Positions 1 through 64,000 of a stretch of 64,000 nt of DNA are shown here, one piece after another. Location of the stretch: contig NZ_DAHVHY010000003.1 of assembly GCF_027322205.1 (NCBI RefSeq), positions 17,966-81,965 on the forward strand, given 5' to 3'. Source of the DNA: Acidithiobacillus sp. Lineage in GTDB: Bacteria > Pseudomonadota > Gammaproteobacteria > Acidithiobacillales > Acidithiobacillaceae. Every line of letters begins with the position of its first letter. Position 1 is the first letter of the stretch. The notes below the pieces were generated by a model. The model did not search any database and was not told the origin of the DNA. It saw only the letters and a list, made by a program, of their open reading frames with translations. Position numbers and translations under genes: made by a program.

Positions 1-1
1 G

Positions 2-619
2 TTACTGCGCGATCAGCACGGCACTCCCTTCGAGACCGTATACTTCCGCTTCCGCTTCATCGCACCGATTTTTGTGCTGCGCCAGTGGGTCAAACACCGC
101 GTTTCCAGTTGGAACGAGTTTTCCATGCGCTATCGCAAGCCGCTCTCCGTCGCCTATGTACCCGATGCCGCCGCGCGCACGGTGGATGGCTTTGCGGTGT
201 TGGACGAGGCTGCCGTAGCCGAATATGAAGCGCTGATGACGCAGCTCTTTGCCTGGTACGAGCAGCAATACAATGCGGCTTGCAGCCGCATTGATCTGGC
301 GCGCGAAACCGGCGAGCTGGGTCCCAAAGAAGGCGGACGCGACCCTTACCGCGGCCGGGCCCGCGAGCTTCTGCGCAATGTGATGCCGGTCGCCGCCTAC
401 TCGGATGTCTACTGGACGGTCAACTTCCGCAGCCTGATGAACTTTTTCAAGCTGCGGCGCAAGCAAGATGCCCAGTATGAAATCCGCGAATATGCCGATG
501 CGGCCTTTGCGCTGTTCGCCACGCGCCTGCCCCTGCTCGCCGAAACCATGCAGCGGGTGCTAGACGAATCGGCGTCGGCAGCGGCCAATGCCGTACAGGA
601 GCCATCTGGCAATGCCTGA
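2..619 (+). CDS. thyX: Flavin-dependent thymidylate synthase ThyX (5' end cut by window)
   Basis: This enzyme makes dTMP from dUMP using FAD/NADPH and methylene-tetrahydrofolate in the cytoplasm. The frame is open from base 2, well upstream of the ATG in the ORF track, and reads a ThyX-like N-terminal strand (FETVYFRFRF) before the signature segment 'KHRVSSWNEFSMRY'. That segment matches the ThyX motif RHRxxSxNExSxRY except that the first Arg is Lys. The visible part is 205 residues. The C-terminal part (R-N-x-x-SLMNFFKLR style helix) is also family-typical. The stop overlaps the dgt start by 8 bp, so the two nucleotide-metabolism genes are probably cotranscribed. The true start lies before the window. 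Confidence 0.88.
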   Translation, partial: LLRDQHGTPFETVYFRFRFIAPIFVLRQWVKHRVSSWNEFSMRYRKPLSVAYVPDAAARTVDGFAVLDEAAVAEYEALMTQLFAWYEQQYNAACSRIDLARETGELGPKEGGRDPYRGRARELLRNVMPVAAYSDVYWTVNFRSLMNFFKLRRKQDAQYEIREYADAAFALFATRLPLLAETMQRVLDESASAAANAVQEPSGNA

Positions 620-1784
620 TGCTAGCGTTGTTGGGTCATACGGGGGATTAGCGTCCTACGCCGCCGACCCGGCCCGGAGTCGCGGGCGCACCCACGCGGA
701 AGAGCCACCCGCCAATCGCAGCGCCTTCCAGCGCGACCGGGACCGGGTCATCCACTCCAGCGCCTTCCGCCGTCTCGAGTACAAAACCCAGGTTTTCGTG
801 AATCACGAGGGTGATCTCTACCGCACCCGCCTCACCCACAGCCTGGAAGTAGGACAAGTAGGTCGCGCCATCGCCCGCCAACTGGCTCTGAATGAGGACC
901 TGGTCGAAGCTATTGCCCTGGCCCACGATCTCGGTCACACCCCTTTTGGTCATGCTGGGCAAGAAGCCTTGCAGGAGTGCATGACCGATCTCGGTGGTTT
1001 CGAGCACAACATCCAGTCCCTGCGCATTGTGGACCGCCTGGAAAAGCGCTACGGTGACTTCCCCGGCCTGAACCTGAGCTTTGAGACGCGCGAGGGCATC
1101 CTCAAGCACTGCGCCAGAAGTAAAGCTGCCGACCTGGGAGACGTAGGTGAACGGTTTTTGCAGGGTACCCAGCCCGGTCTGGAAGCACAGATCGCCAATC
1201 TCGCCGACGAGATTGCTTATAATAACCACGATATTGATGATGGTTTACGCGCTGGCCTGCTGAGTCTGGAAGAACTCTGCGCCAGCACCTTGTACGGGGT
1301 TATTTTTGCCGAGGTACATCAGCGCTACCCTGAGGCCTCGCAAACCGTATTGCGCCACGAAACGGGTCGCCGCCTCATCAATCTGCTCATCCACGATCTG
1401 GTCGATGAAACCCGGCGCCACATCGCGGCTGAGGGCATCACCACCATTGCGGAAGTGCGGGCTGCGCCGTGCCCGCTCGCGGCCCACAGTCCGGCCATCG
1501 CCCACGAAGTGGTGACCCTCAAACGCTTCCTCTTTCAGCGCATGTATCGTCACCCGCGGGTGCATCGTCAGGCGGAAAAAGCCAAGCGCCTGGTACGCAA
1601 ACTGTTTCATGCCCTGCAGGAAGATCCGCGCCTGCTGCCGCTGAAATATCAGGCACGCATCAACGAGTGTAACGGCGCGGTGAAACGTCAGGCGCGTGTC
1701 GTCGCAGACTATGTGGCTGGCATGACCGACCGCTTCGCCATTGCCGAGTACGACCGCATCTTCGATCCCCATGGCGAGGCGTAA
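612..1784 (+). CDS. dgt: dGTPase-like HD-domain deoxynucleotide triphosphohydrolase
   Basis: HD-superfamily hydrolase that removes triphosphate from dNTPs, helping dNTP pool balance. The metal-binding HD signature is visible as RTRLTHSLEV (His76) and HDLGHTPFGH (His105-Asp106), with a later NNHDIDDGL segment; the length of 390 residues fits the dGTPase-like family. The ORF track starts at 588, but the ATG at 612 has an AGGAG about 10 bases upstream and leaves only an 8-bp overlap with thyX, so I prefer it. Whether it is a strict dGTPase or a broader dNTPase cannot be told from sequence alone. Confidence 0.88.
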   Translation: MPDASVVGSYGGLASYAADPARSRGRTHAEEPPANRSAFQRDRDRVIHSSAFRRLEYKTQVFVNHEGDLYRTRLTHSLEVGQVGRAIARQLALNEDLVEAIALAHDLGHTPFGHAGQEALQECMTDLGGFEHNIQSLRIVDRLEKRYGDFPGLNLSFETREGILKHCARSKAADLGDVGERFLQGTQPGLEAQIANLADEIAYNNHDIDDGLRAGLLSLEELCASTLYGVIFAEVHQRYPEASQTVLRHETGRRLINLLIHDLVDETRRHIAAEGITTIAEVRAAPCPLAAHSPAIAHEVVTLKRFLFQRMYRHPRVHRQAEKAKRLVRKLFHALQEDPRLLPLKYQARINECNGAVKRQARVVADYVAGMTDRFAIAEYDRIFDPHGEA

Positions 1785-1836
1785 ACGCTTCAGCTATTCC
1801 AACGCAAAAATCCCGAAAGATGACGCGCCCGCACCC

Positions 1837-1865
1837 TTGGATGGTATCCATGAGCGCGTTATAAT
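1837..1865 (+). promoter_or_regulatory. Sigma70-type promoter for gltBD
   Basis: TTGGAT (1837-1842) and a perfect TATAAT (1860-1865) are separated by exactly 17 bases. They lie in the only sizeable gap between dgt and gltB, about 55 bases before the gltB ATG. This is the best-looking promoter in the window; activity is inferred. Confidence 0.7.
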
Positions 1866-1920
1866 GCTCGGCCCTGCTTTGCAGTCCGGCGACAGGGTGC
1901 GGTGACAACCAGGTGACGAT

Positions 1921-7774
<5,854 letters not shown>

Positions 7775-7777
7775 ACG

Positions 7778-8836
7778 GTGTCCGCCACGCTGCAGAACGA
7801 CAACTTCCTGCGCGCCTGCCTGTGCCAGCCGGTGGATCATGTCCCTATCTGGCTGATGCGCCAGGCCGGCCGTTATCTGCCGGAGTATCGCGCTACCCGC
7901 GCCCGTGCCGGGGATTTTCTCACCCTCTGCACCACGCCGGAACTGGCCTGTGAAGTGACGCTGCAGCCTATCGATCATTTTCCGCTGGATGCCGCCATCC
8001 TGTTCTCGGACATCCTGACCATTCCCTATGTCATGGGACTCGGACTGCAATTTCAGGAGGGCGAAGGTCCGGTATTCGGGCACCCCTTGCGCAACGCCGC
8101 GGACATCGACGCGCTGAGTCAGCCCGATCCGGAAACGGAGCTGCGCTTCGTGATGGATACAGTGCGGCTCATCCGCCGGGCGCTGAATGGACGGGTGCCT
8201 CTCATCGGCTTTGCCGGTAGTCCCTGGACCCTCGCCTGCTACATGATCGAAGGTCGCGGCAGCCGCGACTTCATCCATATCAAAGGGTTACTGTATAGCG
8301 ATTCAGCACTATTGCATCGCCTTCTACGTCATCTGGCCGCATCGGTCACCCAATACCTCAACGCGCAGATTGCCGCTGGGGTGCAGGCAGTGATGATTTT
8401 TGATACCTGGGGTGGCGCCCTCAGCACCCAGGCTTATGCAGAGTTCTCGCTTGCGTATATGAGCGAGATCATCGCCGGTTTGAAGCGCGAAGCGGAAGGT
8501 CGCCAAGTACCAGTCCTGCTCTTTACCAAAGGCGGGGGTAACTGGCTGGAGGCAATGGCGGCGAGCGGCGCCGATGTGCTGGGTCTCGACTGGACAACCG
8601 AGTTAAGCGTCGCCCGTCGGCATCTGGGTGATGGCATAGCACTGCAGGGCAATATGGACCCCATCGCCCTCTATGGCAGCGCCAGCGCTGTCGCCGCAGA
8701 GGCAGAGCGTGTTCTGGCCAGCCATGGACCCGGGCCGGGCCACATCTTCAATCTCGGCCATGGCATCACCCCGCAAACCCCCATCGGCAACGTCGCCACC
8801 CTGGTGGAGAGCGTCCATAACTGGCGGCCAGCCTAA
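7778..8836 (+). CDS. hemE: Uroporphyrinogen decarboxylase
   Basis: Decarboxylates the four acetate side chains of uroporphyrinogen III to coproporphyrinogen III in haem synthesis. The signature [14 protein letters not shown] is present near residue 25, and the second family block ([10 protein letters not shown]) follows. 352 residues is the usual length. The GTG start lies 3 bases after the gltD stop, so hemE is probably read through from the gltBD transcript. Its stop is one base from the stop of the convergent acyltransferase gene. Confidence 0.96.
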
Positions 8837-8837
8837 C

Positions 8838-9740
8838 CTAACCCTCGTGACCATGCCGCCATGCCGCCCAGGCATCGCGGATAAGATGACGGCGCGCATC
8901 ATGCAGGTAAGTCACCGAAGCTCCCTGCTCCATCCGCTGTAAGGCATCGGCGATGGCCATCTGAGCCATTGCAGCCAAATTCCTGCGCCCCAACTCTGGG
9001 GCCAGCGCGGGCAGGAATTCTACCCGCAACGTCAGCGGTGCCGCCGCCGCCAGTCTCCAGAGATGTCCGAACAGGCTATCTTCACCGATAAAGGGACAGA
9101 GGGGATCGGGTTGACCGGGGCGCAGCACATCTTCGTAACGCAAAGCCACCGGAATCGTCGACGCTACTGCCCCAGAGGCAATCTCAAAAGGCGCCGCAAA
9201 AAAGCTACCCACCCTTTTGCCATCGCTGGTGGTCCCTTCCGGAAAAAGGATGATGCTGGTGCCCGTTGCCAGAATCTCGCTGGCCTGACGCACCGTGCGC
9301 TGACTCGCACGGGCGTCACTGCGATCAATAAAAAGGGTCCCCAGCCACTCGCCCATAATCCCGAAAAAAGGCCAGGCACGCATTTCCTTCTTCGCCACAA
9401 AACGACCAGGAACCAAAGTCGCGAGTGCGAGAATATCCAGGTAGGAAACATGGTTGGCGGCAACAAGCACCGGTGGTTTGGGGACGAATCCATCCACACG
9501 CAAATGAATGCCAAAGATGCGCAAGGCCTGCCGACTCCACCAGGCAAAAGCCCGGTAGCTGACTGCGTCCGGTTCGGATTTGCGCGCACAAGTCCAGATC
9601 GCCAACGGGAAGGCCAGAAACAGATAAAACACCAGCACCGGCAGCCGCCAGACACGTCGCAAAGCATTGCGCCGCGAACGGCGCCAACGCCGCCCCGGGT
9701 AAGTCACCAATACCGAGGCGGGCTTTTTACGGCGTGTCAT
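8838..9740 (-). CDS. olsA: Lyso-ornithine lipid / 1-acylglycerol-3-phosphate acyltransferase (PlsC family)
   Basis: Membrane-associated acyltransferase. The PlsC catalytic box NHVSYLD (His97/Asp102) and the acceptor-binding FPEGT box (166-170) are visible, with a hydrophobic segment at about 33-50 and a basic N-terminus. The start ATG overlaps the stop of the upstream GNAT-type acyltransferase by ATGA. Because that partner looks like OlsB, I infer the OlsA role (second acylation, lyso-ornithine lipid to ornithine lipid). A general PlsC role in phosphatidic acid synthesis remains possible, so the symbol rests on context. Confidence 0.72.
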   Translation of the reverse strand: MTRRKKPASVLVTYPGRRWRRSRRNALRRVWRLPVLVFYLFLAFPLAIWTCARKSEPDAVSYRAFAWWSRQALRIFGIHLRVDGFVPKPPVLVAANHVSYLDILALATLVPGRFVAKKEMRAWPFFGIMGEWLGTLFIDRSDARASQRTVRQASEILATGTSIILFPEGTTSDGKRVGSFFAAPFEIASGAVASTIPVALRYEDVLRPGQPDPLCPFIGEDSLFGHLWRLAAAAPLTLRVEFLPALAPELGRRNLAAMAQMAIADALQRMEQGASVTYLHDARRHLIRDAWAAWRHGHEG

Positions 9741-10513
9741 TTACGCGCGTCCACCGGTTCCAGGAAGCGCTGCTGATAGCGCGGGGTGATCAGACCAGCT
9801 TCGCACCAGACGAAGAAATCTGCACAATGAAATTGCGGATCCCAGAATGGTTCGCCGCCGATGCGTACCCCCGCCCTTAAGTAGCCCTTGAGCAAGCCAG
9901 GCAGTGTGGCCGGGTCTACCTGCGCTTGCACATCAAAATTGGGGACGGCGCGCAGGGGGAATACCCGCTGTTCCTGCGGCGTCAGGTACGCATTGAGACT
10001 CTGGTACAAGGCGCCAAGGGCCGGGCCATCGGTGCTGTGTACACTCGCACAGCCCATGAGATAATCAATCTGCCACATCGCCATGGCCTCGGCCAGCCCC
10101 GACCAGAGCAGCGCAATCACCGCGCCCTGACGGTAGTCAGGATGTACGCAGGATCGTCCCAACTCCATAATTCGCACATTCAAAGCCAGCAGGCGTGAAA
10201 GATCAAACTCTGTCTCGGCATAATAGCGGCCCACACAGGCGACCTTCTCAGGGAGGAAGAGGCGGTAGGTACCCACAACTTCCTGACGGACCTCATCTTC
10301 GACAATCAGGTGTTCACAAAAAGGGTCGTATTCATCCTGATCCAGACCAGGACGACCACTGAACTGGGCACCATACTCGGCACTGAATACGTCATAGCGC
10401 AGTCGTTGCGCCGCATCTACTTCGTCCTGGTGGCGCGCCAGAAAAAGACGCAACGAGCGCTCTTTCTTGGTAGTGACGCGACCGGTACTACCGTGAGACT
10501 GGGTGCTGAGCAT
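9737..10513 (-). CDS. olsB: Ornithine-acyl-ACP N-acyltransferase-like protein (OlsB family)
   Basis: GNAT-like fold enzyme of the haemolysin/OlsB family that attaches a 3-hydroxyacyl chain to ornithine. Visible family features are LRYDVFSAEYG near the N-terminus, FCEHLIVED, a VGTYRLFLP strand and the ELGRSCVHPDYR acyl-carrier-binding segment. The track's TTG start at 10531 is less likely than the ATG at 10513, which has GGAGAG six bases upstream; this gives 258 residues. It forms a two-gene operon with the PlsC-like gene. Ornithine lipids are known from acidophilic thiobacilli, which fits, but the substrate is inferred. Confidence 0.8.
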   Translation of the reverse strand: MLSTQSHGSTGRVTTKKERSLRLFLARHQDEVDAAQRLRYDVFSAEYGAQFSGRPGLDQDEYDPFCEHLIVEDEVRQEVVGTYRLFLPEKVACVGRYYAETEFDLSRLLALNVRIMELGRSCVHPDYRQGAVIALLWSGLAEAMAMWQIDYLMGCASVHSTDGPALGALYQSLNAYLTPQEQRVFPLRAVPNFDVQAQVDPATLPGLLKGYLRAGVRIGGEPFWDPQFHCADFFVWCEAGLITPRYQQRFLEPVDARK

Positions 10514-10547
10514 ACGGGGCTCTCCGTGCAAAAACGATAACGAACCT

Positions 10548-10575
10548 TACTTATTGTGACTCACAAATATGACAA
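10548..10575 (-). promoter_or_regulatory. Predicted olsBA promoter with a perfect palindrome in the spacer
   Basis: On the minus strand TTGTCA (10575-10570) and TAAGTA (10553-10548) are 16 bases apart. Between them sits the perfect odd palindrome TTGTGA-C-TCACAA (10554-10566, as read on plus). A shorter related palindrome TTGTGACAA lies just upstream on the plus strand near 10600. A repressor bound here would block the promoter; the regulator is unknown. Confidence 0.45.
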
Positions 10576-10787
10576 TAGTGCGGCACTCCCATGAACTTTT
10601 TGTGACAATGATACGCCGACTCTCACAGACATGGTAACTTTTCTCCGTAAAAATATCGTGTTGACCTTACTGCAAGAGTCCTCGCCACCAGTCACCAGCG
10701 TCAATACGAGCATTTTATATCATGAACCAAGCAATACCAGCCCCGATCTCAAATCGCAGTGGTTCCGCTGTGGATTGCGGCAGACTC

Positions 10788-10816
10788 TTGCACCGTACGC
10801 CCTCAATAGTTACTGT
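10788..10816 (+). promoter_or_regulatory. Possible promoter for the BFD-like gene cluster
   Basis: TTGCAC (10788-10793) and TACTGT (10811-10816) have a 17-base spacer, 44 bases before the ATG at 10861, which carries an AGAGGTG ribosome site. The -10 box is weak. The rest of the 330-base gap 10514-10860 holds the olsBA promoter and no convincing gene; the 66-codon ORF at 10631 lacks a ribosome site and has no coding look. Confidence 0.35.
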
Positions 10817-10860
10817 ATATCTTTGCGTTAGCACATTCCGTCAGAGGTGAAAGTTCTGCC

Positions 10861-11070
10861 ATGTCCGCCGCCCCCGAGGAAGTCGATGACAGCCCCTATT
10901 GCTGCTGCTCGGCCGCCACTTTTCAGGAAATCCTTGAGCGCCAGCGCGCCAAGCCCTTGCCCTTTATGGAACTTTTGATGATCCATGCCGGCTGCGGCGC
11001 TGGTTGCGGCAGTTGCATCGACGATCTGGAAGCCTATTTGCGCAGTCACGACGCCTATATAGAGGATTGA
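10861..11070 (+). CDS. BFD-like [2Fe-2S] mini-protein
   Basis: A 69-residue protein with six cysteines. The spacing C14-x-C16 ... 32 residues ... C49-x2-C52, with GCGSC before a short helix, matches the bacterioferritin-associated ferredoxin (Fer2_BFD) cluster-binding fold, so Cys14, 16, 49 and 52 are the expected ligands. Cys15 and Cys45 are extra. BFD domains accept or donate electrons for iron release or sit in larger redox enzymes; here it is free-standing and no bacterioferritin is nearby. It has an AGAGGTG ribosome site and ends where the hydrolase reading frame begins. Family assignment is from the motif only. Confidence 0.65.
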   Translation: MSAAPEEVDDSPYCCCSAATFQEILERQRAKPLPFMELLMIHAGCGAGCGSCIDDLEAYLRSHDAYIED

Positions 11071-12035
11071 ATCCTTCCTGCACTTTTCATCCACCCTGGT
11101 GGGCGCGGGGTGGAGATTTTCAGACTATCTGGGCGCCCTTTTTCGCCCGATCGGGTCCTGTCGATTTTCGCCGGGAAATCTGGGGAACCCCCGATGGCGA
11201 CCAGGTCGCTGTAGACTGGGTGGACGCATCAGCCGATGCACCTGTACTTATTCTCTTTCATGGCTTGGCGAGCAGTTCGCGGGGACATTATGCCCGCTCC
11301 CTCGCTGCGGGTCTGCGGCAGAGGGGGTGGGTAGGCTGTTTTATCAATTTCCGCGGCTGCGGAGGAATAGACAACTTACTGCCCCGTGGCTATCACGCGG
11401 GTGATAGTGTGGAGATTCACTGGATGCTGGAGCGCACTGCTGCACTGTTCCCGCGTCGCGCACGATATGCTGTCGGCGTCTCTCTCGGCGGTAATGCCCT
11501 ACTCAAATATCTGGGCGAGGCAGGGGACGCGGCGCGCAAAAATCTGGAACGTGCGGCTGCCGTCTGCGCCCCCATTGATCTGGTCGCGACGGCAGAGTAT
11601 CTGCAATCCAGCCATCTTCGCTTCTACAATCAGTATTTTCTCCAGAAAATGAAAAGTTCTGTTCGCCGTTACAAGGCCCGATACCCGGATATGGCGGACT
11701 GGCCACGGGTCTTTTCGGCAAAAAGCGTGTATGATTTCGATGAATATTTTACGGCACCAGTGCATGGTTTCTCAGGCGCCCGACACCTCTGGGAAGAAGG
11801 CTCCGCAGCGCCGTTGTTGTCACATATCAATGTGCCCACATTGCTGCTGAACAGCGCGGATGATCCTATTGTACCCATCAACAGCCTGCGCAATGTTCAG
11901 ATAAGCCCGGCCGTAACACGTTGCATCACCGAGCAAGGCGGTCATGTTGGCTTTATAGATGGCGCCTTTCCCGGTCATCTGCGCTGGTTGCCAAACACGC
12001 TGCTGGACTATTTTGAGAGGAAGAGCATCCCATGA
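11067..12035 (+). CDS. YheT-family alpha/beta hydrolase
   Basis: Serine hydrolase of unknown natural substrate. The family N-terminus FHPPWWARGGDFQTIW, nucleophile elbow GVSLGG, acid loop NSADDPIVP and catalytic GGHVGF are all visible. The start is uncertain: no ATG precedes the conserved block; a TTG at 11067 overlaps the previous stop (TTGA) but its GAGG is very close, and the track's TTG at 11004 would overlap 67 bases of the BFD-like gene. The stop overlaps the next ATG by ATGA, so translation coupling along this cluster is likely. Confidence 0.82.
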   Translation: MNPSCTFHPPWWARGGDFQTIWAPFFARSGPVDFRREIWGTPDGDQVAVDWVDASADAPVLILFHGLASSSRGHYARSLAAGLRQRGWVGCFINFRGCGGIDNLLPRGYHAGDSVEIHWMLERTAALFPRRARYAVGVSLGGNALLKYLGEAGDAARKNLERAAAVCAPIDLVATAEYLQSSHLRFYNQYFLQKMKSSVRRYKARYPDMADWPRVFSAKSVYDFDEYFTAPVHGFSGARHLWEEGSAAPLLSHINVPTLLLNSADDPIVPINSLRNVQISPAVTRCITEQGGHVGFIDGAFPGHLRWLPNTLLDYFERKSIP

Positions 12036-12403
12036 CAGACCATCCGCAACCCCGTCTTCGCATTCTGCTGGCGGAAGCCATCGCCATTGGCCCTGGTAAG
12101 GCCGAACTGCTCCGTCATATCCGCGAAGCAGGCTCCATCTCCGCAGCGGCGCGGGCGATGAATATGAGTTACCGGCGCGCTTGGTTGCTGGTGGACACCA
12201 TGAATCACTGCTTTCTGGCGCCGGTAGTCAGCACCGCCACGGGTGGCAGTCATGGCGGCGGCGCCCATCTGACCGAGATGGGTGAAGAAATCTTGAAGCG
12301 CTATGAGGCGATGGAAAGCAAGGCGAATGCGACCCTCGCTCCCGATATCGCCGAATTCCGCAAACTCATGCAACTCCACAAACCGGAAGAAAACGCTTCG
12401 TGA
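12032..12403 (+). CDS. ModE-type winged helix-turn-helix DNA-binding protein (no molybdate domain)
   Basis: A 123-residue protein matching only the DNA-binding half of ModE: GPGKAELLRHIREAGSISAAARAMNMSYRRAW is the helix-turn-helix, followed by the wing with a glycine-rich turn and LTEMGEEILKRYE. The C-terminal tandem molybdate-binding (Mop/TOBE) domains of E. coli ModE are absent. It is embedded between the hydrolase and ilvA with 4-bp overlaps on both sides. It may regulate molybdate or other metal-related genes; the ModBC-like pair at 24-26 kb is a possible but unproven target. Confidence 0.75.
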   Translation: MTDHPQPRLRILLAEAIAIGPGKAELLRHIREAGSISAAARAMNMSYRRAWLLVDTMNHCFLAPVVSTATGGSHGGGAHLTEMGEEILKRYEAMESKANATLAPDIAEFRKLMQLHKPEENAS

Positions 12404-13920
12404 AAAACCTGCTCCGCGAAGTACTTTGCAGTCGGGTCTACGATGTGGCCCGGGAAACGCCCCTGGAAACGGCGCCCAAACTGAGCCCCCGCCTGCAGCG
12501 CGAAGTGCTGTTCAAACGCGAAGACCTGCAGCCGGTGTTCAGCTTCAAACTGCGCGGCGCCTACAACAAGATCGCGCAGCTTTCGGACGCCGAAAAAGCA
12601 CGCGGTGTCATCACCGCCAGCGCCGGCAATCATGCGCAGGGCGTCGCCTACGCTGCCCAGAAGCTGGGTATCCGTGCGGTGATCGTCATGCCCGGCACCA
12701 CCCCGGAAATCAAGGTCAATGCGGTACGGGCGCGGGGTGCGGAGGTCATTCTTCATGGCGACAGCTACTCCGACGCGCAGGCACATTGCGACGCCCTGAT
12801 CGCCGAATCGGGCCTGGTCTTCATTCCACCCTTTGACGATCCGCTGGTCATTGCCGGACAAGGGACGATAGGCGCAGAGATACTCCGTCAGCGAGGCGCC
12901 GGCCTAGAAGCGATTTTCGTTCCGGTGGGAGGCGGCGGCCTCATTGCCGGGGTGGCGGCCTACCTGAAATCCATCGTGCCGGAAATTCGCATCATTGGCG
13001 TTGAACCCTTTGAGGCCGATGCCATGTATCAGTCTTTGCAAGCGGGGAAACGGGTTACATTACCACAGGTCGGTATTTTCGCCGATGGTGTGGCGGTGCG
13101 CCAGGTGGGAGAACACACCTTTGCCCTCTGCCAGAAATATGTGGATGAGATCGTGCGGGTGAGTAACGACGAGATCTGTGCAGCCATCAAGGACGTTTTT
13201 GACGAGACCCGTTCCATTATGGAGCCGGCGGGCGCGCTTGCCTTGGCGGGTCTCAAGCGAATGGCCGCAACGGATGCCGGTCAAGGCGGGGCCTGGGTCG
13301 CTATTCTTTCCGGAGCCAACATGAATTTTGATCGACTGCGCTTTATCGCCGAGCGGGCGGAACTAGGCGAGGCCCGCGAGGCGCTGTTTGCGGTCACGAT
13401 TCCAGAACGACCAGGGGCCTTTCGCGCCTTCTGCGCGGCCATTGGTCAGCGGGTCGTGACGGAGTTCAATTATCGCCTGCACCACCGTGATCGGGCGCAT
13501 ATTTTTGTCGGTGTGGCTATCCGCGACCGGGAAGACGCCAGTGCATTGCTGGAGAGCTTGCGGGCAACCGGTCACGAGGCATTGGACCTGAGTGATGACG
13601 AAATGGCCAAGCTGCATATTCGTCATATGGTCGGTGGCCATGCGGCCGCGGCACAGGATGAGCGGATTTATCGCTTTGAATTTCCGGAGCGTCCTGGCGC
13701 GCTGATGGATTTTCTCGACCAGTTAGGCGGGCACTGGAATATCAGTCTCTTCCATTATCGTAATAATGGTGTAGACCTGGGTCGGGTGCTGGCGGGCTTT
13801 GAGGTGCCGAACGCGGATGTAGTGCAGTTTGAGGCGTTACTGGCCGGTCTCAATTATGCGCATGTCGCAGAAACCGCCAATCCTGCCTACCAGTTTTTTC
13901 TGGATCAGGGTCAGCACTGA
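12400..13920 (+). CDS. ilvA: Threonine ammonia-lyase, biosynthetic
   Basis: PLP enzyme converting threonine to 2-oxobutyrate, the first step toward isoleucine. The PLP lysine is Lys50 in SFKLRGAYNK, with the phosphate-binding GGGGLIAG loop later. The C-terminal third (about 325-506) holds two ACT-like regulatory domains (TIPERPGAFRAFC and EFPERPGALMDFL), as in isoleucine-inhibited enzymes. The GTG start overlaps the previous stop (GTGA). 506 residues matches the long biosynthetic form. ilvD, a later step in the same pathway, is elsewhere in the window and not linked. Confidence 0.95.
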   Translation: MKNLLREVLCSRVYDVARETPLETAPKLSPRLQREVLFKREDLQPVFSFKLRGAYNKIAQLSDAEKARGVITASAGNHAQGVAYAAQKLGIRAVIVMPGTTPEIKVNAVRARGAEVILHGDSYSDAQAHCDALIAESGLVFIPPFDDPLVIAGQGTIGAEILRQRGAGLEAIFVPVGGGGLIAGVAAYLKSIVPEIRIIGVEPFEADAMYQSLQAGKRVTLPQVGIFADGVAVRQVGEHTFALCQKYVDEIVRVSNDEICAAIKDVFDETRSIMEPAGALALAGLKRMAATDAGQGGAWVAILSGANMNFDRLRFIAERAELGEAREALFAVTIPERPGAFRAFCAAIGQRVVTEFNYRLHHRDRAHIFVGVAIRDREDASALLESLRATGHEALDLSDDEMAKLHIRHMVGGHAAAAQDERIYRFEFPERPGALMDFLDQLGGHWNISLFHYRNNGVDLGRVLAGFEVPNADVVQFEALLAGLNYAHVAETANPAYQFFLDQGQH

Positions 13921-13927
13921 ACCCGGC

Positions 13928-14332
13928 TTAATCCCCGCGCGGGACAAACATCAAACGCAGAGACTCGCCGATACCCGCCGCCATACCGTGCCAGCGGCGG
14001 GCGATGTCCGCATCCATGTGGTCCAGCATGGTTTCATGAAAGAGCGTGAGCCAGTCATCCACCAGCGGATTGCTTACTCCAACCGACGCGTGTTTCTCGC
14101 CCAGCGCATAGCGGTAGTCTTTGTAGGGAAGTCCGCCGGATACTGTCCACCAGTAGTGGCTGAGTCGGTCTTTGTGCAGATCCCAGTCCTGGACGACGGA
14201 GAAAGGCTCTGCCAGGGTCGGGTGATGCTGGATGCGATTGTAGAAATCGTCCACCACGGCACGAATCACCGGCAGCGTAATCTTCTCGCAAAGGGGTTCG
14301 AGACGGCGTTTGGGAGGGCTTACCCGCTCCAT
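13928..14332 (-). CDS. Group 3 truncated haemoglobin
   Basis: A 134-residue globin. The pattern DDFYNRIQHHPTL...F...QDWDLHKDRLSHYWW and the PYKDYRYALGEKHASV region resemble group III truncated haemoglobins; His81 is a candidate proximal haem ligand. The track start at 14398 adds a poor N-terminus, whereas the ATG at 14332 has GGAG six bases upstream and gives the family length. Group III members bind O2, CO or NO; the physiological role is often unknown. It follows the flavoprotein gene by 84 bases on the same strand, so a shared transcript is likely. Confidence 0.8.
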   Translation of the reverse strand: MERVSPPKRRLEPLCEKITLPVIRAVVDDFYNRIQHHPTLAEPFSVVQDWDLHKDRLSHYWWTVSGGLPYKDYRYALGEKHASVGVSNPLVDDWLTLFHETMLDHMDADIARRWHGMAAGIGESLRLMFVPRGD

Positions 14333-14416
14333 GATCGGCTCCGGCGTCCGCAGACTTGGAAAACGTGCAGTATTGCTGATAGAGCAAGTGCGGGTCAACG
14401 TCCAAAAACCCGATGG

Positions 14417-15667
14417 TCAGAAGCGCTCTGGACGATAGGGTGCGGGGTCCGTAAATGGCGTTTCACCCGCCATCATTTCGGCCAGTAGACGCCCGGTGGT
14501 GGGACCCAGGGTCAGCCCCTGATGACAATGGCCAAAGGCATACCAGACCCCGGGATGCCTCGGCGCCCGGCCAATGATCGGCAGCATATCCGGCGTGCAG
14601 GGGCGCACCCCCATCCAGGGGTCGGCGTCCAGACGCTTGCCCAGGGCAGGCAATAACCGGCGTGCCTGCGCCTCCGCGCGAGTGAGCGGAATAGCGGAAG
14701 GCGGTGCATCCCGGTGCGCAAACTCCGCACCGGTCGTCAGCCGGATGCCGCGCTGCATAGGCGCCAGCATATAGCCCTGATCAGCATCGAGCACCGGGTG
14801 ACAGAGTGGCGTGGCCTCCGGCTGGGCGTAGTGCATGTGATAGCCCCTTTTTGCAAAGAGTGGCGGATGGTAACCCAAAGGTCCGGTCACATCCGGCGAC
14901 CAAGCGCCCAAGGCCACCACCACCTCGGCGGCATCCACCGGTCCATGCACCGTAGCGATGCGCCATCCCGTCGAACTGTGTTCCACACCCTGCACGGCGT
15001 TGGTGCGAAACTCGCCGCCCATCCGGGTAAAATAGTTCAGGTACGCGCGCGTGAGCGCATGAGGGTCGACAACAGCCAGCGGTTGGGTCCAGTGAATGCC
15101 ACCGGCCAGCCCAGAACGCAGGCTGTACTCCATCGCCGCCACTTGAGCGCTGTCGAGAGCGTCGTAGGCCACCGCAAAATTCTCGGCCTTAAATGCCGCC
15201 TCTTTCAGGGCATGATCCAGAGACTCGGGCTTTTCATGTACCTGCAACCAGCCACCGGGACGGAGCAGATCAATCGCCCCCGCCGCTCCGGCCAGAGCCA
15301 GATGGTCATCCAGACAGTGGGTAATCAGTGCGGCATAATGCCGGGCAATCATCCGATGACGATCTTCCTGGGAGTTATACCAGTACTGCATAAAGGGAAT
15401 GGCCAGACGCGGCAGCATCGTCCCCCGGTAGTAGGCCTCGGTCGACTGATTGCGGGCATAGCTGAGCAGTGTCGCCAGGGCACGGGGGAAGGGGTGCGGC
15501 ATAACTGCCTCGCGCTGAATCAGGCCGGCATTGCCGAAGGACGTCCCCTCCCCAGGCCCGCGCTGGTCCAGAAGCATTGTGGAACGGCCCCGTAGTTGCA
15601 ACTGCAAGGCAATGGAGACTCCAACAATGCCTGCGCCCAGAACTACCACGTCACCATGTGCTGCCAT
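14417..15667 (-). CDS. DadA-like FAD-dependent amino acid oxidoreductase
   Basis: FAD enzyme of the DAO family (D-amino acid dehydrogenase, glycine oxidase and relatives). The N-terminal Rossmann motif VVVLGAGIVGVSIAL and the GTSFGNAGLIQ segment typical of DadA are present; the C-terminal MGVRPCTPDMLPIIG and GHCHQGLTLGP complete the FAD site. The ATG at 15667 starts directly before the Rossmann strand (416 residues); the track start at 15733 adds an unrelated leader. DadA would deaminate D-alanine to pyruvate and pass electrons to quinone. Substrate cannot be fixed from sequence. Confidence 0.8.
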   Translation of the reverse strand: MAAHGDVVVLGAGIVGVSIALQLQLRGRSTMLLDQRGPGEGTSFGNAGLIQREAVMPHPFPRALATLLSYARNQSTEAYYRGTMLPRLAIPFMQYWYNSQEDRHRMIARHYAALITHCLDDHLALAGAAGAIDLLRPGGWLQVHEKPESLDHALKEAAFKAENFAVAYDALDSAQVAAMEYSLRSGLAGGIHWTQPLAVVDPHALTRAYLNYFTRMGGEFRTNAVQGVEHSSTGWRIATVHGPVDAAEVVVALGAWSPDVTGPLGYHPPLFAKRGYHMHYAQPEATPLCHPVLDADQGYMLAPMQRGIRLTTGAEFAHRDAPPSAIPLTRAEAQARRLLPALGKRLDADPWMGVRPCTPDMLPIIGRAPRHPGVWYAFGHCHQGLTLGPTTGRLLAEMMAGETPFTDPAPYRPERF

Positions 15668-16112
15668 ATAGACCCCGAGAAAAATTGAACAAGCCCATTC
15701 CGAGCGCCACTTCTTTGTCCGGTATAAACCCAACCAGCATGCATGGACACTGAAATGACGTTTCTATGGGGTATTTTTGATATTGCAGGGACCTGTCGCC
15801 ATGGTCAAGGCAAAAAATATGGTTTGTGCTGGACGTGCGTAACGCTGTGCGTGTCAACCAGCGATAACACCATTTTGGGTGATTACCAGATGAGCATCAT
15901 CGCTTTTCAGAAAGGAGATTTTTGTTGCTGTTATCTGTTCAATACGGCGGAGAGCATACGATCCCCGCAGAATATCATAACAACCATTATTAACAATAAG
16001 TTACGAAAAACATGGTTTGGCTTTTTGTACCACTTTGTTGCATCGGAAAACCTGGTGTGGGGTTGTATATGTCCCCACCCTGGCAATGCTTTAGGTATTG
16101 TGTACGGGATGG
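15668..16112. other. Intergenic region without a recognisable gene
   Basis: About 445 bases between the DadA-like gene and the IS630 relic. The 159-codon plus-strand ORF starting at 15743 crosses into the relic and does not look like a natural protein. A good-looking AAAGGAG at about 15911 precedes only a 23-codon TTG ORF. The base composition becomes A/T-rich toward 16000. I see no structured RNA or clear promoter. Confidence 0.5.
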
Positions 16113-16314
16113 TACCTGATTGCCGGCACGCACGCCACACACAAGCACCACGACCATACAGGAGTGGCTGGCCAAGCATTCGCATGTACTTCACACCAAC
16201 TTCGACATCGTGGCGTGGTTGAAGTTGGTCGAGCGATTCTCCCGCGATATCATCACTCAGCGGCCGCACCGCGAAATATTCTGCGAAAGGTCATTCGCGC
16301 TGACAGCCACTTAA
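16113..16314 (+). mobile_element. Decayed IS630-family transposase fragment
   Basis: Pieces of the C-terminal catalytic region of an IS630/Tc1-type transposase can be read by switching frames: YLIAGTHATHKH (frame of 16113), TIQEWLAKHSHVLH (frame of 16120), FTPTSTSW (frame of 15743), then KLVERFSRDIITQRPHREIF back in the frame of 16120. These correspond to the family block 'DNxATHKH...WLxxHPR...HFTPTSxSWLNxVERxF'. At least three frame changes and the missing N-terminal half show it is dead. No terminal inverted repeats were identified. It lies just past the stop of the AT-rich cytochrome assembly gene. Confidence 0.72.
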
Positions 16315-16333
16315 GTACCAACAGAGCCATTTC

Positions 16334-17518
16334 CTACAACTTGGCATACGAATGTAAGCCGCCCAAGAAAAGATCCACGCCAATAAAACAGAAGGTAACA
16401 GTGATTAGACTTAACGCAGCCCACCAAGCCAATTTTCTACCTCTGTTTGGCTTCGATGAAAAGGTGTCATTAGTTCTCATGTGCAGGTAGGCAGCATAGT
16501 TTAGCCAGACAATGAGCGACCATGTTTCCTTGGGATCCCAGGACCAAAATCCTCCCCACGCTTTGGCCGCCCACGCCGCCCCCAAAATAGTACCTACTGT
16601 AAAGAATAAAAAACCAAACTTTACCATGGATACGATAATATGTTCAAGATCATCCAAACCAGGTAAGCGGCGAGTTAAGTTACCCCCAACCGTTTCGGCA
16701 CGTTCTCTTAACAGATAGGCAAGGCCCACCATGCCTGCCAGATAGAAATTAGCATAAGCAATAAACTCCATAGGAATATGAATCTTTAGCCAGAAGCTTT
16801 GCAATGCAGGAATAATTGGTTGGATTTGGTTCTGATGGTAGGCAAAACCCACCCAAACTAAAAAAACAGCCGCCACCAATATCATTGGCATTGCAAAGGC
16901 CCCAAGTCCCCGTGTTCGGCCCAAAGACTCATAATAGAGATAAAACAACGTAGTTGTTGCACAGAACAACACCATCACATCATACATATTAGTTACTGGA
17001 ATATGGCCCCATGATGGATGACCGATATAAGTTTGTTGCCAGCGAATTGCAAGTCCCGCATATCCGAACACTACCGCCACCCAAGCAAATCGATGCCCCC
17101 AATCACCACTGATTTCGTTGCCAGTGAATAAATACCAATAATAACCGGCGGCGCTCAACATTATTGCAGCGCTCATCCAATAAACCATGGCACTGCTTTG
17201 AAGGAGAAAATATAGCACAGCACTATTAGAAGCAGTGTATCCAAACTGATAAAGACCGACACCAACAGCAGCGATACCAATCACCACATAGAACATCGTT
17301 CTGAAACTAGACCAACGCAGGCCAACCAACATTAAGCCTACATACCATAGACCCAACGTGATAAACTGCCACATCCAGAATTCCGCACGAAAGACGTGCC
17401 ATACCAAAAAAGCCCCCAGCGTTAAAAACCCAGCCCACACCCTAGAACCGGCACTGGACGCTTTTATTGGCGACAGGTAATGTGAAATGCGAGCCATTTC
17501 TACAGTCTCAGAGGACAT
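16334..17518 (-). CDS. ccsA: CcsA/CcsB/ResC-type cytochrome c biogenesis membrane protein
   Basis: Polytopic membrane protein of system II cytochrome c maturation that handles haem. The tryptophan-rich WWD signature WGGFWSWDPKETW is near residue 320, with conserved His residues flanking it (HIPMEF; HMRTN). At 394 residues it has about ten hydrophobic segments, several of them preceding the core domain. A strong AAGGAGATACT precedes the ATG. No ResB/Ccs1 partner is in the window. Its composition is A/T-richer than neighbours (19 G/C in the 60 bases from 16741, against 41 in the 60 bases from 37021), and an IS630 relic abuts its 3' end, so lateral acquisition is plausible. Confidence 0.87.
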   Translation of the reverse strand: MSSETVEMARISHYLSPIKASSAGSRVWAGFLTLGAFLVWHVFRAEFWMWQFITLGLWYVGLMLVGLRWSSFRTMFYVVIGIAAVGVGLYQFGYTASNSAVLYFLLQSSAMVYWMSAAIMLSAAGYYWYLFTGNEISGDWGHRFAWVAVVFGYAGLAIRWQQTYIGHPSWGHIPVTNMYDVMVLFCATTTLFYLYYESLGRTRGLGAFAMPMILVAAVFLVWVGFAYHQNQIQPIIPALQSFWLKIHIPMEFIAYANFYLAGMVGLAYLLRERAETVGGNLTRRLPGLDDLEHIIVSMVKFGFLFFTVGTILGAAWAAKAWGGFWSWDPKETWSLIVWLNYAAYLHMRTNDTFSSKPNRGRKLAWWAALSLITVTFCFIGVDLFLGGLHSYAKL

Positions 17519-17927
17519 AGTATCTCCTTATAACACGCCTTGGTAGGGAAGCATCTAAAGCTCCCATCGGGTATTTGGCATTCCGTTTATGAAAAAGTTC
17601 AGCGATCCCCTGATGGCAGCACTGCGTAAACGGCTACCGGCCTGGGCATGGACTGATCATCACCTGTTCAGACTAGTCACCAGAAGATGCGTCGATAAGC
17701 TTTCTTTTCGGCCAACAATGACTCATTGGGATTTGCCAATAAAATATGAAAATGACAAATAGGCAGGATAACTTGCGGCAATGGCGACAAAACTGCGTTT
17801 TGGCAGCAGAGCCCCACTCCCGATGCCAACCCCTGTTTCGCCTCAGGCGTATCCTGATGTTACTGTAACTACCTAACCATCTTGAATCTGTTTGACTAAA
17901 TATCCGAACCGTAGTGAAAGCGAGCAC
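17519..17927. other. Intergenic region, no supported gene
   Basis: About 410 bases. It contains the ribosome site of the cytochrome assembly gene at its left end. A plus-strand ATG ORF at 17589 (57 codons, beginning MKKFSDPLMAALRKRLP) reads plausibly for some 30 residues but has no ribosome site, and a minus-strand 84-codon ORF (17673-17927) looks random. It may be debris of a former gene. Confidence 0.4.
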
Positions 17928-18359
17928 CTACTTTGTCTTCGCCACCAAAATACTACAGGGCAAATTCCGCAGCAATGCCTTGGCGACCGAGCCTTGCAGC
18001 CAGTGCCCTAAAGAAAAATGCGGAATATGTCCGATAACCAGCAGATCAGCCCCCATCTGCAGTGCGTAACGGGCGATTTCTTCAGCCGGACTACCCTCAA
18101 CCGTTAGGGTCGTCACCCTCAAGCCCTCAGCATGAAGCTTACCAGCAACATCCTCCAGACTATTGCGGATAGCGTTACCCTCCCGCCCCAGCACGTCCTC
18201 AGCCCCGGCGGCCTGGCCGATGGCCATGCCACCAGTACTCACAATGACACCAAAGAGATGCAACTCCCCCTGACATAGACGGGCGAGATCCATACCCTGA
18301 TGAAGGGCTATCGTGCTCGACGTACTACCGTCATAGGCCACCAGAATTTTCTGAAACAT
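17928..18359 (-). CDS. Universal stress protein UspA family
   Basis: A 143-residue single-domain Usp protein: FQKILVAYDGSTSS begins the fold and VIGHIPHFSLGHWLQGSVAKALL is the nucleotide-loop region. The ATP-binding form has G-x2-G-x9-G-S; here the second Gly is Pro (GHIP-x9-GS), which may weaken ATP binding. The ATG at 18359 has GGGAGGTGG just upstream; the track's start at 18419 would overlap the transporter gene. It sits 56 bases downstream of the MFS gene and may belong to the marR operon. Function is stress-related but otherwise undefined. Confidence 0.85.
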   Translation of the reverse strand: MFQKILVAYDGSTSSTIALHQGMDLARLCQGELHLFGVIVSTGGMAIGQAAGAEDVLGREGNAIRNSLEDVAGKLHAEGLRVTTLTVEGSPAEEIARYALQMGADLLVIGHIPHFSLGHWLQGSVAKALLRNLPCSILVAKTK

Positions 18360-18415
18360 TTGCCACCTCCCCAAAAGGTCATATATGGCTAGGCCCCACA
18401 CAACATCCATACCAC

Positions 18416-19966
18416 TCAATCCGCCACGATCTCCTGCCTCACCACCGCACCGCGCTTAGGCGAACGAATGATCAGCAACAGCGGGAAAACCGCCAGCGTC
18501 ATCACCAGCATCAGCCAGAAGTCATCTATGTACGCAATCATCGTCGCCTGCCGGGTAATTTCCGTATTCAGGAGGAGCTGACCCAAAGCATCATGGGGGT
18601 TATAAAGGCTGGCCACGGCAGGGTTCTGAAAAGCCGGGTTACTATCGTCGATATGGCTGGTCAGCGCGGCGTGCGCAATTTGCGTATTGCGGGTCAGCAG
18701 GGTCTCTACCAGCGAAATACCGATACTGCTGCCCACATTACGCACCAGACTATAAATTGCCGTGCCGTTAGCCCGCATTTCTGGGCTCAGGGTCGCAAAG
18801 GTGGCCGTACTCAGGGGCACAAAGACGAGCCCGATGCCCAGCCCCTGCCAGACGCCCGGCCAGATCACATCGCCCTCACTGATCACCAGACTATAGCCCT
18901 GCATTTGCCAGAGGGAGAAAGCGGTAATCCCGAAGCCGACGGCGAGGAGCAGGCGCAAGTCCACCTTGCCCACCAGTCGCCCGACGATCAGCATGGCGAA
19001 CATGGTGCCCAGACCACTCGGTGCCGTCACCCAACCGGCTGCCGCTGCGGTGTAGCCCATCAGGTCCTGCAACATGGTGGGAATCAGCGCCCGCGACGCA
19101 AACAGTACCAGTCCGACAATAAAGATGAAAAGCAGGCCGGTGGCATAGTTGCGATTCAGGATCAGACGATAATCGAAGAAGGAACGGTCAAAAGGTGTGC
19201 GCCAGGTATGATAGATAAAGTAAAGAGCCGCGAACCCGGCAATACAAGCTTCTATCCAGATTTCCACCGAAGCAAACCAGCTCTGCTCTTGTCCGCGATC
19301 CAGCAATAACTGCAAGGCACCGATGGCCAGACTCAGACTGACAAATCCCGTCATGTCAAAATGCATCCGCCGCAGTGCCGAATCCTTGGGGAAGGATTTC
19401 CAGATTCCCATAAACGCCATGATCCCCACCGGTACATTGATGAAAAACACCCAGCGCCAGCCCATCGTATCCGTCAGCCCCCCGCCCAACGTCGGTCCGA
19501 CGATCGGCCCAACCATCACCCCCATCCCCCACAGAGCCATGGCGGAACCCTGCTTTTCCCGGGGGTTGATGTCGAGCAGGACCGTTTGCGAAAGTGGCAC
19601 CAGCGCCGCGCCGAAGACACCCTGCAGCACCCGTGCAACGACAATTTCCCCCAGTGAAGTGGAAATACCGCACCACATGGAGGCCAGAGTAAAACCCAGC
19701 ACCGCGGCCAGAAAGATGGTACGCTGACCAAAACGGTCACAGAGCCAACCGGTCAGGGGTGTGGCAATAGCGGTGGCCACGATATAAGAAGTCAGCACCC
19801 AACCAATCTGGTTCAGGGACACGGACAGGCTGCCCTGCATGTGCGGCAGGGCCACGTTGGCGATGGTGCTGTCCAGGGTCTGCATAATGGTGGCCAGCAT
19901 GATGGACAGGGTGATGAGCGGCCGGTTCAGCCCCGCCGTGCTGACCGAGGCGGTGCCTATGGTCAT
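18416..19966 (-). CDS. DHA2-family (EmrB/QacA-like) 14-helix multidrug efflux transporter
   Basis: Proton-driven MFS exporter of 516 residues with about 14 predicted membrane segments. LDSTIANVALPHM in helix 1 is the DHA2 signature; DRFGQRTIF is the loop 2-3 motif A, and GPIVGPTLGG is the antiporter motif C. The ATG overlaps the marR stop by ATGA, so repressor and pump are translated together. No EmrA-type membrane fusion protein or outer membrane channel gene is adjacent, which is unusual for EmrB of Gram-negative bacteria. Substrates are unknown. Confidence 0.9.
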   Translation of the reverse strand: MTIGTASVSTAGLNRPLITLSIMLATIMQTLDSTIANVALPHMQGSLSVSLNQIGWVLTSYIVATAIATPLTGWLCDRFGQRTIFLAAVLGFTLASMWCGISTSLGEIVVARVLQGVFGAALVPLSQTVLLDINPREKQGSAMALWGMGVMVGPIVGPTLGGGLTDTMGWRWVFFINVPVGIMAFMGIWKSFPKDSALRRMHFDMTGFVSLSLAIGALQLLLDRGQEQSWFASVEIWIEACIAGFAALYFIYHTWRTPFDRSFFDYRLILNRNYATGLLFIFIVGLVLFASRALIPTMLQDLMGYTAAAAGWVTAPSGLGTMFAMLIVGRLVGKVDLRLLLAVGFGITAFSLWQMQGYSLVISEGDVIWPGVWQGLGIGLVFVPLSTATFATLSPEMRANGTAIYSLVRNVGSSIGISLVETLLTRNTQIAHAALTSHIDDSNPAFQNPAVASLYNPHDALGQLLLNTEITRQATMIAYIDDFWLMLVMTLAVFPLLLIIRSPKRGAVVRQEIVAD

Positions 19967-20406
19967 CGGGAAGACGCTTCGGTAAGACGCTGCAAACGGT
20001 GCAGGAGCTTCGTCGCTTGCTGCAAATCTGTAGCATCCAGGCCATCGAGCATTTCGTGGCGGAAGTCCACGGCGACGCGCTTCACCTCGGCATATATGGA
20101 CAATCCCTCAGCAGTAAGCACCACACGCCGAACCCTGCGGTCTTCCGGAGCAATCTCGCGGCGTACTAATCCAGCGCGCTGTAACCGGTCTACCATGGCC
20201 ACCACAGTCGGCCCTTCCACCGAGAGACAATGTGCCAGTTCGGTCTGGGTCAGCGGAGCTTTGGCCCGCGCCAGAAAGGCGATACTCATCCAGCTCGCCT
20301 GGCTCAAACCGAGCCCCTTCAGGCGACGATCCAGCGCGTGGCGCCAGACCCGTGCGCTATCATGCAAGGCCAAGGCAAAATCTTCCTGCAACTGGTCTCT
20401 GCGCAC
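19963..20406 (-). CDS. MarR-family transcriptional regulator
   Basis: Winged-helix regulator of 147 residues: SQASWMSIAFLARAKAPLTQTELAHCLSVEGPTV is the DNA-recognition region and DRRVRRVVLTAEG the wing. It starts with GTG preceded by GAGAGG. Since it is the first gene of the operon with the efflux pump, it most likely represses its own promoter and is released by a pump substrate, as for MarR and EmrR; that is inference from the family and layout. Confidence 0.9.
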   Translation of the reverse strand: MRRDQLQEDFALALHDSARVWRHALDRRLKGLGLSQASWMSIAFLARAKAPLTQTELAHCLSVEGPTVVAMVDRLQRAGLVRREIAPEDRRVRRVVLTAEGLSIYAEVKRVAVDFRHEMLDGLDATDLQQATKLLHRLQRLTEASSR

Positions 20407-20447
20407 AAACCCTCTCGGTATTTTTTGTTACCCAAATTATTAGAGCC

Positions 20448-20476
20448 CTTATACTTAGTGATATATCTATTTACAA
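20448..20476 (-). promoter_or_regulatory. Promoter of the marR-efflux operon with palindromic spacer
   Basis: On the minus strand TTGTAA (20476-20471) and TATAAG (20453-20448) are 17 bases apart. The spacer contains the perfect palindrome GATATATC (20460-20467), a possible MarR operator position. It lies about 42 bases before the GTG start. Confidence 0.5.
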
Positions 20477-20596
20477 GAGAAGCCAAGCATCCGAAAGTCA
20501 CCTTTGGGCTTCTCAGTCGACATAACTCAAGCCCGTGACATTACCTTGACAGAAGCTCAGAGCTCCGCCATGGTGGCCTAAAATTGTGAGGACCTC

Positions 20597-21418
20597 ATGC
20601 TGCATTTTCCGGATATCAATACCGTCGGCTTCCAGCTCGGACCCATCACCATCCACTGGTATGGCCTGCTGGAGATCATCAGCTTTGTCATAGCCACCGT
20701 CTGGCTCATCCGGCGCGGCCGCATGGCACACTGGAACTGGCACAAAGAACACGTCGTCGATCTGGAGTTTTATGTGGCCGTAGGCGCCGTTCTCGGGGGC
20801 CGGGTGGGCTATGTGCTGTGGTATAACCTACCCTATTATCTCGCCAATCCCGTGAAAATGTTGGCCATCTGGGATGGCGGCATGTCCTTTCACGGCGGCC
20901 TCCTGGGTGTCGTCATCGCCTGCTGGGTATTTGCACGACTCCATCAGCAACATGCCTTTCTGCCGACTCTGGATTTCATCGCACCGGCCGTGCCCATCGG
21001 GTTGGGTCTGGGACGGCTGGCCAATTTTATCAACGACCAGCTTTTCGGCCGTGTCAGCGGCCTCCCCTGGGCCATGGTCTTTCCCGCCGGTGGTCCGCAA
21101 CCCCGGCAGCCCTCGCAACTCTATGAGTTTCTGCTGGAGGGCGTACTGCTCCTGCTAATTCTGGCCATCTACAGCCGCAAAGCGCGTCCTGCCGGTGCCG
21201 TCGGCGGCATGTTTGTCCTCTTTTATGGCATCTTCCGTTTCATCGCGGAATACGCGCGCCAGCCGGATATTCAGTTGGGCTTTGTCTTCGGTCCCTACAC
21301 CATGGGTCAGGTCTTATCCGTGCCCATGATTATTCTCGGCCCGTTGGTGATCTGGTGGGCCTATAAGGGTGGCTTCTCCGAATCACCCAAAAGCACATTA
21401 TTGGCAGCCAATAATTAG
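20597..21418 (+). CDS. lgt: Prolipoprotein diacylglyceryl transferase
   Basis: Inner-membrane enzyme that moves a diacylglyceryl group from phosphatidylglycerol to the lipobox cysteine of prolipoproteins. The Lgt signature GRLANFINDQLFGR and the HGGLLG segment (catalytic His region) are present, with about seven membrane segments; 273 residues is normal. GAGGAC precedes the ATG. It is divergent from marR across a 190-base gap and is followed by the helicase gene after 23 bases. Confidence 0.96.
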   Translation: MLHFPDINTVGFQLGPITIHWYGLLEIISFVIATVWLIRRGRMAHWNWHKEHVVDLEFYVAVGAVLGGRVGYVLWYNLPYYLANPVKMLAIWDGGMSFHGGLLGVVIACWVFARLHQQHAFLPTLDFIAPAVPIGLGLGRLANFINDQLFGRVSGLPWAMVFPAGGPQPRQPSQLYEFLLEGVLLLLILAIYSRKARPAGAVGGMFVLFYGIFRFIAEYARQPDIQLGFVFGPYTMGQVLSVPMIILGPLVIWWAYKGGFSESPKSTLLAANN

Positions 21419-21441
21419 CCGCTGCAGTTTAGCCCTGCCTA

Positions 21442-23430
21442 ATGCCCATGGCTGAAGAACTCAACCCGCCACAGCTGGAAGCGGTAAAACATATCCACGG
21501 CCCCTTGCTGGTGCTGGCCGGGGCCGGCTCGGGTAAGACCCGGGTCATCACCCGGAAAATCGTCTACCTCATCCGTGAGCAACAGATAGCCCCCCGGCAC
21601 ATCTGTGCCGTGACCTTCACCAACAAGGCCGCCCGCGAGATGAAAAACCGCGTCGCGGAGGCTTTGCAGGGCCATAACAGCCGCGGCCTGATGGTCTCCA
21701 CCTTTCATCATCTCGGCCTGCAAATCCTGCGCAAAGACATCGAGCGACTGGGTTATCGCAGCAACTTCAGCGTCATTGACCCTGGCGACAGCTTAGGGAT
21801 GGTCCGTAACCTGCTGCGCGAGGCCAACGGCCCCAGCGATCTCGCCGAAGCCATCCAGGCCCGTATCTCCCGCTTCAAGAATGACGGTTTCTTCCCCGAG
21901 GAAGCGCATGCGAATGACCGTCTCGGTCAGGAGGCAACCAGCATTTACGCACCCTATCAGCGCTCCCTCAGTGCCTGCAACGCTGTGGATCTGGATGATC
22001 TCATCCTCCTGCCCACCCGCCTGCTGCAGGACCACGCAGAAGCCCGCCACGCCTGGCAGGATCGCATCCGCTACCTGCTGGTGGATGAATATCAGGACAG
22101 CAACGGGGCGCAGTACCACCTGGTGCAAAGTCTGCTGGGCACCCGTCATAACCTGACGGCGGTGGGTGACGACGACCAGAGCATCTACTCCTGGCGGGGT
22201 GCTGCTGCCGACAACCTGCATCGGCTGGCGCAGGATTTCCCCAACCTCAAAGTCGTCAAACTGGAGCAGAACTACCGCTCCACCGGCCGCATTCTCCAGG
22301 CCGCCAATGCGGTCATTGCGCAAAATCCTCATCTCTTTGAAAAGCGCCTATGGAGCACACTGGGCGATGGCCACAGCATTCGCGCCCTGCGCTGCACCAA
22401 TGAAGCCGACGAAGCAAAGCAGGTGGTCAGCGCTATTCTCCGTGATCGTTTCCAGCGTCAGGGTGAATACCGCGATTACGCCATTTTGTATCGCAGCAAC
22501 CATCAGGCCCGCCCTTTTGAAGCCGAACTGCGCAACGCGCACATTCCTTACCAGATATCCGGCGGCATCTCCTTCTTTGAACGCAGTGAAATCAAGGACT
22601 TTCTCGCTTATTTGCGCCTACTGGCAAATTCTGACGATGATCCCGCCTTCCTGCGTGCAGTCAACACGCCACGGCGGGGCATCGGCAACAGCACCTTGGA
22701 ACGCCTGGGCGCCTTCGCCAAGGAACGCAATCTCTCGCTGTTCGCCGCGCTTTGGGAAGATGCATTGGAGTTACCTGAAAAGGCACACACCGCCCTGCGC
22801 AACTTCGCCGGATGGGTAAATCTCAAAGCTGACGAAGTGGACAAGGCCGAACTCATCCACGCCTTGCAGGGTCTGCCCGAGGAAATCGGCTACCTGCAAC
22901 ATCTGCACAATGAGGGTGACGAAAAAGATGCCGGACGACGCTGGGAAAACATTCAGGAACTCCTGAGCTGGATGCAGCGCCTGCAGGAACAGGACGAAGG
23001 TCCGCAAACGCTGCCGGAGATTCTCAATCGCCTGATGCTCTTCAACGTACTGGAGCGCGAGGAGGAGGACGACCGCGATGTGCTGCGCCTGTCCACCCTG
23101 CACGCTGCTAAAGGGCTGGAGTTTCCGCAGGTGTTTCTGGTGGGTGCCGAAGAAGAATTACTACCACACCGCAACAGCGAAACCCCGGAGCAGATCGAAG
23201 AAGAACGCCGCCTCTTTTACGTGGGCATGACCCGCGCCCGCTTCCGCCTGACCCTGAGTCTCTGTCGCAAACGCCGCCGCTACGGCCAGGATGCCCATCC
23301 GGAACCCTCCCGCTTTCTCCGGGAGATCCCTAAAGAGCACCTGGACTGGCAAGGCGACCAGAACCCCGAAGAAGAAATGGACCCCACTGCCGCTTTCGCC
23401 CGCCTGCGGGAGATGCTCGGCAAAACCTGA
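21442..23430 (+). CDS. rep: UvrD/Rep-type superfamily 1 DNA helicase (Rep)
   Basis: 3'-5' DNA helicase that helps replication forks pass protein blocks. Walker A is LAGAGSGKTRV near the N-terminus; motif II is VDEYQDSN, motif III VGDDDQSIYSWRGA, motif VI FYVGMTRAR. 662 residues and the short C-terminus resemble Rep more than UvrD. Two in-frame ATGs (21442, 21448) lack a clear ribosome site, so the start is uncertain by two codons; coupling to lgt is possible. Confidence 0.92.
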   Translation: MPMAEELNPPQLEAVKHIHGPLLVLAGAGSGKTRVITRKIVYLIREQQIAPRHICAVTFTNKAAREMKNRVAEALQGHNSRGLMVSTFHHLGLQILRKDIERLGYRSNFSVIDPGDSLGMVRNLLREANGPSDLAEAIQARISRFKNDGFFPEEAHANDRLGQEATSIYAPYQRSLSACNAVDLDDLILLPTRLLQDHAEARHAWQDRIRYLLVDEYQDSNGAQYHLVQSLLGTRHNLTAVGDDDQSIYSWRGAAADNLHRLAQDFPNLKVVKLEQNYRSTGRILQAANAVIAQNPHLFEKRLWSTLGDGHSIRALRCTNEADEAKQVVSAILRDRFQRQGEYRDYAILYRSNHQARPFEAELRNAHIPYQISGGISFFERSEIKDFLAYLRLLANSDDDPAFLRAVNTPRRGIGNSTLERLGAFAKERNLSLFAALWEDALELPEKAHTALRNFAGWVNLKADEVDKAELIHALQGLPEEIGYLQHLHNEGDEKDAGRRWENIQELLSWMQRLQEQDEGPQTLPEILNRLMLFNVLEREEEDDRDVLRLSTLHAAKGLEFPQVFLVGAEEELLPHRNSETPEQIEEERRLFYVGMTRARFRLTLSLCRKRRRYGQDAHPEPSRFLREIPKEHLDWQGDQNPEEEMDPTAAFARLREMLGKT

Positions 23431-23458
23431 TAAGCGAGTTCGCCACGCATAAAAGGAA

Positions 23459-23488
23459 AGAGGCGATCCACACAACCAGATCGCCTCT
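23459..23488 (-). terminator. Rho-independent terminator of rpsT
   Basis: Perfect 10-bp stem AGAGGCGATC / GATCGCCTCT with a 10-base loop. Read on the minus strand the stem is followed by TTCCTTTTAT, a T-rich tail, so it ends rpsT; it may also stop convergent rep transcripts, although the plus side lacks a T run. Confidence 0.75.
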
Positions 23489-23531
23489 CCTGCTCGGTAT
23501 CCCGCTCGGACTGCGGGATGCTTACCTGTCT

Positions 23532-23807
23532 TTACTGAGCGACGTTACCCATGGCTTTGACGCGGGCCGAGAGCCGACTCTTGGTGCGGGCCGCCATGTT
23601 GCGGTGTGCCACACCCTTGCCCACTGTTTTGTCGATGACCGACTCCGCAGCGCGCAACGCAGTGCGTGCCTGCTCCTGATCACCGATGTGTACGGCCTTC
23701 AGCACACCCCTCACATAGGTGCGCAAGCGCGAGCGCAGACTGGCATTGTGCAAGCGCCGTTTTTCGTTTTGTAATACGCGCTTGCGCGCCTGAGCTGTAT
23801 TGGCCAA
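23532..23807 (-). CDS. rpsT: 30S ribosomal protein S20
   Basis: Primary 16S rRNA-binding protein of the small subunit. The sequence ANTAQARKRVLQNEKRRLHNA and HRNMAARTKSRLS are typical S20. The ORF track starts further upstream, but the TTG at 23807 begins the canonical (M)ANxAQARKR N-terminus and has GGAGAG seven bases upstream, giving 91 residues. A TTG start is also the rule for rpsT of E. coli-type bacteria (UUG), where it takes part in autoregulation. The leader contains a small CCCGC/GCGGG hairpin at 23832-23845. Confidence 0.95.
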   Translation of the reverse strand: MANTAQARKRVLQNEKRRLHNASLRSRLRTYVRGVLKAVHIGDQEQARTALRAAESVIDKTVGKGVAHRNMAARTKSRLSARVKAMGNVAQ

Positions 23808-23859
23808 CTTTGTACTCTCCATATCTACAATCCCGCGTCTGCGGGAAATTAAGTGGCGT

Positions 23860-23888
23860 ATTCTGGCGCCAACGCCCAACCCTGTCAA
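23860..23888 (-). promoter_or_regulatory. rpsT promoter
   Basis: Minus strand TTGACA (23888-23883) and CAGAAT (23865-23860) with a 17-base spacer, about 50 bases before the TTG start. A consensus -35 and good spacing support it. Confidence 0.6.
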
Positions 23889-23946
23889 TATCAATGGATT
23901 GCAAAAACCCACCCGGCACTACGAAAATGGGGACACCTGGCCTGCT

Positions 23947-24954
23947 TTACCCTGCCATTACGTGCACATGCTCTGGTGCCACCTGCACCCACAGATCTGT
24001 GCCTAGCGCCAGCGATCTGCCTTCGCACTGTATGCGCGGTAACAGCATATCGAGACACAAAGTGCCCTCCATTCTGACACGCAAGGCAACACCCTCCTCC
24101 TGGAGACCCACGACCTGCAATTTCAGGGCATTTGGCGCTGAGCCGCGCAGAGCGTCGCCCGGCACGAGGTCCTCGGAACGAATGGCCACGGTCACCGCCA
24201 TACCCGAATGCATGCCGTGCTGCAACCCAGTACGTAAACGCCAGTCGGCTCCTGCCACCACCATTCCGGCTCCCCCCATCTCCTCAACGCGCCCCGCCAG
24301 GAAATTACGAAACCCCAGCAAACGTGCCGCCCCCATAGTGGTGGGTCGCGCAAACACTTCACGCGGAGATCCCTCCTGTACAACGCGCCCATCCAGCAAT
24401 ACGGCCATATGATCTGCGAGCATCGCCAGGTGCGGATCATGACTCACGGCCAGCACCGGCACCCCAAAGTCGTGGACTTCACGGATAAGCTCGTCCAGAA
24501 TTTCGTCGCGGGTGGCCATATCCAGCGCCGAGGTAGGCTCATCCAGTAGCAGCAATTCAGGACGCCGGGCCAGAGCGCGGGCGAGCGCCACCCGCTGGCG
24601 TTGCCCGCCGGAGAGCGCCGCCGGATAACGCTCCGCCAGATCGACAAGCCCCACGCGCGTTAGCAAATTCATCGCCTGCGCGCGGCGACCTGCGCCCCTG
24701 GGCAGCGGAAAAGCGACGTTCTCCCAAGCCCGCAGGTGCGGGAAAAGCGCATAACCCTGCGGCAAATAGCCGATGGGCCGCCGCTCGGCAGCCAGGCCGG
24801 TAAAAGGCTGCCCACGCGCTGGAATCAAGCCAGCGATGGCCTTCAACAGCAAAGTCTTGCCCTCTCCGGAAAGACCGAGCAGGACGGTGAAATCCCGCAC
24901 TTGCATCTGAACATCCAGCACGACCGGTTTTTCTAGCTGATAGCGAATGTCCAT
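23947..24954 (-). CDS. modC: Molybdate/tungstate-type ABC transporter ATPase (ModC-like)
   Basis: ABC ATPase of 335 residues: Walker A GLSGEGKT, signature LSGGQRQRVALARAL, Walker B LLLLDEPTSALD and a C-terminal TOBE/Mop-like domain (about 240-335). The track start at 25134 lies in the permease gene; the ATG at 24954 starts MDIRYQLEK just before the first strand. It follows the permease gene by 19 bases. Oxyanion substrate is inferred from the ModBC-type arrangement; sulfate or thiosulfate-type relatives are less likely because of the size and TOBE domain. Confidence 0.8.
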   Translation of the reverse strand: MDIRYQLEKPVVLDVQMQVRDFTVLLGLSGEGKTLLLKAIAGLIPARGQPFTGLAAERRPIGYLPQGYALFPHLRAWENVAFPLPRGAGRRAQAMNLLTRVGLVDLAERYPAALSGGQRQRVALARALARRPELLLLDEPTSALDMATRDEILDELIREVHDFGVPVLAVSHDPHLAMLADHMAVLLDGRVVQEGSPREVFARPTTMGAARLLGFRNFLAGRVEEMGGAGMVVAGADWRLRTGLQHGMHSGMAVTVAIRSEDLVPGDALRGSAPNALKLQVVGLQEEGVALRVRMEGTLCLDMLLPRIQCEGRSLALGTDLWVQVAPEHVHVMAG

Positions 24955-24973
24955 GGGTTTTAGCGCAACGCCA

Positions 24974-25777
24974 TCAGAACATCCCCTGCCGACGCGAGCG
25001 CAACCCCAGCCACAAAGGTAAAGGCACCGCGACCAGAAAGAAAACCCAGAGCAGGGGGTAAACCGCACCCAATCCGATATCCTGCAGATTGACCCAAAGC
25101 TTGACCGGAATGCCCTGCGGGAAATACGCCACAATGAGCACGATACCGAACTCCCCCATGGCGCGCACCCAAGCCAATGCCACCCCGGCCGTCAGCCCCA
25201 GACGCGCCAGAGGCAGCGTCACCAGCCAGAAAGTCTGCCAGCGGTTACGTCCCAGGGTACGGCTGATCTGCTCCAGTTCTTCAGACACCCCCTCGAAGGC
25301 TGCCCGCGCCGCCAACACATAGTAGGGCATGGCCCCGTAGATCTGTGCCAGCACAAAGGCTGATGCGGTATTGGTCAGGTAGAGTCCTGCCTGACTGAAC
25401 AAGCCACCCACCGGTGAATAAGGTCCGTAGAAAGAACTCAGCAAAATACCCATGGCCAGAGGCGGTGTCAGCAGCGGCAACAACAGCAACGCATCCACCA
25501 ACCATTTGCCGCGATAATGACAATGCGCCAGCCACCAGGCGAGTGGCGTCCCCGCCAGCACCACCAGCATGAGCGCCAGACCGCTATAGAACAGAGAAAC
25601 CCGAATAGCGCCGAGATCACCGGGAGCGAACTGGAAATCATGCCAGTCCGTGGCAAAAACCAGTGCAGCAAAGGGCGCCAGCAGAAAAACCAGCACAGCG
25701 ACCGCCATAAGCGTCGCCAACCAGCGGGCGGGCGGCTGGCGTGATGCGGCAATCGCTATAGCCGTCGCATCACTCAA
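24974..25777 (-). CDS. modB: Molybdate/tungstate-type ABC transporter permease (ModB-like)
   Basis: Inner-membrane permease with about six helices; the EAA loop appears as AARAAFEGVSEELEQISRTLGRNRWQTFW, followed by LAWVRAMGEFG, typical for ModB/CysT-type permeases. The ORF is open to 25957 but that extension looks non-coding. The TTG at 25777 (LSDATAIA) or an ATG at 25708 are possible starts; I chose the TTG with low certainty. No periplasmic ModA gene lies on either side, so the binding protein must be elsewhere or lost. Confidence 0.75.
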   Translation of the reverse strand: MSDATAIAIAASRQPPARWLATLMAVAVLVFLLAPFAALVFATDWHDFQFAPGDLGAIRVSLFYSGLALMLVVLAGTPLAWWLAHCHYRGKWLVDALLLLPLLTPPLAMGILLSSFYGPYSPVGGLFSQAGLYLTNTASAFVLAQIYGAMPYYVLAARAAFEGVSEELEQISRTLGRNRWQTFWLVTLPLARLGLTAGVALAWVRAMGEFGIVLIVAYFPQGIPVKLWVNLQDIGLGAVYPLLWVFFLVAVPLPLWLGLRSRRQGMF

Positions 25778-26044
25778 ATGACATTCCCATTTGACCTGCC
25801 ATGGACAACCTAGCGGATACCGGAACCATATACGGCACCATAAGCAACACGCTCCATATCCATAGTCGCATCGTTGTTCTCCATTGGATATTTCCAAGCT
25901 CAATTTATATCGGTGACTACGACAAGGGTCAAGCGAGCCAAGGCGCCATGCAGACATAATCTCCCTCGGGGCATTTTTATGCTAGGCTTACACACATAGC
26001 GTCAAAGCGGGACGCCAATCTGCAAACTTTTGATAGAGTCACAG

Positions 26045-26413
26045 ATGACAAAGAGCATAAAGACCATGCACTGGACCATTCTTATCAAATCCCATCCGGA
26101 CGCCAGCGGCAACCCCGTTCTCCAAGGCCTGCGCATGGCCGCAGCGGCCGTCGCCGATGACATCGTAGTCAGTATATTTCTTACCGAAGAAGCCGCGTCA
26201 TTGGCGCTACGCTCGGAAGATCTGGGAGAGAAGCAGCGTGTCCACCACGACCTCATCGCAGAGGTTCAAGAGTTAGGTGCCGAAATTCATGTGATTGGTC
26301 TCGAATGGCTGCATGCAGCTGAAAATCGGACCTTAATTCCCGGCATAAAAGTGGCAAGCATGAAAACCCTGGTTCGCCAGATGAAACTCTCTGATCAGGT
26401 CATCACACTCTAA
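26045..26413 (+). CDS. DsrE-family small protein
   Basis: A 122-residue protein with the DsrE/F-like alpha/beta pattern: WTILIKSHPDASGNPVLQGLRMAAAAVAD, then VSIFLTEEA and a helix before IHVIGLEWLHA. DsrE relatives carry persulfide sulfur between proteins in tRNA thiolation or sulfur oxidation, but this one has no cysteine at all, so sulfur carriage is unlikely and its role is unknown. The ATG at 26045 is chosen over the TTG at 26030; an ATG at 26066 is also possible. It ends 3 bases before apaH. Confidence 0.7.
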   Translation: MTKSIKTMHWTILIKSHPDASGNPVLQGLRMAAAAVADDIVVSIFLTEEAASLALRSEDLGEKQRVHHDLIAEVQELGAEIHVIGLEWLHAAENRTLIPGIKVASMKTLVRQMKLSDQVITL

Positions 26414-26416
26414 AAT

Positions 26417-27256
26417 ATGACCGCCATCTATGCCATGGGCGACCTGCAAGGTTGCTATGCGCCCTTCAGTTCTCTGCTGGAACAAATCGGCTTTGCACCA
26501 CAGACAGACCAGCTCTGGCTGGCGGGCGACCTCGTCAATCGGGGGCCGGACAGCCACGCAGTCATCAACCGGCTTTACACCTGGCACGACCAGGTGCGGA
26601 TCGTCCTCGGCAACCATGATTTCTACGCACTCGCGCGCTGGGCGGGCATCACCCCGGCAAAAAAAAGTGACACCCTCGCCCCCTTGCTGGCCGCCCCCCA
26701 GGCAGACGAATGGATGGAGTGGTTGCGCAGTGGCTCGTTGCTGCATACTGATCCACAACTGGGCTGGACCATGGTCCACGCCGCCATCCATCCCGACTGG
26801 GACATAGCAACAGCGCGAGGACATGCCGATGCTGTCGAGGGTGCCTTGCGTGATCGTCACTGGCGGCGTTTCATGAGATCCCTCTGGGCGGCGCCGGCAC
26901 CCAACCGCTGGCAGGATTGTCGCAACGAGGAGGAGGCACAGCGCTTCCGGGTCGCAGTGTTCACCCGCGCCCGCTACGTGACCGCCAAAGGCTTTTTTAG
27001 CTGGCCCAACACGCCGCCCAAAGACCCTGCCCATGAGTTTGTGCCCTGGCACCAGCGGTTTTTTGAAAGACAGACTTCTGGTGCCATCATCTGCGGCCAC
27101 TGGGCCACCCAAGGTCTGCTGGTGCAGCCGCGTTTGCTGGCATTGGACAGCGGCTGCGTCTGGGGCCGTCAACTCAGTGCCGCGCGAATTGATGGCACAG
27201 AACCCGTAATTTATCAAACATCCTGCCCGATATTTGCGCGACCGGGTAACGGATAA
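26417..27256 (+). CDS. apaH: Symmetrical diadenosine tetraphosphate hydrolase
   Basis: Calcineurin-like metallophosphatase that splits Ap4A into two ADP. Metal-binding motifs GDLQGC, GDLVNRGPDS and GNHDFYALA are present, with VHAAIHPDW and CGHWATQGLL later; 279 residues is the normal ApaH length. It is likely cotranscribed with the DsrE-like gene upstream. Confidence 0.95.
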   Translation: MTAIYAMGDLQGCYAPFSSLLEQIGFAPQTDQLWLAGDLVNRGPDSHAVINRLYTWHDQVRIVLGNHDFYALARWAGITPAKKSDTLAPLLAAPQADEWMEWLRSGSLLHTDPQLGWTMVHAAIHPDWDIATARGHADAVEGALRDRHWRRFMRSLWAAPAPNRWQDCRNEEEAQRFRVAVFTRARYVTAKGFFSWPNTPPKDPAHEFVPWHQRFFERQTSGAIICGHWATQGLLVQPRLLALDSGCVWGRQLSAARIDGTEPVIYQTSCPIFARPGNG

Positions 27257-27321
27257 AAATGACACATGCGGGCTACCCCACTGCGCAGCTTGTGAAACAG
27301 CCACCATCAGGAGACCCAGCC

Positions 27322-27998
27322 ATGCACGACACCCCCTTGTCCCCGGCCGACCTGTGGCGCTTCCCTATGTACCTTTGGACATATGTCATCAGCATTGGCT
27401 TCTACCATCTGCTAGCCAAGGTCATTGCCGGACAAGACTGGGCCATGGGAGACTTGTTGTGGGGAATCGGACGGGCTGAGGCCTGGACACTGTCTCTGCT
27501 ACCCGCGGCCCTGGCCATAATCCTTGTGGCTTTTTCGGGCCTGTCAGCGACACCTGGGCATCCCCTGCCACCCGACACCTTCGCCCGACCAGATGTCTGG
27601 ATCGCCCTGTTAGTCTCTACCCTGATCGGCACCTTTTTTGGATATGTATTTATGCTCTATGCCGCTTATGGTGCAACACCAAAATCAGCGCTAAAAAGTG
27701 CGCTACATATTTTTAGCAATCGTCTGGTCTGGCTCTTTTTTCCTTACATGGTCACGCTGATCCTGGTGCTCGCCCTGATCATTGCGCCCTCTCTGTCGGG
27801 CTCATCCTTGGCCTCATCGGGTTTTTGCTGAAATTTATGGCGACGCCACTCGTCGCCAAACTCGTAGTAGGGGTAGTATTTCTAGTCATCTTCGTGGTGC
27901 TGATGATTGCGATACTGATCTGGGTCTACGGCAGCCTGATCATTGTCAGCGGCGCACTCGCCGCGCCAGATGGGCAGGAAGGCCGATTGATCACCTGA
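27322..27998 (+). pseudogene. Frameshifted unknown inner-membrane protein
   Basis: The first frame (ATG 27322, ribosome site CAGGAGA) encodes 169 residues with about four membrane segments and no family I recognise. At about 27780-27787 (GCGCCCTCT) the coding character jumps to the next frame, which continues LSVGLILGLIGFLLKF and a further hydrophobic helix to a TGA at 27998. Adding one C to the CCC gives one smooth protein of about 225 residues with roughly six helices. Either the base is missing through sequencing, or the gene is broken or shifted. A separate short gene starting at ATG 27837 is less likely because it lacks a ribosome site. Confidence 0.6.
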
Positions 27999-28036
27999 TT
28001 TGGTCCAAACACCCTTTGCCGGTATCCTGAGTCACC

Positions 28037-29848
28037 ATGCCAATCTCCAGCATACAGCAGCCATTAGAAATACTCCGTCATACCTTCGGCTATGATGCCT
28101 TCCGGGCGCCACAGGAAGAGGTGATCCAGACCCTGATGGCGGCCAAAGATGCGCTGGTGCTCATGCCCACCGGGGGCGGCAAATCCTTGTGCTATCAGAT
28201 TCCCGCCATCGCCCGGGCAGGCGTCGGCGTGGTGGTTTCTCCGTTGATAGCGCTCATGGAAGATCAGGTCAATGCCCTGCGTCAGGCCGGCGTAGCGGCT
28301 GCCGCCCTGAACTCCAGCGCCAGCCCCGCAGAAGCGCGTGCCACCGAAGAGGCACTGCTGCAAGGCGCCATTGATCTGCTCTACATCGCCCCGGAGCGCT
28401 TACTACAGGAACGCACCCTCGCCCTGCTGCAAAGAGCCACCATCAATCTCTTCGCCATCGACGAAGCCCATTGCGTATCCCAGTGGGGCCACGACTTTCG
28501 CCCGGAATACCTGCAGCTCCGGGTGCTGCATGAGCGCTTTCCCCAAGTGCCGCGGATCGCCCTTACCGCCACCGCCGACTCGAAAACCCGCCAGGAAATC
28601 ATCGAGCGACTGGCGTTGCAGAAGGCTGCCGTCTTTATCCGCTCCTTCGATCGCCCCAATATCCGTTACCACATCAACAGCGGTAGTCAGGGCGCGCGCA
28701 ACGCCTTGTTACGCTTCATCCGCGACCGCCACGCGGGCGAGGCGGGCATCGTTTACTGCTTGTCCCGCAAGCGCGTCGAAGAAGTGGCCGAATGGCTGCA
28801 AGGTGAGGGACTCGGCGCCCTGCCTTACCACGCTGGCCTGAGCGCCGACGAGCGGCGCCGCAACCAACAACATTTTCAGCGGGATGAAGGGGTGATCATG
28901 GTCGCCACCATCGCCTTCGGTATGGGTATCGATAAGCCCAATGTCCGGTTCGTCGCCCATCTGAATCTGCCTAAGAGCATTGAGGCCTATTATCAGGAAA
29001 CCGGCCGCGCCGGCCGCGACGGGCTGCCCGCCGAGGCCTGGATGCACTATGGCCTGCAGGATGTGGTGCAGTTACGGCAAATGATTCAGCAATCAGAAGC
29101 CGACCTGCCGCGCAAGCAGATGGAAGGGCACAAACTGGACGCCATGCTCGCCCTTTGCGAAACCACCGACTGCCGACGTCAGACCCTGCTCGGCTACTTT
29201 AGCGAACACCTCGCCCTGCCCTGTGGCAATTGCGATAATTGTCTGCAGCCCCCTGCCACCTGGGACGCCACCGTCGCTGCCCAGAAAGCCCTTTCTGCCA
29301 TCCATCGGACCGGTCAGCGCTTCGGGGTGCAATATCTGGTCGACGTGCTCCTGGCCCGCGAAGACCCGCGCATCCAGCAATGGGGCCATCACCAGTTGAC
29401 CGTCTATGGCCTTGGCAAAGAACTCTCCGCTAACGCTTGGCGAGCCCTTTTTCGCCATCTCTTACTGCGCGGACTGGTGGAAGTCGATGCCGAGGGTCAC
29501 GGTGGCCTGCGCCTCAGCCCGAGCAGTCGTCCGCTCCTGCGCGGCGAGGAAAAACTGACGCTGCGCCAGCATGAAAGCACGACACCCAAGCAGCGCGACA
29601 AACGCCCGGAAGTCGCACTCCAGGATGCAAATCTTTGGGAAGCCCTGCGCCAGCACCGCCGCGAACTGGCCTTGGCACAGGGCGTGCCTCCTTACGTCAT
29701 CTTCCACGACGCCACCCTCATGGAAATGCTGCAACGACGCCCCCGCGACCTGGAGGGGCTGGCCACAGTCCCCGGCATCGGCGAACGCAAATTGGCGGCT
29801 TACGGGGAGTCCTTCCTGAAGATACTGCATCGTGGTCCGCGTCCATAA
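28037..29848 (+). CDS. recQ: ATP-dependent DNA helicase RecQ
   Basis: 3'-5' helicase in recombination and repair. Walker [13 protein letters not shown], motif [19 protein letters not shown], and motif [12 protein letters not shown] are visible; the RQC zinc site has CGNCDNC near residue 395, and the HRDC domain occupies about residues 525-600. 603 residues is typical. No strong ribosome site was seen at the ATG. Confidence 0.96.
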
Positions 29849-29935
29849 AGCCTTCCTGCGGAACCCGCACGCCGACGACAACTTGCTCTGCAGCCCGACA
29901 GGTCTCATCATAGAGCGATGATCGAGGATAGCCCC

Positions 29936-30250
29936 ATGAACGCACAGAGCTTCGCCGTCACCGTCGAAAATACCCTCAATGATCTGCTGAGCCGAATAGA
30001 AGCCAGTGCTCCCGAAGTGGAGAGCGATCTCGTGGACAGCGTACTCACTTTACTCCTGCCCGATGATAGTCAGATCATCATCAATCGTCAGGAAGCGGTG
30101 CAACAAGTCTGGCTGGCTTGCAGCGATGGTCCGGCGCGTTTCGCGCAGCAGGATGGCACATGGCGGAATAGCCAGACCGGGGAATCCCTGGAGGATGCAG
30201 TCAGCCGCCTGCTGAGCCGGCGGCTCGACCATCCCGTAACATTGGATTGA
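29936..30250 (+). CDS. cyaY: Iron-sulfur cluster assembly frataxin CyaY
   Basis: Bacterial frataxin, an iron-binding regulator of IscS. The acidic first helix (VENTLNDLLSRIEASAPEVESDLVDS), the beta-sheet segment TLLLPDDSQIIINRQEAVQQVWLA and the GPARF strand are family-typical. The ATG at 29936 with GAGG eight bases upstream gives 104 residues, close to E. coli CyaY (106); the track start at 29918 adds six residues. Confidence 0.9.
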   Translation: MNAQSFAVTVENTLNDLLSRIEASAPEVESDLVDSVLTLLLPDDSQIIINRQEAVQQVWLACSDGPARFAQQDGTWRNSQTGESLEDAVSRLLSRRLDHPVTLD

Positions 30251-30254
30251 CCGC

Positions 30255-30707
30255 ATGGCCTACTGGTTGATGAAGACCGAACCGGACGCCTTCTCCTTGC
30301 AGGACTTGCAGCAGCGCGGGCAAGAACCCTGGGACGGCATCCGCAATTATCAGGCCCGTAATTTCCTACGCAGCATGCAGATAGGGGACGGGGTCTTCAT
30401 TTATCATTCGCGCGTGCCCGTCCCCGGCATCGTCGGAACCGCTGAAGTAGTCAGCACCGCGCATCCAGACCCCACCCAGTTCGATCCGCAGAGCAACCAT
30501 TACGACCCGGCATCCAGCCTCCAGCAACCGCGCTGGGACCTGGTAGATGTGGCTTACCGCCAGACTTTTGCGCATAACATTGCGCTGGATAGCCTACGTA
30601 CCATGCCAGAGTTTTTAGACAGCCCACTCATCCGCAAAGGTAATCGCCTGTCTATCTTGCCGGTCACGGTCAGCCAATGGCATCACGTCCTGCAGTGGGC
30701 CGGATAA
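30255..30707 (+). CDS. EVE domain protein
   Basis: A 150-residue single EVE (PUA-like) domain: MAYWLMKTEPDAFSLQDL, WDGIRNYQARNFLR and VFIYHSRVPVPGIVGTAEVV are classic. EVE proteins bind modified bases in DNA or RNA, and elsewhere are fused to restriction enzymes; as a stand-alone gene here the role is not defined. It begins 4 bases after cyaY and is followed 8 bases later by the GST-like gene. Confidence 0.9.
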   Translation: MAYWLMKTEPDAFSLQDLQQRGQEPWDGIRNYQARNFLRSMQIGDGVFIYHSRVPVPGIVGTAEVVSTAHPDPTQFDPQSNHYDPASSLQQPRWDLVDVAYRQTFAHNIALDSLRTMPEFLDSPLIRKGNRLSILPVTVSQWHHVLQWAG

Positions 30708-30715
30708 ACTGACGC

Positions 30716-31408
30716 GTGCCGGAAAACACGACCGGGCCGACGCTCTACCACCACTGGTCCTCCGTGGAAGGCCAGATGCTGCGCATGGTCCTTGGCGCCA
30801 AAGGCCTGCACTGGAACGATCATCCCTGCGCCCTGCGCGATCAGGAAACCGCTTTTGATCTGGGCTTTGCCGAACTGCCGGTGCTGGTGCATGCAGATGG
30901 TCAGGCACAGCAGGGGAAACTCGCTGAACTGGCCGCCCTGGATGCACGCTATCCGGATACCCCGGCGCTGCACAGCAGTATTCCAGCAGCCGAATGGGAG
31001 GCTTTTGTGCAGTGGCGTGCGGGACTGACCGCACTCGGTGACCGTCTTATTGCCCCAGTCCTGCCCGCCTATGAAGAAATCTGCGGCGATCCCGAAGATA
31101 TGGAGTTTTACCGGCAGGAATGTGAACGTCGTTTTCAGCAGTCTATAGAATCCCTCGCCAATGATCGCTATGGCGCCTATCAGCAACTGGAAAACCGCGG
31201 ACGTCTACGTGAACTCGGCAAAGTACTTGCCAAACAGCGCTGTTACACGGGCACCCTGTCGCTGATCGACATCGTCCTAACGGCCGACTTTCACCTGCTG
31301 CGCCTGCTCGACGGCGTGACCATACCCCTCGATTTGCAATATTATTTTCAACGTGTCGCCGAAGCATGTGGTGTTTCCCTCAACGACGGCATGATCCGCT
31401 CTCTCTAA
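30716..31408 (+). CDS. Glutathione S-transferase-like protein
   Basis: A 230-residue protein with a divergent thioredoxin-like N-terminal part (LYHHWSSVEGQMLRMVLGAKGL and FAELPVLVHADG, the cis-Pro turn) and an all-helical C-terminal part (RLRELGKVLAKQRCYTGTLSLIDIVL with the N-capping S-x-x-D motif of the GST fold). No CxxC is present in the N-terminal site. The GTG start is 8 bases after the EVE gene. Whether it binds glutathione, or acts like SspA, is not clear. Confidence 0.6.
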   Translation: MPENTTGPTLYHHWSSVEGQMLRMVLGAKGLHWNDHPCALRDQETAFDLGFAELPVLVHADGQAQQGKLAELAALDARYPDTPALHSSIPAAEWEAFVQWRAGLTALGDRLIAPVLPAYEEICGDPEDMEFYRQECERRFQQSIESLANDRYGAYQQLENRGRLRELGKVLAKQRCYTGTLSLIDIVLTADFHLLRLLDGVTIPLDLQYYFQRVAEACGVSLNDGMIRSL

Positions 31409-31422
31409 GCCTGGAGTCCACC

Positions 31423-31767
31423 ATGACCTATCAAGAACTTGTACAATTTCTCAATCAGCATCTGGGATATCCCTTCCTCGAAGACATGGTCCCGGAGGCA
31501 GCACTCCGTGCAGCACAGGAAGACAAACTCGACGATGCACTGACCGCTGAAGTGCTCAACGCCCTCTATCAAGGCAACCAGTGTCAATCGGCCAACGACC
31601 CAGTGGATCGCGCCCACAGTTTTGATGGTCTTGCCCGCTTACGTCTGCGTACTCAGGCGGATGACGCGGATCCGCGCCTCTTCCGCAAAGTGCTCAAACT
31701 CTCACAGGAGCTCGACAATGCATTTGATCAGGAATTGATTCGCCAGCGTGACGCCGCACTCAGGTAA
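31423..31767 (+). CDS. Small conserved-looking protein of unknown function
   Basis: 114 residues, acidic and helical, no membrane segment, no recognised motif. The ATG at 31423 follows CTGGAG and lies 14 bases after the GST-like gene, while the track start at 31366 would overlap that gene. The stop overlaps the lptG stop by 8 bases (convergent). I do not recognise a family. Confidence 0.6.
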   Translation: MTYQELVQFLNQHLGYPFLEDMVPEAALRAAQEDKLDDALTAEVLNALYQGNQCQSANDPVDRAHSFDGLARLRLRTQADDADPRLFRKVLKLSQELDNAFDQELIRQRDAALR

Positions 31768-32833
31768 AACGATGCAAAACCCCGGCGATAGCCGCAAAGA
31801 GCGCAATCGGTAAGAAAGTAGCGGCTAAAGGGGGTATTCCGCCTGAGACGCTGATATATCCCGACATCTCCGTAAGGAAATGAAATCCCAGCCCCAACAC
31901 TAGTCCCGCCATAACCCGCGCGGCCAGGTTACCGCCGCGCGGGTTGCGCGTCACAAAAGGTACCGCCAACAAAATCATCACCAGGCCCACCCATGGATAA
32001 CTCACCCTGCGCCAAAAGGCGAGAGCGACGCGATTCATACTCAGCGCGCCGCTCTGCAAAGCCTGATAACTTTGCCACAGGGTAGGCAGCGTCATGGTTC
32101 GTGTCGGATGAGCAAAGCTACGCAGGGTGGCCGGATGGAGCGTCACTGACCACGGCATCTCCGCAACACGCGTCATCCGTATCTGATCTGGCGTAATTTC
32201 GAAAAACTGGACATCGTGCAAGCTCCAGTGCCCCTCTTTGAATGTCGCCTCGCTGGCCGTAGTCATGGCGTCCACCCCCACCATACCCTGGCGTATCCGG
32301 GCGAGATGCAGATCCTGCAAAACCTTCCCGCCATCTCCCACCGCGCCAATCTGGATAATCTGTGCACCGTAGCGCAACCAGAGCCCCTGCGCCCCCATGT
32401 TGTGAAATCCCGCACCTGGCGCATCGGTATTGGTCCACATGGCCTCGGCAGCTGGCGCGGTGACCGGGATCACCCATTCTCCCAGAGCAAACATAAGGCC
32501 AGCGCCTAGCACCCCGACCAGCAAGAGCGGCTGTTCCAGACGCCAGACTGACCACCCCGACATGCGTAAGGCGATCACCTCAGAATGTCCGCTCAGGATA
32601 CTCATCCAGACCAGCGCACCGAGCAGTAATGCCAGTGGAATCACATCATAAGCCACATCGGGCAACTGCAAAGCGGCATAGGAAAGCAGCCGCGTCATAG
32701 ACCAGACTCCATGCCCTGGTCCGGATGATTTGGCAACCAACTGGGCGATGTACACCAGCGTCAGAAGCATAACCAGCAAAAGGCTGCTATATAACAGCAT
32801 ACCACGAAACAGCAGCCGGTCGGCGCGCTTCAT
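31760..32833 (-). CDS. lptG: LPS export ABC transporter permease LptG
   Basis: Inner-membrane subunit of LptB2FG, which extracts lipopolysaccharide for transport to the outer membrane. 357 residues with three N-terminal and three C-terminal helices flanking a periplasmic beta-jellyroll domain; LLGALVWMSILSGHSEVIALRMSGWS is the typical coupling segment. Its ATG overlaps the lptF stop (ATGA). The ATPase LptB is not in the window. Confidence 0.92.
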   Translation of the reverse strand: MKRADRLLFRGMLLYSSLLLVMLLTLVYIAQLVAKSSGPGHGVWSMTRLLSYAALQLPDVAYDVIPLALLLGALVWMSILSGHSEVIALRMSGWSVWRLEQPLLLVGVLGAGLMFALGEWVIPVTAPAAEAMWTNTDAPGAGFHNMGAQGLWLRYGAQIIQIGAVGDGGKVLQDLHLARIRQGMVGVDAMTTASEATFKEGHWSLHDVQFFEITPDQIRMTRVAEMPWSVTLHPATLRSFAHPTRTMTLPTLWQSYQALQSGALSMNRVALAFWRRVSYPWVGLVMILLAVPFVTRNPRGGNLAARVMAGLVLGLGFHFLTEMSGYISVSGGIPPLAATFLPIALFAAIAGVLHRFT

Positions 32834-33951
32834 GACGCGCGCCGACCCGACCAGGCAGGGAAAATCGGCAGATCGCGACTACGCCTGAAGAAAGTGTACA
32901 TGGCCACAGCCAAAATCAGCAGGAGCACCCAAAATAATCCGGGGAAAACCGGCATCCTGCCGCTCATCATATGCTCTTTGACATAAATCACGATGTTATT
33001 GATAGCCAACAAAAACAGTATACCTACCAGCATGCCTGCCGCCCGTCCACCACCCCGAGGCTCACTGTAGGCCAACGGAATAGCCAGCAACGCCAATAAA
33101 GGTAGCGCCAGCGGCCAGAGCAGGCGCCACTCCAACTCGGTTACTGCAAAGCGCCTCTCGGTGCCCCACAGGTGATGCCCAAGCTGAGACAGAGACGCGC
33201 TACCCCAGTTGATACCGCCCGGCTGGGCAGTGCTAGTGACCGGGTTACCCAGCAACACCCGATAACGCGCGAAGGAAAGGACTTTGAATCCATCTTGCCC
33301 CGGCTGTCCCAGATAGCGTTGGCCATCCACCAGCACCAGGGTCAGAGCGCCGTCCTGACTGGGCTTGATCTCCCCGTAAGCTGCCGTCGCCAAGTCCAGT
33401 TGCTTACCCTGGGCAATAGACAAGAATATCTCGCGGAAACGGTGACTGTTTTTACCCACGGATTGCCCTACATAAATAACCCGACCGCCGGGTAACTTCG
33501 TGAAACTGCCGGGCTGCAGCATAGCCTCGGCCGCAGCATTGGCCAGGCGCACAGATTCGACCTGTAACTGGCGCTGCGCACCAGGCGCCCAGGAAAGAGA
33601 CAAAATCAGTTCCAGGCAAAAAACACCTGCCGCTACTACCGCGACGGACGGCAGCAGCCCTGACAACCCGGTCCCTGTACTGCGAATAGCCACCATCTCA
33701 TTGGAACGATAGAGATTACTGAACACCAGATAAACCGCGAAGAAAAAGGCCAGCGGCAATACCATAACCAACAGCGTAGGTACCGCCAGGCCCAGCAATT
33801 GCAGTACAATCGATAATGGCAACTGGCCAGAAGCGACTTGCCTCAACAATTGGGTCATCTGGCCGATAGCCAGGATGGCAAACACCACCAGGCCGGTCAG
33901 TAGAAAAGAGGTCGTGATATTCCGCACGAGCTGCATATGGATGCGCGTCAA
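32830..33951 (-). CDS. lptF: LPS export ABC transporter permease LptF
   Basis: Partner of LptG: 373 residues with six helices and a central periplasmic domain; the coupling segment VYLVFSNLYRSNEMVAIRSTGTG is typical. The TTG at 33951 has GGGGGGTG about five bases upstream and is used here; the ATG at 33936 is an alternative without a ribosome site. It is divergent from pepA, the common arrangement in proteobacteria. Confidence 0.9.
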   Translation of the reverse strand: MTRIHMQLVRNITTSFLLTGLVVFAILAIGQMTQLLRQVASGQLPLSIVLQLLGLAVPTLLVMVLPLAFFFAVYLVFSNLYRSNEMVAIRSTGTGLSGLLPSVAVVAAGVFCLELILSLSWAPGAQRQLQVESVRLANAAAEAMLQPGSFTKLPGGRVIYVGQSVGKNSHRFREIFLSIAQGKQLDLATAAYGEIKPSQDGALTLVLVDGQRYLGQPGQDGFKVLSFARYRVLLGNPVTSTAQPGGINWGSASLSQLGHHLWGTERRFAVTELEWRLLWPLALPLLALLAIPLAYSEPRGGGRAAGMLVGILFLLAINNIVIYVKEHMMSGRMPVFPGLFWVLLLILAVAMYTFFRRSRDLPIFPAWSGRRAS

Positions 33952-33982
33952 ACGGGCACCCCCCGGAGATTACTCGCAAGAC

Positions 33983-34011
33983 TTGATTCCCGGTGCCCTT
34001 GGGGCTTATTT
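33983..34011 (+). promoter_or_regulatory. Possible pepA promoter
   Basis: TTGATT (33983-33988), 17-base spacer, TTATTT (34006-34011), 55 bases before the pepA GTG. It lies in the 115-base lptF-pepA divergent gap. The -10 box is only moderate. Confidence 0.4.
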
Positions 34012-34066
34012 TCCATCTCTAACGTCATCTCGAATTCCTCGCCTACAGATTATCAGGAGAACCACC

Positions 34067-35569
34067 GTGGAGATAGCCGTACAGTGCCAGAACCCAACCG
34101 CCGACAATAATGACTGTGTGGTTGTCGGAGTGTATGAAGGTGGCGTACTGAGCCCCGCCGCCACGCTGATTGATCTGGCCAGCGGCGGCGTCCTCCAGGC
34201 ACTCCTCCATACCGGAGATTTCAGCGGTGCCTGTGGCGAGACGCAGATACTCTATCAGGTTCCAAAAATTGCCGCTGCACGGGTGCTTGTCCTAGGCCTC
34301 GGTACCCATGGCAAGATCAATGATCGTCAATTTCGCAAAGCCGCACTTGCCGCGGCAAGTGCTTTACAAAGTGCCCGCATCAGCCGTGTCAGCTTACATC
34401 TGCTGGATACCCCTGTGGTCCATCGTTCCGCAGCGGCCCTCGCTAAAATTCTGGTTCAGGCGATAGCGGAAGTCGATTATCACTTTGACCGGCATAAAAA
34501 GCCCGCAGACAGCCCACAACGGGCTTTTGATACCCTGCAACTCATTGTTGCTGATGATAATCCAACCTATTTCACAGAGATTCAGCGTGCCGCAACAGAA
34601 GCCCACGCGACGGCACGGGCCGTCGCGTGGGCTAAGGATCTGGCCAACGAACCGGGGAATGTCTGCACCCCTGCCTGGCTTGCTGAACAAGCGGAGGCCA
34701 TGGCCCAGCGTCTGGGCATCAAAAGCACTATCCTCGGTCCGGATGCCATGGAAGCCCTGGAAATGCATTTGCTCCTCGGCGTCGCCAACGGATCCCGACA
34801 GCCACCCCGGCTGATCATTCTCGAATATTGGGGCGGCGCCGAGGATCAGGCACCGATCGTCCTGGTCGGCAAGGGTCTCACCTTTGATGCGGGCGGTATC
34901 TCCCTGAAGCCCGCCGATAAGATGGATGAGATGAAATATGACATGTGCGGCGGGGCATCAGCTCTGGCGGCTATTCAGGCTGCGGCTGAGCTCAAACTCC
35001 CGCTGAACGTCATTACCGTGGTACCCGCCTCAGAAAATCTGCCCGACGGACAGGCTACCAAGCCCGGTGACATCCATAAGAGCATGAAAGGTCTGAGCGT
35101 GGAGATTATTAACACCGATGCCGAGGGACGGCTGATCCTCGCGGATGCTTTAACCTATGTTGAGCGTTTCGAACCGGACGTAGTGATCGATATGGCCACC
35201 CTTACCGGCGCCTGCGTCATCGCTCTGGGGCACCAGACTGCGGCCGTGCTCGGCAATCACGAAGAACTCGTCCATGCGCTTATTGCTGCCGGTAAGGAAA
35301 GTATGGATCGGGCCTGGGAGCTACCGCTTTTCGACGAATACCAGGAGCAATTGAAGAGCCCTTTTGCGGACCTCTCCAATGTCGGCGGTCGGCCAGCAGG
35401 GACCATCACTGCCGCCTGCTTCCTCTCGCGCTTCACCGAAAACTATCATTGGGCGCATCTCGATATCGCCGGGGTGGCGTGGAAGAGCGGTGAGAATAAA
35501 GGTGCGACGGGCCGCCCGGTGCCATTGTTAGTGGAGTATTTGCTGCGACGAGCGCGGCAGGTGGTCTGA
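34067..35569 (+). CDS. pepA: Leucyl aminopeptidase (cytosol aminopeptidase)
   Basis: Hexameric two-metal aminopeptidase. GKGLTFDAGGISLKPADKMDEMKYDM and NTDAEGRLILADALTY contain the metal ligands and the bicarbonate-site Arg. The track starts at 33875, inside lptF; the GTG at 34067 has CAGGAGA six bases upstream and gives 500 residues, matching the E. coli enzyme (503). The coding region holds a remarkable 14-bp perfect hairpin (34600-34633). It leads the pepA-holC-valS order common in gammaproteobacteria. Confidence 0.95.
   Translation: MEIAVQCQNPTADNNDCVVVGVYEGGVLSPAATLIDLASGGVLQALLHTGDFSGACGETQILYQVPKIAAARVLVLGLGTHGKINDRQFRKAALAAASALQSARISRVSLHLLDTPVVHRSAAALAKILVQAIAEVDYHFDRHKKPADSPQRAFDTLQLIVADDNPTYFTEIQRAATEAHATARAVAWAKDLANEPGNVCTPAWLAEQAEAMAQRLGIKSTILGPDAMEALEMHLLLGVANGSRQPPRLIILEYWGGAEDQAPIVLVGKGLTFDAGGISLKPADKMDEMKYDMCGGASALAAIQAAAELKLPLNVITVVPASENLPDGQATKPGDIHKSMKGLSVEIINTDAEGRLILADALTYVERFEPDVVIDMATLTGACVIALGHQTAAVLGNHEELVHALIAAGKESMDRAWELPLFDEYQEQLKSPFADLSNVGGRPAGTITAACFLSRFTENYHWAHLDIAGVAWKSGENKGATGRPVPLLVEYLLRRARQVV
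34600..34633. repeat. Perfect 14-bp inverted repeat (hairpin) inside pepA
   Basis: AGCCCACGCGACGG (34600-34613), six-base loop CACGGG, and the exact complement CCGTCGCGTGGGCT (34620-34633). The stem is 11 of 14 G/C and falls in the codons for AHATARAVAW, before the catalytic domain. There is no T run after it, so it is not a standard terminator. Confidence 0.9.
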
Positions 35570-35581
35570 GAGGACCACAGT

Positions 35582-36007
35582 TTGCCCATCGCCTCGTTCT
35601 ATGAACTGCCGCCGACGCTGCTCACCCCGCACGAGCAGCAGCGCGGCATGTGCCGGGTGATTGCGAAAGTCTGGCAGGTCATGGGAGAAGCAGATATCCT
35701 GTGCCCGGACATCGAGATGGGGCAGATCATGGATGATCTCCTTTGGACTTTCCAGGCTGGTGCTTTTGTGCCCCATGTCCGGGGTACAGGAGAATCAATA
35801 CGCATCCATGATGGTGGCGTCTGGCCCCCGCAGAGCAAAGCGTTAGTGCTCTGCGGGCTGGACGAATTACCGGCACCTGTCCCCGCATGCGAGCGGCTTA
35901 TCGACTTCATTCCTGTCGCGGAGCGGCCTCGCAGCCTCGCCAGAGAACGATACAGACAATTGAAGAATGCGGGATTCACCATGCAGGTGCATCCCTTGGA
36001 AGCCTGA
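35582..36007 (+). CDS. holC: DNA polymerase III chi subunit
   Basis: Clamp-loader accessory subunit that binds SSB. ASFYELPPTLLTPHEQQRGMCRVIAKVWQVMGEADILC and the DDLLWTFQAGAFVPH segment match HolC; 141 residues is normal. It uses TTG at 35582 with GAGAGGA upstream, 12 bases after pepA. The pepA-holC-valS order supports the call. Confidence 0.88.
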   Translation: MPIASFYELPPTLLTPHEQQRGMCRVIAKVWQVMGEADILCPDIEMGQIMDDLLWTFQAGAFVPHVRGTGESIRIHDGGVWPPQSKALVLCGLDELPAPVPACERLIDFIPVAERPRSLARERYRQLKNAGFTMQVHPLEA

Positions 36008-36021
36008 CCGGAGACGCACCC

Positions 36022-36780
36022 ATGGCAAGCATACCGACACGTAAAGAACCCACCCTTGAAGAGCAACAGGATGCCGGTGATGAAGCGCCTTTACTGCTCA
36101 CCCATCTTTTGCGTGAGGGACTGCCACCACAACTTTGGCGGCATACAGACAACGAGGCACCGGAAGCGGAAACGCACCCAATAGAGACGAGGATAGAAAC
36201 ATCGCCGGAGCATCCTCCAACGATCCCCCCGGAATCTGTGGTCATAGCTGATCATGCCGCCACATTTTCAATGCATTGGGAGGAGGCCGCCCCAGAATCA
36301 CCCTCTGGTGCAGCGGCGGTGCGCGCTGGATACGCACAAGCAGACCCGCGCTGGCTGGATACTGCAACGGTAGCGCCACGCCCCACAGTCAACGAAGCTA
36401 TTGAAGAACATGAACTGGATGCGACACCAACACCATCGCCCATACCTGAGACGGCAGAAATGCAAGCGCGCGCCACGGATACGGTCGCGCCCGCGGTTCC
36501 GACACCTCCCGTAGATCTCGACTTTCTCAAAGACTTCGAGGATCTGCTTTTCCAGGAGATTGAACGGCGGATAATCAATGAGATGGAAGATCTGGTGACA
36601 CAGCGCCTGCAAACCGTCTGGAAAGAGCAGGTCAGTCTGACTATCATGCGAACCCTTGCGCTGGAGGGCATCAAGCTGCGCGAAAGCCTGGCTGGAGATA
36701 TTCGCAAATCGCTTCCGGAAATACTGCAGCGTGTCCTGCACGAAGGTCTGGACCAGATTAACGCCTCGGAAATTGAGTAA
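36022..36780 (+). CDS. Unknown acidic, low-complexity protein between holC and valS
   Basis: 252 residues from the ATG at 36022 (CCGGAGA upstream; the track start at 35887 lies in holC). Residues 1-165 are proline/glutamate/threonine-rich and probably disordered. The last 90 residues ([38 protein letters not shown] and onward) form a long predicted amphipathic helix, possibly a coiled coil. Proteins with similar disordered-plus-helical build occur at this locus in relatives of pepA-holC-valS operons, but I do not recognise a named family. Confidence 0.65.
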
Positions 36781-36791
36781 TACACCCTATT

Positions 36792-39608
36792 ATGACTGAC
36801 ACTCTGGACCGCCCCTTCGCCCCCGCCGAAATCGAAACCCAGTGCTACACGCGCTGGGAAGCCCATGGCCTGTTCCAGCCGCAAGGCGACGGCACGCCCT
36901 ACTGCATCATGCTGCCGCCACCCAATGTCACCGGCACCCTACACATGGGCCATGCCTTTCAGGATACCCTGATGGATATCCTCACCCGCGTCCACCGGAT
37001 GCGCGGCGAGCGCACCCTCTGGCAGCCAGGCACCGACCATGCGGGCATCGCCACCCAGATGCTGGTGGAACGGCAACTGGTGCAGGAAGGCGGTGACCGC
37101 CAGCAAATGGGCCGCGGTGCCTTTCTGGAACGGGTCTGGCAGTGGCGTCAGGAATCAGGCGGCCATATCACCCGGCAGATGCGACGGCTAGGGGCCTCCT
37201 GTGACTGGTCGCGCGAGCGTTTTACGCTGGACAGCGGGCTTTCCCATGCCGTCACCGAGGTCTTTGTCCGCCTGCATGACGAGGGTCTGATTTATCGCGG
37301 GAAGCGGCTGGTGAACTGGGACCCGGTCCTGCGCACGGCAGTCTCTGATCTGGAAGTCATCAGCGAAGCAGAACAAGGCGCCCTCTGGCATATCCGCTAT
37401 CCCCTCAGCGATGGCAGTGGCGCCCTCGTGGTGGCCACCACCCGTCCGGAAACGCTGCTGGGCGACGTGGCGGTGGCGGTGCACCCTGAAGATCCGCGCT
37501 ATGCCGCTCTCATCGGCAAGACGCTGCGCCTGCCGATCATGAACCGCGAGATTCCCATCATCGCGGACACTTATGTCGAACCAGAATTCGGCTCGGGCTG
37601 CGTCAAAATCACCCCAGCCCACGATTTCAACGATTATCAGGTGGGGCAGCGACACGGTCTGGCCCTGCTCAACGTCTTTACCCCCGATGCCCGTATCCGG
37701 GACCGTATCGAAGTCTTCGGCGACAACGTCGTTGCCGGGGATATTCCCGAGGCCTTACGCGGACTGGACCGTTATGCCGCCCGCCAGCAGATTCTTGCTC
37801 TGCTGGAGGCAGAAAATCTGTTGGAACGCACCGACGAACACCCGCTCATGGTGCCCCGTGGCGACCGCTCCCAGGCCGTCATCGAGCCCTACCTGACTGA
37901 TCAATGGTATGTAAAGGTCGCACCACTGGCCGAACCCGCCATCCGCGCGGTGGAAGCAGGCCGCATCCGCTTCGTGCCCGAAAACTGGAATAAAACTTAC
38001 TTCGACTGGATGCAGCGTATTGAAGACTGGTGCATCTCCCGCCAGCTCTGGTGGGGGCACCAGATTCCCGCCTGGTACGGTCCCGACGGCAAAATCTTTG
38101 TCGCCCGTCGTGAAGAGGAAGCGCAGTCGGAAGCCGCCCGCCATTACGGCATGCCGGTGGTGCTGGAACGCGACCCGGACGTGCTCGATACTTGGTTCAG
38201 TTCGGCGCTGTGGCCCTTCACCACCCTGGGCTGGCCGGAAAAAACATCGGACCTTGCCCAGTTCTACCCCACCAGCGTGCTGGTCACCGGCTTCGACATC
38301 ATTTTTTTCTGGGTGGCGCGGATGATCATGATGGGCCTGCGCTTCATGGACGATGTGCCATTCCATGAAGTCTATGTCCACGGTCTGGTGCGCGATGCCG
38401 AGGGCCAGAAGATGAGCAAGTCCAAGGGCAATGTCCTCGACCCCATCGACCTCATCGACGGGATCAGCCTGGAAGACCTCGTCGCCAAGCGCACCCGTGG
38501 CCTCATGCAGCCGCAGATGGCGGCCAAAATCGAAAAGGCCACCCGTAAGGAATTCGCCGACGGCATTCCCGCCTTCGGCACCGACGCCCTGCGCTTCACC
38601 TTCGCGGCACTGGCCACCCAGGGTCGGGACATCAAATTTGACCTCAAGCGGGTGGAGGGAAATCGCAATTTCTGCAACAAGCTCTGGAACGCCTCGCGTT
38701 TTGCCCTGATGCAGATACAAAATCCGGCCGATCTGGAAGGCGAGCGCGAACTGCTGGCGCCGGAACGCTGGATTATCGGTCGTCTGCAGCACTGCGAAGC
38801 GGTCGTCAACAGCGCCATCGACCAGTATCGCTTTGCCGACGCCGCCCATGCGCTGTACCAGTTTTTCTGGAATGACTACTGCGACTGGTATATCGAGTTG
38901 ACCAAACCCGTCCTGCGCAGTGACAGCCCGTTTACCTCAGCACAGCAGTGCGGCACCCGCAATACCCTGCTGCGGGTATTGGAGGCTGGCCTGCGGCTGA
39001 TGCACCCGGTGATGCCCTTCCTCACCGAGGAACTCTGGCAGCGGATAGCCCCGGTCATCGGCAAGGCGGGCGACAGCATTGCCCTCGCCCCCTATCCGGT
39101 GGCGGACCTCTCCCGTATCGACACCCAGGCGGATGGCGATACGGAATGGCTGATTGCCGTCATCCGCGCCATCCGCTCGGTGCGTGGCGAGATGGATATA
39201 GCACCCGGCAAGGCGCTGCCGCTGCTGCTGCAGGGGGGCGACGCCAGCGACCGCCAGCGCGCAGAACGATACGCTCACTGGCTCTTCGCTCTCAGCCGCC
39301 TCGCCAGTCTGGAATGGCTGGGCACGGAAGAAGAAGCGCCGCCCGCCGCCTTGCAACTGGTCGGCAACCTGCGCGTCCTCGTCCCTCTCGCGGGAGTCAT
39401 TGACGTGGCGGCCGAGCAGGCCCGTCTGGCGAAAGAACAGCAACGTCTGAAACAAGATCGCTCGAAAACCACCGCTAAGTTGGCCCAGGAAAGCTTCCGC
39501 AACCGCGCGCCCGCCGAGGTCGTCGCCAAGGAGGAAGAGCGTCTGCGCGAAATGGATGCCGCCCTGCTGCAACTCAGCGAACAGGCACAGCGACTGGAGC
39601 ATTTGTGA
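36792..39608 (+). CDS. valS: Valyl-tRNA synthetase
   Basis: Class Ia synthetase, 938 residues. The HIGH motif appears as HMGH (residues 51-54) after PPPNVTGTL, and KMSKSKGN lies near residue 540. The editing domain ([32 protein letters not shown]) and the C-terminal coiled-coil arm (about 885-938) are present. It starts 11 bases after the unknown gene. No oddities seen. Confidence 0.97.
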
Positions 39609-39626
39609 CGGGGCGCAGGGATCCGC

Positions 39627-39793
39627 ATGGCTAACCGCCCAGTTTATCTGCTTGAACCTTTGTCCGGGCACATTCTGTCGCCCCATGAGCAGTTTCTGCG
39701 GCGGGCAATGGCTGGCGGTATCGTCCCCCCATTGCCGCCATCATCGACCTGGTCTGGCTCTTCCGGGTCGACCGCAATGAGGTTCCCGCATGA
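39627..39793 (+). pseudogene. Frameshifted small ORF between valS and nadC
   Basis: ATG 39627 reads MANRPVYLLEPLSGHILSPH and on to GGIVPP, then loses coding character at a run of six C (39725-39730). Adding one C gives GGIVPPIAAIIDLVWLFRVDRNEVPA and a stop whose TGA overlaps the nadC ATG (ATGA), a 55-residue protein perfectly fitted to the gap. Without the C the frame runs as random sequence into nadC (stop at about 39803). I do not recognise the family. The neat junction argues that the intact form was a real coupled gene. Confidence 0.6.
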
Positions 39794-40617
39794 TTCCTGC
39801 TGATTTATCGCTCACCGTACGACACGCCCTTGCCGAAGATATGGGCAGTGGCGACCTGACCGCGGCACTCATCCCTGCCGCCAATCGTCTCAGTGCCCGT
39901 ATCATCAGTCGCGAAAAGGGTATTTTCTGCGGACAGGCCTATGCCGAGGCCACCTTTGCCGCCCTCTCGCCAGCGATCCGGATCACCTGGCAGGCCGCCG
40001 AGGGGGCAAGCATCGCCCCCGATCAGATCCTCTGCATTCTGGAGGGTCCGGCACGCGCCATACTTTCCGGAGAGCGCACGGCACTGAATTTTCTGCAGAC
40101 TCTGTCCGGTACCGCGACCCAGGTCCGCGCCTATGTCGACGCCCTGAGCGGCCATAAAACGCGTCTGCTGGATACCCGCAAGACCATCCCTGGCCTGCGC
40201 CAGGCCCAGAAATATGCGGTGCGCGTCGGTGGTGGTCATAATCACCGGCTGGGTCTTTACGACGGCATCCTTATCAAGGAAAACCATATCGCCGCCTGCC
40301 GGGGCATCACCGCGGCGCTCACGGTAGCATGGCAAATCGCCCCGGCGCTGACCCGTATAGAGGTCGAAGTAGAAAATCTGACCCAGTTGGAAGAATCGCT
40401 GAGTGCGGGTGCCGACATGATCCTCCTCGACAATTTCTCCCTGGAGGATCTGCGCCATGCCGTGCAGCGGGTCGCCGGGCGTCTGCCCCTGGAGGCTTCA
40501 GGGAATATGGGCCTGCACAACATCGCCGAGGTAGCGGCTACCGGCGTGGATTTCATCTCCGTCGGCAGCCTCACCCGCCATCTGCGCAGCCTGGATCTGT
40601 CGCTGCGCTACTTCTGA
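39790..40617 (+). CDS. nadC: Quinolinate phosphoribosyltransferase (decarboxylating)
   Basis: Makes nicotinate mononucleotide from quinolinate and PRPP in NAD synthesis. LDTRKTIPGLRQAQKYAVRVGGGHNHR, IKENHI and the late ASGNM and SVGSLTRH elements form the active site; 275 residues is normal. The start overlaps the stop of the repaired small ORF by ATGA. It ends 12 bases from the convergent VOC gene. Confidence 0.95.
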   Translation: MIPADLSLTVRHALAEDMGSGDLTAALIPAANRLSARIISREKGIFCGQAYAEATFAALSPAIRITWQAAEGASIAPDQILCILEGPARAILSGERTALNFLQTLSGTATQVRAYVDALSGHKTRLLDTRKTIPGLRQAQKYAVRVGGGHNHRLGLYDGILIKENHIAACRGITAALTVAWQIAPALTRIEVEVENLTQLEESLSAGADMILLDNFSLEDLRHAVQRVAGRLPLEASGNMGLHNIAEVAATGVDFISVGSLTRHLRSLDLSLRYF

Positions 40618-40629
40618 GCGCTTCTCCGC

Positions 40630-41865
40630 TCAGACACGCGCCGCCGCATCCAAGCGGCGTAGGGTCTCATCCGCACCTGCCGCCGCCGTCAGGTCGGCGA
40701 CATTATCCTTAGTGAAAAAGCCCTGAAAATCTCCGAAGCGCTGTACATACTCCACAATGAGTGAGGAATGCTCCGAGGCGCTGGAGAAGATCTGCTTTAG
40801 CCCTTCCTGCTCTGAGCCAATGACCTCCAGCAGGAATTTCTGCCCGCAATTCTGCAGGGCGCTTACCACATGGTCGATATTGATCTGATCTCCGATGCGT
40901 CCATCCTTCACCGCCACCGCCAGATGATGCAAACGTGGTCCAAAGTTTCGTACAAAGGCTTCGGTGGGCGAAGGTTTGCCAATCAGATGGTTGCAGAAAT
41001 ACGGGTGATTCGCTGCCGTAAAAACCTTGGCAGGGCTCTGGAGTTCGCTGGCGAAATGCACACTCTTGGTAACATTCGTGGACGAGTTCTGATCAGGAAT
41101 ATCGTAAGAACCCCAATAGTAATAACTGGACAGGGTCAGATACTCGAGAATGGCCGCCTCCCGGTTCTGGCTGTATACCCGTGTGGCCAGATGGTCGATG
41201 GGCAGGAGCAGCCTGTCGAGGCCGAGTTTTTCACGCAATGCCTTGGCCCGTTCAAAAGCCGCCTGCATGTCCTCCCGGATGGACGACACACCCAGCGAAT
41301 AGACGCGGATATGATCATCGGGGCGCTCCCAGTAACCAACAATATTATGGGTATAAGGAGAGGGCTTAACGATGGCCATATTCCCGGGTAACTCCAGCTG
41401 CCAGACCTGCTCCTGATTGAAAAAGCGAATTTCCCGAACCTTCTGCGTCTCCACCACCTCGTGCAGATTTTTAACCTGAAAGATTTCACCCATATACCGG
41501 GAGTTTGGCCGTTGCGCGCCAATGGGGTAGACCTCATTGAGGCTGCGGAAGATACCGTGCAGGTTGGGATCTTTCACCTCACGGACCAAGACGTCGGGAG
41601 CATTCATATCGATACGCAGGATGTGGGTCGAATGCCGCTCCGTCTCCAGGGTGACCAGATAGTTATAAGGTGTCATCAGACAGAGTTCACCGACGTAGGC
41701 CGCAGAATGCCCAGGCTCTACCGTAATCATCAGACTATCGATGCGGCCGATGTTTTCGCTCAGCCCCTGGCGGTCTCGATCTTCCAGCAAGCGGCCCAGC
41801 CACTCTTCAAAAAAAGCGGAATTCTGCTTGTCGCCCTGTCGCTGGAAATCTATTGACGCATTCAT
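40630..41865 (-). CDS. VOC-superfamily (HPPD-like) dioxygenase-like protein with extra N-terminal domain
   Basis: A 411-residue protein. The C-terminal half has two VOC-type repeats with IDHLATRV (His225), LHHLAVAV (His313/314) and IVEYVQRFG (Glu372), spaced like the 2-His-1-carboxylate iron site of 4-hydroxyphenylpyruvate dioxygenase, followed by the family-like FQGFFTKDN. The first ~190 residues are not recognised. The ATG at 41865 follows GGGGTGACTGGC. It is divergent from tetR; a substrate cannot be assigned. Confidence 0.65.
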   Translation of the reverse strand: MNASIDFQRQGDKQNSAFFEEWLGRLLEDRDRQGLSENIGRIDSLMITVEPGHSAAYVGELCLMTPYNYLVTLETERHSTHILRIDMNAPDVLVREVKDPNLHGIFRSLNEVYPIGAQRPNSRYMGEIFQVKNLHEVVETQKVREIRFFNQEQVWQLELPGNMAIVKPSPYTHNIVGYWERPDDHIRVYSLGVSSIREDMQAAFERAKALREKLGLDRLLLPIDHLATRVYSQNREAAILEYLTLSSYYYWGSYDIPDQNSSTNVTKSVHFASELQSPAKVFTAANHPYFCNHLIGKPSPTEAFVRNFGPRLHHLAVAVKDGRIGDQINIDHVVSALQNCGQKFLLEVIGSEQEGLKQIFSSASEHSSLIVEYVQRFGDFQGFFTKDNVADLTAAAGADETLRRLDAAARV

Positions 41866-41897
41866 GCCAGTCACCCCAATTCGCACCTCAGGCAGCC

Positions 41898-41926
41898 AGT
41901 GTAACGCCATTGATCAAAGTGGCCAA
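41898..41926 (-). promoter_or_regulatory. Predicted promoter of the VOC gene
   Basis: Minus strand TTGGCC (41926-41921) and TACACT (41903-41898), spacer 17, 33 bases before the ATG. It lies in the 145-base divergent gap shared with tetR. Confidence 0.45.
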
Positions 41927-41973
41927 CGCATCGGCCGCATTACCTGCATTTTGCTGATGCCCATACAAATTTA

Positions 41974-42002
41974 TTGACAAGATACCGCTTGGTCGGTATC
42001 TT
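41974..42002 (+). promoter_or_regulatory. tetR promoter overlapped by a perfect operator palindrome
   Basis: Consensus -35 TTGACA (41974-41979), spacer 17, -10 TATCTT (41997-42002). The 20-base sequence 41981-42000 has perfect 7-bp arms GATACCG and CGGTATC around CTTGGT, filling the spacer and the first part of the -10 box. This is where a TetR dimer would repress itself. The ATG at 42011 begins only 8 bases after the -10 box, so the mRNA should be nearly leaderless. Confidence 0.75.
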
Positions 42003-42010
42003 TCAAACCT

Positions 42011-42628
42011 ATGACGACACAGGCTATACGCAAGACCCGCAATCCGGAGCAAACGCGCAGCGATCTGCTGGATGCCGCCTATACCGAGATTCTGGAGTCC
42101 GGCTATCAGGCCGCCAGCCTAGAGCGCATTCTCGCCAACACTTCAGTCAGTAAGGGCGCGCTTTACCATCACTTCGGTACCAAGCGCGAACTTGGCCTGG
42201 CCGTCATCAAAGAAGTGATCGCCCCACAATTGGCGGCCCGCTGGTTCGCCCCTTTTACCGAACACGACGATCCTTTAGCCAGCCTCCAGCGCATCCTCGA
42301 AGAAAAAATCAGGACTGCAGATGAATCGGTAATTCGTTACGGTTGCCCCCTGAATAATCTTATCCAGGAGATGAGTCCGCTGGATGAAGAATTTCGCCGT
42401 GGCCTGCAGCAAATTCTTGAACTCTGGGTTGAGGTGATGGCAACAGCGCTGGCGGATGGACAACAAGCACAGAAAGTCCGCGCCGACGTCGCGCCCAAAG
42501 AGGTCGCCCTGTTCATCGTTGCCGCCATTGAGGGCTGTGTCGGCCTCGGCAAAAATGCCCAATCCGTCGAAGCCTATCAGCGGTGTCTGCGACAACTGCA
42601 GCTTTATGTCCAATCACTGGCAGCCTGA
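42011..42628 (+). CDS. TetR-family transcriptional repressor
   Basis: 205 residues. RSDLLDAAYTEILESGYQAASLERILANTSVSKGALYHHFGTKRELGLAV is the standard TetR helix-turn-helix; the ligand-binding domain (about 60-205) resembles regulators with a CPLNNLIQEMS segment. No ribosome site is possible given the promoter position. It precedes the dienelactone hydrolase and old yellow enzyme genes and presumably controls them, as NemR controls an ene-reductase in E. coli (analogy only). Confidence 0.9.
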   Translation: MTTQAIRKTRNPEQTRSDLLDAAYTEILESGYQAASLERILANTSVSKGALYHHFGTKRELGLAVIKEVIAPQLAARWFAPFTEHDDPLASLQRILEEKIRTADESVIRYGCPLNNLIQEMSPLDEEFRRGLQQILELWVEVMATALADGQQAQKVRADVAPKEVALFIVAAIEGCVGLGKNAQSVEAYQRCLRQLQLYVQSLAA

Positions 42629-42682
42629 ATCAGACTGCCCCGTATTACGCGTAACACCATACTAACCTGGAGAGGAACCCTT

Positions 42683-43411
42683 ATGTCCCAGATTACATCT
42701 GAATGGATTCAGCTCGATAATGGTCCCCGTGCCTGGTACGCCCGGCCTGCCGGTGCGGGTCCCCATCCGGCCATTGTGGTATTCATTGAAGCCTTTGGCG
42801 TCAATGCCCATTTCCAGGACGTCGCTGAGCGTCTCGCCAAAGCCGGATATTGTGCCATTGTTCCCGACCTTTATCATGGCAAGATCTATGAATATTCAGA
42901 CTTTAATGGGGCCATCGGCCATCTCAGGACACTGCACGATGACCTTGCCATGCAAGAAGCCGGACTGGCCATCGCGGCATTGCAGCAGCGCGCTGAAGTA
43001 CGCAAAAACGCGATTGGTGTGCTGGGCTTCTGCATGGGTGGGCGTTTTGCCTTCATGGCGAATGCCGTCCATGCGGACAAACTCAGCGCCTCCGTGGCTT
43101 TTTATGGTGCTGGTATCGCTCCTGATCAGGACCCGGCCGGACGCAAGCCCCTGCTGCATCTGGTGGATCAGATGCGCGCCCCACTGCTGCTACTGTATGG
43201 CGCGGAAGATCAGTCCATCACCCCCGAAGAGCATGGCCGCATTGCTACCGCGCTGAGCACCGCGCAAAAGCGCTATACCCTGACCCTCTTCCCAGGCGCA
43301 CCACACGGCTTTTTTGCTGATCCACGGGACAGTTTCCGTCCGGAGGCGGCTAAAGAAGGCTGGCGTCTGGCGCTCGACCACTTCGCCCGTCATCTCGGAA
43401 CCACGGCATGA
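42683..43411 (+). CDS. Dienelactone hydrolase family protein
   Basis: Alpha/beta hydrolase with the DLH triad visible: Cys in GFCMGG, Asp in GAEDQSI, His in GAPHGFF, plus the EAFGVNAH loop with the Glu that partners the Cys. 242 residues is typical. A strong GGAGAGG precedes the ATG. The stop overlaps the next ATG by ATGA. DLH proteins open lactone rings in chlorocatechol degradation, but most bacterial members have unknown substrates. Confidence 0.92.
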   Translation: MSQITSEWIQLDNGPRAWYARPAGAGPHPAIVVFIEAFGVNAHFQDVAERLAKAGYCAIVPDLYHGKIYEYSDFNGAIGHLRTLHDDLAMQEAGLAIAALQQRAEVRKNAIGVLGFCMGGRFAFMANAVHADKLSASVAFYGAGIAPDQDPAGRKPLLHLVDQMRAPLLLLYGAEDQSITPEEHGRIATALSTAQKRYTLTLFPGAPHGFFADPRDSFRPEAAKEGWRLALDHFARHLGTTA

Positions 43412-44484
43412 GTCTGAAGCTTTTTTCATCCTGGACCTTGCGCAGTGTCGAGTTGCGTAACCGCATCTGTGTGGCACCCATGTGCCAGTACGCCACCCCG
43501 GATGGAGTGGCGAGTGACTGGCACATGGTGCACCTCGGCAGCCGCGCTGTGGGTGGTGCGGGCTTGGTCATGGTCGAGGCCAGCGCAGTAAGTCCGGAGG
43601 GTCGTATTTCTCCCCGCGACCTGGGCATCTGGACTGATGCCCAGGCACGGGCCCTGGCACCCATCGTCGCCTTCATGAAGGAACAGGGGGCGGTTACCGC
43701 CATCCAGATCGCGCATGCCGGACGGAAGGCCTCCACACAGCCGCCCTTCCTCGGTGGTCATCCTATTGCAGCGAATACAGAGGACGGCTGGGAGCCGGTA
43801 GGACCCAGTGCCCTGCCCTTTAGCCATAGCCACACGTCACCACATGCTATGGTCGAACGAGACCTGGAAAAGGTACGCAAAGATTTTGTGGCCGCAACCC
43901 GACGAGCTCTCGCGGCGGGTTTTCAAGTGCTGGAATTGCACATGGCCCACGGCTATTTGCTGCACAATTTTCTCTCTCCGATCAGCAATCAACGCACCGA
44001 CACCTACGGCGGCAGCCTGGAAAACCGTATGCGCCTGCCCCTCGAAATCACCGATGCCGTACGTGCGGCCTGGCCCGAACACCTGCCCCTCTGGGTGCGC
44101 ATCTCCGCTACAGACTGGGTCCGCGGCGGCTGGGATTTGGAGCAATCTGTGACCCTTTCCAAGATACTCAAAGCACATGGCGTCGATGTTATCGATTGCA
44201 GCAGCGGCGGCATGACGCCCGACGCGGTGATCCCCGCCGGTCCCGGCTTCCAGACGCCCTTCGCCAGCATTATCCGCCAGAAGGCGGGCATTCCCACAGT
44301 CGCGGTCGGCTTGATCACCGAGGCCATACAGGCCGAGCATATCCTCGTCACGGAGCAGGCCGATGGCGTAGCCCTGGCGCGTGAACTGCTGCGCAATCCC
44401 TACTGGCCCCTCCACGCTGCCGGGGAACTCGGTGTAGATGTCGCCTGGCCTGAGCAGTATGACCGCGCCAGACCGCGCCCCTGA
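43408..44484 (+). CDS. Old yellow enzyme, YqjM-like NAD(P)H:flavin oxidoreductase
   Basis: FMN ene-reductase, 358 residues. APMCQYATPDG carries the YqjM-type cysteine that tunes the flavin, QIAHAGRKAS and HMAHGYLLHNFLSPISNQRTDTYGGSLENR are the substrate and FMN segments. Members reduce activated C=C bonds of enones, quinones or nitro compounds. Translationally coupled to the dienelactone hydrolase; a terminator follows, so the tetR unit likely ends here. Confidence 0.93.
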   Translation: MSLKLFSSWTLRSVELRNRICVAPMCQYATPDGVASDWHMVHLGSRAVGGAGLVMVEASAVSPEGRISPRDLGIWTDAQARALAPIVAFMKEQGAVTAIQIAHAGRKASTQPPFLGGHPIAANTEDGWEPVGPSALPFSHSHTSPHAMVERDLEKVRKDFVAATRRALAAGFQVLELHMAHGYLLHNFLSPISNQRTDTYGGSLENRMRLPLEITDAVRAAWPEHLPLWVRISATDWVRGGWDLEQSVTLSKILKAHGVDVIDCSSGGMTPDAVIPAGPGFQTPFASIIRQKAGIPTVAVGLITEAIQAEHILVTEQADGVALARELLRNPYWPLHAAGELGVDVAWPEQYDRARPRP

Positions 44485-44524
44485 TAACCGCCGGTAGAGG
44501 AAAGTAACCACCTCTTTGAACGCC

Positions 44525-44554
44525 AACCGGGGCAGGTGCATTCCTGTCCCGGTT
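44525..44554 (+). terminator. Rho-independent terminator after the old yellow enzyme gene
   Basis: AACCGGGGCAGG, loop TGCATT, CCTGTCCCGGTT: a 12-bp stem with one G-T wobble, followed by TCTTTAT. It lies 40 bases after the stop and 50 bases before the next gene. Confidence 0.75.
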
Positions 44555-44603
44555 TCTTTATGCAGGCGTCTTTCTTATTCGCTGCCACTACGGAACCGTA
44601 TCC

Positions 44604-45527
44604 ATGACCAGAGAATCGCCAGATCCCATGGCTCTGCTACCATTTACTGCCCTTGCCCTGCTCTCCCTGATCTGGGGCTATAACTGGGTGGTTATGAAAG
44701 TCGCCATTGCGGACTGCCCGCCCCTGCTCTTTGCAACCTTGCGTGTCTGGGTGAGTGTACTGGTGCTCATTCCGCTGATGCTGTGGATGAAGCGGCCATT
44801 GGCCATGCCCGCAGCGCGTTACATCATTCCTTTTGGTTTGTTGCAGACCACCGGCTTCGTCGGTCTTGCCCTGTGGGCACTGGAATATGACGGGGCAGGC
44901 AAAACAGCGATCCTCGTCTACATGATGCCTATCTGGCTCATTATTTTTGCCTGGCCCGTGCTGGGCGAACGCCTGCATGGCTTGCAGTGGCCTGCTCTGG
45001 CTCTGGCCTTGCTCGGTCTGGTAGCCATCCTCCGGCCCTGGAGCTTTAGCGGTGACTGGACCGGCAGTCTGCTTGCCCTGCTGTCAGGAATTTTATGGGC
45101 CGCCTCTGCCCTCTGGCAGAAGCGTTATGCGCCGCCGGGCCTGGATCTCTTTAACGGCACCCTCTGGCAAAGCATTTTTGGCGGATTGGGCCTGATCATC
45201 CTCACCTTACTGATGGACCCGCTGCAAGTGCACTGGACACCACTGTTTATCGGCGCGCTGCTCTATAACGCCATCCCCGGAACCGCTCTCGCCTATTTTC
45301 TCTGGGCCTATGCCTTGCAGGAACTCCCATCGGGCATTGCCGGTATGGGCACCCTGGCAGTACCACTGATCGGCGTGGTTGCTGCCTGGCTGCAATTGGG
45401 CGAGCGGCCGGGCCACTGGGAGGGAATCGGCATGGCTGGCATTTTTATCGCCCTGGCTTTGGTGGGCTGGCGACACCTGCGCCCTCGCAATCGCGACGAC
45501 ATTATCCTGCCCACCGGGCAGGAGTAA
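44604..45527 (+). CDS. EamA/DMT-family transporter
   Basis: 307 residues with about ten membrane segments in two EamA repeats (LSLIWGYNWVVMKVAIADCPPLLFATLR and LALLSGILWAASALWQKR). Members export amino acids or metabolites; the substrate is unknown. It is separated from the tetR unit by a terminator and meets the next gene convergently after 6 bases. Confidence 0.85.
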   Translation: MTRESPDPMALLPFTALALLSLIWGYNWVVMKVAIADCPPLLFATLRVWVSVLVLIPLMLWMKRPLAMPAARYIIPFGLLQTTGFVGLALWALEYDGAGKTAILVYMMPIWLIIFAWPVLGERLHGLQWPALALALLGLVAILRPWSFSGDWTGSLLALLSGILWAASALWQKRYAPPGLDLFNGTLWQSIFGGLGLIILTLLMDPLQVHWTPLFIGALLYNAIPGTALAYFLWAYALQELPSGIAGMGTLAVPLIGVVAAWLQLGERPGHWEGIGMAGIFIALALVGWRHLRPRNRDDIILPTGQE

Positions 45528-45533
45528 CACGTC

Positions 45534-46160
45534 TCAGACAGGGTTCGTCAGCGGTTCTGCCAACAATTTTTGCACCTGTCCCAGCGTCGCTCGTCGCAAA
45601 GGCTTGCCATCCACAGGAGATGCAGGGCTGCGCCGATCCTCATCCAGATCAAAGAGCACCAGGCGCAAATCCGCGCTGGCATAATTCAATTTTAGGGAAG
45701 GATAGTCGCGGGCTGGCGCATCCCCATAATGGAGTCGCTGCCAGGCTTCTTCATAAGCGACCTGCTGATCCATCAGAAAAAAGAGCACACTCTCCGGCGT
45801 ATCGGCAAAAAGATGGAGCGTGATGGCCGTATGGCGCGTCGCCGTCCCGCTCAGGACCGGCCCGGTCAAGCGCGGCTGAAACTCAGTGAGCCAGTGCATA
45901 GCTTGCAATGCCTGCTCGCGGAGCTGGCGTAACTCCGCACTATGAGCCTCGCCATGAAAAAGTTGCAGACGCGAATGCAATTCCTCTTCAATCTCCGCAT
46001 TACTTGGCCAACCCTGCTGGGCATCGCCCCCCACCCCCAAGCGCCGGGCCGCCTTTTCCTTGGCCACCCGAAAGTCCACCACGCCCTCATCGGCCATGAT
46101 TCGTGCCGACTCCACCACCAGCAAGCGCCGCAAACGGGATTGTTGCTGTGACTTGGCCAT
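45534..46160 (-). CDS. Conserved-looking protein of unknown function
   Basis: 208 residues from the ATG at 46160 (GGGGTG six bases upstream). The track ORF continues upstream through the tRNA-Leu gene, which cannot be coding. The N-terminal part (LRRLLVVESARIMADEGVVDFRVAKEKAARRLGV) is a helical pattern I have seen in uncharacterised proteobacterial proteins, followed by NAEIEEELHSRLQLF. No catalytic motif or membrane segment was seen. Confidence 0.65.
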   Translation of the reverse strand: MAKSQQQSRLRRLLVVESARIMADEGVVDFRVAKEKAARRLGVGGDAQQGWPSNAEIEEELHSRLQLFHGEAHSAELRQLREQALQAMHWLTEFQPRLTGPVLSGTATRHTAITLHLFADTPESVLFFLMDQQVAYEEAWQRLHYGDAPARDYPSLKLNYASADLRLVLFDLDEDRRSPASPVDGKPLRRATLGQVQKLLAEPLTNPV

Positions 46161-46177
46161 CTTTTGCACCCCGGTCA

Positions 46178-46206
46178 TTGTCCGCAAACGCCATTCCGCA
46201 TAAGAT
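46178..46206 (+). promoter_or_regulatory. tRNA-Leu promoter
   Basis: TTGTCC (46178-46183), 17-base spacer, TAAGAT (46201-46206), ending 9 bases before the mature tRNA. It is divergent from, and directly adjacent to, the unknown gene at 46160. Confidence 0.5.
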
Positions 46207-46215
46207 AGCGCGAAT

Positions 46216-46300
46216 GCGAGAGTGGCGGAATTGGTAGACGCACTGGATTTAGGTTCCAGCGGTTTAGGCCGTGCGAGTTCGAGTCTCGCCTTTCGCACCA
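46216..46300 (+). tRNA. tRNA-Leu (anticodon UAG)
   Basis: 85 nucleotides with CCA encoded. Acceptor stem GCGAGAG pairs with CTTTCGC; anticodon stem CTGGA/TCCAG holds loop TTTAGGT with TAG at 46250-46252; the long variable arm expected of a class II tRNA and the T arm with GTTCGAGTC are present. Reads CUA and, with modification, other CUN codons. Confidence 0.95.
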
Positions 46301-46390
46301 ATAGCTTCCACGCATTGGCGAAGCGGCAGCGTGCGATGACTGCGCCAGATTCCAACTGCTGCACACCGAAGATAACGTACTGAGTTGATG

Positions 46391-46510
46391 ATGCGTGTTT
46401 ACATGGATACCAGCGTTCTGGTAGTTGCCCGCACGCGAGAGCCGCATGCCGATCTTGCACAGACCGTGGCTAGTCACCCAAGGTGGCGGATACCTGATAT
46501 TCTCGATTGA
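46391..46510 (+). pseudogene. Truncated PIN-domain (VapC-like) fragment
   Basis: A 39-codon ORF starting MRVYMDTSVLVVARTREPHA, the first strand and helix of a PIN nuclease with its first catalytic Asp (DTS), then a stop after IPDILD. The rest of the domain is absent. The remaining gap 46511-46685 contains only overlapping short ORFs on both strands that I do not recognise. It sits 90 bases behind tRNA-Leu, a frequent integration position, and is probably debris of a toxin gene. Confidence 0.45.
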
Positions 46511-46685
46511 TGCAGAGGGTATCCACTTCACCCACCTGGGCAGGCGCCTGTGCATGCAATTTTTTGAGCAGGTTGCGCACCTGCGCGGTCAGTGGTTCAG
46601 GCTGTAAACATTGGCAAATATCCTTTGATCCTGCGAGCGCCGGATGGGCTATGCGAACTCGGCGCACGATCGGAAGGATAAGCTG

Positions 46686-47555
46686 CTATCGTGCCGCCAC
46701 CGCCAGTGCCCTGGACCCGGCCCAGTGGCGGGCAAACTGCCGCGCCCCCCGGCCACTGCGCGAGCCGCGCTGCAAGGCCCAGCGCAGGGCTTCCTCCCGC
46801 CATTCCGCCTGCGGCGTCCGCACTCCCAGACGCTGCAGATGGATAATGCAAATATCCAGATACATGGCCTGATCAAAGGGATAAAAGCCCAGCCATAAGC
46901 CGAAGCGCTCGGAGAGGCTGATTTTTTCTTCCGCCGTCTCGCCGGGGATGATCTCCTCACCGTGGCGGTGATATTCCTCATTGTCGGCGAAATGGCGCGG
47001 CATCAGGTGCCGCCGGTTGCTGGTGGCGTAGAGCAGCACATTGTCCGGACGCGCCTCCACCCCTCCGTCCAGCAGCGACTTGAGGGCCTTGTAGCCGGGG
47101 TCATCGGCGCCGAAAGACAGGTCATCGCAGAAGAGCACGAAGTAATAAGCCTGTCGTGGATCGGCCGCCTGCAGCGCCGCCAGAATCTCCGGCAGGTCGA
47201 GGATGCCATCCGGATCGATTTCAATCACCCGCAGCCCCTGATCCGCATAGCGACGCAGGAGCGCCTTGACCAGCGAAGACTTGCCTGTGCCCCGCCCGCC
47301 CCAGAGCAAGGCGTCATTGGCGGGAAAACCGGCGACAAACTGGCGGGTATTCAAGTCCAGTGCGGCCTTGGTGTCTTCGATACCCAGCAATTCGTCCATC
47401 TCCGGCAAGTCCACGCGCGCCACCCCCTCCAGACGGCCGCCGAGGGGCAGGTGGCGCCAGCGAGCGGCCTTCACCTCGGTAAAATCCGGCAGGGGGTGGC
47501 TGCCGCCATCCCCCAAAAGCGCGGCCAAACTCTGGATGATCAGTTGACGTTCCAC
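46686..47555 (-). CDS. DUF815-type AAA ATPase
   Basis: 289 residues. Walker A GGRGTGKSSLVKAL is near residue 90 and the Walker B-like region VLFCDDLSF follows; NVLLYATSNRRHLMPRHF is the sensor 1 block typical of the DUF815 family. GTG start at 47555 with AAGGAG 10 bases upstream. These small ATPases are widespread in proteobacteria but of unknown function. It is divergent from yciB. Confidence 0.85.
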   Translation of the reverse strand: MERQLIIQSLAALLGDGGSHPLPDFTEVKAARWRHLPLGGRLEGVARVDLPEMDELLGIEDTKAALDLNTRQFVAGFPANDALLWGGRGTGKSSLVKALLRRYADQGLRVIEIDPDGILDLPEILAALQAADPRQAYYFVLFCDDLSFGADDPGYKALKSLLDGGVEARPDNVLLYATSNRRHLMPRHFADNEEYHRHGEEIIPGETAEEKISLSERFGLWLGFYPFDQAMYLDICIIHLQRLGVRTPQAEWREEALRWALQRGSRSGRGARQFARHWAGSRALAVAAR

Positions 47556-47619
47556 TGTCCACGAACTCCTTTCTGTGATTAGATAGTCTAGAGTTTAACC
47601 CCATTTACTGCGGCGCGTC

Positions 47620-48177
47620 ATGAAACTGCTTACCGACTTCCTCCCCATCATTCTCTTTTTCATCGCCTACAAGATGCATGGCATCTACACGGCCACCGAG
47701 GTACTCATCGCCGCCGCCATCGTGCTGATGGGCTGGCAGTGGTGGCGGCGCGGCAGGGTCGAAACCATGACCTGGATCTCCACACTGCTGATCCTCGCCT
47801 TCGGCGGCCTGACTCTGTACTTCCATAACGATATCTTCATCAAGATCAAACCCAGCATTCTCTATGTGCTGTTCGCGGCGGCCCTGCTCTTTACCCACTG
47901 GCGCGAGGAGCCGCTCCTGCAACGCTTGATGGGCGGGCAGTTGCCCGCGGCCCTCCCCCGCTCCTTCTGGCGGCGCCTCAATGGCTACTGGATTGCCTTC
48001 TTTCTCTTCGGGGCGGCCTTGAATCTGATCGTGGCCTACGCATTTTCGACGGGTATCTGGGTGGATTTCAAACTCTTCGGCATGCTCGCCATCACCGTCA
48101 TTTTCGTGCTCTTTCAAGCGGTGGTGATCTCGCGTGCTTTGCCGCAAGAGGCGAAGGATGGCGATTCGTCGGCGTAG
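47620..48177 (+). CDS. yciB: Inner membrane septation/morphology protein YciB (IspZ)
   Basis: 185 residues with about five or six membrane helices. MKLLTDFLPIILFFIAYK is the standard N-terminus, with KIKPSILYVLFAAALLF and FWRRLNGYWIAFFLF as the conserved blocks. The protein interacts with cell elongation and division factors in E. coli. It leads an apparent yciB-yciI-bolA run, the usual neighbourhood for yciB in gammaproteobacteria. Confidence 0.93.
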   Translation: MKLLTDFLPIILFFIAYKMHGIYTATEVLIAAAIVLMGWQWWRRGRVETMTWISTLLILAFGGLTLYFHNDIFIKIKPSILYVLFAAALLFTHWREEPLLQRLMGGQLPAALPRSFWRRLNGYWIAFFLFGAALNLIVAYAFSTGIWVDFKLFGMLAITVIFVLFQAVVISRALPQEAKDGDSSA

Positions 48178-48260
48178 TCGCTGATTAGCGGAGACGGTTG
48201 CCAACGGACTGCAAATGGGGCAGCTTTAGGGCATACATCTCACCGACAGGAAAAAGGTTC

Positions 48261-48563
48261 ATGTATTACTGCATTATTGGCACGGACAATCCCGATTCCC
48301 TGAGCAAGCGCCAGACGGCGCGGGGCGATCATCTGGCGCGCCTGCATCAATTGCAATCCGAGGGGCGTTTACTGACTGCGGGGCCATTTCCCGCCATAGA
48401 CAGTGAAGAACCGGGCGAAGCGGGCTTTACCGGCAGCCTGATCATTGCCCGTTTTGACTCGCTGGAGGATGCCCATACCTGGGCTGCCGCCGAACCTTAT
48501 CTCAGTGCCGGTGTTTACGCAGATGTCAGCGTTCGCCCTTATAAAGGAGTATTTTTGCCATGA
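48261..48563 (+). CDS. yciI: YciI-like protein
   Basis: 100-residue protein of the YCII family: [14 protein letters not shown] at the start, [15 protein letters not shown], then [13 protein letters not shown] and [13 protein letters not shown]. The active-site-like His and Asp are in the RGDHL segment. The ATG at 48261 follows AGGAAAAAGG. The stop overlaps bolA by ATGA. Function is unknown; the fold suggests an enzyme. Confidence 0.9.
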
Positions 48564-48870
48564 ACAAAGAAATCCTTGGTAATTTATTGCGTGACGCCCT
48601 GAGTCCGGAATTCCTGGAAATCAATGACCGGACGGAATCCCACAGCGGTCATGCGTCGTCCGGCGGTGGCGGGCATTACGAGGTGAGCATTGTCAGCAGC
48701 CAGTTCGCGGGCTTGGCCCATTGGCACGTCACCGTCTGGTCAATACGGCCACCGACCCGGTGCGTCAGGAGATACACGCGCTGTCGATCAAGGCCTATAG
48801 CCCGGAGGAGTATGCCGCCCAAAACCCGCCCAAAACACAGCGTCCAGCCATCGCCCTGAATGTCCTTTAG
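48560..48870 (+). pseudogene. bolA: BolA-family protein, reading frame interrupted by a one-base gap
   Basis: Frame 1 (ATG 48560) reads a BolA N-terminus ending HYEVSIVSSQFAGLA at about 48713. The family-typical continuation RHRLVNTATDPVRQEIHALSIKAYSPEEY then appears in another frame and runs to TAG at 48870. Inserting one C at the CCC of 48711-48713 restores a 103-residue BolA (…FAGLAPLARHRLV…). The ORF track instead shows a 99-residue frame with a nonsensical tail. BolA proteins partner monothiol glutaredoxins in iron regulation, so the loss or the sequencing error matters. Confidence 0.85.
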
Positions 48871-48885
48871 GGGCGGCGTGCTCAG

Positions 48886-50199
48886 ATGCCAGCCGATAGC
48901 TTCGTCCGCAGCTTCCGCGAGTCTTCGCCCTACATTCATCGCTTTCGCGGGCAGACCTTCGTCATCAATTTCGGTGGCGACGCCCTGGCGGATGGCAGCA
49001 TCCGCAGCCTCGCCCATGACATCGCCCTGCTCAACAGCCTGGGCATCAATGTCGTTCTGGTGCACGGGGCCGGGCCGCAGATTGACGCGGCACTGCTGGC
49101 CCACCAACTGCGCACCGAGCGGGTCAATGGCAAGCGCATCACCGACCTGGCGGCCATGCAGGTACTCCGCGAGGCGGTAGGCGGCGCCCGTCTGGTGGTG
49201 GAGGCGGCATTGTCCGAGGGGCAAATGGGCTCGCCCATGGCCCATGCCGGGTTGCAGGTGGTCAGCGGCAACTTCATCATCGCCCAGCCCCTTGGGGTGC
49301 TGGAGGGGGTGGATTACCAATATACCGGGCAGGTGCGCAGGGTAGCGACAGAGGCCATCCAACGCCATCTTGCCGCCGACGAAATCGTCCTGCTCTCCCC
49401 CATCGGCGTCTCGCCGACGGGCACCCTGTTCAACATCCGCGCGGAGGAAGTGGCCGTAGCAGCTGCCTTGGCCTTGCACGCCGCCAAGCTGGTTTTTTTC
49501 ATGGACGAAGACGGCGTGACCGATGCCCAGGGCCAACTCCTGCGCCAGGTTACGTTGTCCGAGCTGCCGGAGTTGCTCACGCGGGACGACATCCAAGGTG
49601 ACTTGCGCGAACATCTGCACAGTGCCGCCATCGCCTGCGCCGGAACGGTGGATCGTGTCCATCTCATATCCCGGCAGGTGGATGGTGCGCTGCTGCGCGA
49701 ACTCTTCACCCGCGACGGCCTCGGTACACTCATATCTCAAGACCCTTTTGAGCACCTGCGGACCGCCACCGTCGCCGACATCCCCGGCATCCTTGACCTG
49801 ATCGGTCCCATGGAAGAGCGCGGCGTGCTGGTGCGGCGCAGCCGGGAACGCCTCGAAATGGAAGCCAATCGTTTTGTGGTCATGGAACGGGACGGCAAGA
49901 TCATCGGCTGTGCAGCCATGTATCCCTACCCTGATCAGGGAATGGCCGAAGTCGCCTGCCTCGCGGTGGACGGCCACTATCGCCGCCAGGGGCGCGGTGA
50001 GCAACTGCTCGACTACTGTCTGGAGCAGGCGCGGGAGCAGAAGCTGGAGCAGATTTTCGTGCTCAGCACCCAGACGACCCACTGGTTTCTGGAGCGCGGC
50101 TTTCACCACAGCACCCTGGAGGATTTACCGGTACCGCGGCAGCACCTCTACAACTTCCAGCGCCGTAGTCAGGTATTTTTTCGCAGCCTGATCGCCTGA
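48886..50199 (+). CDS. argA: N-acetylglutamate synthase
   Basis: First enzyme of arginine synthesis, 437 residues: an amino acid kinase-like domain (about 20-290: TFVINFGGDALADGS, HGAGPQID) that binds arginine, then a GNAT domain (VACLAVDGHYRRQGRGEQLLDYCLEQA) that acetylates glutamate. The C-terminus ends with FHHSTLEDLPVPRQHLYNFQRRSQVF, as in ArgA. It starts 15 bases after the bolA stop and is convergent with the NYN gene. Confidence 0.95.
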   Translation: MPADSFVRSFRESSPYIHRFRGQTFVINFGGDALADGSIRSLAHDIALLNSLGINVVLVHGAGPQIDAALLAHQLRTERVNGKRITDLAAMQVLREAVGGARLVVEAALSEGQMGSPMAHAGLQVVSGNFIIAQPLGVLEGVDYQYTGQVRRVATEAIQRHLAADEIVLLSPIGVSPTGTLFNIRAEEVAVAAALALHAAKLVFFMDEDGVTDAQGQLLRQVTLSELPELLTRDDIQGDLREHLHSAAIACAGTVDRVHLISRQVDGALLRELFTRDGLGTLISQDPFEHLRTATVADIPGILDLIGPMEERGVLVRRSRERLEMEANRFVVMERDGKIIGCAAMYPYPDQGMAEVACLAVDGHYRRQGRGEQLLDYCLEQAREQKLEQIFVLSTQTTHWFLERGFHHSTLEDLPVPRQHLYNFQRRSQVFFRSLIA

Positions 50200-50206
50200 A
50201 GTGGGG

Positions 50207-51166
50207 TCAGGAGGGCTCAGCGACCGTCTCATGCTCCTCGGACTCGTCTTCCAAAGAGGGGTCCGCCCCCCCCTCCCCCCGTTCCGTGACGGCGGCGCGG
50301 TCGGACTGCTTAGACAAGCCCCCGGTGCGGCCATCATAGCGATTGACCACCGTGCAGCGGCGGGCGATGAAGCCACCCTTTTCCGTCTCGCTGGGCTCAA
50401 TGTCAAACTCCAGAATGATGTCCCGGCTCGGGAGATCATCCGTATCCAGCTCGCGCGGCAAGTCAGAAATGTGGACAAAGGCCGACTCGTAAGGAGAGTC
50501 CTCCTGCCGGGTATCCGTCACCCACAAACGGGCGGAAATGGCGGTCAGAAAACGGATGAAGCCGAAACCACGGTCCGCCTCCCAGCGAATGCAGATACCG
50601 CGGATGCGTGAACCCATCTCCCCCCACGGCACCCGCACATCGCCGCGTAAGGGAATCAGACCCGGCACCAAATACCCCGAATAGAAGGCGTCGGCCTCGT
50701 GCTGCAATTCCCGGGAAACATTACGAAAGGCCAACACTTCGACCCGACACCCCTTGTTTTGCAAGGCGCGCACCACCTGCAAAAAGTCCCCGTCGCCGGT
50801 AACCAACAACACCTGGTCCAGTCGCTCCGACTGCAGCATCACATCCACAGCCAGATCGAGGTCGGCATTGGCCTTAGACATACTGTTACCTTCTTCGTCC
50901 ACAAACCAGCGCACCGGCTTTTCGATGATTTTCCAACCCAGATCGCGCACCGCCTGCTGATAGCCTCGAATCCGTTCCCGGTATTCATGGTCACGCTTCA
51001 TGCGCTCACCATCTACCGCCATATAGGTATTCAGGCGCAGCAACCGCGCCTCGTCCTCCCGTCCGGCGAAGCGCCGCAGCACGTCGTAACGCATGGAATA
51101 ACCGCCGTTGTAGCGAATATTTTCGGCATCCACATAGACGCCAATATGTAGCTCACCAGTACTCAT
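50207..51166 (-). CDS. NYN-domain ribonuclease-like protein fused to a cold-shock-like domain
   Basis: 319 residues. The N-terminal NYN (PIN-like) domain shows the acidic set YVDAENI (Asp13), ANADLDLAVDVML and VTGDGDFL expected for a metal-dependent nuclease. Residues about 185-275 (WEADRGFGFIRF, FVHISDLP, ILEFDIEPSE, ARRCTVV) are a cold-shock/S1-like RNA-binding fold with an insert. The tail is acidic and disordered. Its role is probably RNA-related. Same strand as ilvD, 6 bases downstream. Confidence 0.8.
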   Translation of the reverse strand: MSTGELHIGVYVDAENIRYNGGYSMRYDVLRRFAGREDEARLLRLNTYMAVDGERMKRDHEYRERIRGYQQAVRDLGWKIIEKPVRWFVDEEGNSMSKANADLDLAVDVMLQSERLDQVLLVTGDGDFLQVVRALQNKGCRVEVLAFRNVSRELQHEADAFYSGYLVPGLIPLRGDVRVPWGEMGSRIRGICIRWEADRGFGFIRFLTAISARLWVTDTRQEDSPYESAFVHISDLPRELDTDDLPSRDIILEFDIEPSETEKGGFIARRCTVVNRYDGRTGGLSKQSDRAAVTERGEGGADPSLEDESEEHETVAEPS

Positions 51167-51172
51167 AAATGC

Positions 51173-52849
51173 TCAGGACTCCAGAATGGCGCCGTTGGCG
51201 GCGTTAGTCACCAGCTTGCGATAGCGACGCAACCATGGTGACTTCAGGGGTTTTTCGATCGGCACCCAGTGCTTGCGGCGTTCGGCCAATGCCTCATCAC
51301 TCAGGTCGACGTGGATTTTGCCGTTATCGAGGTCAAGAGAAATGATGTCACCATCTTTCAGCAGACCGATAGGGCCGCCCTCTGCGGCCTCCGGGGAGAT
51401 ATGGCCGATACAGGCCCCATGGGTCGCCCCACTGAAACGGCCATCGGTAATCAATGCGACGCTTTCGCCCAGCCCCATGCCCATGATGTTGGCGGTAGGC
51501 GTCAGCATTTCCGGCATGCCGGGACCACCCTTCGGACCTTCATAGCGGATCACCACCACATTACCGGCCTTGACCTCACCGGCGAGAATACCGTCCGCCG
51601 CCGTTTCCATACTCTCAAAAATCTTCGCGGGTCCCGAGAACTTCCGCATGGCGGGCAATACCGCACCAATTTTGACGATACCGCCTTCGGGCGCGAGATT
51701 GCCAAAGACCACCCGCAGGCCGCCGGTAGGGGAAATGGGATCGCTGGCCAGATGGATGATCTTACTGTCCTTGACCGCCGCCGCTGTCACAATCTCGCGC
51801 AAACTCTGGCCGCTGACCGTCGGCTTGTCCAGATGCAGCACCTCGGGATTGCGCTTGTGCACTTCATGCAGAATGGCGGGAATGCCGCCAGCGCGGCCGA
51901 TGTCCTCGATATGCACCGTGGACAGGGCCGGAGACACCTTGGCGAGGTAGGCCACCTGCTGCGCCAGGTCGTTCAACCGCGCCAGCGGATACTCCAGACC
52001 GGCCTCCCGGGCGATAGCCAGGGTATGCAGCACAGTGTTGGTGGAGCCGCCCATGGCCATATCGAGGATGAACGCGTTGTCGATCGCATCGAAATCCACC
52101 AGTTGCCGCATGGTCGGCCCGCCCGCCAGCGCCAGCGCCACCACCCGGTCCGCAGCCTGCCGCACCAGGTCGCGGCGCGCCGCCGCGGTCGCCAGAATGG
52201 TGCCGTTGCCAGGCAGCGCAATCCCGAGGACTTCCATCAGGCAGTTCATACTGTTGGCTGTGAACATGCCGGAGCAGGAACCGCAGGTCGGGCAGGCTTT
52301 ATCTTCAATCTCTTTGAGACGCATTTGCGTGATTTGCCCGCGCTTGAACTGCCCGACCGCCTCAAAGGCGGTCACCAAATCGATCGCCGTTCCATCAGAC
52401 AGATGTCCGGCTTCCATGGGGCCGCCGGAGACAAATACCGTGGGCACGTCACAGCGCAGCGCGCCCATAATCATACCGGGCACGATCTTGTCGCAGTTGG
52501 GGATACAGATGAGCGCATCCAGATGATGGGCCTGTACCACTGTCTCGATGGAATCCGCAATCAGTTCACGGCTCGGCAGCGAGTAACGCATACCATCGTG
52601 ACCCATGATGATGCCGTCATCCACGCCGATGGTATTGAACTCGAAGGGCACACCCCCTGCCGCGCGGATATTCTCCTTGACGATACGGCCGAACTCCTGC
52701 AGATGCACATGACCGGGAATGATGTCGATGAAGGAATTAGCCACTCCGATAAAGGGCTTATCCATATCCTGATCCGTCACCCCGCAAGCCTTGAGCAGGG
52801 CGCGATGGGGGGTGCGTTCAAAGCCTTTTTTGATCATATCGGAGCGCAT
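51173..52849 (-). CDS. ilvD: Dihydroxy-acid dehydratase
   Basis: Fe-S enzyme of valine/isoleucine synthesis (558 residues). [15 protein letters not shown] and [18 protein letters not shown] carry the cluster cysteines; GGSTNTVLH and [23 protein letters not shown] are conserved blocks. The track start at 52939 is replaced by the ATG at 52849, which has GAGGAC seven bases upstream and gives the standard [16 protein letters not shown]. Confidence 0.95.
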
Positions 52850-52941
52850 GATGGGGGTCCTCGTGGCAAGTTCAAGCAGGGGGCGCATCGCGTGGATAAC
52901 ACCCAGACAGCGGCGCGATCGGGTGCAGAGTAAAAACACAC

Positions 52942-53006
52942 TGATCGCCTGATTAGTGCCTAGAGTATAGAGCTAAGTGTGAGACAGGCCAAGAAGCAGG
53001 CGATCA
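52942..53006. repeat. 10-bp inverted repeat between ilvD and the toxin-antitoxin pair
   Basis: TGATCGCCTG (52942-52951) and its perfect complement CAGGCGATCA (52997-53006), 45 bases apart. It lies in the divergent ilvD/antitoxin gap (52850-53087), which has no other gene. It could be the edge of the inserted TA module, a regulator site or a weak stem; the short arm length limits significance. Confidence 0.5.
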
Positions 53007-53039
53007 AAAGGAAACTAAGAGCTTGGCCCCGTCACAAAA

Positions 53040-53073
53040 TGTAATTACACTATAACTGCTGTATGTAATACAT
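53040..53073 (+). promoter_or_regulatory. Twin palindromic operators upstream of the toxin-antitoxin genes
   Basis: TGTAATTACA (53040-53049), a perfect 10-bp palindrome, and ATGTAATACAT (53063-53073), an odd palindrome, share the core TGTAAT and have centres about 23 bases apart. Both lie just before a perfect AGGAGG (53077-53082). A possible promoter is TTGGCC (53023) with TACACT (53046). RHH antitoxins bind paired palindromes like this. Confidence 0.6.
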
Positions 53074-53087
53074 TTTAGGAGGCCATC

Positions 53088-53396
53088 ATGATTATGCCGA
53101 GGACCAGTCAACACCCGAAGAGTGACACCTTCAACTTCCGCATTGATTCCACTTTGAAAGCCGCCTTCGTTGCCGCTACAGAGGCCGACGACAAGCCCGC
53201 TGCCCAAGTCCTACGCGACTTCATGCGCGCCTATGTAAAACAGAAGGCGCAGCGCGCTTTTGGGGCTGAGGCGCAGCGGCAATCACGCGCTATCGCGGCG
53301 CGCGCCAGCGAACTCGATAGCGACGAATCCGCTGTCCTGCGAGAGTTGGATGCGTATTTGGAACGCGATGATTTTGCTGAAGAATGGAAGCCATGA
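53088..53396 (+). CDS. Ribbon-helix-helix antitoxin
   Basis: 102 residues; SDTFNFRIDSTLKAAFVAATEADDKPAAQVLRDFMRAYV is the RHH DNA-binding fold, followed by a charged helical tail (about 50-102) that would wrap the toxin. The ribosome site AGGAGG is five bases from the ATG. The stop overlaps the toxin ATG by ATGA. Confidence 0.85.
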   Translation: MIMPRTSQHPKSDTFNFRIDSTLKAAFVAATEADDKPAAQVLRDFMRAYVKQKAQRAFGAEAQRQSRAIAARASELDSDESAVLRELDAYLERDDFAEEWKP

Positions 53397-53728
53397 GACG
53401 CGGCGATCTGGTGACCATCGCCGTCTCCGGCGACTACGGTAAGCCGCGACCGGCACTGGTGGTGCAGGCAGACGCTTTTGTCGCGCTGCCCTCGGTGACG
53501 GTGCTCCGTCTGACGAGTGAACTGCACGCAGAACATCTGCTACGTGTGACCATTCATCCCAGTCCAGACAATGGGTTGCGCGTTGCCTCGCAAGTGATGA
53601 TTGATAAGGCAGTAACTGTGCCCCGGGAACGGATTGGCAGCGTCATCGGTCACCTCGAAACTATAGAAATACAGGAGGTAAGCCGGGCGCTGATGCGATT
53701 TTTAGGACTTAGTGCGCTGACTGCATAG
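53393..53728 (+). CDS. MazF/PemK-type toxin (type II)
   Basis: 111 residues. RRGDLVTIAVSGDYGKPRPALVVQAD is the standard MazF/PemK/CcdB-like beta-barrel N-terminus, with the RVASQVMIDKAVTVPRERIGSVIG block that ends the fold. Likely a sequence-specific endoribonuclease, blocked by the upstream antitoxin. The ATG at 53393 is chosen over the track's 53384 for the ATGA overlap. Confidence 0.87.
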   Translation: MRRGDLVTIAVSGDYGKPRPALVVQADAFVALPSVTVLRLTSELHAEHLLRVTIHPSPDNGLRVASQVMIDKAVTVPRERIGSVIGHLETIEIQEVSRALMRFLGLSALTA

Positions 53729-53737
53729 AGCGGACAT

Positions 53738-54799
53738 TCAACCCTGCGGCGCAACAGGCGTCGCTGGCCGCAACCACTCGTCCCATATCGCCAGTAATAC
53801 GGCCAGCAGCACCGGCCCCAGGAACAATCCGAGAAAACCGAAGGCGAGAATGCCGCCCAGCACCCCGAAGAGCACCAGCAGGAACGGAATCCGTACCGCG
53901 TTGGAAATCACCAACGGGCGAATCAGGTTATCAATCCAGCTCACCACCAGCGCACCCCACAGGGCCAGCCCTACTCCCGCCCAGATATCGCCCTGAAAGA
54001 GCAGCCAGATGCTCGCGGCACCCCAAACCAGGGGGGTACCGAAGGGAATCAAGGAAAACAGCAGGGTGATGATGGCCAGCAATACGGGCGCGGGCAGCCC
54101 TGCCACCGCGTAACCCACCCCCGCAAGGGCGCCCTGCGCCACCGCGGTCGCTAGAATGCCGTAAATCACCGCACGGATGGTGCTGGCCACTGTCCGTAGA
54201 TAGGTGTCGCCCCGCTGTCCCAGCACCTGGCCGACAAAACGGCGCAACTGATCCAACAGCAGTTCACTGTGCCGGTAGAAGAAAAAGGTGGTGATGAGAA
54301 CGAGCATAAGCAAAGCGCCGAAACGCCCGATCCCGCCCGCAACACTGCCCAGCCGCCCCGCCCAGGCGGAGAGGTCGGGAGACAACGCACCGGGCATCAG
54401 TTTCGCTTTCCAAGGGGCGGGAATCTGGGCGAGCAAATCATGCACCCAAGGTATCTGATTCAGCCTTGCTTCCAGGGTCGTGTGTGCATCCTGGCTGGCG
54501 AGGTCAGTCAGTAGATGGTGCAACTCCGTCCCTAGGGTGATACTCAGAAAAAGTACGGGAAGAATAAAAATCAACGCCAGCATGAGCGTGGCGCCCGCTG
54601 CTGCCAGCACGGGCGGCCAATGTCGGCGCATGGGACCGGCCAGCGGCCAAGTCGCATAAACGAGAATAGCCGCCCAGCCAAGAGCTGGCAAAAAGGGGGA
54701 CAGGATTTTCCAGACCAGGGCAAAAAAGAGAACGGCGGCAAGCAATTGGCCGAAGGCGAAGCGCAGATCGCGAACCGTCAGATCCGCGAGACGCATCAT
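53738..54799 (-). CDS. AI-2E family (PerM-like) membrane transporter
   Basis: 353 residues with about eight helices; LSPFLPALGWAAILVYATWPL near the start and PFGTPLVWGAASIWLLFQGD late are family-typical. The family includes AI-2 exporter TqsA and Na+/H+ antiporters, so the substrate is uncertain. It begins 3 bases after maeB on the same strand. Confidence 0.88.
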   Translation of the reverse strand: MMRLADLTVRDLRFAFGQLLAAVLFFALVWKILSPFLPALGWAAILVYATWPLAGPMRRHWPPVLAAAGATLMLALIFILPVLFLSITLGTELHHLLTDLASQDAHTTLEARLNQIPWVHDLLAQIPAPWKAKLMPGALSPDLSAWAGRLGSVAGGIGRFGALLMLVLITTFFFYRHSELLLDQLRRFVGQVLGQRGDTYLRTVASTIRAVIYGILATAVAQGALAGVGYAVAGLPAPVLLAIITLLFSLIPFGTPLVWGAASIWLLFQGDIWAGVGLALWGALVVSWIDNLIRPLVISNAVRIPFLLVLFGVLGGILAFGFLGLFLGPVLLAVLLAIWDEWLRPATPVAPQG

Positions 54800-54802
54800 G
54801 AT

Positions 54803-56041
54803 TTAACGCCGCGCGACACCGCTTTCCCGCGCGGCAACGGTCACTGCGCCAGAGACCCGCTGCCGTAGGCGCGGGTCCAGAGGTTTGGGGATAATGTACT
54901 CAGGGCCAAAGGCCAGACCTTGCGTTGCAGTCAGCCCATAAGCGGCCTGCACCGTGTCCGGCACCGCCTCCCGCGCCAGCCTCGCCAACGCATCGACGGC
55001 CGCCAGCAGCATGGGCTGGTTGATCTGCCGAGCCCGGCAATCCAGCGCGCCGCGGAAGAGGAAGGGAAAGCCCAACACATTGTTGACCTGATTGGGCATA
55101 TCCGAACGACCCGTGGCGATGATGGCGTCAGGACGCAGGCGCCGCGCTACGGCGGGGTCCACCTCAGGATCGGGATTGGCGAGTGCAAAAATCACTGGCT
55201 TGGGCGCCAGCATCGGCAACGCCGCTTCCGGAATGGCGCCGCGCACAGAGACGCCGATGACCACATCGGCACCGCGCAACATCGCCGCCAAATCCCAGTC
55301 CTGAGGCGCCACCGCAAAGGGCTTATGCCATTGGGTGAGGTCCATACGTCCGCTGTGCAGCACGCCGTGCAAATCGCTCAGGAAAACATCCGCCACCCCC
55401 AGCGCCCGTAACATACGCGCAATGGCAAGTCCGGCAGCACCAGCACCAACAATAGCGACCTTGATGTGACCCAACGCCTTACCCTGCAATTCCAGTGCAT
55501 TCTGCAATGCCGCGGCCACAATCACGGCCGTACCATGCTGATCATCGTGGAATACGGGAATGTCCAGCATGGCCTGCAAGGTTTCTTCGACCTGAAAACA
55601 GATCGGAGCACTGACGTCTTCCAGATTGATGCCGCCAAAACCGGGAGCAATAGCCGCCACGACGTCAATCAGGTGCTCGGCATCCCTCGCCTGCACTTCA
55701 ATATCAAACGCATCAATATCCGCGAAGTGTTTGAAGAGCAGCGCTTTGCCTTCCATGACCGGTTTACCCGCCAGCGGCCCGACATTACCCAAACCAAGCA
55801 CCGCCGTGCCATTACTGACTACGGCGACGAGGTTGCCCTTTGCGGTATAGTCGTAGGCCTTTTCCGGATTGTCAGCGATCTCCCGCACCGGAGCCGCGAC
55901 ACCGGGCGTGTAGGCCAGAGACAGATCTTCCTGACTGCTGCAGGGCTTGCTCGGCATGACCGAAAGCTTACCCGCTGGCATACGGGCGTGATACTCCAGC
56001 GCCCGTCGCCGCAGATCTATCTGGGCATCGGTCTCCGTCAC
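54803..56041 (-). CDS. maeB: Malic enzyme, NAD(P)-dependent
   Basis: Oxidative decarboxylation of malate to pyruvate. [30 protein letters not shown] and FHDDQHGTA are malic-enzyme signatures, [12 protein letters not shown] the nucleotide-binding loop. 412 residues means the C-terminal phosphotransacetylase-like domain of E. coli MaeB is lacking. Cofactor preference is not obvious. Seven bases from rpmE. Confidence 0.94.
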
Positions 56042-56047
56042 AGCGAG

Positions 56048-56251
56048 TTACTGACCGCCGTAACGCTTGCGGAACTTCTCTACCTGACCGGCGGCAGAAA
56101 CGGCGCGCTGCTTACCGGTGTAAAAAGGATGGCATTCGGAGCAGAGGTCGATATGCAGATCACGGCTCGCGGTGGAACGCGTCTTGAAGACATTGCCGCA
56201 ACTGCAGGTGACGGTGATTTCTTCATACTTGGGGTGAATATCGGTTTTCAT
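56048..56251 (-). CDS. rpmE: 50S ribosomal protein L31 (zinc-binding form)
   Basis: 67 residues; [20 protein letters not shown] and the four cysteines (16, 18, 37, 40 in CSCGN and [11 protein letters not shown]) that bind Zn identify the C+ form. It has its own promoter after rho and is followed closely by maeB. Confidence 0.96.
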
Positions 56252-56287
56252 GATGGCTACTCTTGGGGCCTCGATACAAAGAGGCGA

Positions 56288-56316
56288 ATTATAGGGACGG
56301 ACAGGGCGGACGTCCA
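56288..56316 (-). promoter_or_regulatory. rpmE promoter
   Basis: Minus strand TGGACG (56316-56311), 17-base spacer, perfect TATAAT (56293-56288). The leader to the ATG contains GCCTC/GAGGC hairpin arms. Good -10, weak -35. Confidence 0.55.
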
Positions 56317-56326
56317 GCAGACACGC

Positions 56327-57583
56327 TTAACGATGCATGGAATCAAAAAACTCTGCGTTTGTTTTGGTGCCGCGCACCTTATCGAGCAGGAACTCCATGG
56401 ATTCCACGGGATCCATGGGCGCCAGCAACTTGCGCAGTACCCACATTTTACTGAGCATGTCGGCCTGGACCAGCAACTCTTCACGACGGGTACCGGATTT
56501 GTTGAGATTGATGGCAGGGTAGGTACGCTTCTCAGCAAGACGGCGGTCGAGGTGCACTTCCATATTACCGGTACCCTTGAACTCCTCGAAGATGACTTCG
56601 TCCATCTTGGAGCCGGTTTCCACCAGGGCCGTGGCAATAATGGTCAGGCTGCCGCCCTCTTCGATATTGCGCGCAGCGCCGAAGAAGCGCTTGGGCTTCT
56701 GCAGTGCGTTGGCGTCCACACCACCAGTCAGCACCTTGCCAGAGGACGGCACCACCGTGTTGAAGGCGCGCGCCAAACGGGTAATGGAGTCGAGCAGGAT
56801 GACCACATCGTGTTTGTGCTCGACCAGGCGCTTGGCCTTTTCCAGGACGATTTCTGCAACCTGGGTGTGGCGCGTCGCCGGTTCATCAAAGGTGGAGGAG
56901 ACCACCTCGCCCTTCACTGAGCGCTGCATTTCCGTCACTTCTTCCGGGCGCTCATCAATGAGCAGCACGATCAGATAGCATTCAGGATGATTGGCGGTGA
57001 TGGCGTGTGCAATCTGCTGCAGCAACACCGTCTTCCCCGTTTTAGGCGGGGCAACGATCAGACCGCGCTGGCCCTTACCGATGGGTGACACCAAGTCAAT
57101 GATCCGCGGCGCCATTTCACCGTAGGGGATATTGTCGGACTCCAGACGCAGTCGCTCTTCGGGGAACAGTGGCGTCAGATCGTCGAAGTTCACCTTGTTG
57201 CGGGTCGCTTCCGGCGCTTCGAAATTGATGCTTTCCACCTTGAGTAATGCGAAATAGCGCTCCCCCTCTTTGGGAGGACGAATCTGCCCGGAAACGGTGT
57301 CTCCAGTCTGCAGATGAAAACGCCGCACCTGCGAAGGCGAGACATAAATGTCATCCGGCCCTGCCATGTAAGACCCGGAGGCTGCGCGCAGAAAACCAAA
57401 ACCATCCTGCAAAATTTCCAGCACACCCTCGCCATAAATAGCATCCCCGTTACGCGCATGCGCCTTGAGAATGTTGAAGATGATTTCCTGTTTCTTCTGG
57501 CGGGCGGTACCTTCTAATCCCATATCCTGACAGATCACCGCCAGTTCAGCGGCTGTTTTACGCTTGAGATCGGTCAGATTCAT
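56327..57583 (-). CDS. rho: Transcription termination factor Rho
   Basis: Hexameric RNA-dependent ATPase helicase, 418 residues. [14 protein letters not shown] starts as in E. coli Rho (419 residues); the RNA-binding cold-shock-like domain has [18 protein letters not shown], Walker A is APPKTGKT, and [13 protein letters not shown] is motif B. The reading frame is open to a TTG at 57703, adding 40 charged residues ([20 protein letters not shown]) that overlap the trxA stop; that longer form is possible but has no clear ribosome site. Confidence 0.96.
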
Positions 57584-57699
57584 CGCCGAAGCGCCAGGTG
57601 CCGGACAAAGCGTACTCTCGTCTTCGTCGTCTACCAGAATGTCTTCGTTGGGGAAGGACTTGGGCGTCCGGGGAGATTTACGGCGGGGACGTGGTGTAT

Positions 57700-58026
57700 T
57701 CAAAGTTGACTATCCAGGAATGCGGTCAGTTGGGCTTTACTCAGGGCACCCACCTTGGTGGCTTCAAGCTTGCCGGCCTTGAAAAGGAGCAGTGTGGGAA
57801 TGCCGCGAATGCCGTACTGAGGAGGGGTGGCGGGGTTTTCATCGATGTTAAATTTGGCAACCTGCAGGCGGTCGGCATATTCGCCAGCGACCTCTTCCAG
57901 AATGGGGGCAATCATCTTGCAAGGTCCGCACCATTCAGCCCAGAAATCGACCAGAACCGGCTTAGAGGACTTCAGTACATCCGTTTCAAAACTATCATCA
58001 GACACGTAAACAATAGCATCGCTCAT
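57700..58026 (-). CDS. trxA: Thioredoxin 1
   Basis: 108-residue dithiol oxidoreductase with the active site [13 protein letters not shown] and the cis-Pro loop [17 protein letters not shown] lies about nine bases before the ATG. trxA directly upstream of rho is a common gene order. Confidence 0.97.
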
Positions 58027-58245
58027 TGGAGAGGGCTCCTCTGTCAGTTGGGTACAACGCTTTGGTGGATATTCATGAGATTTTTATCATTCGAGGGGTT
58101 TAACCCGAGACCACATGCGCCGGATGGCGCCCGCAGATAAGCACTTCTTTCAGTCCATAAGGTGATTGAAGGATAGCACGATAAAACTGGGATGCAAGAG
58201 CGATGGGCAGTCACTTTAAAAGTTAGGATTTTAAGCCAGTAAGGG

Positions 58246-58338
58246 TGGCGGAGAGAGAGGGATTCGAACCCTCGATGGAGTGTTTAGCCCCATACTCCCT
58301 TAGCAGGGGAGCGCCTTCAGCCGCTCGGCCATCTCTCC
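58246..58338 (-). tRNA. tRNA-Ser (anticodon GCU)
   Basis: 93 nucleotides, CCA encoded. Acceptor GGAGAGA pairs with TCTCTCC; anticodon stem CTCCC/GGGAG holds CTGCTAA with GCT; a long variable arm and GTTCGAATC T loop are present. Reads AGC/AGU. Confidence 0.95.
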
Positions 58339-58347
58339 GGTAGCGGG

Positions 58348-58377
58348 ATTCTAACCCGTTGCGGGGGCTAAGGTCAA
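58348..58377 (-). promoter_or_regulatory. tRNA-Ser promoter
   Basis: Minus strand TTGACC (58377-58372) and TAGAAT (58353-58348), spacer 18 (or TTAGAA with 17), about 10 bases before the mature tRNA. Confidence 0.6.
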
Positions 58378-58478
58378 AACCCGATGCACCGATCAGGTAC
58401 AGGAGAATGGTATGGCCGCCACAGCGGGGGTGGCGTATGGTAAACTATTTGTATTTGGCAAAGCTTGGAAAGGATGGC

Positions 58479-59153
58479 GTGACTGCACTTCTGGTTCTGA
58501 ACAATCTGGCAAAACGGCTTCCCGGAGACCCTCAGCGCTGGTTATTCCGCGATGCGAGCCTCAACATAGTACCAGCAGACTTCGTAGCCATCATGGGGGA
58601 AAGCGGCGTTGGCAAAAGCACCCTGCTGAATATCATTGCCGGCCTGGATCGCCCCGATGCGGGGCACATGACTTTCAGGGGTCAGCCGCTCGACACCCTG
58701 GATGACGACATGCGTACGCTCCTGCGGCGGCGGCACATGGGTTTTATATTTCAGGCCTTTCACCTGATCCCACAATTGACCGTAGAGGAAAATATCGCCC
58801 TGCCCTGGCGACTGAACGCTCTCCCCCGGCGTGAGATGATTCAGCGGGTTAACATGCTGTCCAAGCGTCTTGGAATTAGCGAACGCTTGGCGGCCTGGCC
58901 ACGAGAATTGTCCGGCGGCGAGATGCAGCGGGTTGCGGTGGCGCGGGCGGTGGTCCATCATCCGTCACTGATCCTGGCGGACGAGCCGACGGGGAGTCTT
59001 GATGCCGAATCTGCGGAAACCGTGCTCAGCCTCCTGCGTGAGGCCGGAGAAGCAGAGGGGGCAGCCATTGTGCTGGTGACCCATTCGGCGACAGCGGCTG
59101 GCCGAGCGCAGCGACGCCTGCATTTCGACGCGCAGGGCTTCCATCCACTGTGA
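58479..59153 (+). CDS. LolD/MacB-type ABC transporter ATPase
   Basis: 224 residues from the GTG at 58479 (AAAGGA upstream; further starts upstream at 58437 and 58359 are possible). Walker A MGESGVGKSTLLN, signature ELSGGEMQRVAVARAVV, Walker B LILADEPTGSLD are typical of LolD, FtsE and MacB relatives. The stop overlaps the permease GTG (GTGA). It energises the FtsX-like permease next to it. Confidence 0.88.
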   Translation: MTALLVLNNLAKRLPGDPQRWLFRDASLNIVPADFVAIMGESGVGKSTLLNIIAGLDRPDAGHMTFRGQPLDTLDDDMRTLLRRRHMGFIFQAFHLIPQLTVEENIALPWRLNALPRREMIQRVNMLSKRLGISERLAAWPRELSGGEMQRVAVARAVVHHPSLILADEPTGSLDAESAETVLSLLREAGEAEGAAIVLVTHSATAAGRAQRRLHFDAQGFHPL

Positions 59154-61657
59154 TCACCCGGGTTCCGTGGCAGGCCGCCGTATGGCGCCCCCTCCGCCAG
59201 AGGCCGGGTGCGAGCCTGCTCACGATCATCGGCATTGCGCTGGGAGTCGCACTGGGACTGGCCATCGCTCTCATCAACATTCAGGCCGTAAGCGATTTTT
59301 CTGCCGGGCTGCGGCGCCTGTCGGGGCAGGCCGACCTGACCCTGACGGCGCCGGGGCGGGGCTTTTCCGAACAATGGTATGTGCGCCTGAGTATGGCCAA
59401 GGGTGTGGCCGTGGCCACCCCGGAAATCCGCTTGCAGGCGCTGGTACTGCATCCCGCCCGGAAGGGCATGCTCCGCATTCTCGGCATTGATGCCTTCCAG
59501 GCGGCGCGCATGGGGCAACCGCTGGTACCGCCGGACATACGCAGCCCGCTCGCCCTGCTGACCCCTGACCACATTGCCCTGAGCCCGGCAGCACTGGCGT
59601 ATCTCGGCCTACGGGTAGGGGATACGCTGACGCTTGACGCGGACGGACAGCCACGCACGCTGCGAATCATCGGCGAACTGCCGGGTGTGGGCGACGGCAG
59701 AGCGTTCGGCGTCATGGATATTGCGGCAGTACAGTGGCTGTGGGAAACAATCGGCACCCTCAATCAGATCGACCTGCGTCTGCGCCCCGGAATACCCACC
59801 GCTAACTTTCTCGCGCAATGGCAGAGACATCTGCCGGTCGGCGCCGTGTTACAAAGCCCGGCGCAGCAGGGACGGGTGGCTGCAGATGCTTCGCGCGCCT
59901 ATCGCGTGAACCTGCTGGTGCTGTCGCTGGTGGCGCTGTTTACCGGGGCTTTTCTCGTCTATTCCACCCTGGCCATGGGGGTAGTACGGCAACGTCAGCA
60001 ACTGGCCCTGTTGCGGGTCCTGGGCCTGCGCCGCCGGGAAGTCGTATTGGCCATATTGTTGCAGGGGGTGGTCTTGGGTCTGCCGGGTGCGCTGCTGGGT
60101 CTGCCGCTGGGCGTGCTGGCGGCCTGGCTGGCCCTGGCACACATGGGTGGCGATCTAGGGGCGGGGTATTTCAGCGCTACGGCTTTGCACTTGCAATGGC
60201 ATCCGGGACTCCTGCTGATCTTTTTCGTGGCGGGCCTGGGGGCGGCGCTGACCGGCGCCTTTTTACCGGCTTGGGAAACCAGCCGGGCGATCCCCGCCCT
60301 GGCGTTGCGTGCCGGCTCTGAAGAGCAGGCCCATCAGCAGCGTCAGCATCCCTGGATAGGTCTGCTGCTCCTGGGACTGGCCTTGGCAGGGTCGTTAGCT
60401 CCGGCCATCCACGGCATCCCTTATCTGGCCTACGGCGCGGTAGCCTGCCTGCTCTTCGCCCTGCTCTTTTTGCTGGCACCGCTCCTACGCGCACTGACCC
60501 GGCTCTTTCCCCTGCCCCATGCACCCGTCTGGCGTCTGGCTTTGGAACAACTGCGGGGCACGCCTGGCCGGGCCGCGCAAAGCCTGGCTGCAGTGGTAGT
60601 GGCCTTTAGTCTGGTCGTGGCCATGGCGGTGATGGTGGGTTCATTCCGCGACTCGGTCGCCAACTGGCTGACCGACATCTTACGCGCGGACCTCTATGTA
60701 CAGGCCGGGATGAATAGGGACTCAGTCCTCCCCCATGGCACAGCGCACCAGCTTTGCGCACTGCCCAATGTCCGCGCCTGCTCGCCCCTGCGGCGAATCA
60801 CCCTGAATTTGTTGCCGGGACATCCACCGATGATGCTGCTCGCGCGAGGCATGAACATCAGCGATCCGGAGCGGGAATTGCAGATACTCCATGCGGTCAG
60901 GGTCGGGCCACAACAGCCGCCCCCCGTGTGGATTTCGGAGATTCTGGCAGGCATCAGTGGCTGGCAGGTCGGGCGGGTGATCCATCTGCCGCTGGGTGGG
61001 CAGGAGCGGGCGGTGACCATCGCCGGTATTTATCGGGATTACGCCTATCAGGAAGGATCGGTGTCCATACCCATTCAGCAATACCGCGCATGGTCCGGAG
61101 ACGATGCGGTCAATGGCGTCGCCCTCTGGCTGCGTCCCGGCGCTGCAATACCGGCCGCCATCCGCAACTTGCGGCAGACACTGCCCGATGGTGGCCAATT
61201 ATTGATCGCGACCCCCAAAGAAATTCGCAGCAAGAGCCTGCAAATATTCAACCAGAGCTTTGTCGCCACCTATGCACTGGAGGCTGTCGCCATGGTGATC
61301 GGGCTACTGGGGGTGAGCAGCGGCTTCGGGGCGCAGACGCTGATGCGCCGCAGCGAATTCGCAATGCTCCGGCATCTGGGTCTGCGGCGGCATGATCTGC
61401 TCACCCTGCTCTTTGCCGAGGGCAGCGTCCTTTCGCTCCTCGGGATATTCATCGGCGGCGCGCTGGGGATGGCCATCAGCGTCATCCTGATCGAAGTGGT
61501 CAATCCCCAGTCTTTCCATTGGCACATGGGCTTTCGTCCGTCCTGGCCGCTGTTGCTGGCCCTGAGTGCCATCCTCTGGCTGGCGAGCACGGCCACCATG
61601 GTGCTGGCCGGACGGCGGGCGATCCGCCACACAGCCACGGTGCTGCGCGATGATTAG
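59150..61657 (+). CDS. FtsX-like ABC permease with two MacB/FtsX domains
   Basis: 835 residues: N-terminal membrane helix and periplasmic domain, an FtsX-type three-helix block at about 255-390, several further helices near 400-470, a second periplasmic part, and a C-terminal FtsX block at about 705-830 (EFAMLRHLGLRRHDLLTLLFAEGSVLSLLG). This duplicated architecture is seen in YbbP and in AttF/AttG-type systems. The GTG start overlaps the ATPase stop and the stop overlaps the next gene by 8 bases. Confidence 0.88.
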   Translation: MITRVPWQAAVWRPLRQRPGASLLTIIGIALGVALGLAIALINIQAVSDFSAGLRRLSGQADLTLTAPGRGFSEQWYVRLSMAKGVAVATPEIRLQALVLHPARKGMLRILGIDAFQAARMGQPLVPPDIRSPLALLTPDHIALSPAALAYLGLRVGDTLTLDADGQPRTLRIIGELPGVGDGRAFGVMDIAAVQWLWETIGTLNQIDLRLRPGIPTANFLAQWQRHLPVGAVLQSPAQQGRVAADASRAYRVNLLVLSLVALFTGAFLVYSTLAMGVVRQRQQLALLRVLGLRRREVVLAILLQGVVLGLPGALLGLPLGVLAAWLALAHMGGDLGAGYFSATALHLQWHPGLLLIFFVAGLGAALTGAFLPAWETSRAIPALALRAGSEEQAHQQRQHPWIGLLLLGLALAGSLAPAIHGIPYLAYGAVACLLFALLFLLAPLLRALTRLFPLPHAPVWRLALEQLRGTPGRAAQSLAAVVVAFSLVVAMAVMVGSFRDSVANWLTDILRADLYVQAGMNRDSVLPHGTAHQLCALPNVRACSPLRRITLNLLPGHPPMMLLARGMNISDPERELQILHAVRVGPQQPPPVWISEILAGISGWQVGRVIHLPLGGQERAVTIAGIYRDYAYQEGSVSIPIQQYRAWSGDDAVNGVALWLRPGAAIPAAIRNLRQTLPDGGQLLIATPKEIRSKSLQIFNQSFVATYALEAVAMVIGLLGVSSGFGAQTLMRRSEFAMLRHLGLRRHDLLTLLFAEGSVLSLLGIFIGGALGMAISVILIEVVNPQSFHWHMGFRPSWPLLLALSAILWLASTATMVLAGRRAIRHTATVLRDD

Positions 61658-62792
61658 TCATTTACGGTCGGTATTGCCGCGCAAAGGGATATGCTCCGGC
61701 CTTCTGGTGCTGTGCTGCGGGCTCTGTGGACCAGCGCAGGCCGAATTCAGTCTGCCGGGAACGCCCTTGCCTTTGCAGCCCACGCCGGATGTGAAGGTCA
61801 CCCCGCAATACCCCATGCAATTCCCCAACGCCCTGGGCGGTCACCCGGATTTCCCCATTGAATGGTGGTATGTAACGGGTTGGCTGCATAACGCATCCGG
61901 AAAACCACTGGGATTTCAGATCACCTTTTTCCGGGTCCGGCCCCCTAAGGTCTGGGCGAATCCCAGCGCCTTCAATCCCGGCGAACTGCTTTTTGCCGAG
62001 GCGGCGCTGAGCGATCCTCGCATCAGGCATCTGCTTACCGCGCAGCGGGCCGCGCGCGCTGGTCTCGGATTAGCAGGGGCGGATCGAGACCATACCGATG
62101 TCTGGATTCGCCATTGGTACCTGCGTCAGCGGGGGCGGGATTACGAGACGCGCATCAACGGCAATAAAATTCGTTATCGACTGCGATTCACCCCTACCCA
62201 ACCTGCGCTGTTGGAAGGTCCCCAGGGCATCAGCCAGAAGGGTCCAGACTCGAAGAATGCCAGCTACTACTACAGCCTTCCGCATCTAAAGGTCAGCGGA
62301 ACGGTGGACATCAAAGGACGGCGTGAGCTGGTCAGCGGGGAGGCGTGGCTGGATCACGAATGGTCGGCGGCGTATCTGCCCAAAAAGGCCGTCGGCTGGG
62401 ATTGGCTGGGGATCAATCTGCAGGATGGCGGTGCCCTCATGGTCTTCATGATGCGCCGCGCCGATGGTGCGCCCTTCTGGCTGGCCGGCACAGAGCGTAA
62501 TGCGCTGGGCCAGGTACACTACATTCCGGCCAAAGACATCCACATGCAGCCCATTGGCTGGTGGCGGTCGCCGCAAACCGGCATACGCTACCCTGTACGC
62601 TGGCAGATGCAGGTGGGAAACCTGCATCTCGCTATCGTTCCGCTCATGGACAATCAGGAATTCGACGCCAGCCGCAGCAGCGGCACCGTTTACTGGGAAG
62701 GCGCCGTGCGCGCCATGACGGGCCAGCAGACCGTAGGGAAAGGCTATCTGGAACTCACCGGCTATGGCGGTCGTCTGGCCTTGGGCCAATAG
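61650..62792 (+). CDS. AttH/CrtC-type lipocalin-like secreted protein
   Basis: 380 residues from the ATG at 61650. The N-terminus has a signal peptide (LLVLCCGLCGPAQAEF); the Cys in the hydrophobic core also leaves a lipoprotein possible. HPDFPIEWWYVTGWLHN and GEAWLDHEWSAAYLPKKAVGWDWLGINLQDGGALMVFMMRR are the AttH/carotenoid 1,2-hydratase family. With the preceding ATPase and permease it forms an AttEFGH-like ABC system; it is the likely periplasmic partner. The ORF-track start (61566) overlaps the permease needlessly. Confidence 0.82.
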   Translation: MISHLRSVLPRKGICSGLLVLCCGLCGPAQAEFSLPGTPLPLQPTPDVKVTPQYPMQFPNALGGHPDFPIEWWYVTGWLHNASGKPLGFQITFFRVRPPKVWANPSAFNPGELLFAEAALSDPRIRHLLTAQRAARAGLGLAGADRDHTDVWIRHWYLRQRGRDYETRINGNKIRYRLRFTPTQPALLEGPQGISQKGPDSKNASYYYSLPHLKVSGTVDIKGRRELVSGEAWLDHEWSAAYLPKKAVGWDWLGINLQDGGALMVFMMRRADGAPFWLAGTERNALGQVHYIPAKDIHMQPIGWWRSPQTGIRYPVRWQMQVGNLHLAIVPLMDNQEFDASRSSGTVYWEGAVRAMTGQQTVGKGYLELTGYGGRLALGQ

Positions 62793-62838
62793 CGCTCCGT
62801 AACTGGAGCAATCCTCTCCGCGTTGCTACACTAGCACT

Positions 62839-63285
62839 ATGCCCAACGAAAGCTCAGGTCTGTTGCTGCAACAACGATTTCTGGAACGCTTCACCGGACG
62901 CACCATCATTGTGCATCGCGGATTCCCGAAACAATTCCTCCGCGAACTGCTGGAGCAACCTGGCGGTGGCGGGCATTTCCGGGTGGATGCCCGTATTCCA
63001 GAGAGTACGCCGCCAACACCCATCGAATGGGTGGTGCATCGCTTCGTGTTGCCGCTTTCGCTGCCCCTGCCGCTGCTCATCCGGGTAGATGCTGACACAC
63101 TCTATCTGCGTCATCTGATGCATGACGACACCGTCGGTCATCCCAGCGAAGTCCTCTGGATGCTGGATGCTATCCGCGAACGCTATCATGCCCGACTTGA
63201 TCGCCAGCAAGGCCGCTACGCCGCCAGCATGGGCATGGCCGTGCAAGACAATAGCATCGACTATGACTTCATCAACAATGGCTGA
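62839..63285 (+). CDS. Unknown protein before the ThiF/MoeB gene
   Basis: 148 residues: no signal peptide or membrane helix. FLERFTGRTIIVHRGFPKQFLRELLEQPGGG and LPLLIRVDADTLYLRHLMHDDTVG are distinctive but not recognised. The stop overlaps the start of the next gene by 8 bases, so it is probably expressed with the adenylyltransferase. Confidence 0.6.
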   Translation: MPNESSGLLLQQRFLERFTGRTIIVHRGFPKQFLRELLEQPGGGGHFRVDARIPESTPPTPIEWVVHRFVLPLSLPLPLLIRVDADTLYLRHLMHDDTVGHPSEVLWMLDAIRERYHARLDRQQGRYAASMGMAVQDNSIDYDFINNG

Positions 63286-64000
63286 CGCCCTCGACGACAC
63301 TGCGTTGCTGCGTTATGCGCGCCAGATTCTCCTGTCGGAAATCGACATTACCGGACAGCAGGCGCTGGCTGCCAGCCGGGTGCTGATCATCGGCATGGGT
63401 GGACTAGGCTGCCCGGCCGCCCAGTATCTGGCGGCCGCGGGTGTCGGCAACCTGACCGTCTGCGATGGGGATCAGGTCGAACTCAGCAATCTGCAACGCC
63501 AGATTCTCTATAGCGAAACCGACCTGGGACGCCCCAAAGCCCTGGCCGCACGCGATCGACTGTGTGCCATGAATCAGCAGATTCTGGTCAGCGCCTGGTC
63601 GGAATCAGCGCAACCCGAGTCTCTTGCGGCGGCACTGGACACCCACGATCTGGTGCTGGACTGCACCGACAACTTCAGCAGCCGCCACGCCATCAACTGC
63701 GCCTGCCGTAACGCTGGCAAGCCCCTCATCAGTGCAGCGGCCATCCGCTGGGAAGGACAACTCGCCGTCTTTGATGCTCGTGTGCCGGAAAGCGCCTGCT
63801 ATGCCTGTCTCTACCCGGACGGCATGGAGGACACCGAAGATACCTGCTCACGCAGCGGCGTCCTTGGCCCGCTCCTCGGCGTACTCGGCAGTATGCAGGC
63901 GGCAGAAGCCATCCGCCTGCTCTGCACGGGCCATTCCCCGCTGGCTGGGCAGCTCCTGCTAGTGGATGCGCAAAGCTGGCAGTGGCGGCAGATCGCCCTG
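63278..64000 (+). CDS. moeB: ThiF/MoeB-family adenylyltransferase (3' end cut by window)
   Basis: E1-like enzyme that adenylates the C-terminal Gly of a ubiquitin-like sulfur carrier (MoaD or ThiS). The nucleotide loop is IIGMGGLGCPAAQYL, followed by LQRQIL (Arg finger) and CTDNFSSRHAIN; CYACLYP holds the first pair of zinc cysteines. It is open to the window end (241 codons seen), so it is absent from the ORF track. The MoeB versus ThiF choice is uncertain. Confidence 0.88.
   Translation, partial: MADALDDTALLRYARQILLSEIDITGQQALAASRVLIIGMGGLGCPAAQYLAAAGVGNLTVCDGDQVELSNLQRQILYSETDLGRPKALAARDRLCAMNQQILVSAWSESAQPESLAAALDTHDLVLDCTDNFSSRHAINCACRNAGKPLISAAAIRWEGQLAVFDARVPESACYACLYPDGMEDTEDTCSRSGVLGPLLGVLGSMQAAEAIRLLCTGHSPLAGQLLLVDAQSWQWRQIAL

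Follow-up and report, generated by a model that had tools for sequence, protein, structure and literature searches.

The 64-kb stretch of DNA analysed here (the window) carries, on its plus strand, a gene for a TetR-family regulator, followed by genes for a dienelactone hydrolase family protein (DLH), an old yellow enzyme (OYE) and an EamA-family transporter. The features of this locus are listed in Table 1. The start of the OYE gene overlaps the stop of the DLH gene by 4 nt (ATGA). The gene order tetR-DLH-OYE was kept in all of the family loci examined (25/25), and the EamA gene was present in 18 of these 25 orthologous loci, being missing from the stretches of the other seven. On the minus strand, most of the genus has a 426-aa open frame (40630-41910 in the window) between nadC and tetR. 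This frame had no Pfam or NCBIfam match; it is 86-98% identical where it is found, and is missing here in two same-genus members and in the sister genera.

Table 1. Promoter, operator, translation signal and genes of the tetR locus (positions are those of the window).
Feature	Position	Strand	Basis
-35 box TTGACA	41974..41979	+	sequence; promoter scan
Operator, perfect inverted repeat AAGATACCG-N6-CGGTATCTT		41979..42002		sequence; kept in 26/26 orthologues
-10 box TATCTT, spacer 17, within the right operator arm	41997..42002	+	promoter scan
Predicted transcription start, leader 0-2 nt	42009..42011	+	inferred from the usual -10 to +1 distance
TetR-family repressor (TetR_N + TetR_C_13), 205 aa, without Shine-Dalgarno	42011..42628	+	domain matches, energies
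Shine-Dalgarno GGAGAGGAA of the DLH gene	42669..42677	+	sequence
Dienelactone hydrolase family protein (DLH), likely second operon gene	42683..43411	+	PF01738 2.9e-47; synteny
Old yellow enzyme / NamA-like ene-reductase (OYE)	43408..44484	+	PF00724 1.8e-68; synteny
EamA-family transporter, possibly co-transcribed, after a 120-nt gap	44604..45527	+	domain match, synteny

We observed the TTGACA -35 box and the palindrome GATACCG-N6-CGGTATC where the initial annotation of this DNA had placed them, the latter at 41981-42000. The perfect arms of the palindrome are longer than had been claimed and extend to 9 bp (41979-42002), so that the full operator reads AAGATACCG-CTTGGT-CGGTATCTT, with CTTGGT as the N6. 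The -35 and -10 boxes had been described as flanking the palindrome. Both elements are present, but they do not flank it: the right arm contains the entire -10 box, and the -35 box overlaps the left arm by one base, its final A being the first base of that arm. The operator spans this last -35 base, the entire spacer and the entire -10 box. The promoter matches the consensus at 10 of 12 positions (TATCTT, the -10 box, at only 4 of 6) and is the top site of the scanned 1.2 kb, a call that presumes a sigma-70-type factor.

The ATG at 42011 is the sole possible start of tetR. It is the first after the in-frame stop TGA at 41975-41977, and no ATG, GTG or TTG occurs in frame between the two. Eight bases (42003-42010) separate it from the -10 box, in agreement with the earlier claim. 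Since transcription usually begins 7-9 bp past the -10 box, the tetR transcript is predicted to start 0-2 nt before the ATG, and 'nearly leaderless' would be the right wording for it.

The conservation of this region was evaluated with 26 orthologues found in Acidithiobacillaceae, using a gapless alignment on the -35 box and the mean pairwise identity. The promoter-operator block was kept in all 26. The -35 box was TTGACA in 24 of these and TTGACG in two, and the identity was 0.98 at the -35 box, 0.88 over the spacer/operator and 0.75 at the -10 box. Across the same 26 members it was 0.28-0.30 over the 60 upstream bases and 0.31 over the six bases past the -10 box. Counted from the first -35 base, the ATG stood at a distance of 35-38 bases in every case. 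An identity of 28-31% beside this narrow range of distances indicates that the bases between the -10 box and the ATG can vary in sequence, but not in number. If +1 lies 7-9 bases past the -10 box, as expected, the leader would be 0-3 bases long across the family, leaving no room for a Shine-Dalgarno.

Indeed, no fitting or conserved Shine-Dalgarno was found for tetR in the 26 family orthologues. The mean anti-Shine-Dalgarno duplex energy was -8.5 kcal/mol for DLH. For tetR it was -4.3, a value that arises from GGT-type operator bases ahead of the point where transcription is predicted to begin. The DLH starts nearly always have a Shine-Dalgarno, the exception being L018 (one of 26 without a good one). 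The constant distance, the unconserved bases ahead of the ATG and the absence of a Shine-Dalgarno support the nearly leaderless start that had been predicted for tetR.

We also evaluated the occurrence of the palindrome in the genome, as the initial annotation had suggested. With at most one mismatch allowed, a single copy of the 20-bp palindrome is present in the window's own genome (a 2.28 Mb draft, with the window in contig 84). This points to a repressor that acts locally and on its own gene. No further strict site indicative of a wider regulon was found in this genome. Relaxed ACCG-N6-CGGT sites numbered 73 versus 131 in the reversed control; being fewer than in the control, they gave no signal.

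In nine sister-genus loci, a second copy of the operator (ATACCGATTGGTCGGTAT or near) was observed between tetR and DLH (L019 and L021-L026, with a shorter form in L018 and L020). It is absent from the window's genus. This copy, too, lies in the spacer between two promoter-like boxes (e.g. TTGCGT-N17-TATCCT), and in eight of the nine it stands 20-45 nt ahead of the DLH start, usually with a good Shine-Dalgarno. For L021, the script picked a DLH start that overlaps the operator; the true start probably lies further downstream. As the same module can stand 20-45 nt ahead of DLH, the module does not itself force a leaderless start, and the leaderless placement is specific to tetR. The duplicated copy is independent evidence that the palindrome is the operator. 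Together with the conservation of the palindrome as a part of the promoter in all 26 orthologues, it supports the earlier proposal of self-repression.

Scanning 84,980 species genomes yielded 80 further loci, which are the best-scoring ones and not a random sample, with some near-duplicate rows. Of the distant rows, 79 had enough sequence upstream of the gene; in 36 of these, TTGAC stood 33-40 bases ahead of an in-frame start, and the distances peaked sharply at 36. When one family member was counted along with the distant rows, TTGAC occurred in 37 rows versus a mean of 1.4 for the other permutations of these five letters; the one high permutation, CTTGA, overlaps TTGAC. Half-sites of the type ATACC/GGTAT precede most of the distant homologues, as in the window. 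Two operator registers occur in these homologues. In the first, which is also that of the window, the operator lies within the spacer; in the second, it covers the -10 box and the start codon, the latter being part of the right half-site GGTATG (e.g. L125, TTGACACGGGGTGAAGGTACATACATACTGGTTGGTATG). The GGTATG-with-ATG register was seen in L125, L135 (Asticcacaulis taihuensis), L140, L143, L147, L148, L158, L159, L163, L164 and L176, and the phyla with the second register are Acidobacteriota, Gemmatimonadota, Planctomycetota, Thermodesulfobacteriota and Pseudomonadota. In the window's branch of the protein tree, 32 of 34 rows have the first register. With unclassified rows excluded, the register needs three changes over this tree, a quick one in which many deeper forks are weak.

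The new observation is that the distance from -35 to ATG stays at 34-37 nt in the distant homologues while the operator shifts its register, and that in some of them a half-site holds the start codon. We would give even odds to a broader reading, in which promoter, operator and start form one composite element throughout the AcuR/TetR_C_13-like branch in several phyla, with a -35-to-start distance of 34-38 nt and two registers, and in which leaderless, low-level translation of the autorepressor has been selected across the family and is not a peculiarity of acuR. Our search of the literature found nothing specific on leaderless genes of Acidithiobacillus or on a two-register design.

When the window's own genome was searched with the leaderless pattern TTGACA-N16-18-TANNNT-N5-9-ATG, eight matches were obtained versus none in the reversed control. 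In one of these (L094; G000 contig 22, near 19825), TTGACA-N17-TAGCTT-N7-ATG precedes a CDP-alcohol phosphatidyltransferase-like gene and is similar in many relatives. The gene resembles pgsA, and looks like another leaderless candidate. Another match (L095; G000 contig 55, near 32354) has TTGACA...TATGAT followed by TTAGCACTC-N9-GACTGCTAA, a genus-conserved, CIRCE-like heat-shock operator. With this operator and a frame of 14 codons, L095 was rejected as a leaderless start, and such a false positive means that the pattern alone is no proof.

The regulator belongs to the TetR family, since PF00440 (1.1e-11) and PF16925, TetR_C_13 (2.5e-16) both matched over their curated cut-offs. The label 'tetR' given initially holds for the family, but not in the sense of a tetracycline repressor, the protein being an AcuR/NemR-related regulator. 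The top NCBIfam model was AcuR (NF051457), with 87.4 bits, below the cut-off of 247. AcuR proper is ruled out by this score and by the gene content (DLH, OYE and EamA, without a linked acuI-like gene). NemR scores 61.6 bits against the profile, as a more distant relative than AcuR. A close relation to NemR was not found, as NemR (4yze) gave only 3.4e-6 (phmmer) and was outranked by many other TetR proteins. In a comparison with 12 diverse homologues, the regulator aligned with its relatives from the first residues, and C112 and C176 were invariant. C112 falls opposite the cysteine of NemR that is numbered 108 in the chain of PDB 4yze; we take this residue to be Cys106, offset by two positions. 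A cysteine at this position is common among TetR_C_13 relatives. As the GC motif is frequent in the C-terminal domain family, C112 may be structural, and a conserved cysteine is by itself no proof of sensing. Close relatives of the regulator occur in Acidithiobacillus ferrivorans and A. concretivorus, as seen in the scan of species genomes, which makes the host a bacterium of the Acidithiobacillus type. In two same-genus genomes, an additional copy of the regulator is broken or partial (L060 and L061, 62-67% identical); the one in the L060 genome has a near-operator, GATGCCGACCAATCGGTATC, nearby.

We consider 41974-42011 to be, with a probability of about 0.8, the single promoter, operator and start module of an autorepressed tetR-DLH-OYE(-EamA) operon with a leaderless or nearly leaderless tetR. 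That the palindrome arose by chance within an ordinary promoter, the operator being elsewhere, would be in keeping with the 20 palindrome matches (arms of at least 9 bp, gap of at most 10, several nested) in the 64-kb window. Since palindromes with 9-bp arms are not rare alone, the deciding statistic is conservation, and the unusual part is the overlap with the promoter. The palindrome is conserved in 26 of 26 orthologues, is duplicated before the next gene in nine, and fits the half-site type found before most distant homologues; a chance origin is thus extremely improbable, and was rejected on conservation.

Two other readings accept the palindrome as an operator. The regulator could also control the minus-strand gene at 40630-41910 from a shared divergent operator, as a promoter-like minus-strand site (TTGAAA 42006-42001 / TATCTT 41984-41979, 9/12) overlaps the palindrome. 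However, its -35 (TTTCAA on the plus strand) is missing in most orthologues, the neighbour gene is absent at several loci that retain the operator, and the symmetry of the operator yields a mirror -10 automatically. Divergent control is unlikely, and is not supported by these comparisons. It is also quite unlikely that the main transcript comes from further upstream and that tetR has a leader without a Shine-Dalgarno, with the palindrome as a true autorepressor operator. An unseen upstream promoter (read-through, a second promoter or another sigma factor) would indeed give a leadered message; but the upstream bases are unconserved, in contrast to the -35 and -10 boxes and their distance to the ATG, and there is no conserved Shine-Dalgarno. 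The upstream neighbour is, moreover, transcribed divergently, and other members lack it or have another gene in its place, so that there is no upstream transcription unit that is conserved. The sequence comparisons support well, but do not prove, a local autorepressor of a tetR-DLH-OYE operon whose tetR is leaderless or nearly so.

The module could work as follows. One dimer of the regulator, or a pair of dimers, most likely occupies the palindrome. Bound there, the regulator would mask the whole spacer, the -10 box and the 3' end of the -35 box, excluding RNA polymerase and repressing its own operon. An inducer, probably a reactive electrophile or an unsaturated carbonyl/quinone, would release the repressor. 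This guess at the inducer class is based on the OYE and DLH enzymes and on the alignment of the invariant C112 with the NemR cysteine; an electrophile or unsaturated carbonyl is reasonable by analogy, but a guess. Transcription would then begin at the predicted site, and tetR would be translated at a low rate from a leaderless or almost leaderless end, whereas DLH, with its normal Shine-Dalgarno, would be translated well.

To our knowledge, few cases of leaderless translation have been proven in Proteobacteria, and this locus provides a clean comparative case. As the same module precedes a tetR predicted to be leaderless and, in sister genera, an apparently leadered DLH, the effect of start placement is testable with the module as its own control. 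The analysis further yields a predicted regulator, operator and operon for an uncharacterised DLH/old-yellow-enzyme system of acidophiles.

The closest parallel is the acuR-acuI-dddL operon of Rhodobacter sphaeroides, in which the gene of a TetR-family autorepressor is also the first. The acuR operator, TAATAGAC-N6-GTCTATTA, has 8-bp arms and overlaps the promoter TTGATT / TATTAT, and point mutations in it are constitutive. The 5' end of acuR was mapped exactly to the AUG, only the downstream genes have a Shine-Dalgarno, and an acuR fusion was translated at ~7.5% of the level of an acuI fusion. The authors predicted the same plan for acuR-acuI pairs in other bacteria, and cited Tn1721 tetR and lambda cI as earlier leaderless repressor messages (PMC3017554). 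The system here shares with acuR the regulator gene in first place, the inverted repeat overlapping the -35/-10 region and the Shine-Dalgarno on the downstream gene only, and AcuR is its nearest named relative. It differs in its half-site, in having DLH and OYE instead of acuI/dddL, and in a predicted leader that may be 0-2 nt. E. coli nemR-nemA likewise has a TetR-family repressor gene beside an OYE-type reductase gene (here PF00724, 1.8e-68), and its cysteine aligns with C112; NemR senses quinones, N-ethylmaleimide, methylglyoxal and hypochlorite via cysteines including Cys106 (PMC7464077). However, NemR is the more distant relative and has other partner genes. Tn1721 tetR and lambda cI resemble our case in producing a repressor from a leaderless message (predicted here), but belong to another subfamily, with another operator and operon type. 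By these comparisons, the design is one already known from acuR, and the system here would work like acuR, though it is not AcuR itself.
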